Virus record (IMG/VR): IMGVR_UViG_3300022929_000055
Location: 1 to 45,829 of that record
From: a virus
Reading direction: 5' to 3' (one strand)
DNA length: 45,829 bases
Part shown: piece by piece, positions 1 through 45,829 of the stretch
Numbering within the stretch: the stretch's first letter is position 1
How the letters are laid out: each line of letters starts with the position of its first letter
Translations under genes and position numbers: made by a program
The notes under the pieces: generated by a model
Databases searched by the model: none
What the model was told of the DNA's origin: nothing
The model's input: the letters and a program-made list of their open reading frames with translations, nothing else

Positions 1-1
1 A

Positions 2-91
2 ACAGTCAAAGACCATGCTGTTCGCGGTGGCGTCAAGCAGACCATCATCCAACGCCCTAGCAAAGTTACATTAGATGGTGAGGCATACTGA
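2..91 (+). CDS. 3' end of a plus-strand gene (partial)
   Basis: An open frame runs from the window edge to TGA at 89-91 and encodes 29 residues ending with the motif GGVKQTIIQRP. The stop overlaps the ATG of the next gene by one base (TGATG), as is usual for coupled phage genes. A C-terminal 'RGVKQT' motif recurs at the ends of several phage proteins of DNA metabolism, which I recall but cannot verify here, so the function is open. The frame does not continue from the plus-strand gene at 45559-45829 if the window ends are joined. Confidence 0.6.
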   Translation, partial: TVKDHAVRGGVKQTIIQRPSKVTLDGEAY

Positions 92-501
92 TGTCAGTAG
101 AAAACCTACGCATCGCATTGCGCGATAACATGGACATGACAGTGTACAAGGTGGACGGCAAGCATGGGATGCCCAACGTCCACTACATTGGCGAAGGCAA
201 GTATCCAACTGGTTGGATGCTGCTTTTGCATATCGATGAAATGGGCAAGCGCGTGTCCACTGGGCTGAAGCGAGAGCATGTCAACTGGATGTCAGACTAC
301 ATCAAGAGTGGGGGCAACGCTTGGGTGATGGTCCGTGTTGGTCGCGAACTGAACTGCCTGTTCTGGGGGGCAGAGGCTGTGCTAAACACGCTATTTGATC
401 GACCCAGTCCAAAAGACTTTGTCGAGCTTGCGGCATACCACAAGCGCGGCAACATGAAGTATTACGACTGGCATGAGATGCAAGACGTGATCATGAACTA
501 G
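91..501 (+). CDS. hypothetical protein, possible degenerate nuclease-fold
   Basis: 136 residues. The start is supported by a GGTGAGG ribosome site seven bases upstream and by the TGATG overlap with the preceding gene. Residues about 40-85 (LLLHIDEMGKRV, then LKREHVNWM, GGNAWVMVRVG) follow the spacing of small PD-(D/E)XK phage nucleases, where a catalytic E-x-K strand is followed by a 'gl...Q..w' helix and a 'GG.a.vlvr' strand. The E-x-K signature is not convincing here, so activity is doubtful. It belongs to the rightward unit and ends convergently, with its TAG sharing the palindrome CTAG with the stop codon of the minus-strand gene. Nuclease relatedness is inference. Confidence 0.75.
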   Translation: MSVENLRIALRDNMDMTVYKVDGKHGMPNVHYIGEGKYPTGWMLLLHIDEMGKRVSTGLKREHVNWMSDYIKSGGNAWVMVRVGRELNCLFWGAEAVLNTLFDRPSPKDFVELAAYHKRGNMKYYDWHEMQDVIMN

Positions 502-2768
502 CGCGTGGCGTTTAGAACCTTCTGTGCTGCGTCTGGGTTGAGAGATCCAAGGATGCTTTGCAACGACGCTGAACTTGTTTCTTCTTGTGCTGGCGCTTCT
601 ACTGGTGGTTCCACTGGGGGCTGAATAACACCTTCATCTGCACTGACCAACAACGCAGTCTGCAACCAGTTGCGAGGGTCTGTGATTCCCACTGCATTGG
701 CAAAGCGCTTGTATGCTGGAGACTTCATCACCTTATCCATGTTGGGCTGTGAAGCATCCATTGCCAAGCTTTTGAACGCTGGACTGTTCAAGAAATCACC
801 AGCAGCTTGAATTTTCTGCTTGTCTGTTTTGCGCAATAATATTTCGCCAACTGCATCTGCTGCCGCACCACCAGCAGGGCCACCAGCAGCTTGACCAGCG
901 ACACCTCGAACAATGCGATTGCCCATTGTGGTATTGAGAATAGACTTGATCAAACCATCGGCAGTCATTGCCTGAACGAGAGCCTGATTTGATTTGCCTG
1001 TTGAAAGCACAGCGCCACGCGCCTGTGTGATGCGCTTAGACATTTCATTCAGATCCGCAAATGTCTGGGCTGTTTCAGGCCCAAGGATCTTCATGACACG
1101 ACTGTAGACTGCTCCGTTTTTCTTCAGGCCATCATAGAACTGAGCAAACTTTGCAAAATCAAATGGGCCATCAAATCCAACGGCTGTCGAGGATGTCAGA
1201 GATCCAATAGCTGTCGCGACTGCTTCACGCTGAAGCTCTTGAGGAATGATCTTCAAGGTGCGGTTTAGGTTTGCGATGTCGCCTTTCTTGCCGCTGTTGA
1301 TTGCTGTCAAAAGCTTTGGTGCGATACTGCCTTCGCCGTCTTTGCCGAAGAAAGAAACTAGGCGCTTTTCCAACGCTTTTTGTTTCGCTGTTGTTTGATT
1401 GGCCAGACGCAATGTGGAACGCGCTTGATCACCGCCAACTGACTGGGCTGTGTCCAGATAGTCATCAGTCAGCGCGGCATAGATCCGCTTTGCTGTGCCT
1501 GTGTCCATATCAGCATATTCGCCTTCGCCTTTGTTGATCGCGCGGCCAATGCTGTTTCTGAACTTCTTCAATGCTGCGAATGTCAAAGGTGTGTTTGCAT
1601 CTGTGAGTTTGTTAAACAAGGCTTTTTCTTTGCCTGTCAACGCGCCTACCCCACCAACTTCTTCGAGGATCTGATTAATCAGCATGACGCTGTTGCGTGG
1701 CTCGACCACTGAGCTTGCAGGGACAAGCTGATCAACTTGCTTGTACATCTCAGACGCAGATCTTTCGAGTTCACCTCTGGTGTTCAACACGTCAGTTTTT
1801 ACGCGATCTGCAATTGACGAAATATCTGGATTGGCATCCAACTCTCGCATGATTTCATCTGCGCGTTGTGAGGCTAAAACAACTGTATCTCTAAATGTTG
1901 CTTCTGCTTCGCTTCCAGCAAGAGAACGAGATAGACCAGCCGCACCTTTTAGCTGCGTGTCATCGCTCAATACATCTGCTGGGACATCGATGCCAAGACG
2001 ACGTGCTGCTGCTGCCGCCTGTGGATTGATACGAGCCGCCTGTGCGATTGCTTCTGCCGCTTCTTGTGATCCACGTCCACCAGACGAAGCAATCCTTATA
2101 AGCTCTCCCAGACGCTCTGGTGTCATGCTAGATACTGAAGGTGGCTTTGGCGTCGCATCGATCTGAAATTCTGTTTCGCGCAGTGCAGCAAGCTCATCTG
2201 GAGTAAAGCGTCTTGCCACTTCTGCCTCTTGAATGCCACTGACGCTAGGATTGCGAACACTGCGTGGACGCATGACAGAGGTTGGAGATCCAGCAAATGC
2301 GTCTGGCATTGCCATCATGTCTCTTGCAAATCGATCTGCTGTGCCTTCATCGACGCCAGCGCGTGTGAGAATGTCAGCAGCGCCACCCACCAGATAGCCA
2401 TATCCAGCCATGCCATAGCCAGCCGCTGTAGCCATGCCATCGCCAATGAACTCAACAGCATCTCTGAATGCCTTGGGGAACTTTACTTGGATGTCGCCAT
2501 AGCCCAGTGGCATCTCTTCAGGAAGGTCTGTAACGCCTTCACCAGTATATGGGTTCAAACCACCACTGGCTTGCTTTGCTAACTCTAGGCCCGGCTGTGA
2601 GTATTCTGTGCGGAAGTCTGTCGGCTTTTTTTCCTGTTCTGGCAGCTCTGAGTCATCAACACTTGGAAGCATTGGGTCAACAGCTTGAGATTCAGCAGCT
2701 AAAAGTTGCTGTTTCAGCTTTGCTTGCTTTAGTTTTGCTTCTCTTAGTTTTTCTTCAGCCGTTGCCAT
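498..2768 (-). CDS. putative internal virion / DNA-ejection protein (756 aa)
   Basis: 756 residues. The N-terminal 35 residues are charged and predicted coiled coil (repeated KLKQ), followed by an acidic, proline-rich linker. Residues about 105-135 are glycine- and alanine-rich and weakly hydrophobic (ATAAGYGMAGYGYLVGGAA). A long alanine-rich helical body follows, and an acidic proline-rich tail (PPVEPPVEAPAQEE). I recognise no enzyme motif. Size, helical composition, membrane-active-like segment and position at the distal end of the tail genes match podoviral internal virion (ejection) proteins. It is the last gene of the leftward unit, starts one base after the stop of its upstream neighbour, and its stop overlaps that of the convergent gene. 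Confidence 0.8.
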   Translation of the reverse strand: MATAEEKLREAKLKQAKLKQQLLAAESQAVDPMLPSVDDSELPEQEKKPTDFRTEYSQPGLELAKQASGGLNPYTGEGVTDLPEEMPLGYGDIQVKFPKAFRDAVEFIGDGMATAAGYGMAGYGYLVGGAADILTRAGVDEGTADRFARDMMAMPDAFAGSPTSVMRPRSVRNPSVSGIQEAEVARRFTPDELAALRETEFQIDATPKPPSVSSMTPERLGELIRIASSGGRGSQEAAEAIAQAARINPQAAAAARRLGIDVPADVLSDDTQLKGAAGLSRSLAGSEAEATFRDTVVLASQRADEIMRELDANPDISSIADRVKTDVLNTRGELERSASEMYKQVDQLVPASSVVEPRNSVMLINQILEEVGGVGALTGKEKALFNKLTDANTPLTFAALKKFRNSIGRAINKGEGEYADMDTGTAKRIYAALTDDYLDTAQSVGGDQARSTLRLANQTTAKQKALEKRLVSFFGKDGEGSIAPKLLTAINSGKKGDIANLNRTLKIIPQELQREAVATAIGSLTSSTAVGFDGPFDFAKFAQFYDGLKKNGAVYSRVMKILGPETAQTFADLNEMSKRITQARGAVLSTGKSNQALVQAMTADGLIKSILNTTMGNRIVRGVAGQAAGGPAGGAAADAVGEILLRKTDKQKIQAAGDFLNSPAFKSLAMDASQPNMDKVMKSPAYKRFANAVGITDPRNWLQTALLVSADEGVIQPPVEPPVEAPAQEETSSASLQSILGSLNPDAAQKVLNATR

Positions 2769-2769
2769 T

Positions 2770-4200
2770 TTACAAACCCAACTCTTCTAGCCGCTTTAAG
2801 TATGCATCAAGTTGATTGCTGTCCAATGAATCTAGATCAACATCTTGCAACGCCGCTCTATCCATTGTGCTGAAATCAAAGTTTGTTCCAGACGCTTTAC
2901 GCTCTGCTTCGATGCGTTTTAGCTCTTCTTGCTTATCTCTGACGTGACGCAACCAGTCACCAACTGTCTTATCGCCATCAGATAAGAAGATTGCCTGATC
3001 GTTTAGATAGGCCATAAGCTTGTTCTGTGCTTTGATCTTATCATCTAGCCATTTGATCAAATCAGCTTCTGGCAAGTTTGTTGGCAGCGCTGTGTTGAGC
3101 GCCATGTTCAATTCGCTTTCGCTTAGAGCGCCGAAAGTAACAGATCCTACAACATCTAGACCAAGACGGTTCTTGACGTTTTCAAGAGCGATTGTTGAAG
3201 CTTTCCAGTTGGGCAATAGATCAGCAAGCTGACCAGAGTTTGCACCACCGCCACCTTGATCTTCTGGCAAGAGAAGTCTTTTCGCTTCTTCTAGGTTGGC
3301 AATGTTTGTTCTAATTTCACCAACTCTTTCAAACGCAGCAAGTGCGGTGTCAACGCCAACAGTGCCAGCACGTCTTGCACCTGATCGCTCACCCTGAAGC
3401 TGAATGCCACGCTCTTCAGCTTCTGTAATGGCTTTCTGCGCTTCTTCACCAGTTACTTCGTTACCAAGGCCATCCACAACTTTGCGTGTGCCGTCGTTAA
3501 ATGCATAAACAATTACACCGCCATCAAGTATTTTACTTGATTGAACATTTGCTGCATCTTCGTCTGTTCCACCCTTACTGTCAGTCCAATCTTCAGGTGG
3601 TACAGTGGCCCAACCTTGGCTTTCAAATTGTTTAGCATCAGCTTCGTTTTTAACGACAACAGGATCAAAACCAGTTTTAAAGAATTTGCGTTCTTTGAAT
3701 GTAGTTGTGCTTGTGCTTGGCTTTTCATAAGGAGCCACAACTTTACCAGCAGCTTTCTCCGCTTGTATTTCTGATGGCGTCATGACTTGCGGCACACCGT
3801 CAACCATGACGTTAATGTATCCAGCCTTTGTAACCGTTGGTGGCTTCAGACTTGGCGCAAGAGACAACGCAGTCTGCATCCGCGCACGATCTGTCTCTTT
3901 CTTCTCTTTTTTCTTGGCAGCTAGGTAATCGGCTGGTGCTTGCATCGCTCCCACAGCAGATCCTAATACAGTAGCACCCGGCTGTGACGCCTGACGCCCC
4001 ATCTCAAGGAAGTATTGCAACGCCGCCTCATAAGGGTCAGGCTTCTCAACTTCAGGGTAAAGCTGTTGGGCAAAGTCGATAGCCATCTGGCCACGCTTTG
4101 TGCCGCCAGCCAACTGACCTAAAATGGGAGTCAAAGCACCCATGTTACCCATGTCATTTACGCTGCTTCCTGTGGCTCCAAGGCGTGTTTTTGCTACCAT
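2770..4200 (-). CDS. putative virion-associated protein (476 aa)
   Basis: 476 residues. Start fixed by AAGGGG six bases upstream. The first ~110 residues are small-residue rich; there is a lysine-rich stretch (AAKKKEKKE) near residue 95 and a long charged region after residue 150 including KSTSTTTFKERKFF-like low complexity. The C-terminal third is predominantly helical with alternating acidic and basic residues (ending LDAYLKRLEELGL). No catalytic motif seen. It lies between two other proteins of internal-virion type and probably works with them in the virion or in ejection; that role is inferred only from position and composition. Confidence 0.78.
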   Translation of the reverse strand: MVAKTRLGATGSSVNDMGNMGALTPILGQLAGGTKRGQMAIDFAQQLYPEVEKPDPYEAALQYFLEMGRQASQPGATVLGSAVGAMQAPADYLAAKKKEKKETDRARMQTALSLAPSLKPPTVTKAGYINVMVDGVPQVMTPSEIQAEKAAGKVVAPYEKPSTSTTTFKERKFFKTGFDPVVVKNEADAKQFESQGWATVPPEDWTDSKGGTDEDAANVQSSKILDGGVIVYAFNDGTRKVVDGLGNEVTGEEAQKAITEAEERGIQLQGERSGARRAGTVGVDTALAAFERVGEIRTNIANLEEAKRLLLPEDQGGGGANSGQLADLLPNWKASTIALENVKNRLGLDVVGSVTFGALSESELNMALNTALPTNLPEADLIKWLDDKIKAQNKLMAYLNDQAIFLSDGDKTVGDWLRHVRDKQEELKRIEAERKASGTNFDFSTMDRAALQDVDLDSLDSNQLDAYLKRLEELGL

Positions 4201-4210
4201 GACCTACCCC

Positions 4211-5683
4211 TTAATCGTTTGCCATCTTATAGGCGCTGTACCCTGCGCCCAGACCGCTGAGAAGCTGCGCGTAAACTGATGGGTTTGCCTGATAGCTGGA
4301 CCCTAGCTCATAGCTACGGCTTCTTGTGCTGTATGGTGTACCAGACAATGCACCAAGTGCGAAGTTGACCATCTCTTGTGGGTACATTCTCTGATCCATG
4401 TAATCTGCGTATGCCAAGTCGAGCGCACGTTGATCCAAGATGCGCTGCGCCTCGCCAGCAGAGATAAGCCCAGCCGCTGCACGGTTTTGCAGATCCATGA
4501 CCAAGCCACCCATGTTTTGGTAGGCGTTCATCTGAGCGATACGAGCTGCTTCGTCTGTCTCGAAACCTTGGCGTCTTGCCTCTTCTGCTCCAAAACGTGC
4601 CGCACGTTCATCGCCATAGCGACCATACATGATGTCTTCTGCGCCGAATCTTGCAGCGCGATCTGCCTCTGCTTGCTCTCTGCGCATATCTTCTGCTGAG
4701 AAGCGACCAGAGCGATCTTCCATAAACTGACCGCGCATAACGTCTTCTGCACCAAACCGCGCTTGCTGATCTGCCATGAAGCGATCTCGCATGACATCCT
4801 CTGCGCCGAAACGCGCTTGGCGATCTTCCATGAATTGGCCACGCATGACATCTTCCGCGCCAAATCGTGCTGCACGATCTCGCTCTGCCTGTGCCAAGTC
4901 TTGGTCGTATCTCTGTGCCGCAAAGCCCAAACCTTCACGCGCTGCCTGTGCGCGTAAGTCTCCAGCCGCTCTTGAGCCTTCCCCTGCTGCTGTGCCTTCG
5001 AGAATGCCTAGTCGAGATCCACCAAATGCACCACTACGCGCTGCTGCTGCTCTGGCTTGGTTTTGCGCTTGAATTGTCTGCTCTTCGATTTCACGAATAG
5101 CTGGGTCCATAGACCGCTGGTAGATGTCCATGTATTGTTGCGCAGCATCCATTGAGAATGGAGCGGCAGATTCACCAATCAACTCTTCGCGTGTCGCACC
5201 TTGGTATTGGCCAAGTAGATCTTCGCGTGTTGCGCCTTCATACTGACCAAGTAGTTCGTCGCGTGTTGCACCCTGATATTGTCCTAAAAGTTCATCTGCT
5301 GATAAGCCTTGGAAGTCACCTTCCAGATAAGCACGGCTTGCACCACTATATGGCGTACCCATCAGCTCTGCACGGCTGGCAGCGTCGTATCCTTGGCCTA
5401 GCGTGTTTGCAATGGCAGAGGCACGGTTCATGTAGGGTAGATAGTTTTCAGCACCAGAGCGCAGTATTTCCATACCAGCGCGTTCATCTGCTGTTAGCTT
5501 GCTTCCATCGTATGTGGCTGTTCGCTCACCTGTGTAGATAGGATAGTCAGATCCAGCGATACCTGTGGCAGAAGTAAAGATCTCTCGACCAGCAGCAGCA
5601 ACCCATTCTGGGATCTCTGTGCCTTCTACGACATTCGTTGCTTCAGGCAATTCAGTGTATGATGGTGTGCAAAAACCGCCCAT
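4211..5683 (-). CDS. repeat-rich putative internal virion protein (490 aa)
   Basis: 490 residues, with a strong GGAGG five bases before the ATG. Two exact-period repeat arrays are visible. Residues 131-170 hold three copies and a partial fourth of a 12-residue unit (consensus ELLGQYQGATRE). Residues 273-380 hold six copies of an 18-residue unit (consensus RFGAEDVMRGQFMEDRQA; RFGAED-type starts at 273, 291, 309, 327, 345, 363). Both arrays suggest extended helical or coiled-coil rods. Residues 185-260 are an alanine- and arginine-rich helix. The start MGGFC is shared with the protein at 34401-35591. Position suggests an ejection or tail-internal protein. No family assigned. Confidence 0.8.
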   Translation of the reverse strand: MGGFCTPSYTELPEATNVVEGTEIPEWVAAAGREIFTSATGIAGSDYPIYTGERTATYDGSKLTADERAGMEILRSGAENYLPYMNRASAIANTLGQGYDAASRAELMGTPYSGASRAYLEGDFQGLSADELLGQYQGATRDELLGQYEGATREDLLGQYQGATREELIGESAAPFSMDAAQQYMDIYQRSMDPAIREIEEQTIQAQNQARAAAARSGAFGGSRLGILEGTAAGEGSRAAGDLRAQAAREGLGFAAQRYDQDLAQAERDRAARFGAEDVMRGQFMEDRQARFGAEDVMRDRFMADQQARFGAEDVMRGQFMEDRSGRFSAEDMRREQAEADRAARFGAEDIMYGRYGDERAARFGAEEARRQGFETDEAARIAQMNAYQNMGGLVMDLQNRAAAGLISAGEAQRILDQRALDLAYADYMDQRMYPQEMVNFALGALSGTPYSTRSRSYELGSSYQANPSVYAQLLSGLGAGYSAYKMAND

Positions 5684-6118
5684 TTAAGCCTCCGTGTAGA
5701 GCGATCCGACCTTGTTTAAGCCAAGACGCTTATAAAACTTATCTTTTCGTTCATGGTCGCCAGAATAAACGTGTCCCAGCTTTACCTTCATATTAGTATC
5801 TCTTGCGATTTTCATAAAGCTTTTGACCAAACTAATCGCAGCTCTTGATGCTCTATGCTCTTTGTAAACGAAAAACCAGAGATCAGCTATATATTTTTCC
5901 GTGGACCACCAGTCTGAGCTATCTAGGCCAGCCATTGAGCCAGCGATCTTTCCATCAATTTCGTATATCAACACAAAGCCTTTGTGGATTGCGTTATTGA
6001 TGGCAGCAGTTAGCTTTTCAGAATCGATGGAAGGAACTTCGTCAACAGTCTCAGAGTGCATTACATGCAGCATTACATATAATTCAGAAAGATCCTCGAC
6101 TGTTGCAAGTCTCAGCAT
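5684..6118 (-). CDS. GNAT-family N-acetyltransferase
   Basis: 144 residues, the usual length of a single GNAT domain. The layout fits: N-terminal 'LRLATVEDL' strand and helix, a central 'YEIDGKIAGSMAG' hairpin (beta2-beta3), the beta4 strand 'IADLWFFVYKEHRASRAAISL' region that should bind the acetyl-CoA pyrophosphate, and a C-terminal 'KFYKRLGLNKVGSLY' which is the classic F-Y-x-x-x-G-F end of the fold. In the acetyl-CoA loop the usual R/Q-x-x-G-x-G/A reads R-A-S-R-A-A, so the first glycine is replaced. The gene sits between two virion-type genes and is TAATG-coupled to the upstream one. The substrate is unknown; modification of a virion or host protein is speculation. Confidence 0.85.
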   Translation of the reverse strand: MLRLATVEDLSELYVMLHVMHSETVDEVPSIDSEKLTAAINNAIHKGFVLIYEIDGKIAGSMAGLDSSDWWSTEKYIADLWFFVYKEHRASRAAISLVKSFMKIARDTNMKVKLGHVYSGDHERKDKFYKRLGLNKVGSLYTEA

Positions 6119-6474
6119 TACCCCATACCACCTAGTGCGCCCATCTGTGGGCCAGCTTGCTGCTGTTGCTGACGTGGCGCTTGTCCACTTTGTGAGATCG
6201 CTTGCATCAGAGCGCGAAGTTCAGGAAGTAGCATCAGCAGTGCCTTTGCCGCTTCTGGCGTAATCGCACGATCTAGTTCAGCAAGTTGCTCGTCTGACAT
6301 TGCGCCTAGTCGAGACACCAAAACTGCTGCCAATTCTGCTGATGGCTGCATGATGTTTTGCCGCGCTTGGTTTACTGTGTTTTCATCAGGCGCTTGACCT
6401 TGCTGACGTGGCATACTTGCGCCACGCATGTCAGGCATTTCTGGTCTTTGGTTCATTTGTGGTTGTCGTGCCAT
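6118..6474 (-). CDS. small Gln/Pro-rich protein
   Basis: 118 residues with GGAG five bases upstream of the start. The N-terminal 35 residues are rich in Q, P, R and M (low complexity), the middle (about 40-90) is a helical segment (AELAAVLVSRLG, EAAKALLMLLPELRALMQAI), and the C-terminus is a QQQQQAGPQ tail. Similar Q/P-rich short proteins occur at 31147-31554 and 35591-35890 in this genome, suggesting a shared style of virion accessory protein. It is TAATG-coupled to the GNAT gene downstream. Function unknown. Confidence 0.75.
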   Translation of the reverse strand: MARQPQMNQRPEMPDMRGASMPRQQGQAPDENTVNQARQNIMQPSAELAAVLVSRLGAMSDEQLAELDRAITPEAAKALLMLLPELRALMQAISQSGQAPRQQQQQAGPQMGALGGMG

Positions 6475-6486
6475 GATAGGCTCCTT

Positions 6487-7347
6487 TTAGAAGAATTTAG
6501 ACAAGAACCCGACAATTGCACCAGAGCCGGGGATAATTGCGTTTGCGACGTATGAGAGAACAGCCGTTTTACCAGCGTCTTTTGCAGCTTCAACTGGATC
6601 TGCACCCATCGCCACCTGAGTAATAAAGTCAGCACCAGCAGCAAAGCCTGTAGTTTTCAAGTTAGCCGCTCCAGATTGTGTTCTAAAGTCAAGACGGTTC
6701 ATGACTCGACCACCGTAATCAGCAGCGGCAGCGCCACCAACTCCAGCGCCACCAGAAATTATACTTTTACCAGCTTGCACGGCTTGTTGTGGTGCTTGAT
6801 CTTTATTTAAGAAGTTAAGTGGGTTTATCGCGCCAAAGCCAGCTTTTGCTGCTTCTTCAACTCCAGCGTTTCCAGCAAGTGCAGACCCAAATGCACGTCC
6901 AGCCCCTGCTGCTGTTGCCCCTGCGACCTTCTGTCCAGCGCGAACTATCTCTTGCTGCTGTCGCAACGCCTCTTCCGCGTTCATGCCATACTGCTCTGCA
7001 AACTCTTGGCGAAGACGATCCATCTCTTCAGATGTCATGTTCAAGTCTTCAGCAGGGTCATAGGTAATCGTGCCTGTCTGCTGTGCTTCGATGAACTGGA
7101 ACATTGGCATATACTTTGTGCCGTAGATGTTTTGCAGTTCACCCATTGCAAGGCCGGGGTCGCGAGACTTTAGTTCAATGGTTGGTAGCGTGATTGTACC
7201 GTCTTCGTTGGTAACTGGCGCATCAATCATTGCGCCACCTACATTGGCTAAAGCCCCAATGTTTGGGGCTAAGTTAGGGATCAAATCAGAACCAATAATG
7301 TTAGACGTATTGATTAGACTTCCATCAGCACCAACAACAACAGCCAT
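6487..7347 (-). CDS. putative virion protein with C-terminal membrane-active segment (286 aa)
   Basis: 286 residues. Start has GGAGG seven bases upstream and is TAATG-coupled to the preceding gene. Residues 1-70 are beta-like; residues 105-140 form an acidic helical region (MTSEEMDRLRQEFAEQYG). Residues about 140-230 are Ala/Gly-rich (GATAAGAGRAFGSALAG), and the C-terminus is hydrophobic (AVLSYVANAIIPGSGAIVGF). The composition resembles ejection proteins that insert into membranes. No recognised family. Confidence 0.75.
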   Translation of the reverse strand: MAVVVGADGSLINTSNIIGSDLIPNLAPNIGALANVGGAMIDAPVTNEDGTITLPTIELKSRDPGLAMGELQNIYGTKYMPMFQFIEAQQTGTITYDPAEDLNMTSEEMDRLRQEFAEQYGMNAEEALRQQQEIVRAGQKVAGATAAGAGRAFGSALAGNAGVEEAAKAGFGAINPLNFLNKDQAPQQAVQAGKSIISGGAGVGGAAAADYGGRVMNRLDFRTQSGAANLKTTGFAAGADFITQVAMGADPVEAAKDAGKTAVLSYVANAIIPGSGAIVGFLSKFF

Positions 7348-7670
7348 TAGCTTACCTCCAGTAAACTCGCCACAACATGCAACCGATCTGCCGCTGCCGC
7401 TGTAACCTTAATAATTTCGTTCTCTTGTACAACAAGAGGATTAGTCAAAAGCTCATCTGTAGCATTAGCAGATATTGCCTTAGTTTTAAAGATGCTAAAC
7501 ACATTACTGTCTGAGTCGGTAATTGTGACCGTAATACTGTCTGCATTTCCGCTGTCTTCTGACACCAAGATTGACTTAACGATAGCCGTCGTCGCCGCTG
7601 GACAAGTGTATAGCGTTGTGGCGTCTGTAGTTGTCAGATCGACTTTTGCGTTTTTGTAATTGTTTGCCAT
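7347..7670 (-). CDS. small beta-rich virion protein
   Basis: 107 residues if started at the ATG at 7670, which overlaps the TAA of the upstream gene (TAATG); an in-frame ATG at 7685 would add five residues but lacks this coupling. The sequence is almost all beta strand with many T, S, D and V residues (KVDLTTTDATTLYTCPAATTAIVKSILV at its start, shown here only as its general pattern), typical of head-decoration or tail-fibre-type small structural proteins of marine phages. It lies immediately downstream of the tail nozzle-like gene. A role in the virion is inferred. Confidence 0.75.
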   Translation of the reverse strand: MANNYKNAKVDLTTTDATTLYTCPAATTAIVKSILVSEDSGNADSITVTITDSDSNVFSIFKTKAISANATDELLTNPLVVQENEIIKVTAAAADRLHVVASLLEVS

Positions 7671-7861
7671 TACGTCATGAACCACGCTGTAGCTTCAGCC
7701 TGATCTACTGCATTGTTCAGACCGACAGATGCAGCAAAGTATGTGGCTTGTTTTTCTAGTTCGAGCGTGTTGGTCAGACGTGCCATATACCCCTGACTAT
7801 AGTCTTCAGGGGGTGACGGTAGTCTGAGTGTCGCAAGACCTTGGCCTGTTCTAGTTGTCAT
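7670..7861 (-). CDS. small tail-module protein (63 aa)
   Basis: 63 residues. The N-terminus carries 'LRLPSPPEDYSQGYMARL' followed by a short helix (NTLELEKQATYFA). Short proteins with a 'P.P..YS..Y...L...L' pattern are common next to tail genes in marine podoviruses, and I recall this pattern from such genomes. The start overlaps the stop of the upstream gene by ATGA, so translation is coupled. Exact function unknown. Confidence 0.75.
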   Translation of the reverse strand: MTTRTGQGLATLRLPSPPEDYSQGYMARLTNTLELEKQATYFAASVGLNNAVDQAEATAWFMT

Positions 7862-9978
7862 CGTAAACTATCCGCTCTTGTGTTTATCCTAAAGTCACCC
7901 AGCGACCAATCATCCTGTGTTCCTGTCGTTTGGAACTTCACGCTAACCTGACGACCCTTGGCACGGACACTGACCTTCTCAGTTGTGCTTGTCATCGCAA
8001 ATGGACCTTTTACTGTCTCAGGGGCAGATGGGTACTTGCGTGTGTTCAGGTACAGATCCATCGATGTGTTGGCAGACATGGTGACGTTTGGCACGATCTT
8101 ATCAACCAAATACAGGTTTTCACCTTCAGCAGTAAGTTCGCGCGGTGAGCTTTCGATGTATGCATTCATGGCCGCGCCATTTGCACTTGTGCCTGTTTCG
8201 TGATTGTACAAGAACCCATCAGGGTCAAACGCAAACGGCTCATTTCGAGCGCCGAATGTGTCGTTCCATGTGGTTCTATCCATTGATCCAATCGACCATG
8301 CATTTTCGACATAGTTATATGTGACGTAGCTGTCTGGCTCTGGATTGATCGCAAGTGGATTGTCTTCGCTGACGTAGAACCAAGTGATTTCCTTGAACTG
8401 CTTGTTGTGGCCAACCACCACTTTATCCATGTAGCGATTGATCATACGATCAAAGACATAATACTTAACTGGGCATGACAACTCTTTAACAATACCGTCG
8501 TATGCAAAGAAGTTACGCTCACCCATCCAGAACACGTTGCCGTCGATGCTGATCATTGTGTTTATACCAGCCGCTCCAGCATCTGTGGCCAGTAGACGGA
8601 ATGAGAAGATGAATGGCGCACCCACAAATGTCATGCCGTAGATGGCTTCGTCAGTAGATATGATGGTTTCTTCACGCGCATTGACGATGGCAACGATCTT
8701 TGTGCCAACTTGCAGTCGCTGATCGCCAGCAGTGTTTAGCGCAGTTGGCGCAAACTTGGTAAAGTCTTCTTGTGTAGACCAACGCACCAGCATGTCATCA
8801 ACATCTCCACCACCACCAACGTCATAAGCTTGGCATCCACCAGCTATAAAGTGACGATCTGGGAAAGACACAGTGGTGATACGCGCGACAGATGGAACGC
8901 TTTCTGCGCCAGCAAGTGACGACGCTAAGACAGCGCGATTTCCAATGCCACCAGAAGTATCCCAATAGTATATCGCACCATTACGCACTGTCGCAATCAA
9001 ATCTTCGCCCCAGAGGTTGAGATTCCAAGAGCTGTTGTCCAAGGCAACGTCGGCATTTGCAATAGAACGTGGTGTACCCCAAGCTTCGTTGCCCCAGCCA
9101 CCAACACCCCAACCAAGTGCAGGGTCAGAGCTTTGTGCGCCTAATCCCTCATCAATGCCAATCAGATATTTAATTGCGATGTCATTGCCACCGCCAGACG
9201 CAACGGTAGATGTGGCCGCTGTGGGTAGTTCGATTGTGTATGTGTTAGCTGTTACGACAGTAACCTGATAGCCATAGTAGTCGTTAATCTCATCCGCTGG
9301 AATACCACCGATTGCATCAGCGCCACTGATTGCAACCCAATCGCCAGTCTCAGCGCCATGATCTTCGTCTGTGATTGTGACTGTTGTGCTGCCGTTTGTG
9401 GTAGCTAGTGGGTCAATCAAAACCTGAGTTACTGTTGCGCCATCTGCGTGTGTGTCAGCAGTCGTTCCGTTTGTGCCTCTGGTACAGCCTGTAAGCGTCA
9501 GAGAGCTTATGCCAGTGTAAGTTATGATCTCGTCATCAATTTTGATAACACCAGCACTCAGAAGGCCATCTACGCTTGCTACGTCGATGTCTGTCTCGAC
9601 AGCGTCCAAAACCTCTGTCGTAGTTGTTTGCGTGTCTGACTGATCACGAAGGGGCGTGATGTCGTACAACGCACTATTTAGCAAGATGAAGAGGTGATTG
9701 TGAGTGCCGATTGCCATATAGTCTTCACCATCTGACAAGGCTCTCCAGTATACAGCTTTCCGTGCAATGCCTGTCAGTGAGACAGTATCTTGAGTGACTG
9801 TTCCGCTGGGGTCCAGCTTGGTCATGTCTTCTTTTTGCCATCCACCTATTTTGGTTGGATAGCCATTGCGAAAACGAACTAGGTTACCATCAACCCAAAA
9901 TGGACCATTTTTACCAGCAGCATATTCTGTGATGTCTTTAACAATGCCGGGGTCATATTTTAGGAGTTGTAGCGGCAT
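7858..9978 (-). CDS. putative tail nozzle / tail-stabilisation protein (706 aa)
   Basis: 706 residues with GAGGG six bases before the start. The N-terminal pattern 'LLKYDPGIVKDITEYAAGKNG' then 'W.DG..VRFR.GYPTKIGGWQK' is the signature I associate with the large podoviral tail protein of marine phages that occupies the P22 gp10 / T7 gp12 nozzle position. Residues about 120-270 contain an inserted beta-rich segment with 'IDDEIITYTGISSLTLTGCTRG', which looks like a small adhesin-type repeat domain. The remainder resembles a beta-propeller, with many W and D residues. Its neighbours are an endolysin upstream and small tail proteins downstream. Family identity is by pattern, not by search. Confidence 0.82.
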   Translation of the reverse strand: MPLQLLKYDPGIVKDITEYAAGKNGPFWVDGNLVRFRNGYPTKIGGWQKEDMTKLDPSGTVTQDTVSLTGIARKAVYWRALSDGEDYMAIGTHNHLFILLNSALYDITPLRDQSDTQTTTTEVLDAVETDIDVASVDGLLSAGVIKIDDEIITYTGISSLTLTGCTRGTNGTTADTHADGATVTQVLIDPLATTNGSTTVTITDEDHGAETGDWVAISGADAIGGIPADEINDYYGYQVTVVTANTYTIELPTAATSTVASGGGNDIAIKYLIGIDEGLGAQSSDPALGWGVGGWGNEAWGTPRSIANADVALDNSSWNLNLWGEDLIATVRNGAIYYWDTSGGIGNRAVLASSLAGAESVPSVARITTVSFPDRHFIAGGCQAYDVGGGGDVDDMLVRWSTQEDFTKFAPTALNTAGDQRLQVGTKIVAIVNAREETIISTDEAIYGMTFVGAPFIFSFRLLATDAGAAGINTMISIDGNVFWMGERNFFAYDGIVKELSCPVKYYVFDRMINRYMDKVVVGHNKQFKEITWFYVSEDNPLAINPEPDSYVTYNYVENAWSIGSMDRTTWNDTFGARNEPFAFDPDGFLYNHETGTSANGAAMNAYIESSPRELTAEGENLYLVDKIVPNVTMSANTSMDLYLNTRKYPSAPETVKGPFAMTSTTEKVSVRAKGRQVSVKFQTTGTQDDWSLGDFRINTRADSLR

Positions 9979-9980
9979 CT

Positions 9981-10619
9981 TTAACCCTCAAGCCATGCGT
10001 GGATTTTTTTGGTTTCTTTGATACGATGATCAAGTCCAGTATAACCACCATTTATGCGTTTTGTAAGCTTCTTGATTATATCATCTGTAACGCCTTCATC
10101 ACAAATTTTCCAGAGATTGTTTTTGTTGAAGAACCAAACCGCTGTATCCATCGCGTAATCTTCTTCAAGTTTTGTTGGATCTGTTAGCACTTCTGGTGCT
10201 TTCATATCTGATGCAAAAGCTTTGACGTTGTTATACCCGGTCAACTGGATAAATCCGCGTCCAATGTACAGGCTGGCTTTTTCCTTAGTGTCGTTGCCGA
10301 GCTTGTAGTTTTTGCCACGATTTTCATCAAAGTAAACTTGTTCAGCAAGCGCCTTTGGATTTCGCGCAAAAGGTTCTGCTGTTTTTTCATCTGGGAAACG
10401 ACTAGGCCATACCTTCATCAAGGCATCGACAGAGTAGTTTAGGTTTTCCTTGGTGTATTTAAAAGATCCAGATTCATGGACAACTTGGCCTAGCAAGTGT
10501 GCGCCACGAACTGGTGATAGCTCATAGTATTTTGCAATCCCACGCGCTGTGTTGGGTCCAAATGCACCATCTGCTGTGCATCCACACTTTTCCTGAAGTA
10601 GACGTAATGCCTTGCTCAT
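9981..10619 (-). CDS. GH19-type endolysin (chitinase-like lysozyme)
   Basis: 212 residues. A short N-terminal segment (LLQEKCGCTADGAFGPNTARGI, residues about 7-28) is a peptidoglycan-binding-like motif. The body is a glycoside hydrolase family 19 domain: HES with the predicted catalytic Glu49, the following 'YTKENLNYS' with a second Glu58, 'YIGRGFIQLTGYNN' at 118-131, and a 'LTKRINGGYTGL' near the C-terminus. This enzyme would cleave the glycan strands of peptidoglycan at lysis. No signal peptide is visible, so export would depend on the holin-like gene two positions upstream. GGGAG six bases before ATG. It overlaps its upstream neighbour by four bases. Confidence 0.92.
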   Translation of the reverse strand: MSKALRLLQEKCGCTADGAFGPNTARGIAKYYELSPVRGAHLLGQVVHESGSFKYTKENLNYSVDALMKVWPSRFPDEKTAEPFARNPKALAEQVYFDENRGKNYKLGNDTKEKASLYIGRGFIQLTGYNNVKAFASDMKAPEVLTDPTKLEEDYAMDTAVWFFNKNNLWKICDEGVTDDIIKKLTKRINGGYTGLDHRIKETKKIHAWLEG

Positions 10620-10981
10620 TTCATACTCCCCTTCATATCAAACATGCCTTCGTGGTCACGATTGATGTATTTGAGTTCGTTTTCAAGCAACGCTACACGC
10701 TGCTGTAATGTGGTAATTGCTTTAATAGTAGAAGCAAGCTGCTCATGTTCTTCCCAGATTTCATCAGCTTCATCCCACAAATACTCAATCTCCATAAACG
10801 CATCTTTAACGTCACGCTTGAGATTGACGTTATCTTCGATAGCCATCTTCGATCCAAGCTGGCTAACCGTTTCTTCGAGGCTTGCTATAGTTGCTGCCTG
10901 TTGCGATACCCACCACACACCGCCAGCAAGCTGGATAGCCATTGCCGCGACAAGCGCTATAGGTACTTTCAGGTTTTCCAT
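10616..10981 (-). CDS. spanin-like membrane-anchored coiled-coil protein
   Basis: 121 residues from the ATG at 10981, which shares a base with the TGA of the upstream gene; a GTG at 10984 is a second possible start giving a four-base overlap. One N-terminal membrane segment (PIALVAAMAIQLAGGVWWV) is followed by a long charged coiled coil (residues about 28-105), the topology of an inner-membrane spanin subunit or of a small holin accessory protein. It is placed directly before the endolysin. I see no separate lipoprotein o-spanin with a clear lipobox, so the spanin assignment is a hypothesis. Confidence 0.7.
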   Translation of the reverse strand: MENLKVPIALVAAMAIQLAGGVWWVSQQAATIASLEETVSQLGSKMAIEDNVNLKRDVKDAFMEIEYLWDEADEIWEEHEQLASTIKAITTLQQRVALLENELKYINRDHEGMFDMKGSMK

Positions 10982-11439
10982 CACTTCTTACCGTAATACT
11001 TAGAAACCGCACGATTACCAAACCAGAACGACATAATAGCTGCAAACAAGCCAGCCGTGTTGTCGTCCCAAATTACATTCAAAGCGCCAGCCAAGTCAGC
11101 ACCCTGTTCATTCATCATGGTCATTACAGCCACAATTTTGATGGCCACGAAAAGGCCAAAAAAAGCATAAGTGATGACAGGACGGACTGAACCTCTGAGC
11201 GCATTAACAAATCCACCAGCGTCGATGCTGTCATGCTTATACAATCCTTCTGTTTCTTTAATCTCTGCTTGCTTATCTAATTCTTGTAGCTTGAGTTCAG
11301 ATCGCTTGGTCATCAGATCCATTTCAAGCTGCATCCGCTCAAGGTTGTGTTTGTGTTCTTGCCCAGCTTTGAAGTAGTTCAAAACCTCTGGCAAAAACGA
11401 CGTACCAAACCCCAACAGGCTCCCTAGTAAGGTCATCAT
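10981..11439 (-). CDS. putative 3-TM holin-like protein
   Basis: 152 residues. N-terminal hydrophobic segment (LLGSLLGFGTSFLPEVL), then a charged amphipathic helix with an acidic and basic pattern (residues 25-70), then 'RGSVRPVITYAFFGLFVAIKIV' and 'AGLFAAIMSFWFGNRAVSKYYG', two further membrane segments. The 'RP..TY' and 'FWFG.RA..K' motifs are those I associate with the three-TM holin family of phages and gene transfer agents. The position upstream of the GH19 endolysin supports a holin, which would release the endolysin at the end of infection. Confidence 0.78.
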   Translation of the reverse strand: MMTLLGSLLGFGTSFLPEVLNYFKAGQEHKHNLERMQLEMDLMTKRSELKLQELDKQAEIKETEGLYKHDSIDAGGFVNALRGSVRPVITYAFFGLFVAIKIVAVMTMMNEQGADLAGALNVIWDDNTAGLFAAIMSFWFGNRAVSKYYGKK

Positions 11440-11747
11440 TTGTTAGCTCCCATGTTGCTAAATCCAAAATACGCAGCAGTCACACCAGAAACTGCGACAA
11501 CATAGACAGCAGCTATATCGGCCAACAAATCAGCGGCAGTATCTAAGCCAAGGAATGAAGCCAACACGATCAATAATGGATAGGCCAACATGCCGCTCAA
11601 CGCGAACCATGTCATTCTAAGCTGCGCATCTCGCTTATGGTCAGCATCTTCCATTTGACGCCGACGATCTTCGAGCATGATTTCACGCTCATCTGGGTCT
11701 AGCGTCCCATTTTTATTGAGATCATAATCATCTGATGTCATTTGCAT
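11436..11747 (-). CDS. EF-hand membrane protein of the lysis region
   Basis: 103 residues. Residues 9-20 form a textbook EF-hand loop (DLNKNGTLDPDE: D at 1, N at 3, N at 5, G at 6, L at 8, E at 12). Two predicted membrane segments follow (ALSGMLAYPLLIVLASFLG and IAAVYVVAVSGVTAAYFGF), linked by a short acidic loop. The ATGA overlap with the holin-like gene suggests co-translation. The EF-hand suggests calcium binding; with the membrane segments it could be a calcium-gated or calcium-sensing holin or antiholin, which is inference. The start could also be the ATG two codons later. Confidence 0.75.
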   Translation of the reverse strand: MQMTSDDYDLNKNGTLDPDEREIMLEDRRRQMEDADHKRDAQLRMTWFALSGMLAYPLLIVLASFLGLDTAADLLADIAAVYVVAVSGVTAAYFGFSNMGANK

Positions 11748-11913
11748 ACCTTTCTGCTATGCGCTTATGATGCGTGATTATAACCACTTTTCCAAATTTG
11801 TCATATACAACGTATTGCCCCAACTTATTTGACCTCAACGACGAGGCAAAAGAGTCCCGAATTTTGGTTTTTTCTGAGGACTTTTGCTTTGTTTTTTTCG
11901 GCATAACACGCAT
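11728..11913 (-). CDS. small basic hypothetical protein (61 aa)
   Basis: 61 residues rich in K and R (net strongly basic), with a short beta-like middle (QYVVYDKFGKVVIITHHK). It overlaps the start of the EF-hand gene by 20 bases and may be coupled to it. ATG at 11913 or 11904 are both possible starts; neither has a strong ribosome site. No family recognised. The 75-base gap upstream (11914-11988) holds nothing I can name. Confidence 0.55.
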   Translation of the reverse strand: MRVMPKKTKQKSSEKTKIRDSFASSLRSNKLGQYVVYDKFGKVVIITHHKRIAERYANDIR

Positions 11914-11988
11914 CTTCGGTAGAGAATGTGCCTAATTGATAATGCTCCATGTTACCATTTAACAGATGTATCCAGACCAAAACCCACA

Positions 11989-12456
11989 TCACCAACGCTC
12001 CAGATATACACCTAAATAATATACCCCCAGAATAACACCTGTTGCAGCAAGAGTAATAACAGTAATAGTCTGTATAAGCTCAATTTGTTCTGCACGTTTC
12101 TTTTCCGCTGCTTTCTTGGCTTCTTGCCGTGCTTTTCGTGCTTCAGCTTGCCACTGAATCCACCTGTCCCACTGCCCCGGTCTTCCGTAGAGGCGAATGT
12201 AAGACTCTAATTCTTTGCGTTGTTCTCTAAGCTTTTCGAGTTGTTGGAACTCTTCCCAGTCACCCTCAGATCCACCTGTAATGGCAGTAATCGGACTGTT
12301 CTTTTTCTTTTGAACAGCGTCTTTTAATTCTTCTTCTGCTGTAAGAAATTTCCCTACAGACGCCATAAGGTCTGCACCTTCACGCCCATTTTGGATGCAT
12401 GTGCGAATGACGCTATATGCTGCGTTTGCAGCGGCAATGGTTTCCAAAATTGCCAT
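11989..12456 (-). CDS. coiled-coil / C-terminal membrane protein
   Basis: 155 residues from the ATG at 12456, chosen because it overlaps the TAA of the upstream 53-aa gene (TAATG) and has GGAG eight bases upstream. Residues about 1-40 are an Ala-rich helix (ETIAAANAAYSVIRTCIQNG), residues 60-130 a charged coiled coil with a tryptophan-rich patch (QWDRWIQWQ), and the C-terminus one membrane segment (TVITLAATGVILGVYYLGVYL). I recall similar proteins in other marine phages without known function. A role as a lysis-accessory or membrane-linked virion protein is a guess. Confidence 0.75.
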   Translation of the reverse strand: MAILETIAAANAAYSVIRTCIQNGREGADLMASVGKFLTAEEELKDAVQKKKNSPITAITGGSEGDWEEFQQLEKLREQRKELESYIRLYGRPGQWDRWIQWQAEARKARQEAKKAAEKKRAEQIELIQTITVITLAATGVILGVYYLGVYLERW

Positions 12457-12617
12457 TAGGTCAACTCCAACCTCACTGGACAAACGTAGTCGGGACTCAC
12501 ACGGTAGACCCTATCATAGTATCCGAAGCGCCTAGATCCACAGTCGTAGAAACAGGCTTTGTAAAAGCCAAGTTGAAAACTCTGGCCCCAAGCAACTAGG
12601 ACCAGAGTACAAATCAT
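12456..12617 (-). CDS. 53-aa Cys-containing small protein
   Basis: Found in the gap between two longer genes. 53 residues, starting at ATG 12617 with an ATGA overlap to the upstream gene and ending at a TAA that overlaps the next start (TAATG), so both boundaries are locked by coupling. The N-terminus is a short hydrophobic stretch (MICTLVLVAWGQSF), and there are four cysteines at 3, 22, 26 and 46 (motifs CFYDCGS and YVCPV). It resembles the short secreted 'CxYxC...CP' proteins often found beside lysis genes in marine podoviruses. Export and disulfide formation are inference. Confidence 0.75.
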   Translation of the reverse strand: MICTLVLVAWGQSFQLGFYKACFYDCGSRRFGYYDRVYRVSPDYVCPVRLELT

Positions 12618-12850
12618 TTTCGTTCCACCAGACGATCTAGTTTTTCGTCCAGTCGATCTAACCGATCTAGCACACGATTGATGTCGCTATGCACTTCGGT
12701 TTTTGTGATGTAGTCACGCGCCATTTCTTCGCGCGTTCTATTTAACAGAATTTGGATACGCTGCACCTCGGCATACGCGCTACGAAGAATCCAACCTGTG
12801 AGTCCCAACGCAACGGTAAGCACCGCTGACCACAACATATCCATTTCCAT
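12614..12850 (-). CDS. small single-TM coiled-coil membrane protein
   Basis: 78 residues. One N-terminal membrane segment (MLWSAVLTVALGLTGWIL) is followed by a charged coiled coil with the C-terminal repeat 'LDRLDRLDEKLDRLVERK'. The pattern is that of small phage membrane proteins near holin genes, and it could be an inner-membrane spanin or holin partner. It overlaps its downstream neighbour by ATGA and abuts its upstream one (TAATG). The lysis assignment is from topology and position only. Confidence 0.7.
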   Translation of the reverse strand: MEMDMLWSAVLTVALGLTGWILRSAYAEVQRIQILLNRTREEMARDYITKTEVHSDINRVLDRLDRLDEKLDRLVERK

Positions 12851-13086
12851 TAGTTTACCACTTCAGCCTCTTCGACTTCTTCCGCTGGATTTTCCAACGC
12901 GTCAGCTAATAGTTCAACGAACTTCTGACGCCCAATAGACAGTTGGTCCAAGTTAAACTGAGCGTTGCCCAGCTTACGTTCCAAATCCTGAACGTGGTTC
13001 AGGTATGCCTTTTGAGTGTCGTTCATGTCTTCGACAAAGTATTCTGTGTCGTTGACTGTGATGGGGGTCTTTTCATTTTTTCCCAT
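12850..13086 (-). CDS. small conserved phage protein (DUF6447-like)
   Basis: 78 residues. Begins with a short beta hairpin (PITVNDTEYFVEDM), then 'DTQKAYLNHVQDLERKLGNAQFNLDQL', a helical coiled-coil segment, and an acidic tail (ENPAEEVEEAEVV). The order hairpin, then 'L.hiqdlerkl..', resembles a small family of marine phage proteins annotated DUF6447, recalled not searched. Probably a tail- or head-accessory protein. TAATG-coupled to the next gene. Confidence 0.68.
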   Translation of the reverse strand: MGKNEKTPITVNDTEYFVEDMNDTQKAYLNHVQDLERKLGNAQFNLDQLSIGRQKFVELLADALENPAEEVEEAEVVN

Positions 13087-13108
13087 GCTAGTCTCCTATG
13101 TTAAAGTT

Positions 13109-13330
13109 TTACGAGTTAGCTGCAATCGCAGCGTTAACCGCAGTCATATCTTCCGTTGTCCAGAAGTCTTTTGCAACCATTAGCTGTAGATGCTCTACGT
13201 TGCGTGACACAGTGTCAGCCCAATCGTCATCGTCCATGTCCTCTGGTTGCCCAGCGTTTAGCAAGTCAACAGAGTGACCCATTGCTGTGTAGTGTTGTGC
13301 GATTTCTTCCGCAGTTGGTGTATCAGTCAT
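13109..13330 (-). CDS. small acidic hypothetical protein (73 aa)
   Basis: 73 residues, acidic, with a short run of aspartates (EDMDDDDWADT) and a helical C-terminus. It lies directly downstream of the fibre gene and before the lysis membrane genes, but nothing in the sequence names a function. Possibly a fibre-assembly or tail-accessory factor by position. The start has GGAG nine bases upstream (AAAAGGAGAAAGAC). Confidence 0.6.
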   Translation of the reverse strand: MTDTPTAEEIAQHYTAMGHSVDLLNAGQPEDMDDDDWADTVSRNVEHLQLMVAKDFWTTEDMTAVNAAIAANS

Positions 13331-13358
13331 GTCTTTCTCCTTTTCTGACTGGTTACGA

Positions 13359-16300
13359 TTAAGCGTTTTCTAGGGCAGTGATCCGTGCCTCTAGTTCTTT
13401 GATTGTAGCGACCAAAAGTGGCACTAGCTTGCTTTGGTCAATGCCTTGGTAGACAGGGTTGCCATCTGCATCGACTTCGTTGTGTGTACCTGTCACGGCT
13501 TCTGGAACGATAGCTTGAACCTCATGCGCAATGAAACCATCGACAGTCGTGTCAGGCGTGTTAATGAAATTAAACTGATGCACAGGGATTTGCTTGAGAC
13601 GGTCTGTTGCGCCTGTTAGTTCAACTACGTTTTCTTTTAGACGGTAGTCTGATGATGTGTTGAATGAAGTTGTTGAGGAGTTATGAGTAATGCTCCCCAC
13701 AGACGCATTGCTTGAGTTGTAAAAATCAGCGATTACACCTGTTCCACCAGAGCCAACAGTATCTTTAATCCGCATTCCCGCAGTCGTGCCTCTTGCGTAG
13801 TCAATCGCAACTACACCCGCACTTGGGTTTGACACAGTATTCACAAACAGCTTGCCAGAACTATCAACATATAGCCTAGGATTACCATCCCCATCCGATA
13901 TTACGATTTGGTTGCTTGAGGAGCGGATGTCCAAGCCGCCTTGGTTGCCGTTGTAGCGGCCTAGGATGGTGTTTTTGGTGCCTGTGGTCATAAAGTAACC
14001 AGAAGAGGTTCCTAAATATGTATTGTGTGTGCCTGTGGTATTATAGGCACCCGAACTCTCGCCCATGAAACAGTTAAATTCACCCGAAGTATTAGAGACC
14101 CCAGCCTGATAGCCTATGAGCGTATTTTTCTCGCCTGTGGTGTATCTTCCTGCCTCAACCCCGATAGCAACATTGTATCCTGAAGTGGAAACGTTTTCTA
14201 AAGAATAAGGGCCAATCGCTATGTTTGCGGTGCCAGTAGTATTACTAAACGCAGCCCTATGCCCGACCGCCGTGTTGTTGGCGGCGGTGGTGTGGGAGTA
14301 GAGAGCCTCTTGTCCAACCGCAGTGTTCGAACCACCCGTAGTTATATTACCCAAGGCTGAGTGACCAAGAGCCGTGTTATTACTGCCTGATGTTAAATAA
14401 CGGAAGGGTGGCTGGGCGGCACCCGAGTATGCACCAATACCGACGTTTTGCGCTGCTGATGTTGCGTCATAGCCAACAGCCTGACCTATAAAGACGTTAC
14501 CCGCACCAGAAAAGCTGCCTGAAGCTCCTCGACCAGCGTTGTCACCGATAAAAATACTGCTTCCCGTTGTAGCAGTTGAGTAACGACCCGCAGCAAAACC
14601 GACCCCTACACTGGCAACGCCACCGTTAATACTACCTAAAGCGTTCCAACCAACGGCAACATGAGATGTGCCCGTTGTATTACTCGTCAGTGCTTGGTGC
14701 CCCACGGCTACCTGAGAATGACCAGTCGTTGTGTTGTACAGTGACTGTTTGCCGATAGCCACGTTTTGATAACCTGTTGTGCTAAACCGCATTGCGTTCC
14801 AGCCCATGGCGGTGTTGTCGTTTGCTGTCGTACTTACATATAAAGTAGCCTCGCCAATGCCGACATTATAGGCACCAGTCGTATTACCAAATCCTGAGCC
14901 ATGACCTAAATATGAATTACTAACGCCCGTTGTATTAGTATACCCAGACTGATACCCAACGGCTGTGTTAGAGTTTCCGTTGCTGGAGTTTAAGGCTTGA
15001 TACCCCACTGCGGTGTTGGAGCTGCCTGTAGTGTTGGAGTAGAGGGCATTATCACCTAATGCTGTGTTATTTCCACCAGTAGTGTTGAAACGCAAGGCTT
15101 GAAGTCCAACAGCAGTGTTACGATTACCTGTAGTGTTTGCAAACAGAGTAGAATTGCCAACAGCTACGTTTGATCCTGTAGTGTTAGAACGCAATGCTTG
15201 AGTGCCAAGAGCTGTTGATTGTGTGCCAGTTGTGGTAGCATACGCCGCCTCATAACCTACAGCAGTAAGGCCATAAACATTGTTATTTGATGTATACCCA
15301 GCACGATAACCAAGTGCGGTACTTCCGTTATTGTTAGCGCCACTATGCAGTGCATGATAACCAACAGCAGTGTTACTGGAATTGTTATTGTAATAGAGGC
15401 TTCCGTACCCCAAGGATACGTTATAACTACCAGTAGTGTTATTTACGAAAGACTGGTGCCCTATAGAAGTGTTTTGCGTACCCGTTGTTACGCCATAACC
15501 TGACTGAAAACCCATAGCGACATTTGAATCACCGCTGGTAACAGACTGTAGTGCAAGGCCACCAAACGCTGTGTTATAAGAGCCTGTATTTGTAGCATTA
15601 CCTAGAGCTAAATAACCTACTCCTGTATTGTATCCCCCTGTTGTAACACCACTTAAAGCATAATTACCAAACGCTGCGTTCTGTGTGCCTGTTGTCTGGC
15701 TTTTTAATGCCCAATATCCCGCCGCTGTAAAGTTTGTTCCTGTAGTATTTGCATAAGCAGCCTGATAGCCAACTGCTGTGTTGTTGCTGGCGGTGGTGCT
15801 GTTTCTTAAAGCATCACGACCAAAAGCAGAATTGCTTGCACCAGTTGTGTTTGATACAAGTGAACTAGCGCCCATTGCCACATTGTTTGTGCCTGTGGTA
15901 TTGGCGTACAAAGCACCAACACCGAAAGCGTCAATGCTTGTGCCTGTTGTGTTGCTATAAGCCGCTTGATAGCCCACAGCAGTGTTGCTAGAGGCTGTGG
16001 TGTTGGACAAAAGTGCGTTCGACCCGATAGCTGTGTTATAAGCGCCCGAACTATTTTCACGCAGCGCAATTCGACCAACAGCTACGTTGTTGCTACCAGT
16101 TACCACAGCGCTCAAAGCATTCGACCCAACAGCTACGTTGTCACTACCTGTGGTTAAGTCATCCCCAGCATTAGCCCCAATCGCTACGTTATGCTCACCT
16201 GAAGAATTATCGGAAAGAGCCTGATAGCCCACGGCGGTATTATTAGACGCCGTTGAGGCTGCATCTAAACTTGCACTACCAACTGCAACGTTATTACTGC

Positions 16301-17162
16301 CTGATGAAATATCATTCCCAGCATTGTCTCCAATCGCAACGTTATGTGCGCCTGAAGTTAACCCAGCTAAAGATACATTACCTAGTGCTGTGTTCCTTGC
16401 TCCAGTAATAGAAGCATTTAACGAACCATCACCCAACGCCACGTTGCCAGTGCCAACAGGATAGTTACCATCCAGCTTAATCGTGCCGCCATCGACATCT
16501 AAGTTTGCATTGATATCAACATTTTTATCAAACTTAACCGCCTCAGAACCGTCTGTTGTGACAAATGTCATGTAGGCGTTGTTAGCTTCTTCGAAGACAA
16601 GTGCAGCAGCATCGTTGTCTACAAACTTCATAGACCCTGCTGCTGTAAATGTAACTGCGCCATCGCCGCCACCAGCTTTAATGTCACCATCAACAGTAAG
16701 ATCATTATCAATAAACAGATCGATGATTGATAAATCTTCTGAAAGCTCAACTACATTAGCCGCTGCTCCAGCGCCATCAGTTGCAATGATTTTAGACTTA
16801 CCATTTGCAATCGTGATGTTTGTACCAGATCCTTGGCTTATGATGATTGACTGGCCACCACTTGTGTTGTTCTCAATAATCCAAACTTTGCTGACTGTGT
16901 TGGGATCAAGAGTAAGTGTTCTAGTTGTAGTTAGATCCGCACTGGAGTTTATCTTCAGAGCAAAAGAACGCAGAGCATTGTCTGATCCAGATCCATCTGG
17001 GATAGTAAGTGTGGTATCAGCATCTGCTACGGTAAACGATCCGTAACCGAATGCATCCGCTATCAATTCAAGGTTTGTATTAGTCTTCGTACCCCAAGAG
17101 CCAGCGTTCTCGCCAGTGGCCATTTCTTCGAGGCGAAGGTCATTGTCAAAGGTACTAGCCAT
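13359..17162 (-). CDS. tail fibre with 17-residue repeats and S74 intramolecular chaperone
   Basis: 1267 residues, ribosome site AAGGA nine bases upstream. Three parts. Residues 1-235: virion-binding head (LRLEEMATGENAGSWG at the N-terminus, then beta strands). Residues about 239-1073: about 49 tandem copies of a 17-residue repeat (consensus close to NTAVGYQALYSNTTGSS), a beta-roll pattern also seen in trimeric adhesin heads. Residues about 1171-1267: a C-terminal S74 chaperone domain with the motif SSDYRLKEN; Ser1171 and Lys1176 are the expected self-cleavage dyad, releasing a 97-residue chaperone. The fibre would trimerise and then bind the host surface. S74 identity and cleavage are by known family features; no cleavage data here. 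Confidence 0.93.
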   Translation of the reverse strand: MASTFDNDLRLEEMATGENAGSWGTKTNTNLELIADAFGYGSFTVADADTTLTIPDGSGSDNALRSFALKINSSADLTTTRTLTLDPNTVSKVWIIENNTSGGQSIIISQGSGTNITIANGKSKIIATDGAGAAANVVELSEDLSIIDLFIDNDLTVDGDIKAGGGDGAVTFTAAGSMKFVDNDAAALVFEEANNAYMTFVTTDGSEAVKFDKNVDINANLDVDGGTIKLDGNYPVGTGNVALGDGSLNASITGARNTALGNVSLAGLTSGAHNVAIGDNAGNDISSGSNNVAVGSASLDAASTASNNTAVGYQALSDNSSGEHNVAIGANAGDDLTTGSDNVAVGSNALSAVVTGSNNVAVGRIALRENSSGAYNTAIGSNALLSNTTASSNTAVGYQAAYSNTTGTSIDAFGVGALYANTTGTNNVAMGASSLVSNTTGASNSAFGRDALRNSTTASNNTAVGYQAAYANTTGTNFTAAGYWALKSQTTGTQNAAFGNYALSGVTTGGYNTGVGYLALGNATNTGSYNTAFGGLALQSVTSGDSNVAMGFQSGYGVTTGTQNTSIGHQSFVNNTTGSYNVSLGYGSLYYNNNSSNTAVGYHALHSGANNNGSTALGYRAGYTSNNNVYGLTAVGYEAAYATTTGTQSTALGTQALRSNTTGSNVAVGNSTLFANTTGNRNTAVGLQALRFNTTGGNNTALGDNALYSNTTGSSNTAVGYQALNSSNGNSNTAVGYQSGYTNTTGVSNSYLGHGSGFGNTTGAYNVGIGEATLYVSTTANDNTAMGWNAMRFSTTGYQNVAIGKQSLYNTTTGHSQVAVGHQALTSNTTGTSHVAVGWNALGSINGGVASVGVGFAAGRYSTATTGSSIFIGDNAGRGASGSFSGAGNVFIGQAVGYDATSAAQNVGIGAYSGAAQPPFRYLTSGSNNTALGHSALGNITTGGSNTAVGQEALYSHTTAANNTAVGHRAAFSNTTGTANIAIGPYSLENVSTSGYNVAIGVEAGRYTTGEKNTLIGYQAGVSNTSGEFNCFMGESSGAYNTTGTHNTYLGTSSGYFMTTGTKNTILGRYNGNQGGLDIRSSSNQIVISDGDGNPRLYVDSSGKLFVNTVSNPSAGVVAIDYARGTTAGMRIKDTVGSGGTGVIADFYNSSNASVGSITHNSSTTSFNTSSDYRLKENVVELTGATDRLKQIPVHQFNFINTPDTTVDGFIAHEVQAIVPEAVTGTHNEVDADGNPVYQGIDQSKLVPLLVATIKELEARITALENA
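13944..16448 (-). repeat. tandem 51-bp coding repeats of the fibre gene
   Basis: About 49 units of 51 bp encode 17-residue beta-roll repeats (core motif NTAVGYQAL, spacer SNTTG) in the fibre gene. The protein-level period is regular, but the DNA copies have diverged in codon use, so the array is old rather than recently amplified. Identical short blocks such as the codons for NTTGTSN and AVGYQA recur. Such arrays are prone to unit gain and loss by recombination. Confidence 0.9.
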
Positions 17163-17179
17163 ACTGTTTTTTCCTTATA

Positions 17180-17596
17180 TTAATCGATACGAATGATAGC
17201 AGTTGCACCCGCCGCTGGGAATACAATTCGGAACGTACCTGATGTCACTGTGAAGTCTCCACCAAAGCTTAATACTGCGATTGCTTGGTTGGATTGTGTT
17301 GAGTTATAAATCAAAGCACCAGCCGTTGTGAATGATGCAGATGTCCATTCAGGATCATCAAAATCAACATATGCTGTAGTTCCAGATGTACCAATTGTAG
17401 CACCTGTAAGAGTCACACCACCAGCCGTATAGCCTGTCCCTGTAATCTCTTCAGTCGTTGTATATGCTGTAGTTGTTGAGTCCAAAGTCGCTGATGAAGT
17501 ATACAGCGCTATTTTGATTGTATCAGTATCAAGGTCTTGTTCACCTTGGAACAAGTCTTCCTTAAAGCTGGTACACATTGCTTGAGTAATAGCCAT
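17180..17596 (-). CDS. small virion structural protein
   Basis: 138 residues, GGAGG six bases before ATG. N-terminal 'AITQAMCTSFKEDLF' then 'DTIKIALYTSSATLDSTTTAYTTTEE', a pattern I associate with a widespread small marine-phage structural protein, all beta-strand and Thr/Ser-rich. Its neighbours are an adaptor gene and the fibre. Probably part of the head-tail or tail complex; exact position unknown. Confidence 0.78.
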   Translation of the reverse strand: MAITQAMCTSFKEDLFQGEQDLDTDTIKIALYTSSATLDSTTTAYTTTEEITGTGYTAGGVTLTGATIGTSGTTAYVDFDDPEWTSASFTTAGALIYNSTQSNQAIAVLSFGGDFTVTSGTFRIVFPAAGATAIIRID

Positions 17597-18222
17597 TATA
17601 AGCCTCCGTTATATTCAGCAGCATAGTCTCGCTGCATTTCTTGTACAAATAATTGCACTGCTTCGTCAAACTGTGTCTTATAAAGCGATAGTGTTTCTCC
17701 AGCTTTGAGGAAGGCTGATGCTTCATATAGACACGCTGCTAATAACACATTTTCTGCGTTATCTCCAATCCAAGTATTTGCGTTACCTGAACTTAAACCT
17801 GTTTCTGGGGCGATGTAGTCAACTTGATAAGTTGATGTCGTGGCGTCTGGGGTAGGGGCCAGTGTGATTGTCGTACCACCAGTAGCTGCTGTTTTGGTTG
17901 CATACATCTCTGGCACACCCTCTGTTGTAGAGTTTGGCCAGTAATCACGAAGGTACGAGTCTATTCTGTGATTGAGATATGATGCAGATCCAGAAGTAAT
18001 GACAGAAACTTGTCGGATCATTCTGGCATCTGGGACAACGTAATCTGCTGTGCCTTGCACAAGGCTTGCTGACGTTGTCTTTCTAAAACACGGCAAGTTT
18101 GGTAGGCGCTGATAAATCATCTCTTCAGCTTGTGCGATGATTTGATCAATAGAGGCTGACAACTCTGCGCTATCATCTTCCAAGAAGTTTTGAATGTTAG
18201 CTACTAGCTGTGTGTAATTCAT
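17596..18222 (-). CDS. putative head-tail adaptor protein (gp4/gp11-like)
   Basis: 208 residues. Helical N-terminus (NYTQLVANIQNFLEDDSAEL) with 'IDQIIAQAEEMIYQRLPNL', then beta-rich region with 'DYVVPDARMIRQVSVI', then 'NAENVLLAACLYEASAFLKAG' and a C-terminal helix. This is the layout of podoviral tail-adaptor (tail tubular A / P22 gp4-like) proteins that sit under the portal. Overlap of 4 bases with the upstream gene. By pattern only. Confidence 0.75.
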   Translation of the reverse strand: MNYTQLVANIQNFLEDDSAELSASIDQIIAQAEEMIYQRLPNLPCFRKTTSASLVQGTADYVVPDARMIRQVSVITSGSASYLNHRIDSYLRDYWPNSTTEGVPEMYATKTAATGGTTITLAPTPDATTSTYQVDYIAPETGLSSGNANTWIGDNAENVLLAACLYEASAFLKAGETLSLYKTQFDEAVQLFVQEMQRDYAAEYNGGL

Positions 18223-19145
18223 GAGCCATTACCCCAAGTTCCATCGCCCCAACCATTGTTACCATATCCGTATGCAATTGTAACTGTTCCAATAGCACCT
18301 GTGCCACCTAGACCAGTTTCAGAGATTTCTGAGACAGCTTCTTCCTCATCAATTGTACCAACGCCAGATACACCAGCTATACCTGTTACGTTAACGCGGA
18401 ACTCGCTACCACCAGATTCACCAATAACATGCAAAACTGCTGTGCCAGAAACACCTGTTTCTTCAAGCTCTGTTTCTTCAGTAAATGTACCAAGTGCGCC
18501 AGCCCCAGCTAGGCCATTTTCAGTAATTTCTGATTCAGGTATAAATGTTCCAAGCGAACCTGTTGACGCAAGACCACTAACAACAGTTGCAGTGTCAAAG
18601 TCTCCTAGTGCGCCTGTACCAGTTACACTTGTCGCTGAAACATTAATAACAATGTTTGGCGTTGCCGTTCCTGTGTCGCCATCACCAGCCAAACCTGTCT
18701 CAGTTAACTCAGCTTCTCCTGTGTAATCACCAATTTCAGCCGTACCAGATAGACCATTAACAGCAGTTCCTGTATCATAATCACCTAATGTTGCTGTTCC
18801 AAAAACGCCATTAACTGGAAATTCAAACTCAATAGCAGATATAGGCGCAACAACACCGTGACCCGGAATGCCAACAGGTGGCCTCTGACGTGGGTCTAAG
18901 AAAATATCGTAATTGTATCCGACAAAAAATTCTACATTCTCTGGGTCATTGTCTGGACGTGGGTTAAAGAGCGCTGTGGCATCAACAACATTCTTGGCTG
19001 GGGTAAGCTGTGGATGCTTTGGCTCCCAGTCTTCTGGAGATACACGCAAGCCATCCCAAGTGGTTTTAAGGTCAGTGTACTTGACCTTTAAACCGCCTCT
19101 ATCGCTTATCGCTTGAGATCTTTTACCTCTTGCGTACTTGCCCAT
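18219..19145 (-). CDS. repeat-rich beta protein (308 aa)
   Basis: 308 residues. Residues 1-115 hold a conserved-looking N-terminus (MGKYARGKRSQAISDRGG, PEDWEPKHPQL). Residues about 110-295 consist of about eight degenerate 18-21-residue repeats with core 'LGDYDTGTAVNGLSGTA' and 'ELTETGLAG', followed by the C-terminal 'GYGNNGWGDGTWGNG'. The repeats look like an extended Gly/Thr-rich beta structure, for example an adhesin-like surface rod. I recall the N-terminal pattern in proteins of other marine phages, but no function. TAATG-coupled to the upstream adaptor gene, so likely a virion component. Confidence 0.75.
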   Translation of the reverse strand: MGKYARGKRSQAISDRGGLKVKYTDLKTTWDGLRVSPEDWEPKHPQLTPAKNVVDATALFNPRPDNDPENVEFFVGYNYDIFLDPRQRPPVGIPGHGVVAPISAIEFEFPVNGVFGTATLGDYDTGTAVNGLSGTAEIGDYTGEAELTETGLAGDGDTGTATPNIVINVSATSVTGTGALGDFDTATVVSGLASTGSLGTFIPESEITENGLAGAGALGTFTEETELEETGVSGTAVLHVIGESGGSEFRVNVTGIAGVSGVGTIDEEEAVSEISETGLGGTGAIGTVTIAYGYGNNGWGDGTWGNGS

Positions 19146-19825
19146 TAATATAAATTCAGCGCTGTCGGCTGAACCCTCAGAGAAACACCGTCGTTGTCTG
19201 ATGCTGCTGCAAAGTTAAATGCTCTTTCGTACATCTCGTTTAGCATAGCGAACTTCTCAGGTGCGAACTTCATTGATAACTTGCTTGCCAACCCAGCGCA
19301 GATGCATTCGTTCCAGCGATATGGGATGTCTGCATCTTGGTTTGATGCCGTGACATCTTCGAGCTGTCGGATTGCCCAGTAGACCATGCTGTAGTTTGAT
19401 GAGTCTGGAACTTGCCAAAAGTAAGCGACAGGCGTGAACTGCTTGTCTAGCATGTACTGGCTTGGCTTGCCTTGAGAGCTTTTGTTTGGGAGCTGGTTAT
19501 AGTCCGATATGGATACGCGATTGACGATCTGATCAGAGTTTGTGCCAGATCCACTGTCACGGATCACCGCACTGATGATGTCTATTGTCCCTGCTGGCAG
19601 TGTGTAAGACGTTGTGCCGCTCACCAGTGCCAGTGTTTGCTCTTCCACCGCCCAGTAGTTGATCCCCCTGTTTGCCCACTCAGAGAAGAGTAGGTTGAGG
19701 CTACGACGCGCTGATACCGCCCTATCGCCTGTCTGAGTTTGCGGATCTATGTTGCAGCGTTCAAATGCCTCAGTGATGATCTCTTCAACATTTGGTCGAA
19801 ACGCCACTGTTCCTGAAGTAGCCAT
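19145..19825 (-). CDS. putative tail-adaptor / tail-accessory protein (226 aa)
   Basis: 226 residues. Contains 'RPNVEEIITEAFERCNIDPQTQ', then 'ARRSLNLLFSEWANRGINYWAVEEQTL', then beta segment 'TSYTLPAGTIDIISAVIRD' and a helical C-terminus. The mixture of helix and strand with 'sln.l..ew.n.g.n.w' fits the P22 gp4-like tail accessory family, as does the second adaptor-like protein at 17596. The two could be successive rings under the portal. Overlaps the next gene by TAATG. Confidence 0.72.
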   Translation of the reverse strand: MATSGTVAFRPNVEEIITEAFERCNIDPQTQTGDRAVSARRSLNLLFSEWANRGINYWAVEEQTLALVSGTTSYTLPAGTIDIISAVIRDSGSGTNSDQIVNRVSISDYNQLPNKSSQGKPSQYMLDKQFTPVAYFWQVPDSSNYSMVYWAIRQLEDVTASNQDADIPYRWNECICAGLASKLSMKFAPEKFAMLNEMYERAFNFAAASDNDGVSLRVQPTALNLY

Positions 19826-20565
19826 TAGATAGACTCCTCAACAATTATACCATCAAACGACGCTGACATGGCGTTTGCTTGGTTTTTGTTACAGATCGCC
19901 CTGACCTCGACATCAGACTTTTCTGGTATCTTTAGTGGCTGGGCAAATGGGTACAGGATCTCGCTTTCAGAAACATCAACCTTGACTGCTGTCCGAAAGA
20001 CTTCGCCTTCGTTGCGTACTAAAAATCGCACAGTCATAAATACGCCACCAGAAGTGCCTGTTCCGTGAGTAGCTATGCCTTGATTGACATATAGGCTTTT
20101 CCCTGCTGGCACGGTATATACGGCCATCAGCGTCTGGTTTTCACCAGCAGTGATTTGCGCGTATGTTGTGCCACCGTTGGCGATTGTGATGTTCCCTGCT
20201 GGCGCAGAAGATCCAGTTATGTAAGCTCTAAACACACGCAAGAATGTCTGCGTGGTTGTGTATGTCCCAGATCCGTCCAGTGTGAATGTCTCTGAGACTT
20301 CGTTGTAGTCTGCATCTAGCCCGAAGATAATGCCAGTCACGCCTGAGTCGGTTGCCCCACTTGCGCTTGTTGCAGTCATGGCGACGGCAGAGCTTGGATA
20401 TGCGTATATACCGCCAGCGTCCCAGATGGTTTCTTCTACGTTGATGATATTGCCGTTATAGCCATATTTAAACAACGAGGTGTGCCAAGGTATTTGGCCA
20501 CGCGAAACTTGTAGCTCGAATGGCTCAGTAGTTCCAACTCTACTAATCGAAGATATCTGAGCCAT
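19825..20565 (-). CDS. virion structural protein (246 aa)
   Basis: 246 residues, largely beta-strand (repeated T, S, G and V), with 'HTSLFKYGYNGNIIN' and 'FTLDGSGTYTTTQTFLRVFRAYITGSSAPAGNITI' segments. It lies between tail-adaptor genes and small structural genes and is TAATG-coupled downstream. Probably a tail or head-surface protein; the fold resembles jelly-roll-type decoration proteins but I cannot name a family. Confidence 0.72.
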   Translation of the reverse strand: MAQISSISRVGTTEPFELQVSRGQIPWHTSLFKYGYNGNIINVEETIWDAGGIYAYPSSAVAMTATSASGATDSGVTGIIFGLDADYNEVSETFTLDGSGTYTTTQTFLRVFRAYITGSSAPAGNITIANGGTTYAQITAGENQTLMAVYTVPAGKSLYVNQGIATHGTGTSGGVFMTVRFLVRNEGEVFRTAVKVDVSESEILYPFAQPLKIPEKSDVEVRAICNKNQANAMSASFDGIIVEESI

Positions 20566-20573
20566 CTTTGCTC

Positions 20574-20849
20574 CTAGCTATAGAAGATTGTCATAGCGGT
20601 GACATTGGTCGCCGTTCCAACGTAGATGTCACTTGTGAACAAAAGACCGTTGTCTGGGATGTTCACAGAGTGAGAGTCTGACGCTAGAAAGTCGAGATCC
20701 AAGATCGTTGAACCGCCATTCCCATCAGTTAATGTCAAGCGCCCAGCGCCAGCACCAGTAAGAACCTGTATCTGACGAAGTCTAGCGCGGCCAACAGACG
20801 CCCCACCAGTTCCTGTAAGGCGTTTGGCTTTTACGTCTGAATTAGACAT
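20574..20849 (-). CDS. small structural protein (91 aa)
   Basis: 91 residues, beta-rich, with 'RLTGTGGASVGRARLRQIQV' and 'AGRLTLTDGNGGSTILDLDF'. TAATG-coupled to the upstream gene at 20849. The pattern 'vgr.rl..i.v.sg...g.l.l.dg.gg..ll...' is typical of small head-fibre-type proteins. Role inferred from context. Confidence 0.7.
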   Translation of the reverse strand: MSNSDVKAKRLTGTGGASVGRARLRQIQVLTGAGAGRLTLTDGNGGSTILDLDFLASDSHSVNIPDNGLLFTSDIYVGTATNVTAMTIFYS

Positions 20850-21061
20850 TAGCTATCCTTTTTCTTTGGTGGACGGCCACGCTTCTTTTTAACAGGTTTT
20901 TCTTCCCATGCCTCATTTACATCAGGTGTGGAAGGGTCATCTGCTTTGAGCGTACCATCATCGTTACGCGCACGAACTTTTTTAGTTTTAAGAGGCGTCC
21001 CATCTGGGTTCAGACCTCTTGCTGCTAACTCTTCTGCGCTTGGTGGTTTAAACCTACTCAT
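20849..21061 (-). CDS. small basic protein with AT-hook-like tail
   Basis: 70 residues. The C-terminal 'KPVKKKRGRPPKKKDS' contains the R-G-R-P core of an AT-hook, a minor-groove DNA-binding motif known from HMG and some bacterial proteins. The N-terminal half is a helix then acidic linker (FKPPSAEELAARGL). It lies amid small structural genes, so it might contact packaged DNA; that is inference. Starts just downstream of the next gene with an 8-base gap. Confidence 0.65.
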   Translation of the reverse strand: MSRFKPPSAEELAARGLNPDGTPLKTKKVRARNDDGTLKADDPSTPDVNEAWEEKPVKKKRGRPPKKKDS

Positions 21062-21068
21062 GCGTCAC

Positions 21069-21293
21069 CTATGATGCTGAGATGGTTGCGCCTGTATCTG
21101 AACGCTTCCAGTTTGTTCCGTCAGAGAACGCTAGGATTGCTGAACCAGCAGCACCGTCTGAAACGTAAACAAGTGTACCAGCGCCAGCATCTGAAGCTGA
21201 TGGTGCAGTTGCAACTGTGTATGTTGGAACTTTGATATCCCCGACAAAACCGTTTGTGGATGTCACTGGACCTGTAAAGGTAGTTGAAGCCAT
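21069..21293 (-). CDS. small structural protein (74 aa), hairpin-controlled start
   Basis: 74 residues from the ATG at 21293, with the strong ribosome site AAGGGG seven bases upstream; an upstream in-frame ATG at 21323 lacks such a site. The sequence is beta-rich (STTFTGPVTSTNGFVGDI, then PTYTVATAPSASDAGAGTLVYVSDGAAGSA), like many short marine-phage head-fibre or tail proteins. The ribosome site partly pairs with the inverted repeat at 21305-21336. It is the first gene after terminator 21406-21435. Confidence 0.72.
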   Translation of the reverse strand: MASTTFTGPVTSTNGFVGDIKVPTYTVATAPSASDAGAGTLVYVSDGAAGSAILAFSDGTNWKRSDTGATISAS

Positions 21294-21304
21294 ATTAATA
21301 CCCC

Positions 21305-21336
21305 TTGCACAAGGTTTCGCCATGCAGTCTGTGCAA
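21305..21336 (-). promoter_or_regulatory. hairpin overlapping the ribosome site of the tail operon
   Basis: Inverted repeat TTGCACA (21305-21311) and TGTGCAA (21330-21336) with an 18-base loop, directly upstream of the start at 21293. In the minus-strand transcript the downstream arm ends in AA immediately followed by GGGG, so the arm contains the first bases of the ribosome site AAGGGG. A second inverted repeat, GTGGGGC (21343-21349) and GCCCCAC (21376-21382), lies just upstream. This leader (21294-21405, about 110 bases) thus folds into two hairpins and may control translation of the structural genes. Function is inference. Confidence 0.45.
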
Positions 21337-21405
21337 CGTCAGGTGGGGCGTGATCCTGTCTGCAAGGCTAATGTTGCCCCACGCGCAGAATAGCACATTC
21401 GGTTC

Positions 21406-21435
21406 AAAAAGAAAGAGGCGACTTTCGCCGCCTCT
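21406..21435 (-). terminator. intrinsic terminator after zinc-ribbon gene
   Basis: In the minus-strand transcript: 7-bp stem AGAGGCG/CGCCTCT with an 8-base loop, followed by UUCUUUUUG. It lies 6 bases after the stop of the 46-aa zinc ribbon gene. It separates the upstream two-gene cassette from the following tail genes. Confidence 0.75.
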
Positions 21436-21440
21436 GTTTG

Positions 21441-21581
21441 TTATTCTTCTTCTGCAAATTCTTCTTCGTTCTGCTTTTCTTCTTCGTAGCATGTTCCGCA
21501 TAAATGCCACCCATAATCTGGCTGATATTCTCCTTCTGTTGCGTTACAGCGTACACATTGTTTTCTATCTGAGTTACTCAT
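21441..21581 (-). CDS. 46-aa zinc-ribbon protein
   Basis: A 46-residue gene in the gap, with ribosome site AAGGAAGAAAG immediately before ATG. Residues 9-12 are CVRC and residues 28-31 are CGTC, a Cys-x2-Cys ... Cys-x2-Cys pair 18 residues apart, the classic small zinc ribbon. The C-terminus is a run of glutamates (EEEKQNEEEFAEEE). Such tiny zinc proteins in phages often bind host RNA polymerase or DNA; this is inference. It sits between the terminator below and the 133-aa gene 13 bases upstream. Confidence 0.75.
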   Translation of the reverse strand: MSNSDRKQCVRCNATEGEYQPDYGWHLCGTCYEEEKQNEEEFAEEE

Positions 21582-21594
21582 CTTTCTTCCTTTC

Positions 21595-21996
21595 TTAAAA
21601 ATACCCTCTGACACTATCTGGTAGATCTTCTAAATGAATGCTTCCCCGATAAAGCGCTTCAGCATATGGTGCGATCTCTTCACGTTCATAACGCTGCCAC
21701 GCTTCTGAACCATACATTGGTTCAGTTTCACCCCAATGCGCCAAGTCCAATGCTCCCCCAGCATTTAAGTGATTTTCCATACGCTCTAGCATTTTTTCGA
21801 CGCGCTCTCTAGCCTCATGATGGCCAACTTTATTTGATTGAAGTGACCAATTATGCGCCCACTGATTACCTTTATGATCTGCAACCATAATGTAATAGCT
21901 TGTTGCGATGTTGTCTGCTGGCTCTTCTGCCCAAGGGTTGTTGTACTCAAAATCCCACTGAGACATATAGATGAATGCTACTTGTTCTTTTTTCAT
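21595..21996 (-). CDS. hypothetical protein of the cassette (133 aa)
   Basis: 133 residues, with ribosome site AGAAAGGAAGAAAGAA before ATG. Contains a beta hairpin near 30-45 (IATSYYIMVADHKGNQW), an alpha segment (HEARERVEKMLERMENHL), and acidic-aromatic regions (GETEPMYGSEAWQRYEREE). I do not recognise the family. Its neighbours are the zinc ribbon (same cassette, 13 bases downstream) and the terminator after the major capsid gene upstream. Possibly an accessory protein acting on the host. Confidence 0.7.
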   Translation of the reverse strand: MKKEQVAFIYMSQWDFEYNNPWAEEPADNIATSYYIMVADHKGNQWAHNWSLQSNKVGHHEARERVEKMLERMENHLNAGGALDLAHWGETEPMYGSEAWQRYEREEIAPYAEALYRGSIHLEDLPDSVRGYF

Positions 21997-22023
21997 TTCT
22001 TTCTTCCTTTCTCTTACAAGACA

Positions 22024-22051
22024 CAGATATGCACTGCCTAGTATTTTACAA
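22024..22051 (-). promoter_or_regulatory. candidate promoter of the two-gene cassette
   Basis: In the minus strand, TTGTAA (22046-22051) and TATCTG (22024-22029) are separated by 16 bases. They lie between the terminator at 22088-22117 and the start at 21996, which would give a leader of about 20 bases. The match to sigma-70 consensus is partial, so it is only a candidate. The same layout (TTGAAC, 16 bases, TATCTA) occurs at 41876-41903. Confidence 0.35.
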
Positions 22052-22087
22052 GGGTAAAAAGAAAAAAAATAATTTATCGTTTATTTA

Positions 22088-22117
22088 CAAAAGGAAAGGG
22101 GCAGCTTTCGCCACCCC
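22088..22117 (-). terminator. intrinsic terminator after major capsid gene
   Basis: In the minus-strand transcript: 8-bp stem with two G-U pairs (GGGGUGGC/GCUGCCCC) closed by a GAAA tetraloop, followed by UUUCCUUUUG. It lies 28 bases after the stop of the major capsid gene (22145). Its wobble pairs exist only in the minus-strand RNA, which supports that orientation. Confidence 0.8.
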
Positions 22118-22144
22118 AGTCCAAACCAACGAGGAGTTGATTTA

Positions 22145-23047
22145 TTATGCTGCGCCTTCTGTACCGAAAACACCGCGCCAGTCAGTGAAGCCGAATGAGT
22201 AACGCTCACGCACTTTGTAGCGCACGTTACCTGTTTCGAAGTCACCTTCCATTCCCTTTTTCATTGGGGAACGCTGGAACATTTTCAGTCCATCAGGAAC
22301 ATCAGTTGTCACGAAGAACGCATCGCTGTCTGTTAGACGACGCATCACATGATATCCTTTTGGCAGATAACCACCAGAACGGATAGCGTTGATGTCGTTG
22401 TCAGCAGTACCTGTGCGTAGCTGTGACTCTAGCAGACGTTCTGCAACGAAGGTGTAAGCTGTTGGGATAACCAACATCTGACCTTGTGCAGCAATCCGAA
22501 GACCACGATCATCTTTCATATCCGCGATTTGGATAAGAATAGCTTCAAGTGATGTTTCAGAAAGGTCAGCAGCAGTCGAAAGTGTGTTTGACTGGTTGCC
22601 GTTCTGCGTTGGGTGAGATGTGCTTAGTAGCGGTACACCGTCACCACCGTTTGTGCTTGTCGCGTTGTTCAAGACGTTTGCCGCTTTGATCTCTTTAGTA
22701 GAGGCCATAGAACGTGCAAGTGCCTTTGTGTAGCGCGAAGCAATTGAGCCATACTGACCGTCTTCTTCAGCTTCTTCAGTGATTGAGAAAGCCAAAGCAA
22801 TTGTTTCGTGCTGGTAACGCGCAGTCCACTGTTGAGAAGCCGCATCATAGCTGATCGCTGCGCCTTCACCTTTTGTTGGAGCATTTCCAAACCCGGATAA
22901 AAGCACGTCTTCCTCGAATGCCTTCTGAGAAGTATTCGATTCAAACACAGCTTCGTATTCGGCTGGATAGCTGTCATATTCGAGTCCAAAAAGAGTATTC
23001 AGACCCGGCTCAAGCATTTTAGCAAAGGATGCTCTATTCATTGCCAT
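22145..23047 (-). CDS. major capsid protein (Mu gpT-like)
   Basis: 300 residues, normal for this family. AGGAGGG eight bases upstream fixes ATG at 23047. Characteristic segments: N-terminal 'NRASFAKMLEPGLNTLFG', 'FEEDVLLSGFGNAPTKGEGAAISYD', 'YQHETIALAFSITEEAEEDGQY' and 'YTKALARSMASTKEIKAANVL', 'SGGYLPKGYHVMRRL', and C-terminal 'ERYSFGFTDWRGVFGTEG'. This is the pattern of the Mu-like gpT major head subunit family (HK97 fold) common in marine phages. A decoration-type protein and a scaffold lie upstream. No prohead protease gene is visible. Confidence 0.9.
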   Translation of the reverse strand: MAMNRASFAKMLEPGLNTLFGLEYDSYPAEYEAVFESNTSQKAFEEDVLLSGFGNAPTKGEGAAISYDAASQQWTARYQHETIALAFSITEEAEEDGQYGSIASRYTKALARSMASTKEIKAANVLNNATSTNGGDGVPLLSTSHPTQNGNQSNTLSTAADLSETSLEAILIQIADMKDDRGLRIAAQGQMLVIPTAYTFVAERLLESQLRTGTADNDINAIRSGGYLPKGYHVMRRLTDSDAFFVTTDVPDGLKMFQRSPMKKGMEGDFETGNVRYKVRERYSFGFTDWRGVFGTEGAA

Positions 23048-23061
23048 TGTTCATACCCTCC

Positions 23062-23613
23062 TTAGATACCAGCAGTCGCTTTCAGGACATGCTCGTTGAC
23101 AAGCACTTCCATGACTGCATTCGCACCAAACGCATTGTCTGGTGAATCGTACAGAGCAACAATTTTACATTGTGCTGCTGTCGCTGCCATAGTTCCTGAA
23201 ATTTCAAAGCCAGAACGACCAGTTGTTGTTGAGCCAGCGCCAGCAACAATATCAGCACAGTTGCCGATATTTGTTTGCGCGGGTGACCCAGCAGACTGGA
23301 CCTTAAACACAGTATACGGATCATCGTATACATATGCGACGATGTCTGTAGCTGTAGTGCCTGACGGCCAATACTCGCTATAAACATAAGAACCGTCACT
23401 TGCAGTGTATGAAACCCCTGCAAACACACCCAACTGATTTGTCTCAGTAGCACCCGCTGGCTGAAGAGTACCATCAGCAGCTAGGATGACCATGTCACCG
23501 CTGAAGATGTTTTCTGCTAGACCAGAGGTAATGGTGTATTTGTTTGTACGAGGTGCATTACCGCTCATGTGACGAACTGGCACAAAGCCAAAGGCTGCAT
23601 CTACATTAGCCAT
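23062..23613 (-). CDS. capsid decoration-type protein (183 aa)
   Basis: 183 residues, GGAG seven bases before ATG. 'MANVDAAFGFVPVRHMSGN' is a recurrent N-terminus of small marine-phage head proteins. The rest is all beta with Thr/Ser/Gly-rich surface, compatible with a capsid-decorating domain. Lies directly upstream of the major capsid gene with a 14-base gap. Decoration is inferred from size, pattern and position. Confidence 0.75.
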   Translation of the reverse strand: MANVDAAFGFVPVRHMSGNAPRTNKYTITSGLAENIFSGDMVILAADGTLQPAGATETNQLGVFAGVSYTASDGSYVYSEYWPSGTTATDIVAYVYDDPYTVFKVQSAGSPAQTNIGNCADIVAGAGSTTTGRSGFEISGTMAATAAQCKIVALYDSPDNAFGANAVMEVLVNEHVLKATAGI

Positions 23614-23636
23614 TTATTCGCTCCTTTTAGCGTTAC

Positions 23637-24119
23637 TTAATCACTAGCAGCAGATAAGGATCTGCCACGACTCGTTTCGGACTTCCGCTCTTGGTAGATT
23701 GGTTGCCCACTACGCCGTCCCAACGCTTCAAGTTCCCCGACAACGGATTCGTTCTGCTCTGCGTTCTTACCTGAGTAATAGTCTTTCATTGCTTGATGAC
23801 GTTCTTCAGGCATTTCACAAAGGAGCATTCCTTCGATGCCGATACAACCTTCCCACTGGCCATGATTAATAGTCGGAAACAACTTACTCTTCACAGTATC
23901 AGCGGAGCGTGGTTCCCAGCCTTCGCGCATACGTTTATACACGTTGTCTGGGGTGTCTTTACCCTGAATCGAGGTAGCTACCCACCTTTGGACATAACCG
24001 GGACGAGCTTCTGGCGCGTCCAAAAGTGCTGGTGGTTTCCAAGCCGTTTCACGACGAGCTTCCTCATCACGGATGGAATTACGAGTTTGGCTTGCACGAA
24101 CATTTCTTTTCTCAGACAT
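23637..24119 (-). CDS. conserved phage head-module protein (160 aa)
   Basis: 160 residues, AAGGAG six bases before ATG. 'WKPPALLDAPEARPGYVQRWVATS' followed by 'NVYKRMREGWEPRSADTV' is a pattern I recall from a conserved protein that sits between scaffold and capsid genes in marine phages. The C-terminus is basic and Ser-rich. It may assist capsid assembly. TAATG-coupled to the scaffold gene upstream. Confidence 0.75.
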   Translation of the reverse strand: MSEKRNVRASQTRNSIRDEEARRETAWKPPALLDAPEARPGYVQRWVATSIQGKDTPDNVYKRMREGWEPRSADTVKSKLFPTINHGQWEGCIGIEGMLLCEMPEERHQAMKDYYSGKNAEQNESVVGELEALGRRSGQPIYQERKSETSRGRSLSAASD

Positions 24120-25030
24120 TATTGGCTCCTTTGCTGACGCCGAATTTCGGCTTCATACTTTTTAAGACTCTTTTCATCATTGATGCCAAGTTCTCTCGCC
24201 ATCCTAAGTTGTTCTTGCGTCATCCGCACTCTATTGCCCTTGTAGTTGGAAGAACCGCCTGTAGTGGGGGCGACTGGTTGTCTACTTTTTGTTCTTGCCT
24301 TACTAGGACTTGCCCCTGAAGATAACTCAGGAAACATTTTTTGTAAACGGCTGTTCAAAGTTTGATAATATTCGTCAGAATTTTTATCAAAACCTTCGAG
24401 GTCAAGCTGCACGTCAATTGATCGTGCTGCTGCCGTTTCGCGTTCAAAGCCGGGTGCGTTAAACCAGTTGTTAGCTTGCCACCATTGCATAGCTTTGGGT
24501 GGAGCTGGGTTTTGTGCTGCTTGTTGTGCGCGACCTACTGTTGGTGACGCTGCTGCACGTTGCTGGTTTTGCTGGCGTTGCATTTCAGCAATACGCATAG
24601 CCGCTCTCATGTCGGCTAATTGCTCTTGGAAGCTGACTTGCGCTTCAGTGTCACCCTCTTCCACAGCCTTGGTTAAGGCTTGGCGTGTCTGATTGTAACG
24701 CTGATGGAATGCTTCCTCTGCTGTTTTCTGAGATCCACGCTCAAGACGTTCAAGACGCTGCTGTAGCTGTGCGTTTTGCTCTTGAATCTGACGCGCTTGG
24801 ACTTCTGCATCACGACGCTGCTGAACGAGCTTCTGAATGCGCTTTTGAACTTTGGGTCCATAGTCATCTTCAGATTGCTCTTGAGCTTTGTTCTCTTCAG
24901 CTACGTCTTTTGCTTCTTCCTTGGCTTCTTGTACTGGATCATCTGTGATTTCGATCTGGAAATCTTCAGGCTCACCTTTGGCCTTTTTGATTTCCGCTTC
25001 GATCTCTTCTAAAATCTCTTTTTCTGCCAT
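24119..25030 (-). CDS. putative scaffolding protein (303 aa)
   Basis: 303 residues, AGGAT seven bases before ATG. N-terminal acidic Glu/Asp-rich region, then a long Q- and R-rich coiled coil (QQRLERLERGSQK, IAEMQRQQNQQRAA), a Trp/Pro linker (KAMQWWQANNWFNAPGFE), and a basic C-terminus (KGNRVRMTQEQLRMARELG). High charge, coiled coil, and position between co-chaperonin and capsid genes are the classic signs of a phage scaffold. No protease domain is fused to it. Assignment from context and composition. Confidence 0.82.
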   Translation of the reverse strand: MAEKEILEEIEAEIKKAKGEPEDFQIEITDDPVQEAKEEAKDVAEENKAQEQSEDDYGPKVQKRIQKLVQQRRDAEVQARQIQEQNAQLQQRLERLERGSQKTAEEAFHQRYNQTRQALTKAVEEGDTEAQVSFQEQLADMRAAMRIAEMQRQQNQQRAAASPTVGRAQQAAQNPAPPKAMQWWQANNWFNAPGFERETAAARSIDVQLDLEGFDKNSDEYYQTLNSRLQKMFPELSSGASPSKARTKSRQPVAPTTGGSSNYKGNRVRMTQEQLRMARELGINDEKSLKKYEAEIRRQQRSQ

Positions 25031-25034
25031 GATC

Positions 25035-25439
25035 TTATCCTAGATATGCGGTTACTTCGACGCCGTCTGGTAAGATCGATGTGATTTCATCATCATTTAG
25101 AAGAAGAAACTTTACACCTTTAACGACAATCTTTTGACCAGCGTATTTACCATAGGTCACGCGATCTCCGACCTTTGGCAACACTTCTGATCGCCATTTT
25201 TGGCCTGTATCTCTATCGCGATAGGCCAATTCACCCATAGCGCAGACAGTGCCATGCGCTGTTAGGTATTCTTCATTATCTTTGGATGTTTCTGGCAATA
25301 GAATGCCACCCTGTGTCTTGGTTTTCACCTGATTAGGCTGAACTAAAACTTTCCAATTTAGGGGGATTGGGATTTGATGGGAGCCAACTGTGGCGTTAGT
25401 CTCTTCATCTGTAAATATTCGATCATGCTGATGAGACAT
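25035..25439 (-). CDS. groES: phage GroES-like co-chaperonin
   Basis: 134 residues from the ATG at 25439, chosen for the GAGG site nine bases upstream (an in-frame ATG at 25457 has none). A Cpn10 fold is visible: 'NWKVLVQPNQVKTKTQGGILLPETSKDNEEYLTAHGTVCAMG' region with a mobile-loop-like segment, then 'PKVGDRVTYGKYAGQKIVVKGVKFLLLNDDEITSIL'. It would cap the host GroEL chamber and assist folding of the capsid protein, as T4 gp31 does. It is longer than host GroES (about 97 residues), because of a 15-residue N-terminal extension and an insertion (RDRDTGQKWRSE). Confidence 0.9.
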   Translation of the reverse strand: MSHQHDRIFTDEETNATVGSHQIPIPLNWKVLVQPNQVKTKTQGGILLPETSKDNEEYLTAHGTVCAMGELAYRDRDTGQKWRSEVLPKVGDRVTYGKYAGQKIVVKGVKFLLLNDDEITSILPDGVEVTAYLG

Positions 25440-25440
25440 G

Positions 25441-25638
25441 CTATACATCCTCTTCATTTAGAGTTTTTAAGGTTTCGCGGATAACCTCAGAGGCTTGCAT
25501 TAAACCTTCTGCGATCCCTACGTTTTTGTGATATGCGTTGAAGTCGGCCATACGGCCATCAACCATACCTTCAGCTATTTCTAACCGTCTTTTCTCCAGA
25601 TTTTTTCTGATCTGCTGGAGCAGATCGCTTGTTGTCAT
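25441..25638 (-). CDS. small helical head-module protein (65 aa)
   Basis: 65 residues from the ATG at 25638, with GGAGG eight bases upstream. An all-helical coiled coil ('DLLQQIRKNLEKRRLEIAEGM', then 'GIAEGLMQASEVIRETLKTLNEEDV'). A similar small coiled-coil protein recurs next to head genes in other marine phages, as I recall. Ends one base before the GroES start region. Function unknown. Confidence 0.72.
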   Translation of the reverse strand: MTTSDLLQQIRKNLEKRRLEIAEGMVDGRMADFNAYHKNVGIAEGLMQASEVIRETLKTLNEEDV

Positions 25639-25711
25639 AACTGATGCCTCCTTGACCTTTCGAGGACACACCAGTCACGTTAACAGTCACGACATTTTCG
25701 TCTTTAGACAT
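25571..25711 (-). CDS. 46-aa small protein overlapping next gene
   Basis: 46 residues in a different frame from the gene at 25441-25638, overlapping it by 68 bases. The ATG at 25711 shares its first base with the TAA of the upstream gene (TAATG), the coupling seen between genuine genes here, and the upstream region AAAGGATACTA is a ribosome site. Sequence starts MSKDENVVTVNVTGVSSKG. No recognised family. The overlapping frame makes it less sure than other short genes. Confidence 0.5.
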   Translation of the reverse strand: MSKDENVVTVNVTGVSSKGQGGISYDNKRSAPADQKKSGEKTVRNS

Positions 25712-25860
25712 TAGTATCCTTTCTTTTTGCTTTTTGTGGACTTCTTCTTAGTTACTGCCTTTTTCTTGGTTTTCATAGGTTTTTTTGCAGTTTTCTTTTT
25801 ACCGTACATCATTTCCTTAGATCCTTTCGTCATAAGTGATGGGAAACTTGCTCTATTCAT
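25711..25860 (-). CDS. very basic Lys-rich small protein (49 aa)
   Basis: 49 residues from the ATG at 25860, beginning MNRASFPSLMTKG, matching the N-terminus of the capsid protein (MAMNRASFAKML) in six positions, and ending in a poly-lysine type tail (KKTAKKPMKTKKKAV ... KSKKKGY). It overlaps the end of its upstream gene by 8 bases. It is one of several short, extremely basic proteins between the terminase and capsid genes, which could neutralise DNA or bind nucleic acid. Function unknown. Confidence 0.65.
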   Translation of the reverse strand: MNRASFPSLMTKGSKEMMYGKKKTAKKPMKTKKKAVTKKKSTKSKKKGY

Positions 25861-26614
25861 CGTAATCTTCGCCTTTAAACTTGCGATTAGCCGCTTCAAA
25901 TACGTTAGCATACTTGTCTCCTTTGATTGCCGCATCTGGATCTGCTGCTCTGTACTCAGGGATCATGTGATACGGTACTTCGTCAGGTAAACCGCCAAGT
26001 TTAGGTAGCATTTTATTCATGGTTTTACCCATGATTGGCGCATCTTCTACCTTCCGCGATAGGTTGAAGAGAAACTTACCTGTTGTACTGCTGACCCCAA
26101 GGAAGCCTAGTGGCCCACCGTAAAGGGTAGCAAGATCCATCTTCTTGCCGTTGTAATAGTCTTTGATGTCGTTATCGCCCGGCAATAAGATCGACGCCAC
26201 TTTTACTGCGAATGGCATACTTTGGATCAGGCGCTCTTGACCGTCAGAAAAGCGATCTTCTTCTTTTGTCTTTTCCAAGCGACCATAGGCGTCAATAGCA
26301 TCCAGAGCGCCACCTACGAATGGGATATCAATCAGCCCCATATCCATGAATCCTTGGCCAGATCCACCAAATACACGACCAGCCGTGTCTGCTGGCATTC
26401 CCATCTCTTGCGCAAATAAAGACACACGATCTCGCGTTGGCGTCATGCTTTTGTCGAATGTGCCTTGCTCTGCAATGTACTGTGCGCGTGGCATTCCGTA
26501 CTTCTGGGCAAACAGATAATCTTCGTAATCGATTGCGCCAGATTTCTCTAGCTCTTCAGCCGCTGCCTGTGTCGGTACGTTTAGCTGCCCATCTGGACGG
26601 AATGCATCAGCCAT
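25853..26614 (-). CDS. hypothetical head-region protein (253 aa)
   Basis: 253 residues. Contains 'FGGSGQGFMDMGLIDIPFVGGALDAIDAYGRLEK' (a hydrophobic Gly-rich stretch), 'SMPFAVKVASILLPGDNDIKDYYNGKKMDLATLYGGPLGFLG' and a charged C-terminus. Not assignable to a family. Its hydrophobic stretches and location beside the two large putative effector genes suggest a virion-carried protein. Coupled by TAATG to the next gene. Confidence 0.65.
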   Translation of the reverse strand: MADAFRPDGQLNVPTQAAAEELEKSGAIDYEDYLFAQKYGMPRAQYIAEQGTFDKSMTPTRDRVSLFAQEMGMPADTAGRVFGGSGQGFMDMGLIDIPFVGGALDAIDAYGRLEKTKEEDRFSDGQERLIQSMPFAVKVASILLPGDNDIKDYYNGKKMDLATLYGGPLGFLGVSSTTGKFLFNLSRKVEDAPIMGKTMNKMLPKLGGLPDEVPYHMIPEYRAADPDAAIKGDKYANVFEAANRKFKGEDYDE

Positions 26615-26805
26615 TAGACTTGGCCCCCTGATAATTCATGCGCCAAAACTTTGAGCGTGTCTGCAAAACCCTTGTCGAGTTCCTTTGCTGCCATTGCAAA
26701 CTTGCGTGGGGATACCTCGTCAGGTTTTAGCCCACGACGTTCAAGAAACTTCTTGGCCGCTCTGATCTCTGCTTGCGCAACGCGCTTAACTGCCGCCCTC
26801 GCCAT
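26614..26805 (-). CDS. small basic helical protein (63 aa)
   Basis: 63 residues, R/K-rich, two helices (AVKRVAQAEIRAAKKFLERRGL and PRKFAMAAKELDKGFADTLKVLAHEL). Ends by overlapping the next gene (TAATG) and begins by overlapping the upstream gene by 20 bases. Nothing recognisable beyond the basic helical character. Confidence 0.62.
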   Translation of the reverse strand: MARAAVKRVAQAEIRAAKKFLERRGLKPDEVSPRKFAMAAKELDKGFADTLKVLAHELSGGQV

Positions 26806-28291
26806 CGTCTTCTCCTACGTTTTGCAATGCACCATAGCCTACACCCCCAATAAATGGAATGCTGAACAAATTACCGCTTTGTTCTGCAACCTCTTTGATC
26901 AAGCCTTTACGTCTGGCTTCTGGGTAGCTGTAGTCGTCATAAACTGAAACTGAGATGTCATTGTCTCTAAGTATTTTTATGACCTCTTCATCATTTGCTA
27001 AATCTGGTGGAATAATAGCATTGTCAAAGTCACTGAGTTTCATGACTTTGTCTGGCTTGATTTCAAAGTATTCTGATGGCGCTCTTTGCATGACAGCACG
27101 AAGTGCCTCAATGCCTTCCATAAGGTCAGGAATGTCTTCTAATGGAATGTTTGCGTTTTTAATAGTTTGTGCATTTAAAGGTAATCCACGCGCCAAGTCT
27201 TCAACTAACTCTATCGCGTTCATTGAGCTTAGATTTTTGTACTTAGTTGTCAGATCATCCACCAAATCAAAACGTAGTTTTTGTACGGCATTAAATATTT
27301 CATCAAGAGTTTCATCACCAAATGCGCTTGGTGAGTGAATGTCTTTACGATAGATCAAATCGCGATTTTGCTTAACCGCATCCAAAGATGAGAATGGCTG
27401 TAGGAATGACGCTCTAAACTTACCACCGCTACCAGCCGTGTTTAGCTCAGTTGCAGGGTAATACGATGGGATGTCATAGCGACCTTGTCCTTCACGCATA
27501 CTTTCCAACACAGTTTCTGCTGTATAAGGTCCATCTGGCAGTGGATTTCCGTCCATGTCGTATGGTTCTTTAGGCTCTAGAGTCAGCCTAACATCCGTAT
27601 AATCCTCGACACCTTTGTATTCAGGTAGGAATGTAGAGTCGGGATCACCATGATATAATTTCCCACCAAGCTTGTTTTCTACTATAGTGCGAAACATAGA
27701 CAGTGGTGCTTTAATGCCTGAATTTGTGACATTCTGTGGTGTCAGACCAATGTCAAAACCAGCGTTTAAAATTTTGAGTGTTTCGTCAATTTCACGAATA
27801 TCGTATTTGTTTCTCTCTGCAAGATCGACCAACTCTTCTGCATATTGCCACAAGTTAGGATCTGCTTTGATCTCTTCTTCAAACAGCTTTATATCAAACG
27901 AGCGTGTGCCTCTGGGCTGTCTGCCTGTGAAGGCGTCTGCCCCATAGATATACATCGCTGGATCTTTGGCTGGGTCTATCTTGTCTGGGTTGACAATCAG
28001 CGTGATGTCACCAAAAGTTTCAATAGGCGAGTTGGCGTTTGATATCGCGATAGATGGCATGGGTATGCCGCCAACCTCGTCGCTGACCTTCAAGCCTGTC
28101 GCTGACAGATTGTGATGGGCAACCAGTGGGTTTGCCTCGAAAGTATTTTCTGGTGTTGGCAGCGCAGCTATCTCTGTCGCAAGCTTTGCCACAGATTGAT
28201 TAGTGGGTAAGTCCATTGGCTTGTAGGCGTCCATAGCGCCCCAGCCAAAAGCCTTTTTGATAGTAGAGAATATTTTGACTGGATCTGCCAT
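26786..28291 (-). CDS. putative virion-delivered protein with a polyvalent-protein-type domain (501 aa)
   Basis: 501 residues from the ATG at 28291, one base downstream of the TAA of the previous gene; an upstream in-frame extension to 28420 overlaps that gene and is rejected. Residues 55-115 include 'VAHHNLSATGLKVSDEVGGIPMPSIAI' and 'FGDITLIVNP', a pattern I know as a conserved domain of large polyvalent proteins of phages and mobile elements, proteins thought to be injected or transferred. Residues about 115-280 continue with 'YGADAFTGRQPRGT' and a helical region; the rest is charged. Function of the domain is unknown. It sits in the head module, so virion packaging is plausible. Confidence 0.72.
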   Translation of the reverse strand: MADPVKIFSTIKKAFGWGAMDAYKPMDLPTNQSVAKLATEIAALPTPENTFEANPLVAHHNLSATGLKVSDEVGGIPMPSIAISNANSPIETFGDITLIVNPDKIDPAKDPAMYIYGADAFTGRQPRGTRSFDIKLFEEEIKADPNLWQYAEELVDLAERNKYDIREIDETLKILNAGFDIGLTPQNVTNSGIKAPLSMFRTIVENKLGGKLYHGDPDSTFLPEYKGVEDYTDVRLTLEPKEPYDMDGNPLPDGPYTAETVLESMREGQGRYDIPSYYPATELNTAGSGGKFRASFLQPFSSLDAVKQNRDLIYRKDIHSPSAFGDETLDEIFNAVQKLRFDLVDDLTTKYKNLSSMNAIELVEDLARGLPLNAQTIKNANIPLEDIPDLMEGIEALRAVMQRAPSEYFEIKPDKVMKLSDFDNAIIPPDLANDEEVIKILRDNDISVSVYDDYSYPEARRKGLIKEVAEQSGNLFSIPFIGGVGYGALQNVGEDDGEGGS

Positions 28292-28292
28292 G

Positions 28293-28550
28293 TTACCAAG
28301 CCTTACAAGACCAATACCGTGCTTTTGTTTTCGGACCGGGGTTATCACAATTGTGGCGTGATCTAAAGTTAGAACGTCGCCCCTTCTGGTTCTTCTTGAT
28401 GGACATCTTGGGATCGCCAAAGGTCACACGCTTAACCTTGTCGCCATCCTTCACATAAACCACAGACTTCTTCTTGCCGTAGGATGTCTCGCCCTTGGCA
28501 ATGCGTCGTGGCTTGTTGAGTGATACCTTCTTACCTTTGTACGTTGCCAT
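28293..28550 (-). CDS. small basic head-module protein (85 aa)
   Basis: 85 residues, very basic. Beta-rich 'KSVVYVKDGDKVKRVTFGDPKMSIKKNQ' followed by 'RSNFRSRHNCDNPGPKTKARYWSCKAW'. The end pattern 'R.RH.C......A.YWSCK.W' is one I recall in short proteins of marine phages, and contains His and two Cys that might bind metal. It begins within the coding run and is coupled by TAATG to the 50-aa gene upstream. Function unknown. Confidence 0.72.
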   Translation of the reverse strand: MATYKGKKVSLNKPRRIAKGETSYGKKKSVVYVKDGDKVKRVTFGDPKMSIKKNQKGRRSNFRSRHNCDNPGPKTKARYWSCKAW

Positions 28551-28702
28551 TACTTATGCACCTTTTGAACTTCAAAAGACGCTTTCTTGCTTGCGCCTTT
28601 ATGGGGCTTGTATCCACCAGCAGGGTTCTTCATAAGCTTGAAGCCTTTGCCTACTTTCATCCAATGGTAACCTTTGGGAGCCTCGACTGCTTTCTTTGCC
28701 AT
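28550..28702 (-). CDS. 50-aa basic small protein
   Basis: 50 residues found in a gap. Begins MAKKAVEAPKGYHWMKVGKG, ends FEVQKVHK; very basic. Start ATG at 28702 shares a base with the TAA of the gene upstream and its own stop overlaps the start of the next gene (TAATG on both sides), so the reading frame is well fixed. Function unknown; one of the basic mini-proteins. Confidence 0.72.
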   Translation of the reverse strand: MAKKAVEAPKGYHWMKVGKGFKLMKNPAGGYKPHKGASKKASFEVQKVHK

Positions 28703-28959
28703 TACTTCTTACCTTTCCAATTAACGCGCTTCTTGGATGTCTTGCGCTTGGCCGCTGACTTAGCCGACTTGCTTTTGCATTGTGCCATTGTGGGGCGACA
28801 CGCTGGGTACGCACCTTTGCTGCGATCTGAACGACCACATGGGCCACCTGTCTTACAGTTGACCCAGCCTTTGCCTTTGTTGCGCCCAAACCATGTTCTC
28901 AGGCTGTCGCTGCTGCTACTTTTTTTTCTTGGCACTTTTCTTACCCCAGTTCGCTGCAC
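28702..28959 (-). CDS. basic protein, or 3' part of a frameshifted fusion
   Basis: Open for 85 residues from a GTG at 28959, which has no ribosome site upstream. Residues 14-85 hold 'SLRTWFGRNKGKGWVNCKTGGPCGRSDRSKGAYPACRPTMAQC', a Cys-rich basic domain seen, as I recall, in phage and algal-virus proteins. Removing one A from the run of eight A's at 28920-28927 would join it in frame to the 56-aa gene upstream (28916-29086), giving a 127-residue two-domain protein. It is therefore uncertain whether this is a separate gene. Confidence 0.55.
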   Translation of the reverse strand: MQRTGVRKVPRKKSSSSDSLRTWFGRNKGKGWVNCKTGGPCGRSDRSKGAYPACRPTMAQCKSKSAKSAAKRKTSKKRVNWKGKK

Positions 28960-29086
28960 CTACTTTGCGGCATTTAACCAAAGCCCCAGATCCATATGCA
29001 GATGGCCACGTCCCACCGTTGCGCGTATACCGTGCCTTCACCTTTCGATAGCAAGCATCTCTTTTCGGTTTCTTCTTGGCTGGCAT
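28916..29086 (-). CDS. 56-aa basic Cys-bearing protein ending in a poly-A run
   Basis: 56 residues with GGAG six bases before ATG 29086. Sequence 'RDACYRKVKARYTRNGG', 'WPSAYGSGALVKCRKVGAANWGKK' is a basic domain I recall with the pattern 'DACY.KVK.RY....WPSAYASGALVKCRK.GAANWG' from phage and virus genomes. The frame closes with TAG right after the A8 run. In other genomes the domain is often followed directly by the domain encoded downstream, which suggests a frameshift here. Confidence 0.7.
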   Translation of the reverse strand: MPAKKKPKRDACYRKVKARYTRNGGTWPSAYGSGALVKCRKVGAANWGKKSAKKKK

Positions 29087-29098
29087 CAGAAGCTCCGC

Positions 29099-29127
29099 TT
29101 GTTTTGTGGGTTTGTCGCCATTATATA
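29099..29127 (+). promoter_or_regulatory. candidate promoter of the plus-strand gene
   Basis: TTGTTT (29099-29104), 17 bases, then TATATA (29122-29127), 27 bases upstream of the ATG at 29155. Spacing matches sigma-70 promoters and the -10 element is AT-rich. It is the only promoter-like element on the plus strand in this late region. Confidence 0.4.
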
Positions 29128-29154
29128 AAAAATACCAAAGAAAGGAATATATTT

Positions 29155-29388
29155 ATGGAAGATCCTATCCATACCCTCAAGAATGACCTCGACACAGGTG
29201 ATTTTGACCCTCACGTTTTTCGAAATGCGCTTCATGATCGCATCTGGGGATTGGTCAATTCGATCAAACTGACCCCAGAGGAAGAGGGTCTGACACAAGA
29301 ACAAGAGGCTAGTCTTTACGCCATTGATGACTTTGTCTGTGGCAACTTGCGTATCGACAAAACAGACCATCCCAGCCCAGATTATTGA
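29155..29388 (+). CDS. lone plus-strand accessory protein (77 aa)
   Basis: 77 residues, acidic, with ribosome site AGAAAGGA eight bases before ATG. Sequence MEDPIHTLKNDLDTGDF, then HVFRNALHDRIWGLVNSIKLT, TPEEEGLTQEQEASLYAIDDFVC. It fills a 295-base stretch with no minus-strand gene and is bounded by minus genes on both sides. Its ribosome site matches the early genes, not the structural ones. Its end overlaps the 3' end of the opposite-strand gene by seven bases. No family recognised; the layout suggests a moron, an accessory gene with its own promoter. Confidence 0.7.
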   Translation: MEDPIHTLKNDLDTGDFDPHVFRNALHDRIWGLVNSIKLTPEEEGLTQEQEASLYAIDDFVCGNLRIDKTDHPSPDY

Positions 29389-30668
29389 CCTGAAGTACGC
29401 AAGTATTCGCGGATAATATCCTCGACTTGTGTATTCACAGGCTGTGTCGCTTGGCGTAGTTCCATTGATCGTATGTTTGCAGCTTCTGGGGGCAGTACGC
29501 CGTCGATCTTTCTACTTTCCATAAAGTCAGGGAAGAACATAGATACAGGCACATCTCTAAACTGGCCGCTTTCGTCTGCCATGCGATAGACAGGTTCACC
29601 CTCAACACCCTTCAGACCTGTTGGGTACGTCTTGTGACGTGATGTTTCGTCAAATGGTGCATTGTAGTCGATCTTAGTGATCATGCGCCCTGCTTGGTCG
29701 CCAGAGCCTGTACCAAGCATGTCTGGGACAGATATAGCCGCGCGTACAGACGCTTGATCTGGGAAGCCCAACTTCAGGCTGCGTGGCTTCGCAAGCTCTT
29801 CTGTAAACGCCTTCCGCGCATCCCCACGGTTTGGCGCGAATAGGTATGCTTTGACACGCTCAATATCAGATGGCTCTGTAGACTTGAGGCCCGGCCAGTT
29901 AGGGTCAATCGACTTGAGGTTTTCGTCAAACTGTTTGATCGCCTTTTTGGTGATTGGCATGTTAGGCATCATGTTAAGCGTAGTGTCTGCGACCATTGTT
30001 GAGAAGTTCACGTTTTCCCCAGCGCCGGGGAAGTATACGCCATAGACTGGTACGCCTTCTTCGATGATCTCGCCTGTCTTGGGGTCGCGCTTCTGACCAG
30101 AGATCTCTTCAGCCTTTCTACGCTGCTTGCTGAGAACGCTAGGATCGCTTGCCCACATGCGGTTATCCTCGACGTTTCCAAGCTCTGTGGCGTACTGATA
30201 GCCGCCCTCACGCTTAACTGGCTCAACAAGTGGGATGTCGTTGACCGATACAATAGATCCAGTGCCGCTAGAGCGATCACCTTTGATCGACATAAATTTT
30301 GCGCCTTCATCGATTGCCTTCTGAAAGTCGAATGGCAATGGCTGCGTTTGATTTGTGGTGGTGATGTCGATCTCTGCGCCAATCTCTTCGAATGGAACGC
30401 TGCCAACTGGGACGTTCAGCTTGCCCAGTGGCGTTTGCTGGATCTGCTTTGCGCCTTTGGTTAGCGCACTGCCACGATTGATATTTGATAGGTATTGATT
30501 GACGATCTCGTTTGTTGTCGCGTCGTCAGAATAGCGCAGACCCTGCTGCATGATATTGCTGCCAAGCTCTTCTGTGACCTGACCCACATCAGCGTAGTTG
30601 CCAAGGCCAAGATCGATGACCCCTTCTTTGATGACTTTACCAAGCGTTTTGAAGAGGGTGATCGACAT
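29382..30668 (-). CDS. putative large virion-delivered protein (428 aa)
   Basis: 428 residues, TAATG-coupled to the upstream gene. Contains 'NDIPLVEPVKREGGYQYATELG', then 'NRMWASDPSVLSKQRRKAEEISG', then 'VPVYGVYFPGAGENVNFSTMVA', which resembles a domain pattern in phage polyvalent proteins ('PLv...GG.Y.....WAS......vY.....'), recalled not searched. C-terminal 'GEPVYRMADESGQFRDVPVSMFFPDFMES'. Together with 26786-28291 it forms a pair of large unrecognised proteins in the head module. Injected effector is a hypothesis. Confidence 0.68.
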   Translation of the reverse strand: MSITLFKTLGKVIKEGVIDLGLGNYADVGQVTEELGSNIMQQGLRYSDDATTNEIVNQYLSNINRGSALTKGAKQIQQTPLGKLNVPVGSVPFEEIGAEIDITTTNQTQPLPFDFQKAIDEGAKFMSIKGDRSSGTGSIVSVNDIPLVEPVKREGGYQYATELGNVEDNRMWASDPSVLSKQRRKAEEISGQKRDPKTGEIIEEGVPVYGVYFPGAGENVNFSTMVADTTLNMMPNMPITKKAIKQFDENLKSIDPNWPGLKSTEPSDIERVKAYLFAPNRGDARKAFTEELAKPRSLKLGFPDQASVRAAISVPDMLGTGSGDQAGRMITKIDYNAPFDETSRHKTYPTGLKGVEGEPVYRMADESGQFRDVPVSMFFPDFMESRKIDGVLPPEAANIRSMELRQATQPVNTQVEDIIREYLRTSGQ

Positions 30669-30808
30669 TACTTTTTGGCCTTCTTCTTTTTCTTTCCGTA
30701 CCCAGAAGCGTAGGCAGCGCGTCCCTGTCGTTCAGCATCTGCCTTCTTCTTGTAGACTTTGCCTTTAGTTCCCCAGCGATAACCGCCTTTGACTTTATGG
30801 ACAGGCAT
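30668..30808 (-). CDS. 46-aa basic protein
   Basis: 46 residues in a gap: begins MPVHKVKGGYRWGTKGKVYK, ends YGKKKKKAKK. It shares a base with the upstream stop and the downstream start (TAATG at both ends), fixing its frame. The pattern 'MPVHKVKGG..WG..GKVY....AE.QGRA.YASGY' is one I recall as a very common small phage protein or fused tail of phage head proteins. Function unknown. Confidence 0.75.
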   Translation of the reverse strand: MPVHKVKGGYRWGTKGKVYKKKADAERQGRAAYASGYGKKKKKAKK

Positions 30809-31137
30809 TAGTAACCGCCTAGCAGCTCATTCATCATTTCGTGGACGCTTTGTCCGTCGCCAATCTTCATGACTTTTACCTTCATGCCATCCTCTGGCAT
30901 CATCATGTCATGGTGACCGCACTCGCACTCACCGCCGTGATCGCAATCGCACTCTTCTTCGTACTCTTCGTCGTACTCTTCTTCGTGCATTCCGTACTTC
31001 TCTTGGTAGCACAGCATTAAGAAGTTAACGAGCTGCTCTTCAGTCATTTCAAGGCCAGCCGCATCGTGTGGAAAGCCCATCTTCTCCATGAAAAGCTCTG
31101 CGTTTTCTTCCATGTTTTCTACGTTTACTTCAGCCAT
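30808..31137 (-). CDS. acidic Cys/His-rich protein, possible metal binding
   Basis: 109 residues. Helical N-terminus (EENAELFMEKMGFPHDAAGLEM), then a very acidic stretch (HEEEYDEEYEEE) followed by CDCDHGGECECGHHDMMM, which has four Cys and three His within 18 residues, a candidate metal-binding cluster. C-terminal helix. The region is unusual against its basic neighbours. Metal binding is inference from composition. Confidence 0.65.
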   Translation of the reverse strand: MAEVNVENMEENAELFMEKMGFPHDAAGLEMTEEQLVNFLMLCYQEKYGMHEEEYDEEYEEECDCDHGGECECGHHDMMMPEDGMKVKVMKIGDGQSVHEMMNELLGGY

Positions 31138-31146
31138 GTCAGACTC

Positions 31147-31554
31147 CTATCGATTTGGACGCAGCATTGGACGCGGTGATGTCGCGCGTTTGCGCATCAT
31201 ATCGACCTCTGCTTCGCTCATTGCCCCACTGCTCAAACCATCCATCATGGGTTGCCCACCCATTTGGTTTTGCTGCGCCACCATTGCTTGGAACGCCTCT
31301 TCTTCAGCCATGCGCTGCTCTGCATCTGTCATTTGACCCACTGATGTCGCTGGGGGTGGTGTTACTGGCATTGCGCCAACCACACTTTCGAACATCTCGC
31401 GCTCTTTGTCAGACAAAGCGCCACCGTTTTGGATGCGCTGCCCAATCATCATAAGCTGGTTGGCCGAATCTTCATCCATGTCACCCGGCTGAATAAGCTC
31501 CAAAAACCGCATTACCAGTTGGTAGTCTGGGTTTGCTTTCATTCCTTCTGCCAT
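31147..31554 (-). CDS. small Met/Gln-rich protein (135 aa)
   Basis: 135 residues. Helical N-terminus (YQLVMRFLELIQPGDMDEDSANQLMMIGQRI), a middle helix (SDKEREMFESVVGAM), a Q/M-rich middle (AEEEAFQAMVAQQNQMGGQPMMDGL) and an acidic then basic C-terminus (ATSPRPMLRPNR). Comparable in style to the Q-rich proteins at 6118 and 35591. Function unknown. Confidence 0.65.
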   Translation of the reverse strand: MAEGMKANPDYQLVMRFLELIQPGDMDEDSANQLMMIGQRIQNGGALSDKEREMFESVVGAMPVTPPPATSVGQMTDAEQRMAEEEAFQAMVAQQNQMGGQPMMDGLSSGAMSEAEVDMMRKRATSPRPMLRPNR

Positions 31555-31593
31555 TTTTCGGCTCCTATCAAATGTGTCTTGCGACGTTTATAC

Positions 31594-34404
31594 CTAAGTT
31601 TGGATTGGATTTCCATCTGTATCGTACTGAGTTGTTTCACCTGTCCGTAGATTGGTGGTTCTGTAGCCAGTCTGATAGCGTTCCTCGCCAGTTTTGATGG
31701 ACTGCGTATCACCCAAAACTTTGGTGTTGATAAACTCTTTCGGATCTAGGTATCTTCCGTCTGGCGTGACGTAAAACTCAGATCCATCAGCTAATACAAC
31801 ATGTCTGACAAGCTCATCGATAACCTGACCACTCATGTATCTGCGCATGTATTCTGGCAAGCCATAGCCCAAACCACTCTTTCTGCGTCTGTTGAAGTCA
31901 TCAACTAGATCGCGAACTGCAAACTGCTGGTCTACGCGGTAGCTGTCTGCGACTGTAGGATCGCCGCCACCGGGATCTCCCCCACCACCGGGGTCGCCAC
32001 CGTCATCAACGCCATCGTCGCCACCTAAATCATCGTCGCTGCCGTCGTCATCGCCACCATCACTACCGTCGTCACCGTCGCCGCCTTCGCCGCCTGTACC
32101 TTCGCCGCCAAGACCTTCACCAGTCAGGCCATCGCCACCAGTGCCATCTTCGCCAGCTCCGTCAGTATCACCGTCACCTAAGTTTCCGTCGCCTTGACCA
32201 GCTTCATCACCTTCGCCTTCACCGCCGACGCCAACTGCATCAGATCCTGTTCCATCTGATCCAGATCCGCTATTAATTGCATCAATGAGTTCTTCTGCTG
32301 TTTCATAGGTGTTTCCATCCCCATCTGAATATGTTCCATCTTTGTTGAAGACGATGTCTTGAAGAAGGCCAGAAGCTTCCAAAATGCCTTGTAAAGTTGA
32401 TGTGTCTGTGATTGTTTCACCTTCACCACTTGGCACATCCACAGTATCTGAATCTCCTGTCAGGTAATCAATCGCATCATCTACAGCAGTCTCACCCTCG
32501 AAGACAATGCCTGTCTCTGTAGACCCCGGCCCCAAGATTTCGACGTTACCCTCTGGCGTAATGATTGCTGAACTCCCAGCATTCTCACCACTGGTTGCGT
32601 AGCCGATTGTATTGCCACCTTCAGTAAGATCATTTGCTTGGAATCCTGACTCTGTGTAGTCAGTGTAGTCTTGGTTGGCTAACCCACCAAAGTCCGTTCC
32701 ACTGCCACCGACATCATCGTCTTGGCCACCGCCATCACCAGCAGAGGCAAGCGCTTCGTTCACAACACTGTTCAATTCTTCAACAGTCAGAGGAACTTCG
32801 CTACCTTCACCCAGCGCTGCGTTCACAACCTCGTTTAATTCATCAACTGTTAGCGGAACTTCACCCGGCTTATCAAATGGAACTGTCTCAGATATCTCAT
32901 TAAATTGATCGTAATACTGTTGATACAGATCTTCCAACTCTTGGGTGGTAGTTACTGTAATTTCCAAAGGTTTTAGGTTAGGCAAAAGGGAATCGATATC
33001 CATGCCTGATAGATCAACTTTATATCTAAGATCGTCACCAACCCCCTGAACGCCAAGCAAATCAGCGCCAAAGTTAATCAATTGCTGCGAAATAGTGGCG
33101 TTTTCACCGCTGTTTGTGCTGATTGTTTGCACCAGCTCTTGCAGTTCATCATTGGTTAATCCAAGCGCCAAATCTTGCTTTGCGCTGTCAGAAAGCGCCA
33201 TAAACTCGCTTTCAGTGGTTGGAACAGGCACACCGTGATTGGCTCTGAACGTCGATTCAAAGGTGTCTTGCCCACCATCGTAGATGGTTGTTGTGCCAGA
33301 TGTCACAGGCTGTCCGTTGACGTACTGAACACCGTCAAAATTACCAGTGAATGGCGTTCCATTACCAGTGACCAAAGGCTCATTTGGATCTGTCAGATCG
33401 AAATATGGGGATGTGTCAAACGTATCCGTCGTGTCGTTTTGCGTCGTGTTGTTTTGTGTTGTGTCAGATTGATTATAATACGCCTCATCTGCCAAATATG
33501 CGTCATATGCCGTTTCATGCACACCGCCAAACATATCGTAATATTTTGGAGATGTATCTACTGCTCCAGTATTATTGCCAGTATTCCCACCACCACCGTA
33601 ATTTGTCTCGGCAGTGCTTGTTGAGCTACCTACGCTTAGGTCATCATCCTTCGAGCTAGTGTTTACGACGCCAGTGTTGGTATTTGTCGAACTACCTACG
33701 CTTAGATCATCATCCTTCGCGCTAGTGTCTACTTGGCCAGTGTTCCCACCAGTGTTGTCATCAAAGTTGCTGCCTGTATTTACAGAATCAAAGAAATCTT
33801 CGTTGCTGTCTGAGGCACCACCAGTGACAAGAGATCCGCTGCCGCTACCAACAGCATAACTGGTATCAATGCCAAGAGACTTATTATAAGCATCCCAGTC
33901 AATATTAAGATCATCTAAAGAAATACCACTCACATCAACAAGCGTTGAACCACCAGCAGTCGCATCCAAGCTTGGATAACCGCTCGACCCAGTTGCAACC
34001 GCTGGCTTGTCATCATTATCGTTGCCAAAGTCAAAGCCACCAGAAACAACAGGATCTGAACCACTGTAAGTTAAACCAGTGTTGATCGCTCCAACGCTCA
34101 TGTCAGCGTCGAAGTCACGACCACCGCCTCCACCGCCACCGCCGCTAAAAGTATCCTTAACAGCACTAACTGTTTTGTTCCAAGAATCCTTAACATCTTG
34201 CCAAGTAAGATAACTAGGCACACCGCCCGGCCCTGCCACTGGGGGCATACCACCTCGCATTTGCTGCAACACCGCCTTTTCTTCAGGGTTGATGTAAGAC
34301 AGCATGTGAGGCTGACCCATGATCTCTGTCCGTCGCGGCACGTTGGCAAACGCAGACATCGACTGTTTCTGAGGCATGTTGTTAAAGGCAGCTAACTTGT
34401 TCAT
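31594..34404 (-). CDS. large Gly/Asp/Thr-rich putative virion protein (936 aa)
   Basis: 936 residues, ATGA overlap with its upstream gene. Low-complexity Thr/Asn/Gly region (residues about 90-330, with repeats such as SAKDDDLSVGSST), a middle domain (about 400-580) with two near-identical segments 'EVPLTVEELNSVVNEAL', a very Gly/Asp-rich stretch (about 690-810, DGGDPGGGGDPGGG) and a C-terminal domain 'YMRRYMSGQVID', 'LADGSEFYVTPDGRYLDPKEF'. The C-terminal domain is paralogous to that of the next gene. Acidic Gly/Asp tracts suggest calcium-binding or extended linkers. No enzyme motif seen. Confidence 0.75.
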   Translation of the reverse strand: MNKLAAFNNMPQKQSMSAFANVPRRTEIMGQPHMLSYINPEEKAVLQQMRGGMPPVAGPGGVPSYLTWQDVKDSWNKTVSAVKDTFSGGGGGGGGRDFDADMSVGAINTGLTYSGSDPVVSGGFDFGNDNDDKPAVATGSSGYPSLDATAGGSTLVDVSGISLDDLNIDWDAYNKSLGIDTSYAVGSGSGSLVTGGASDSNEDFFDSVNTGSNFDDNTGGNTGQVDTSAKDDDLSVGSSTNTNTGVVNTSSKDDDLSVGSSTSTAETNYGGGGNTGNNTGAVDTSPKYYDMFGGVHETAYDAYLADEAYYNQSDTTQNNTTQNDTTDTFDTSPYFDLTDPNEPLVTGNGTPFTGNFDGVQYVNGQPVTSGTTTIYDGGQDTFESTFRANHGVPVPTTESEFMALSDSAKQDLALGLTNDELQELVQTISTNSGENATISQQLINFGADLLGVQGVGDDLRYKVDLSGMDIDSLLPNLKPLEITVTTTQELEDLYQQYYDQFNEISETVPFDKPGEVPLTVDELNEVVNAALGEGSEVPLTVEELNSVVNEALASAGDGGGQDDDVGGSGTDFGGLANQDYTDYTESGFQANDLTEGGNTIGYATSGENAGSSAIITPEGNVEILGPGSTETGIVFEGETAVDDAIDYLTGDSDTVDVPSGEGETITDTSTLQGILEASGLLQDIVFNKDGTYSDGDGNTYETAEELIDAINSGSGSDGTGSDAVGVGGEGEGDEAGQGDGNLGDGDTDGAGEDGTGGDGLTGEGLGGEGTGGEGGDGDDGSDGGDDDGSDDDLGGDDGVDDGGDPGGGGDPGGGDPTVADSYRVDQQFAVRDLVDDFNRRRKSGLGYGLPEYMRRYMSGQVIDELVRHVVLADGSEFYVTPDGRYLDPKEFINTKVLGDTQSIKTGEERYQTGYRTTNLRTGETTQYDTDGNPIQT

Positions 34405-35591
34405 GTGATCTCGCTTGTGATGTTTCCTGAAGGATCATAATAAGTCACGTTGCCAGCAGCATCTGTCATGCTGTAGCCTCTCAATTCTTCTGGCCCCTCA
34501 ACAGTTAGTGCATTTTCATACTGAGCTGTATTTGCAAACTGCTCTGGGCTTAAAATGCGGCCATCTGGTGTTTGATATGCAGTTGTTCCGTCTGCCAAGG
34601 TGATTGGCTCTGCGATCACATCGAACTTCTCACCAGTCATATATTCACGCATGTACGCTGGCATGAAGGCATAACCCCCACCACCGCGTGTAAAACGATC
34701 ATAATCTCTAGTTCCAGTGCCATAAATGTTTCTGCGTCTTGCAGCTTCGTCGCCATAATCGACAGCCGCACTCGAAACCGTCACATCATCCGCTGACTGT
34801 GGGTTGTACTGGATTGGATCATTGTATGCGTAGTTTACCGCCGCATTGATCGCATCCTGACCAGACAATTGGCCCACAATGCTGTCCAGATCCGTGTTTG
34901 TTGATGTCTCTGGGCGTCCGGGGTAGCCAAACTTATCTGTTCCATCCCTTACAGTAGTGTAAATCATGCCCGGAATTGTGTAGTTCGCAAGCGCACCAGC
35001 GACCCCAGTTGGCTCCAATCCAGACCCCAATGGCGTTGCGCCTGATGCATTCGAGATTTTTGACACAAAGTTTTGGTTCAAGCCGCCAGTTGCATCTGCC
35101 TCTGCGTTGGTAACGTAGCCGTCACCGTTCAAATCAGCCAGTGCGCCACCTGAAATGCCGAAGCTTTCGCCACCAAAGTTCTTGCCGCCACCGTCAAACA
35201 TATCTTGGGCAGCGCTAACCACCGTGCCATCAGCTCTGGTGTAGCCCCACTTATCGTCGGTCTGTGTTTCGTTGTAGGTGCTTGTGTTTGTCACAGGCGC
35301 TGGGAGATTGCTGGTAAAGCTTGCTGGGATTGGGTTGTCGTCGTTTGACGTGTCATTGGCAGAAGCTGAAACTGTTCGACCAGCCGAAGTTGTATCGCCA
35401 GAAGACAAGCGATCACCTGTGCGATCATCTACCAAAACGCCATTCACATAGGACGCGCCATCGTTAGGCGTAAAGAAGTTTGCCAAGCTTTCTGACAGTG
35501 AGTTGCCGCTGCTACTGCTGCTGCTATTGTTGTCATTACCGCCGCTGTTGTTGCTGCTGCTACCGCCGCCGCCGCCACAAAAACCACCCAT
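34401..35591 (-). CDS. Ser/Gly-rich putative virion protein, paralogous C-terminus (396 aa)
   Basis: 396 residues. Start MGGFCGGGG fits TAATG coupling and GAGG eight bases upstream. N-terminal Ser/Asn/Gly run, then an ordered middle with 'LADLNGDGYVTNAEADATGGL' (an EF-hand-like loop D-x-N-x-D-G-x-x-x-x-x-E), then a C-terminal domain 'FMPAYMREYMTGEKFDVI', 'LADGTTAYQTPDGRILSPEQFANT', which aligns with residues near the end of the 936-aa protein. The same five-residue start (MGGFC) occurs at 5683. A virion surface or tail-adaptor role is possible; not shown. Confidence 0.75.
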   Translation of the reverse strand: MGGFCGGGGGSSSNNSGGNDNNSSSSSSGNSLSESLANFFTPNDGASYVNGVLVDDRTGDRLSSGDTTSAGRTVSASANDTSNDDNPIPASFTSNLPAPVTNTSTYNETQTDDKWGYTRADGTVVSAAQDMFDGGGKNFGGESFGISGGALADLNGDGYVTNAEADATGGLNQNFVSKISNASGATPLGSGLEPTGVAGALANYTIPGMIYTTVRDGTDKFGYPGRPETSTNTDLDSIVGQLSGQDAINAAVNYAYNDPIQYNPQSADDVTVSSAAVDYGDEAARRRNIYGTGTRDYDRFTRGGGGYAFMPAYMREYMTGEKFDVIAEPITLADGTTAYQTPDGRILSPEQFANTAQYENALTVEGPEELRGYSMTDAAGNVTYYDPSGNITSEIT

Positions 35592-35890
35592 TACGCCATC
35601 CTCGCTTGCTGTTGTTGTTGCTGTTGTGGTTGTGGTTGCGCTGCCACATTCATTTGAGGCTGTGGCATTGCATCCGCAATCGCCGCTAACGCACCAACAT
35701 CGCCATTGCCCATGCGCTGGCGAATCTCCATAACCTTGTTCATCAAATACTTATTCATATCCAAAGGTGGTTGACCTTGTGGCCCCCCAACTGAGGGAGG
35801 GGCAGGTGAGGGACCACGCGCTGGACCCTGCGGCAGACCACCGAATGCCGCTGGGTTTATTGGGGGAAGTCTATACTGTGGGGGGTACAT
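35591..35890 (-). CDS. small Pro/Gln-rich protein (99 aa)
   Basis: 99 residues: Pro-rich N-terminus (PPQYRLPPINPAAFGGLPQGPARGP), a helix (NKYLMNKVMEIRQRMG, IADAM), and a C-terminal poly-Q tail. It overlaps the end of the portal gene by 20 bases. Another Q-rich small protein of the head region. Function unknown. Confidence 0.68.
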   Translation of the reverse strand: MYPPQYRLPPINPAAFGGLPQGPARGPSPAPPSVGGPQGQPPLDMNKYLMNKVMEIRQRMGNGDVGALAAIADAMPQPQMNVAAQPQPQQQQQQQARMA

Positions 35891-38333
35891 TATTTTTCAT
35901 GGCCTCCATCTGTATCTTCGCCGCGTTCTTTTCCCTCTCAAGCTGCCACTCTGCCTCTAGCTTGCGGATCTTTGCTTCCATATCCGCTTGCGCCTTGGCC
36001 ATTTCGATCTCCATATCCTGACGCGCTTCCGCTTGTTTGATCTGGATGTTCGACTGCGCCTTGGCTTGATCTGCTTCGATCTGCGCTTGTGTTCTTGCCT
36101 TCAACGCCTCTGTCTCTAACTGCGCCAACTGCTGTGCGTACTGTAGTGGGTTGCCTTGCGCCCCACCTTTCTGTCCCAAGCCTCTGATCGCTTCGATCTG
36201 CTTCATCTGTGGTGAAGCTGCGACAACTTGTGCAGCACGTTGGCTGATCAGGCGATCTGTATCTGGGTCCACGTCGTTGAACTTGATCTTCATCTCTTTG
36301 AAGTTTGGCAACGGTGGCAGAGGCATGTTGACACTTGCTTCCATGCGTTGGCGATAGAGCAGCGCAATGTGTTCCGCAATGTGCGCAATTAAGATGGGCT
36401 GCATCTGTTTTGCGCCGGGGTTTCCAGCAAGCGACGGATCTTGAAGGAACTGCATGTGGACTGCAATGTGCGCGTCGTGATCTTGCTCTGGGAACGCGCG
36501 GATTGGCTTGCCATACATCACGCTCATGTTCTCGTCGATTGGGTCCATCTGCACAGCCTCTTCAGGCTTCTTCAGGATTTCATCGATATTCGGAATGCGG
36601 ATAGCCTCGTACATGCGCTTGTATGCTTCGTAAAGATCGTGAAGCTGTGGCGCTGATCGTGCCATCTCCAACACCGCCTGTGCCTGTGCAATGCGCTGGG
36701 CTGTCGAGAAGATGTTAGGGTCGCTGACTGGAATCACGTCAATGCGATCATCAAAGTCAGAACGATAGATGATTTCAGACGCGCCAGCGTGTGAGAAGCT
36801 GAACTCGTCTGGAAGATTCTCTGCATTTAGCTCCGCAAGCAGCTTGAACTCTTGGCCTTGTGCATAGTGCAAACGCTTGTGGATGGCGCTGAATGCCTTT
36901 GATCCCTGCTCAATAAGCGCAACTGTTGACCCAACTGGAGCGTTTGGATTCACATCACCGACGTTCAAGTCAGCCGTACTTGCGAAACGCTGCCCTGCTT
37001 CCACAATGTACCCTAGCAAACTGAACAGGGAACTGCTTGGTTCTTTGAACGGCAATGGCATGATTGCCTTGTTCACGTCATCAACTGTGCTGTCGAGGTC
37101 AACAAACTCACCGGGGTTGACCTGAATGTCACCGCCATTGACGCGCCCACGCAGCTTGAAACCACCCTGCATGTTGGCGAATGCTGCGCTGTCGAGTAGG
37201 GCGCGAAGAGATCCTGTCGCTGCCTTACCCAAACCACCGATCATGTGGTAGAGGCCAAAGCCATAGAAGCCAAGGCCCGGTAGGAACTTGTAGCTCACAA
37301 ACCAGTCACGACGCTTCTTTGTTTCGTCGTCTTGGTTCCAGTTGCGTCGGATGCTGACGATGCGCTGGTTATCGTAGTCGAGGGTCACGACATACGGCAA
37401 AGCCACCGCGTTTTCGTCTTCGTCATCTACTGCGCCATCAATGCCGTCAAACAGCTCGTAGACGTGCATCTCAATCAACGTCATGACCTTGTCTTGTGCG
37501 TCATCCATGTATTCATCGACGCCTTCGATCTCTCCGATCACGTCATCGACTGGGTCAGATGTGTCGCCAAAGTAGCTGGTCGGTAGGTAATATCCGTTTT
37601 TAACGTACTTATTGAACTCGTTCTTCGGCATCCGAATGATGTGCGTGTAGCGTGGGGATGTGTAAAGATCCTTGCTTTCTGGCGCGACAACGAAGTCTTC
37701 TGCCTTCACGAACTGGCTGCACTGGCGGTCCATGTTGGCGTCCCACCAGACCTTTTTGAACGTGTGGCCGATCAAAGGTAGGTGGAATAGCATCTGGTCC
37801 AAGTCTGGGAAATACTCAGGCATCTCCTGAGTGACCTGATAGTTCATGAACTCGCGCACACGACGCGCCTGTTCTTCCATTTCTTCGTTGGGTTCGCCAA
37901 CGATCACAGTCTTCACTGGACCGCCTGATGGATACAGCTCTGCGATGGCTCTTGCGTTGAACTGGGTTGCTGCCTCTGCGATCATTGGGTGGACGACAAC
38001 GGACAGACCGCGCGTTGCGCGTTCATCTTCGCTTTCGTCTAGTCCACCGTCTGGGTCGAGGGTCTTCAAGCCTTGTTTGTAGCGCTCTTCCCACTCTGAT
38101 CGTGCTTCCCTGTCGTTCTCGAAGTCGCCAATGAGATCCTGTGCAGTGCGCAGTAGGTCGCGCTCGTCAATGATTTCAGCGAGGTTCTGATCAAACTCAG
38201 CGTCCTCAAGCTCTTCCATCATGTCCAGCTCTGGATCACCAATTAGAACATCGCCATCTTCAAGCTCTTCAACAATCAGATCATCGGGTGGAGCGCCTTC
38301 GGCAAATGGAATGATGTTTTCTGGTTCAGCCAT
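35871..38333 (-). CDS. portal protein (820 aa)
   Basis: 820 residues, AAGGA nine bases before ATG. Acidic N-terminus, then 'DFENDREARSEWEERYKQGLK', 'SVVVHPMIAEAATQFNARAIAELYPSGGPVK', 'FPDLDQMLFHLPLIGHTFKKVWWD' and 'VKAEDFVVAPESKD', all features of the podoviral-type portal family of marine phages. A coiled-coil C-terminus (residues about 720-800, alternating Q/E and K/A). Lies between terminase and small head proteins, overlapping the large terminase gene by eight bases. Twelve copies would form the DNA entry ring. Confidence 0.9.
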   Translation of the reverse strand: MAEPENIIPFAEGAPPDDLIVEELEDGDVLIGDPELDMMEELEDAEFDQNLAEIIDERDLLRTAQDLIGDFENDREARSEWEERYKQGLKTLDPDGGLDESEDERATRGLSVVVHPMIAEAATQFNARAIAELYPSGGPVKTVIVGEPNEEMEEQARRVREFMNYQVTQEMPEYFPDLDQMLFHLPLIGHTFKKVWWDANMDRQCSQFVKAEDFVVAPESKDLYTSPRYTHIIRMPKNEFNKYVKNGYYLPTSYFGDTSDPVDDVIGEIEGVDEYMDDAQDKVMTLIEMHVYELFDGIDGAVDDEDENAVALPYVVTLDYDNQRIVSIRRNWNQDDETKKRRDWFVSYKFLPGLGFYGFGLYHMIGGLGKAATGSLRALLDSAAFANMQGGFKLRGRVNGGDIQVNPGEFVDLDSTVDDVNKAIMPLPFKEPSSSLFSLLGYIVEAGQRFASTADLNVGDVNPNAPVGSTVALIEQGSKAFSAIHKRLHYAQGQEFKLLAELNAENLPDEFSFSHAGASEIIYRSDFDDRIDVIPVSDPNIFSTAQRIAQAQAVLEMARSAPQLHDLYEAYKRMYEAIRIPNIDEILKKPEEAVQMDPIDENMSVMYGKPIRAFPEQDHDAHIAVHMQFLQDPSLAGNPGAKQMQPILIAHIAEHIALLYRQRMEASVNMPLPPLPNFKEMKIKFNDVDPDTDRLISQRAAQVVAASPQMKQIEAIRGLGQKGGAQGNPLQYAQQLAQLETEALKARTQAQIEADQAKAQSNIQIKQAEARQDMEIEMAKAQADMEAKIRKLEAEWQLEREKNAAKIQMEAMKNNVPPTV

Positions 38334-39834
38334 AGAGCGTCATCCTTTTAGTTTCTACAAATTCATCATCTTCTGGGTCTTCGCTATGCCCAATGAACCA
38401 TCCCTTGCGTAGCCGTAGCCAAGCCTGTGTGCATGTATCAACGATATCATCGTTGGGATGCGCTGGGAAGGCTGCACAAATGTCAATTAAGTCTTTAGCC
38501 CATTTTCGGTTGGAAGGGAAGAAAATCCTTCCGTCTTCCAAAATAGCGCTTGACGCATGTGCGCGGGCTTCCTTGTCCCGATCTGGGCTATAGGGTACGA
38601 CAGGAACGCCAGCCATGCGCAGATCCTGTAGCAGAGATTGGCCTGACGCCTTCTTTTCGATCAGCACTGCGTCGGGTTGCCAGTCGTCGTATGCCTCTTG
38701 CGCCAGCATCCGTAGCTCTGGGTAGCTGACCTTGTCCCACCAAGCTTCGAGAACAATGGCGCAGTCATAGCCTTGGTGCTTAAACACGCCCCACGTTGTT
38801 CTTGCGCTGTAGCTGGAGCTTTCCTTGGACTCGAATGCGGTGTCGTAAGACTGGATGACGTAGTCGATCTCTGGCATTTCTTCCTTCTCCCAAGGAACCC
38901 ACCAGCTTGCCTTCAGGATACCACCACCCTTCGGACTGGGTCGCTGCTGGAGCTGACCAGCCGCTGCGTAGCTGCCAAGGCTGCGCTCAAGAGTGTCGAG
39001 TGTTCTGTCGTCGATGCGCTGGGGCCAGAGCAGTTCGCCTTCTGCTGTGCGCGGATCTGTGAAGCCAAGGCTGGATCTGGTTGGCGTTGGGTGTCCGATC
39101 TCGTACCGCGCTGGGAGACAGAGGTGGTCCCACTCTTCGCCCAGCTCATTGGCTAGGATGTGGCCAGTCAAATCCTGTTCATGGACGCGCTGCATGATGA
39201 TGACGAATGCGCCAGTGCGTGGGTCATTGAGTCGGGTCTGCATGGCTTGGTCCCACCATTCGATAACACCTTCGCGCACCTTGGCGCTGTCGCTGTCCAC
39301 GACGTTGTGTGGGTCATCGATGCAGATGATGTCACCACCGTCACCAGTCAGAGCGCCCCCAACTGAGGTGGCGATGCGGTAGCCAGTCTTGTCGTTCTCA
39401 AACCTCTGCTTCTGGTTTTGGTCGCCAGTCAGCATGAACTTGTCTGCGAAGTGTCGCTTGTACCACGGACTATCGATCAGGCGTCGGCACTTGGTGCTGT
39501 CCCTGATGGACAGGGACGATGCGTAGGATGCGTAGAGAAACTTCTTGTGTGGCGCTCTGGTCCACGTCCACGCTGGAAGCGCCACAGCCACGCTGATAGA
39601 CTTCATGTGACGCGGTGGCACGTTGATAATCAGGCGCTTGATGTCGCCTTCTACGACGGCCTGTAGGTGGTCTGAGATAGCGTCAACGTGCCAGTTGTTC
39701 TGGAACTCGACGCCCGGCTCAATCGTCGGCCAAGCTGCTTTCGTAAACTCCCTCAATGATCTGCGGTATTTCTCCGCTCTGACCTGATCCAAGGTGAGAT
39801 TGCTCAAAAGCTCGTTCAATTGCTGAGAGTTCAT
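38326..39834 (-). CDS. terL: large terminase subunit
   Basis: 502 residues. Packaging ATPase: Walker A-like PPRHMKS at 73-79, Walker B 'DIICIDDPHN' with Asp173-Asp174, and 'IIMQRVHEQDLTG' at 212-224. Nuclease: Asp330 (QSYDTAF), Glu392 (LIEKKASG) and Asp461-Asp462 (HPNDDIVD) give the RNase-H-like acidic triad. AAGGA nine bases upstream of ATG. It starts inside the small terminase gene (116-base overlap), and the sequence 'NWHVDAISDHLQAVVEG' in its N-terminus, essential for the family, confirms that this start is right. Confidence 0.94.
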   Translation of the reverse strand: MNSQQLNELLSNLTLDQVRAEKYRRSLREFTKAAWPTIEPGVEFQNNWHVDAISDHLQAVVEGDIKRLIINVPPRHMKSISVAVALPAWTWTRAPHKKFLYASYASSLSIRDSTKCRRLIDSPWYKRHFADKFMLTGDQNQKQRFENDKTGYRIATSVGGALTGDGGDIICIDDPHNVVDSDSAKVREGVIEWWDQAMQTRLNDPRTGAFVIIMQRVHEQDLTGHILANELGEEWDHLCLPARYEIGHPTPTRSSLGFTDPRTAEGELLWPQRIDDRTLDTLERSLGSYAAAGQLQQRPSPKGGGILKASWWVPWEKEEMPEIDYVIQSYDTAFESKESSSYSARTTWGVFKHQGYDCAIVLEAWWDKVSYPELRMLAQEAYDDWQPDAVLIEKKASGQSLLQDLRMAGVPVVPYSPDRDKEARAHASSAILEDGRIFFPSNRKWAKDLIDICAAFPAHPNDDIVDTCTQAWLRLRKGWFIGHSEDPEDDEFVETKRMTLYG

Positions 39835-40207
39835 CTACGCCAATCCTTGTAAGATCCAGTGTTACTCTGTTCTCTGTTTCTACTTTGTGTTCTTGCTTAT
39901 CGACCCAGCCAGCTCTGTTTTTCAGGAAGAAAATGATGGCTGTATTGTCACGATCTACCGTGGCATTATGGAAGAGCGCGTTGGTAACTTCTTCGATGCC
40001 AAGGGACTCGCCCCTTTTTATTGCTTCCGAAAATTCCGAATTTTCTGCCTGATAAAGCTGGAAGGTAGAGACTGAAATACCTAGCGCTCTTGCGCACTGT
40101 TCCTTCGTCAAACCCTGCGCCATGAGCTGTTCTGTTCGTTTTAATACTTCTTCGTTGATCTCAAACTTTGGCCGACCAACTGGTTTTTTCTCTTTGGCTT
40201 TCGACAT
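39719..40207 (-). CDS. terS: small terminase subunit
   Basis: 162 residues from ATG 40207 (AAAGG seven bases upstream; the in-frame ATG at 40222 has no such site). Basic N-terminus (KEKKPVGRPKF), an HTH (TEQLMAQGLTKEQCARALG, then ISVSTFQLYQAENSEFSEAI), then 'NALFHNATVDRDNTAIIFFLKNRAGW', 'VTLDL'. This is the usual shape of phage small terminases that bind packaging sites. Its last 38 codons overlap the large subunit in another frame. Confidence 0.88.
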   Translation of the reverse strand: MSKAKEKKPVGRPKFEINEEVLKRTEQLMAQGLTKEQCARALGISVSTFQLYQAENSEFSEAIKRGESLGIEEVTNALFHNATVDRDNTAIIFFLKNRAGWVDKQEHKVETENRVTLDLTRIGVDELSAIERAFEQSHLGSGQSGEIPQIIEGVYESSLADD

Positions 40208-40248
40208 CTGTTTGCCTTTCATTTTTTGTAAAGATAATTCAATTATAT

Positions 40249-40278
40249 AAAAAAAGAAAGACCCACCGAAGTGGGTCT
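40249..40278 (-). terminator. strong intrinsic terminator before the terminase genes
   Basis: In the minus-strand transcript: a perfect 8-bp stem AGACCCAC/GUGGGUCU with a UUCG tetraloop, followed by UUCUUUUUUU. It ends the early leftward unit (last gene at 40327) and precedes the terminase genes. The tail is followed by TATATAATTG, so a late promoter may start here. Confidence 0.9.
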
Positions 40279-40326
40279 AGTCATGAGCATCAGGCTCACA
40301 GGCAAAAAAAATCCATTGATTCCTGA

Positions 40327-40767
40327 TCACATGGTAAAACTTTTTGCGGTTTCTGTACACATTTTTTTTGGATTGGGCGTGATACCAACGCGACCAAGGT
40401 CGAGCCGATCAGCATCCCAGCAGACTTTGACTGTGATATTGTCGTGATCTGTGTATCCATCTGAGTGGTAAATCATGGCTTCTTTGAGTATGCCCATATC
40501 GCGATTGGAGATGTCGAACATCTTGCCTCGCAACTCTTCTGCGTGGAAGGCTGCTCGAAGTCCGTGTTCTTTGTCGCGGTATTCATCGTTGCGTTCTACG
40601 TCGTGTAGAATGGCGAAGAGCTTGACGATGTTTTGGTTTGCCCCTTCGTGTTCAGCTAGAATGAGTCCAGCGTTTAGGACGCGCATCCAGTGGTTCCATC
40701 CGTGATGGCCGCTGTGATCTAGCTTGTAGTGGTTGTAGCAATGCCTTGCGAGTTCCTTTGTTACCAT
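40327..40767 (-). CDS. HD-domain phosphohydrolase
   Basis: 146 residues from the ATG at 40767; a longer in-frame start at 40896 would add a very basic non-homologous segment and overlap the upstream gene. Metal-binding HD signature: His26 (GWNHWMRV), His55-Asp56 (AILHDVERN), and Asp118/Asp120 (VCWDADRLDL), with extra His at 68 and 101. This is typical of phosphohydrolases acting on nucleotides or nucleotide second messengers. In a phage this could degrade dGTP, ppGpp or a defence signal, but the substrate is not determinable. Confidence 0.87.
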   Translation of the reverse strand: MVTKELARHCYNHYKLDHSGHHGWNHWMRVLNAGLILAEHEGANQNIVKLFAILHDVERNDEYRDKEHGLRAAFHAEELRGKMFDISNRDMGILKEAMIYHSDGYTDHDNITVKVCWDADRLDLGRVGITPNPKKMCTETAKSFTM

Positions 40768-41036
40768 GCAAGCATCACCACAAGTAAGGCTAGGACGAAG
40801 ACGATGAAGGCAGCGCCAGCGATTGTTTCTTTGACGATGCCGTTTGGTTTGTTGTCGTGGATATCGACGTGACCTTTGAGGTCGATTGAGATCCACTGAT
40901 CTTTGTTGGCTGGGATTTCGCCGCGCTGCGTGTGGACCCAGATGTAACCAGATCCTTTACGCTTGCTTGTGTTTTTTTGTATCCAGTCTGGCATGTCTGA
41001 GTTGAAGCCAGTGAACTTCCAAGATTTAACTATCAT
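40761..41036 (-). CDS. small protein with C-terminal membrane anchor (91 aa)
   Basis: 91 residues. A basic N-terminal half (KNTSKRKGSGYIWVHTQRGEI), a beta-like 'DQWISIDLKGHVDI', then one C-terminal membrane segment (ETIAGAAFIVFVLALLVVMLAW). Ribosome site AAAGG precedes ATG. Tail-anchored topology; could act at the inner membrane early in infection. No family known. Confidence 0.7.
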   Translation of the reverse strand: MIVKSWKFTGFNSDMPDWIQKNTSKRKGSGYIWVHTQRGEIPANKDQWISIDLKGHVDIHDNKPNGIVKETIAGAAFIVFVLALLVVMLAW

Positions 41037-41175
41037 CTTTTTTCTGCCTTTCTTCGTTTACCATTTTGACGAGTGCCTTGACTGAGTTGAAGACTTTGTC
41101 TTCTTCGTCTTTTGGCACGTCCATGTACTTGCGTACTTCTGCGAGTACGGCAGCTTTTCTTTCTTCATCCGTCAT
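41026..41175 (-). CDS. 49-aa acidic/basic helical small protein
   Basis: 49 residues in a gap: starts MTDEERKAAVLAEVRKYMDV, ends NEERQKKDDS. Ribosome site GAGAAAGGTAAAAAAGA directly upstream, like other early genes. It overlaps the next gene by 11 bases and the upstream one by 11 bases. Function unknown. Confidence 0.68.
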   Translation of the reverse strand: MTDEERKAAVLAEVRKYMDVPKDEEDKVFNSVKALVKMVNEERQKKDDS

Positions 41176-41353
41176 TCTTTTTTACCTTTCTCATTTTTGA
41201 AATGTGGACTGTGAAATGCACGTCATCGATGCGTACATTCCAAATACCCATGTAGTCGGTTTTTTCTACGACCTCTGCGGTTTTTCCGAAGTAGAAGTTT
41301 TTTGGATCGATGACTTCGACAGTGTCTCCAGATTTAAACTGTTGCCTGTGCAT
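41165..41353 (-). CDS. small beta-barrel-like protein (62 aa)
   Basis: 62 residues from the ATG at 41353, with GGAG five bases upstream. 'FKSGDTVEVIDPKNFYFGKTAEVVEKTDYMGIWNVRIDDVHFTV' has the strand pattern of an SH3-like or KOW-type barrel (GD.V.V........G..A.V). A longer in-frame ORF to 41593 is rejected because it runs through the coding frame of the 97-aa gene. Could bind nucleic acid or transcription factors by analogy with KOW domains; inference. Confidence 0.68.
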   Translation of the reverse strand: MHRQQFKSGDTVEVIDPKNFYFGKTAEVVEKTDYMGIWNVRIDDVHFTVHISKMRKVKKNDG

Positions 41354-41627
41354 TTTTTCTCCAATCTGTGTAAAGTTTCTTGGCAGCGTCGTGCCATGTT
41401 GTTTTTTGGATTGGACTTTCAGCGTGGCGATGATGCCATGTTGCTGTGTCGCGAGTTGTTCCACAAGCTGCTGTTGTGGTTTTGTAGATTTTGCCAAGAT
41501 AGATATATTTCTCTTCGCCATATGGTCTGTATAGGATGTGCGCGAATGCGTTTTCACCAGCTCCGAAGACTTTAGCGATGATGTCGAAACCATTCTTCTG
41601 GTGTTTCATGATACGATTGTAAGACAT
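41334..41627 (-). CDS. hypothetical early protein (97 aa)
   Basis: 97 residues, TAATG-coupled to the upstream gene at 41627. 'NAFAHILYRPYGEEKYIYLGKIYKTT', 'GTTRDTATWHHRHAESPIQ', and 'TTWHDAAKKLYTDWRKN' look like a single small alpha/beta domain with many aromatic and basic residues. No family recognised. It ends overlapping the next gene by 20 bases. Confidence 0.68.
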   Translation of the reverse strand: MSYNRIMKHQKNGFDIIAKVFGAGENAFAHILYRPYGEEKYIYLGKIYKTTTAACGTTRDTATWHHRHAESPIQKTTWHDAAKKLYTDWRKNAQATV

Positions 41628-41848
41628 TACACGATCTCCTTTGCTTCCATGATTTCTAGTAGGTCAGCGCGTGACCAAGCACGACAGATGATGCGGTTCA
41701 TTCCGTGTGCTGTATCTGCTGCGACCCACTTTAGGCCAAGCTTGTAAACAAGAATGTTTTCTGCGCCTTTGACGCACCACTCAGCAGCGCTTGTGCCAAG
41801 TCCGTTTCCGTTCCACTGTGTAGATTGTGTTTTAGTAAGTTTGATCAT
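41627..41848 (-). CDS. small early protein (73 aa)
   Basis: 73 residues from ATG 41848, with GAGAAAGGAAGAAAGCAA directly upstream; the in-frame ATG at 41875 has no such site. Sequence MIKLTKTQSTQWNGNGLGTS, then 'GLKWVAADTAHGMNRIICRAWSRADLLEIMEAKEIV'. Function unknown. It is preceded by the candidate promoter at 41876-41903. Confidence 0.68.
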   Translation of the reverse strand: MIKLTKTQSTQWNGNGLGTSAAEWCVKGAENILVYKLGLKWVAADTAHGMNRIICRAWSRADLLEIMEAKEIV

Positions 41849-41875
41849 TTGCTTTCTTCCTTTCTCTATACACAA

Positions 41876-41903
41876 TAGATAGTCATTCTGGCATTGGGTT
41901 CAA
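41876..41903 (-). promoter_or_regulatory. candidate early promoter
   Basis: On the minus strand, TTGAAC (41898-41903) then 16 bases then TATCTA (41876-41881), about 28 bases upstream of the start at 41848. It is similar in layout to the candidate at 22024-22051. Consensus match is weak; candidate only. Confidence 0.33.
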
Positions 41904-41944
41904 TACCAAATCAAAACTTTTTTGCATTATTTGCAAATTATTTT

Positions 41945-42310
41945 TTACCCCAGATTTAGAGTGACTGGCATGTAGAAGCCGACTTGGGTATCGCTGGACC
42001 TTGCGTTGTGGTTACGTTCCCAGCGTAGGATGTTTACCTCGTCGGACATTTCGGATGCGACAGTGCAAGCGATCATGACAGCGATGGGATCGCCGCCCCC
42101 AGCCCAGAGGATGTAGTCGTTTGGACCGAAGTCTTGCAGACGTTCTCTTGCCTTGCTGATTGCGTGGTCTGGTTGGAACTGTGGTTTGTCTCCATCTTCG
42201 AAGAGTATTCTGAGTTTTCCGTACCGCGCAGCGTCGGACAGATCTGGCGTCCATCCGAATTTGTTTTCCTTGGGTCGTTGCACGACATAGACTGTATCAT
42301 CCACTGACAT
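41945..42310 (-). CDS. conserved early phage protein (121 aa)
   Basis: 121 residues from the ATG at 42310, with AGAAAGGAACAAAGCA upstream; an in-frame ATG at 42382 overlaps the upstream gene. 'DTVYVVQRPKENKFGWTPDLSDAARYGKLRILFEDGDKP' and 'FGPNDYILWAGGGDPIAVMIACTVASE' look like a complete small domain of a kind conserved in early regions of marine phages, as I recall. Function unknown. The stretch 41876-41944 downstream has no gene, only the candidate promoter. Confidence 0.74.
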   Translation of the reverse strand: MSVDDTVYVVQRPKENKFGWTPDLSDAARYGKLRILFEDGDKPQFQPDHAISKARERLQDFGPNDYILWAGGGDPIAVMIACTVASEMSDEVNILRWERNHNARSSDTQVGFYMPVTLNLG

Positions 42311-42509
42311 TGCTTTGTTCCTTTCTATCGATTGCGATGCATAAATTATTGAGGCTGTTGGACGTGATAATTGGCTGTCCATCTTTGTGAGCTTTCCAGA
42401 TGCTTTGATTGTACATCATTCGAGATCCGCTATTGATCAGCCACCCTTGGTATTCCCAAGGATGCTGAAGGTCGCCTTTGCGTCTGGTTTTTTTGAACTG
42501 AGGTTTCAT
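42297..42509 (-). CDS. small early protein (70 aa)
   Basis: 70 residues from the ATG at 42509, overlapping the next gene by 14 bases. MKPQFKKTRRKGDLQHPWEY then 'GWLINSGSRMMYNQSIWKAHKDGQPII'. Basic, with a single Trp-rich motif. Start is not supported by a clear ribosome site and an upstream in-frame ATG at 42560 lies inside the previous gene. No family recognised. Confidence 0.6.
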   Translation of the reverse strand: MKPQFKKTRRKGDLQHPWEYQGWLINSGSRMMYNQSIWKAHKDGQPIITSNSLNNLCIAIDRKEQSNVSG

Positions 42510-42516
42510 GCTGTTG

Positions 42517-42672
42517 TTAACCACACATGTTAACTGAGCGAACTTCGTAACCACGATCACGCATGATCTTTGCAGCTTGTGTGCGGTTCCGTGCTGAAAC
42601 GTAAATGTATTCGATGATTAGCTTTCCATTCACGTCAGTGTATGAAACTTCGATGTCGTATGAGTGTGTCAT
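42517..42672 (-). CDS. 51-aa small early protein
   Basis: 51 residues in a gap: starts MTHSYDIEVSYTDVNGKLII, ends RGYEVRSVNMCG. Ribosome site AAGAAAGGTAGAAAGCAA immediately upstream. A beta-alpha-beta pattern (strand, hairpin, helix RTQAAKIMRDR, strand YEVRSV). Function unknown. It is the first gene downstream of the AT-rich gap. Confidence 0.68.
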   Translation of the reverse strand: MTHSYDIEVSYTDVNGKLIIEYIYVSARNRTQAAKIMRDRGYEVRSVNMCG

Positions 42673-42975
42673 TTGCTTTCTACCTTTCTTTGATAAACGT
42701 CATTTATGTCTGAATAATGGCAGTTTCAAGATCTGCCATAAATAATTCTTACGAAACACCTTATTTATATAGGTATATATATAATTATATTATTATTATT
42801 ATTATTATTGTCATTACGTCATACCCCCCCTTCTACCCCTCTTCTGGGGGTATAGGGGTAGGGGGGTCATAAGTGCTAAATAGTATCTGCCAAATTGACA
42901 TAAATGCCATTAATACTAAGCCGTTGATATTAGGGCGAAAAACCGCCCTAATTAGCAATGACATAAATACTGCCA
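42673..42975. other. AT-rich non-coding region with repeats and hairpins, candidate origin
   Basis: 303 bases without a gene, located directly after the primase-helicase stop. Contents: a (ATT)7 tract at 42789-42809; a 13-bp GC-rich hairpin with a 3-base bulge (arms 42825-42840 and 42854-42866); a perfect 9-bp hairpin with loop AAAAAC (arms 42929-42937 and 42944-42952); and repeated motifs GACATAAAT (42897-42905, 42960-42968, inverted 42702-42710) and GCCATTAAT (42906-42914, 42972-42980). A cluster of iterons plus AT tract beside the primase gene is what a phage origin would look like. Origin is inference. Confidence 0.6.
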
Positions 42976-45270
42976 TTAATGCGTTGGTGGTGCAAAGTAG
43001 GCGAAACGAGGCTTTCCACGCTGTCCTACGTTGGTCTGACGGCACTCAATGCCACGGTCTTCTGTGAGTGCGTCCATCACATCTTTGCGACGTTTGGGTT
43101 CGAGGTTTGCGAACTTGGAAACGGAGCGTGAGATGTCACGTTCAGTGATCCCTTCGAGGCCAGCCTTTTCGATCTTGGCAAAGACTTCTTTGCAGCAAGC
43201 TTGGAACGGACCTTCAGCCATGTTGAGCCTGAACATTTCGATGGTCTGGTTGGCGTAGTGATCGACATATTCGATTGCCCATGTGACGGCATCGGGACCG
43301 ATCTCATCGTGGCCCATTGACCTTGCGATGATCAGGGACAGGCGCATGGCGATCTCGCGTGATCGATTGTACATGGCTTCCAGACCAGTGCCTGACTCCT
43401 TCTTGATTGCGTCTACCAGCCGCTCCTCATAATCGCGTAGGATGGTTTCAGCTTCAGGCGTGAAGGGAACTTCGATTGGGTGTGGTGGCATGTCGTGGAT
43501 GTTACCAGCGTCGAGGGTTCCTTCGTGAGCTGTTGCGTGATCCTTTGCCCACTTTGCCAGACGATCACTGATCGATGACTGGCGCTTCTTCTGGGACATC
43601 TGGACACCGATCTCTGACTTCACGATGATGAAACGATTGAGCAGACCAGAGGCCACGTCGCCACCGCTGATGGCTTTGAGGAACTCGAAGGGTGTGGACA
43701 TACCCACCAGTGTCAGTGATGGTCGCTTGATAACCTTCTCCAGCTTCTCAGCTTCGGCTGACTTCATGGTATTGGTTGCGTAACCTTGTTGGCGTAGCGT
43801 ACCGTCTTGGCGACCAAAGACTTCCATGATGGCTGTGATGCCGTCTGCCTTGTGTTGCATTCCCTTGGCTGTGGCTGCTTGGAGCTGGCGTCCCAGTTCG
43901 TCAATGACGGAAACGTGGGTTGGCTTTTTGGTTAAGGTCGAGACAACGCCAGATCCTGATGTGTACCCTGCTGGCCCGATCAGCTCTTCGAGGTCAGCTT
44001 CTTCAAGTAGGTTTTCGAGGACGGTCTTTGTGTGTTCTTTGCCTGACCCAGTCTCGCCAATGTTTAGGAAGAACAGAGATGAGAAGTTTCTCTGGTCTGT
44101 AACCCAGCGCCGACCCATGACGACAGATCCAAATGCGAGTGCCGCTTGGACTGCAAACTGGGGTTGTGGCTTGATGGCTGTGACTGTGTAGTAGTTGACG
44201 ACATCCTGTAGGATACCGGGGACACTCAGTAGGCTCTCTGGGATATTGTCGAGTGGGCCTGTTTCTTTCTTTGCGACTGGTGTCTTTAATATTTGCGCGG
44301 CCACTTGAGCGCCGTGTTCGATGGCCTCGCGATCATATTCGTACTCTTCATCTTGGGTGACGTTGAGTAGGGTGGCTGCTTCTTTGACAGCTTTGGTCAT
44401 GTTGCCCTGATGTTCGTACTGCATCCAGAGTTCGAAGGCATCGAAGCTGTGGGCGCTGTCGAAGGGATCTGATGCATGGTGGCTATAGGCGCGACCATCA
44501 TCGAAGAGTTTGACCCCAGCTAGACCAGAGGTGCTGTTGGGTGAGAGGTAGCGATTGCGACCTGTGCGCTTGTAGCCGTACTGCTCTAGGAGCGTGTGCA
44601 TGTCGTAGGCTTCATTGAAGGTATCGATCACGGACGTGCCGTCGCCCTTTGGTCTTGGCTTGCGCGGTGGTTGGAACTCAGGCGCTGCCTTCCACGGACA
44701 CATATTCTGTAGCTGTGGACGGAAACGGTCCCACTCTCTCCAGAGGGTCAGCAACTGGTGGGGCAACTCTGGCAACCCATCCCAAATAGATTTGCCAGCC
44801 CACTCATAGGGACGGCCAGTGTCTGGGTGAATTGATGGTGGTAGGACATCTTGAACGGCTCCAGCTCGAAGCTCGAAGACGACTTCGGTCTTGCGTGGGT
44901 CATCCTTGGTTGGCCATGAAATCTTGTGGGTAACAAGATCAGGTGGCGCTTTGAAGAGAAGCTTGCCACGGTTTTCACGTCCCACGATCTGGGGCGCTGA
45001 GTTCATGAGATCGCTGAAGTTGATGCCTAGCTCATCGAAGATAATCTTAGTGTGTTCGACATTATCGATGTCGATTGCGCATGTGCCTGACGCACTATGA
45101 AGTATCCCGACGTTGTGGGTTTCGTTTTTCTCATAGTATTCTTTTGCTGCCTGTGGATCTGATAGCGCTCGTTCTGGCTGCTGCCAACCGAATCTGGTTG
45201 GACCTTTAGAACCCGCTGGTATTGTTACCAGATACCACCCCAGTTTTGAGCAGTAATCTGATATGTTCAT
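42976..45270 (-). CDS. primase-polymerase / helicase (764 aa)
   Basis: 764 residues. N-terminal primase-polymerase domain (residues 1-190): 'YLVTIPAGSKGPTRFGWQQ', 'NVGILHSASGTCAIDIDN' with the metal pair Asp67/Asp69, and 'VFELRAGAVQDVLPPSIHPDTGRPYEW'. Middle region (about 215-310) typical of the linker in such fusions. C-terminal helicase: Walker A 'NIGETGSGKEHT' with Lys411, Walker B 'HVSVIDELG' with Asp457-Glu458. This would prime and unwind at the origin. It is ATGA-coupled to the HTH gene upstream and ends in the repeat region. Confidence 0.9.
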   Translation of the reverse strand: MNISDYCSKLGWYLVTIPAGSKGPTRFGWQQPERALSDPQAAKEYYEKNETHNVGILHSASGTCAIDIDNVEHTKIIFDELGINFSDLMNSAPQIVGRENRGKLLFKAPPDLVTHKISWPTKDDPRKTEVVFELRAGAVQDVLPPSIHPDTGRPYEWAGKSIWDGLPELPHQLLTLWREWDRFRPQLQNMCPWKAAPEFQPPRKPRPKGDGTSVIDTFNEAYDMHTLLEQYGYKRTGRNRYLSPNSTSGLAGVKLFDDGRAYSHHASDPFDSAHSFDAFELWMQYEHQGNMTKAVKEAATLLNVTQDEEYEYDREAIEHGAQVAAQILKTPVAKKETGPLDNIPESLLSVPGILQDVVNYYTVTAIKPQPQFAVQAALAFGSVVMGRRWVTDQRNFSSLFFLNIGETGSGKEHTKTVLENLLEEADLEELIGPAGYTSGSGVVSTLTKKPTHVSVIDELGRQLQAATAKGMQHKADGITAIMEVFGRQDGTLRQQGYATNTMKSAEAEKLEKVIKRPSLTLVGMSTPFEFLKAISGGDVASGLLNRFIIVKSEIGVQMSQKKRQSSISDRLAKWAKDHATAHEGTLDAGNIHDMPPHPIEVPFTPEAETILRDYEERLVDAIKKESGTGLEAMYNRSREIAMRLSLIIARSMGHDEIGPDAVTWAIEYVDHYANQTIEMFRLNMAEGPFQACCKEVFAKIEKAGLEGITERDISRSVSKFANLEPKRRKDVMDALTEDRGIECRQTNVGQRGKPRFAYFAPPTH

Positions 45271-45446
45271 TTTGCTTCCTTTAGATACTCAGACAGTTTC
45301 TTCCATGTATTAAGACTGATTTGCTCATTGCCATCGGCCACACCTTTTACAGTTGGATGTGACAGACCAGACTTCTCTGCGACGACAGTCAGACGCCTGT
45401 CTTGTAAGGCATTTCGGATGTCATCTAGTGGCATTAGGTTTGTCAT
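45267..45446 (-). CDS. HTH transcriptional regulator (Cro/CI-like), 59 aa
   Basis: 59 residues in a gap; GAGGAG nine bases before ATG 45446. 'DDIRNALQDRRLTVVAEKSGLSHPTVKGVADGNEQISLNTWKKLSEYL' is a compact helix-turn-helix: the pair of helices VVAEKSGL and SHPTVKGVAD, then a 'N' terminal cap, is the Cro/CI fold. Its four-base overlap with the primase-helicase gene puts the replication gene under the same transcript. The divergent region next to it carries TTTACA half-sites. Probably autoregulates and controls the rightward early unit. Confidence 0.83.
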   Translation of the reverse strand: MTNLMPLDDIRNALQDRRLTVVAEKSGLSHPTVKGVADGNEQISLNTWKKLSEYLKEAK

Positions 45447-45480
45447 AATTTATTGCTCCTCACTTACTGAATTTTTATTT

Positions 45481-45521
45481 TTTACAAATTCTTCTTTACA
45501 GGCTGAAATAATTTCTGTAAA
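45481..45521. promoter_or_regulatory. candidate operator region between divergent units
   Basis: Three half-sites: TTTACA at 45481-45486, TTTACAG at 45495-45501 and inverted CTGTAAA at 45515-45521. The last two form a perfect 7-bp inverted repeat with 13-base spacing, centred at 45508. They lie 35-75 bases from the HTH start and 38-78 bases from the plus-strand start, between divergent transcription units. Binding of the HTH protein is inference. Confidence 0.55.
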
Positions 45522-45558
45522 CCGATTTTTGTAGAGAGAGAAAAGAAAGGAAATTGCC

Positions 45559-45829
45559 ATGAGCAATATTGACGGTTTAGCCGCTGAATGGTTGGCTATC
45601 AAGGCGCAAGAAAAAGAAGTGATCGCGAAGCGCCACGCGATTGAAGAGCAGCTAGTCAAAGCTTTAGAAGCGAAAGACGAAGGCTCGATTTCCCACAAGC
45701 TCGAAAGCCACAAGGTGACGCTGACACAGCCAGTTTCACGCAAGGTTGATCCATTGATGTGGGACAAGGTCAAAGACAAAATCCCAGAGCATATGCATCC
45801 AGTAAAGACAACTGTGTCTGCTGATGCAG
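45559..45829 (+). CDS. 5' part of plus-strand early protein (partial, DUF7173-like)
   Basis: 90 residues of an open frame running off the window, with ribosome site AAAGGA seven bases before ATG. Sequence 'IDGLAAEWLAIKAQEKEVIAKRHAIEEQLVKAL', then 'EGSISHKLESHKVTLTQPVSRKVD' is a pattern (L..eWl.aK..E..a...R..iE..l....) I recall in early phage proteins annotated DUF7173. First gene of the rightward early unit. Function unknown. Confidence 0.75.
   Translation, partial: MSNIDGLAAEWLAIKAQEKEVIAKRHAIEEQLVKALEAKDEGSISHKLESHKVTLTQPVSRKVDPLMWDKVKDKIPEHMHPVKTTVSADA

Follow-up and report, generated by a model that had tools for sequence, protein, structure and literature searches.

The genes encoding a 133-aa protein (P133) and a 46-aa four-cysteine protein (Zn46), located directly after the major capsid gene of the phage analysed here, constitute with a probability of about 0.8 a moron, that is, an optional early-type unit inserted at the post-capsid terminator of CRP-901-type marine phages. 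A moron had already been proposed in a sequence-only reading of the same DNA, and the proposal is borne out by the absence of the unit from most close relatives and by the presence of different units at exactly the same place elsewhere. To this the present analysis adds a recurrent slot, interchangeable cargo and the use of the phages' own early signals.

The window, by which we mean the whole 45.8-kb stretch of DNA and thus the complete virus record, belongs to a phage of the Roseobacter CRP-901 type, and its capsid protein shares 91 and 90% identity with gp57 of CRP-901 and CRP-902, respectively. Phages of this type are reported to be widespread and abundant in the ocean and to be strictly lytic (PMC10149686). 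The gene order on the minus strand begins with an HTH regulator, a primase-polymerase, small early genes and a terminator, proceeds through terminase, portal, head genes, GroES and capsid to the P133-Zn46 unit, and continues with a gene whose product starts with MASTTFTGP and with more head and tail genes (Table 1). The start of the gene that follows the second terminator is probably at 21293, yielding 74 aa as in relatives, and not at 21323, where an 84-aa ORF begins.

Table 1. Positions of the post-capsid cassette, its neighbours and the early-region features compared with it
Feature	Position	Strand	Remarks
Window (virus record)	45.8 kb		all genes considered here on the minus strand
Major capsid gene, left neighbour	22145..23047	-	Phage_capsid_4 / Mu gpT-like; Pfam PF25209 4.7e-16, phrog_371 1.6e-22
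Terminator T1, post-capsid	22098..22117	-	counterpart at same place in CRP-901/902
Candidate early promoter TTGTAA-N16-TATCTG	22024..22051	-	sole match with at most 1 mismatch to the CRP-901/902 core in the window
Ribosome site AGAAAGGAAGAAAG of P133	21999..22012	-	
P133, 133-aa accessory protein	21595..21996	-	phrog_1507-related family
Ribosome site AGAAAGGAAGAAAG of Zn46	21582..21595	-	
Zn46, 46-aa four-cysteine (zinc-ribbon-like) protein	21441..21581	-	
Terminator T2, closes cassette	21414..21435	-	in L091 and L253 the same T2 stands after an unrelated gene
First gene past the site, right neighbour, MASTTFTGP..., 74 aa	21069..21293	-	MA-x-TTF-x-GP-type genes directly after capsid at empty sites
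Comparator early gene	41627..41848	-	same ribosome site and promoter core; promoter starts at 41903
Early/late-boundary terminator	40259..40278	-	only other strong minus-strand terminator in the window

Occupied and empty sites after the capsid gene

The sequence-only reading had proposed to look for the presence or absence of the cassette at the capsid-tail junction of related phages. Among 49 loci that offer sufficient sequence and whose capsid is at least 80% identical, the site is empty in 41, namely CRP-901, CRP-902 and 39 other relatives ("empty" includes variants with a different spacer), and the others hold P133 with or without Zn46, unrelated genes, or an unrelated gene together with Zn46. 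P133 is found at four of these loci, a 197-aa gene unrelated to P133 (casB197) at three and a 191-aa gene (casC191) at one; this occupied share is inflated by the deliberate search for P133 and casB carriers, and without such queries two of 43 loci are occupied (L018 and L047). The casB197 gene stands at the same site in four more contigs that lack the capsid end (L091, L253, L254 and L256).

At the empty site of CRP-901/902 a single terminator stands behind the capsid gene, and a gene starting with MATSTFSGP comes 140 bp further on; the P133-Zn46 unit separates two genes that are neighbours in related phages. Occupied sites have two terminators, and CRP-901/902 and those other empty sites that share this terminator type have one. 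L047, which is nearly identical to CRP-901/902, forms with CRP-901 a clean occupied/empty pair: the flanks are 98.6 and 95.8% identical, and their matches share 44 bp at the terminator, so that copies of the terminator stand as a direct repeat around a 664-bp insert. The boundary of the slot is a duplicated terminator, clean in L047 and diverged in the window. In more distant relatives, with a capsid about 60% identical (L057, L060, L066, L067, L070, L073, L074, L080, L082 and L117), the first post-capsid ORF is not of the MA-x-TTF-x-GP type, and the post-capsid site may be variable in these phages as well.

Exchange of cassette contents

P133 and Zn46 occur together in L002, L003 and L004, and P133 alone in L001, where in comparison with L002 exactly 155 nt containing Zn46 are absent and the flanks are 99.4 and 99.5% identical. 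In L091 the same T2 region (97.4%) follows directly on the stop codon of an unrelated gene, and in L252 and L256 casB197 is followed by Zn46 with the same spacing (94% over the shared part). A further casB197 carrier, L251, has an unrelated gene of about 95 aa behind casB197 (4608-4890), and L018 carries casC191. The site holds P133, P133 with Zn46, casB197, casB197 with Zn46, or casC191, and its contents are therefore swapped gene by gene. All P133 carriers at the post-capsid site are very close relatives (capsid 99-100%), and the presence of P133 there may represent a single acquisition. The G+C content of the two cassette genes is 43 and 39%, against 47.8% for the capsid gene and 48.2% for the window. 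As a separate observation, the Zn gene of L252 (4608-4930) and L256 (293-615) is longer by an additional C-terminal segment, and the vestige of a second copy, with a vestigial start (MTMCVRCNEEFAEEE), precedes T2, which suggests a local duplication or insertion.

Terminators flanking the cassette

The 133-aa and 46-aa genes had been described as lying after the capsid gene between terminators at 22088-22117 and 21406-21435, and both the two minus-strand ORFs and the two terminators were recovered. The T1 stem (22117-22098) has 8 bp, a folding energy of -20.2 kcal/mol with context and a z of -4.6, that of T2 (21435-21414) has 9 bp, -16.5 kcal/mol and a z of -3.6, and each is followed by a T-rich tail. 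Together with the stem at the early/late boundary they are the only minus-strand hairpins in the whole window with a T tail and a stem of 8 or more pairs, 5 or more of them G-C, and no additional copy of T1 or T2 was found elsewhere in the window. An RNA element at T1 was considered and rejected, the single Rfam match (BjrC68, E 0.31) being far under the gathering score. Soon after the terminator, the leaders of L006, L010, L018, L040 and L047, and the window at about 21395, display a TGTTGTANTGT / TGCTATTCT-like element, which may act as late promoter for the MA-x-TTF-x-GP gene; downstream of it lies a leader with possible hairpins.

Early-type signals in the cassette

An exact AGAAAGGAAGAAAG occurs three times in the window, upstream of P133, of Zn46 and of the early gene at 41848, in agreement with the earlier claim that both cassette genes use an early-type ribosome site unlike that of their structural neighbours. 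Allowing up to two mismatches, eight matches are found against 0.41 expected, a number reached by no shuffle; those with one mismatch (42313 and 42676) both lie in the early region, and only one with two mismatches, at 13333, stands ahead of a gene of the structural half.

The early-promoter core of CRP-901/902, TTGTAA-N16-TATATG, has a single match with at most one mismatch in the 45.8 kb, located upstream of P133, where 0.18 would be expected anywhere and 0.03 once a TGTA at fixed distance is added. The core is kept in the diverged leader of L003 (TTGAAA-N16-TATCTC), and the leader of the early gene at 41848 reads TTGAAC-N16-TATCTA, with the core maintained in its diverged relatives L264 and L265. 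The pattern TTGWAN-N16-TATMT, fixed partly after the window was seen, gives three matches in the window against 0.34 expected, two of which lie just upstream of an exact AGAAAGGAAGAAAG. With the full 37-position CRP-901/902 promoter matrix the P133 leader scores 1.1 bits (rank 9 of 91,586 positions), which is not significant genome-wide and lies under the best position of every shuffled window, the L003 leader scores below 0, and the window lacks the inverted repeat GTGACA-nn-TGTCAC found in the CRP-901 box. A generic sigma-70 promoter in the P133 leader was rejected, as the general sigma-70 matrix gives no match. The candidate promoter that the sequence-only reading had placed at 22024-22051 is the unique match to the early core, although neither the sigma-70 nor the full matrix lends this copy more than weak scores. 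The evidence for it as a putative early promoter of P133 is moderate and partly post hoc.

In the early regions of CRP-901/902 an early box, TTGTAATCTGTGACAnnTGTCAY..TATAT..TGTAGAGAGAGAGG, was detected in 11 copies, some of which directly abut a terminator, and several early genes of these phages are built as terminator-promoter-gene; they are termed early on the grounds of gene content and genome position. Copies lie at 12016, 12646, 13265 and 14278 of CRP-901 (L258) and at 12530, 13162, 13748 and 14297 of CRP-902 (L259), with minus-strand copies too, and in most of them the -35 and -10 elements enclose the inverted repeat GTGACA-nn-TGTCAC, which might serve as the operator of a phage regulator. 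A matrix derived from the CRP-901/902 boxes gives 31-36 bits on the casB leaders of L047, L251 and L252, the maximum in shuffled windows being 13, and these casB cassettes therefore carry the early promoter of the group into the late operon. The arrangement of a stem-loop terminator and an early promoter upstream of a gene is strong in these three contigs and in the CRP-901/902 early region, and in the window the same order is seen in T1, the promoter core and P133. The casC191 gene of L018 corresponds to gp29 of CRP-901 and CRP-902 (69.5 and 65.8% identity, respectively), an early gene close to where the rightward early operon ends.

The cassette proteins

The P133 family has a conserved end, GG-x-L-(D/N)...W-x-E-x-(D/E)-P-x-Y-G-S, and matches phrog_1507 at 4e-6. 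The AlphaFold model of P133 (pLDDT 95) found no fold match in the PDB (best E 0.34), and its ten significant matches in BFVD are all viral proteins without a named function. Zn46 displays the spacing C-x2-C-x15-C-x2-C, with C9, C12, C28 and C31 invariant in three copies. Its earlier description as a zinc ribbon holds as regards the two invariant CxxC knuckles, but not as a family assignment, since no zinc-ribbon family or structure was matched above the cut-off and its resemblance to zinc-ribbon proteins is weak, the best PDB sequence match, uS14, having an E of 0.2. Pfam, NCBIfam, PADLOC and PHROGs yielded no function for P133 and Zn46, which match no known defence or counter-defence family in PADLOC, Pfam or NCBIfam; likewise, Pfam and PHROGs gave no function for casB197 and casC191, and Zn46 and casB197 have no match in the "phages" sequence set.

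Relatives of P133 occur in large phages, in accessory regions made up of small genes, among them the terminal repeat of Caulobacter phage CcrSC, and within the phage group homologues are also located upstream of GroES and upstream of terminase, several of the GroES-side copies having strong sigma-70 promoters (TTGACA-N16-TATACT) and a AGAAAGGAA ribosome site. Because relatives of P133 sit in accessory regions and in other promoter-driven cassettes of the phage group, the likeliest role of P133 and Zn46, judged from genomic context, is that of small factors for host takeover or counter-defence, and not of virion components. The region upstream of GroES is a second cassette site in L020, L021, L023, L191 and L245, where a short basic ORF and a P133 homologue are found behind a TTGACA-N16-TATACT/TATAGT promoter and a divergent promoter-like sequence shares a GATTCG element.

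Proposed mechanism and alternative explanations

We hypothesize that the unit, laid out as early promoter, P133, Zn46 and terminator at the terminator following the capsid gene, arrived with a terminator resembling the resident one, and that homologous recombination at the terminators could insert, swap or delete such units. T1 would shield the unit from late capsid transcription, the unit's own early promoter would be read by the host RNA polymerase before the structural operon, leading to early production of P133 and Zn46, and T2 would keep the cassette transcript out of the head and tail genes; early expression is thus a prediction from sequence. A broader proposition, to which we give even odds, is that the post-capsid terminator is a true docking site, a recombination boundary where promoter-gene-terminator units of the early region insert, stack and exchange inside the late operon, and which would provide these lytic marine phages with a swappable slot for host-takeover or counter-defence cargo.

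We consider it improbable that the insertion, while real, brought late accessory genes without a working promoter, expressed late through leaky read-through of T1, with T1 and T2 serving as capsid-dosage terminators and the terminator as a merely harmless landing place. The terminator after gene 10 of T7 is a capsid-dosage terminator, and such an explanation would suit the existence of the post-capsid terminator at empty sites as well and the negative outcome on the window leader of both promoter searches, with the general sigma-70 and the full matrix; nevertheless, it is opposed by the early-type ribosome site of the cassette genes, by the single match to the early-promoter core at the right distance and by the full early promoters borne by alternative cassettes at the same site. 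The early-type signals argue as well against P133 and Zn46 being capsid decoration or head-completion proteins, which we hold to be very unlikely even though the cassette adjoins the capsid gene and genes for capsid decoration have been counted among the morons (PMC4378225): the site also accepts the known early gene casC, the accessory small-gene regions and the terminal repeat where P133 relatives lie are those of unrelated large phages, and the fold of P133 matches no solved protein significantly. The flanking repeat and the recurrence of insertions at precisely one site might also be attributed to a self-mobile element, moved by its own recombinase or homing endonuclease, and this we judge the least probable explanation, given that no recombinase or nuclease was recognised in any cassette seen, that the repeat is the terminator itself and that the contents are exchanged gene by gene.

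Comparison with known systems

The optional P133-Zn46 unit resembles the antiviral hotspots of P2-like phages and P4-like satellites in its fixed site and interchangeable cargo; those hotspots belong to P2-like phages and satellites of E. coli and carry anti-phage cargo (PMC9122126), whereas P133 and Zn46 match no defence family. With classical morons (PMC4378225) it shares a terminator, a position between genes adjacent in relatives, a differing base composition, and gain or loss among near-identical phages, and it has a candidate promoter of its own. It departs from them in occurring in a group reported to be strictly lytic (PMC10149686), in the several alternative cassettes found at one site, in a boundary formed by a duplicated phage terminator and in a candidate promoter of the phage's own early class. 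The way in which morons are acquired has been described as mysterious (PMC4378225); here, a specific acquisition mechanism becomes testable through near-identical occupied and empty phages, the terminator repeat and three alternative cargoes unrelated to one another, and the P133 family, Zn46, casB197 and casC191 provide a short list of accessory proteins worth screening for effects on Roseobacter hosts.

A terminator hairpin and an early promoter beside shuffled accessory genes are also the features of the promoter-early stem-loop (PeSL) cassettes of T4-like phages (Arbiol 2010 and Comeau 2014, as cited in PMC4503421). As regards motif density, 11 boxes are present in the CRP-901/902 early regions and only two gene-linked core sites in the window. 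In contrast to the T4-like PeSL cassettes as outlined there, units of the kind described here occur within the late structural operon as well, at a single conserved terminator.
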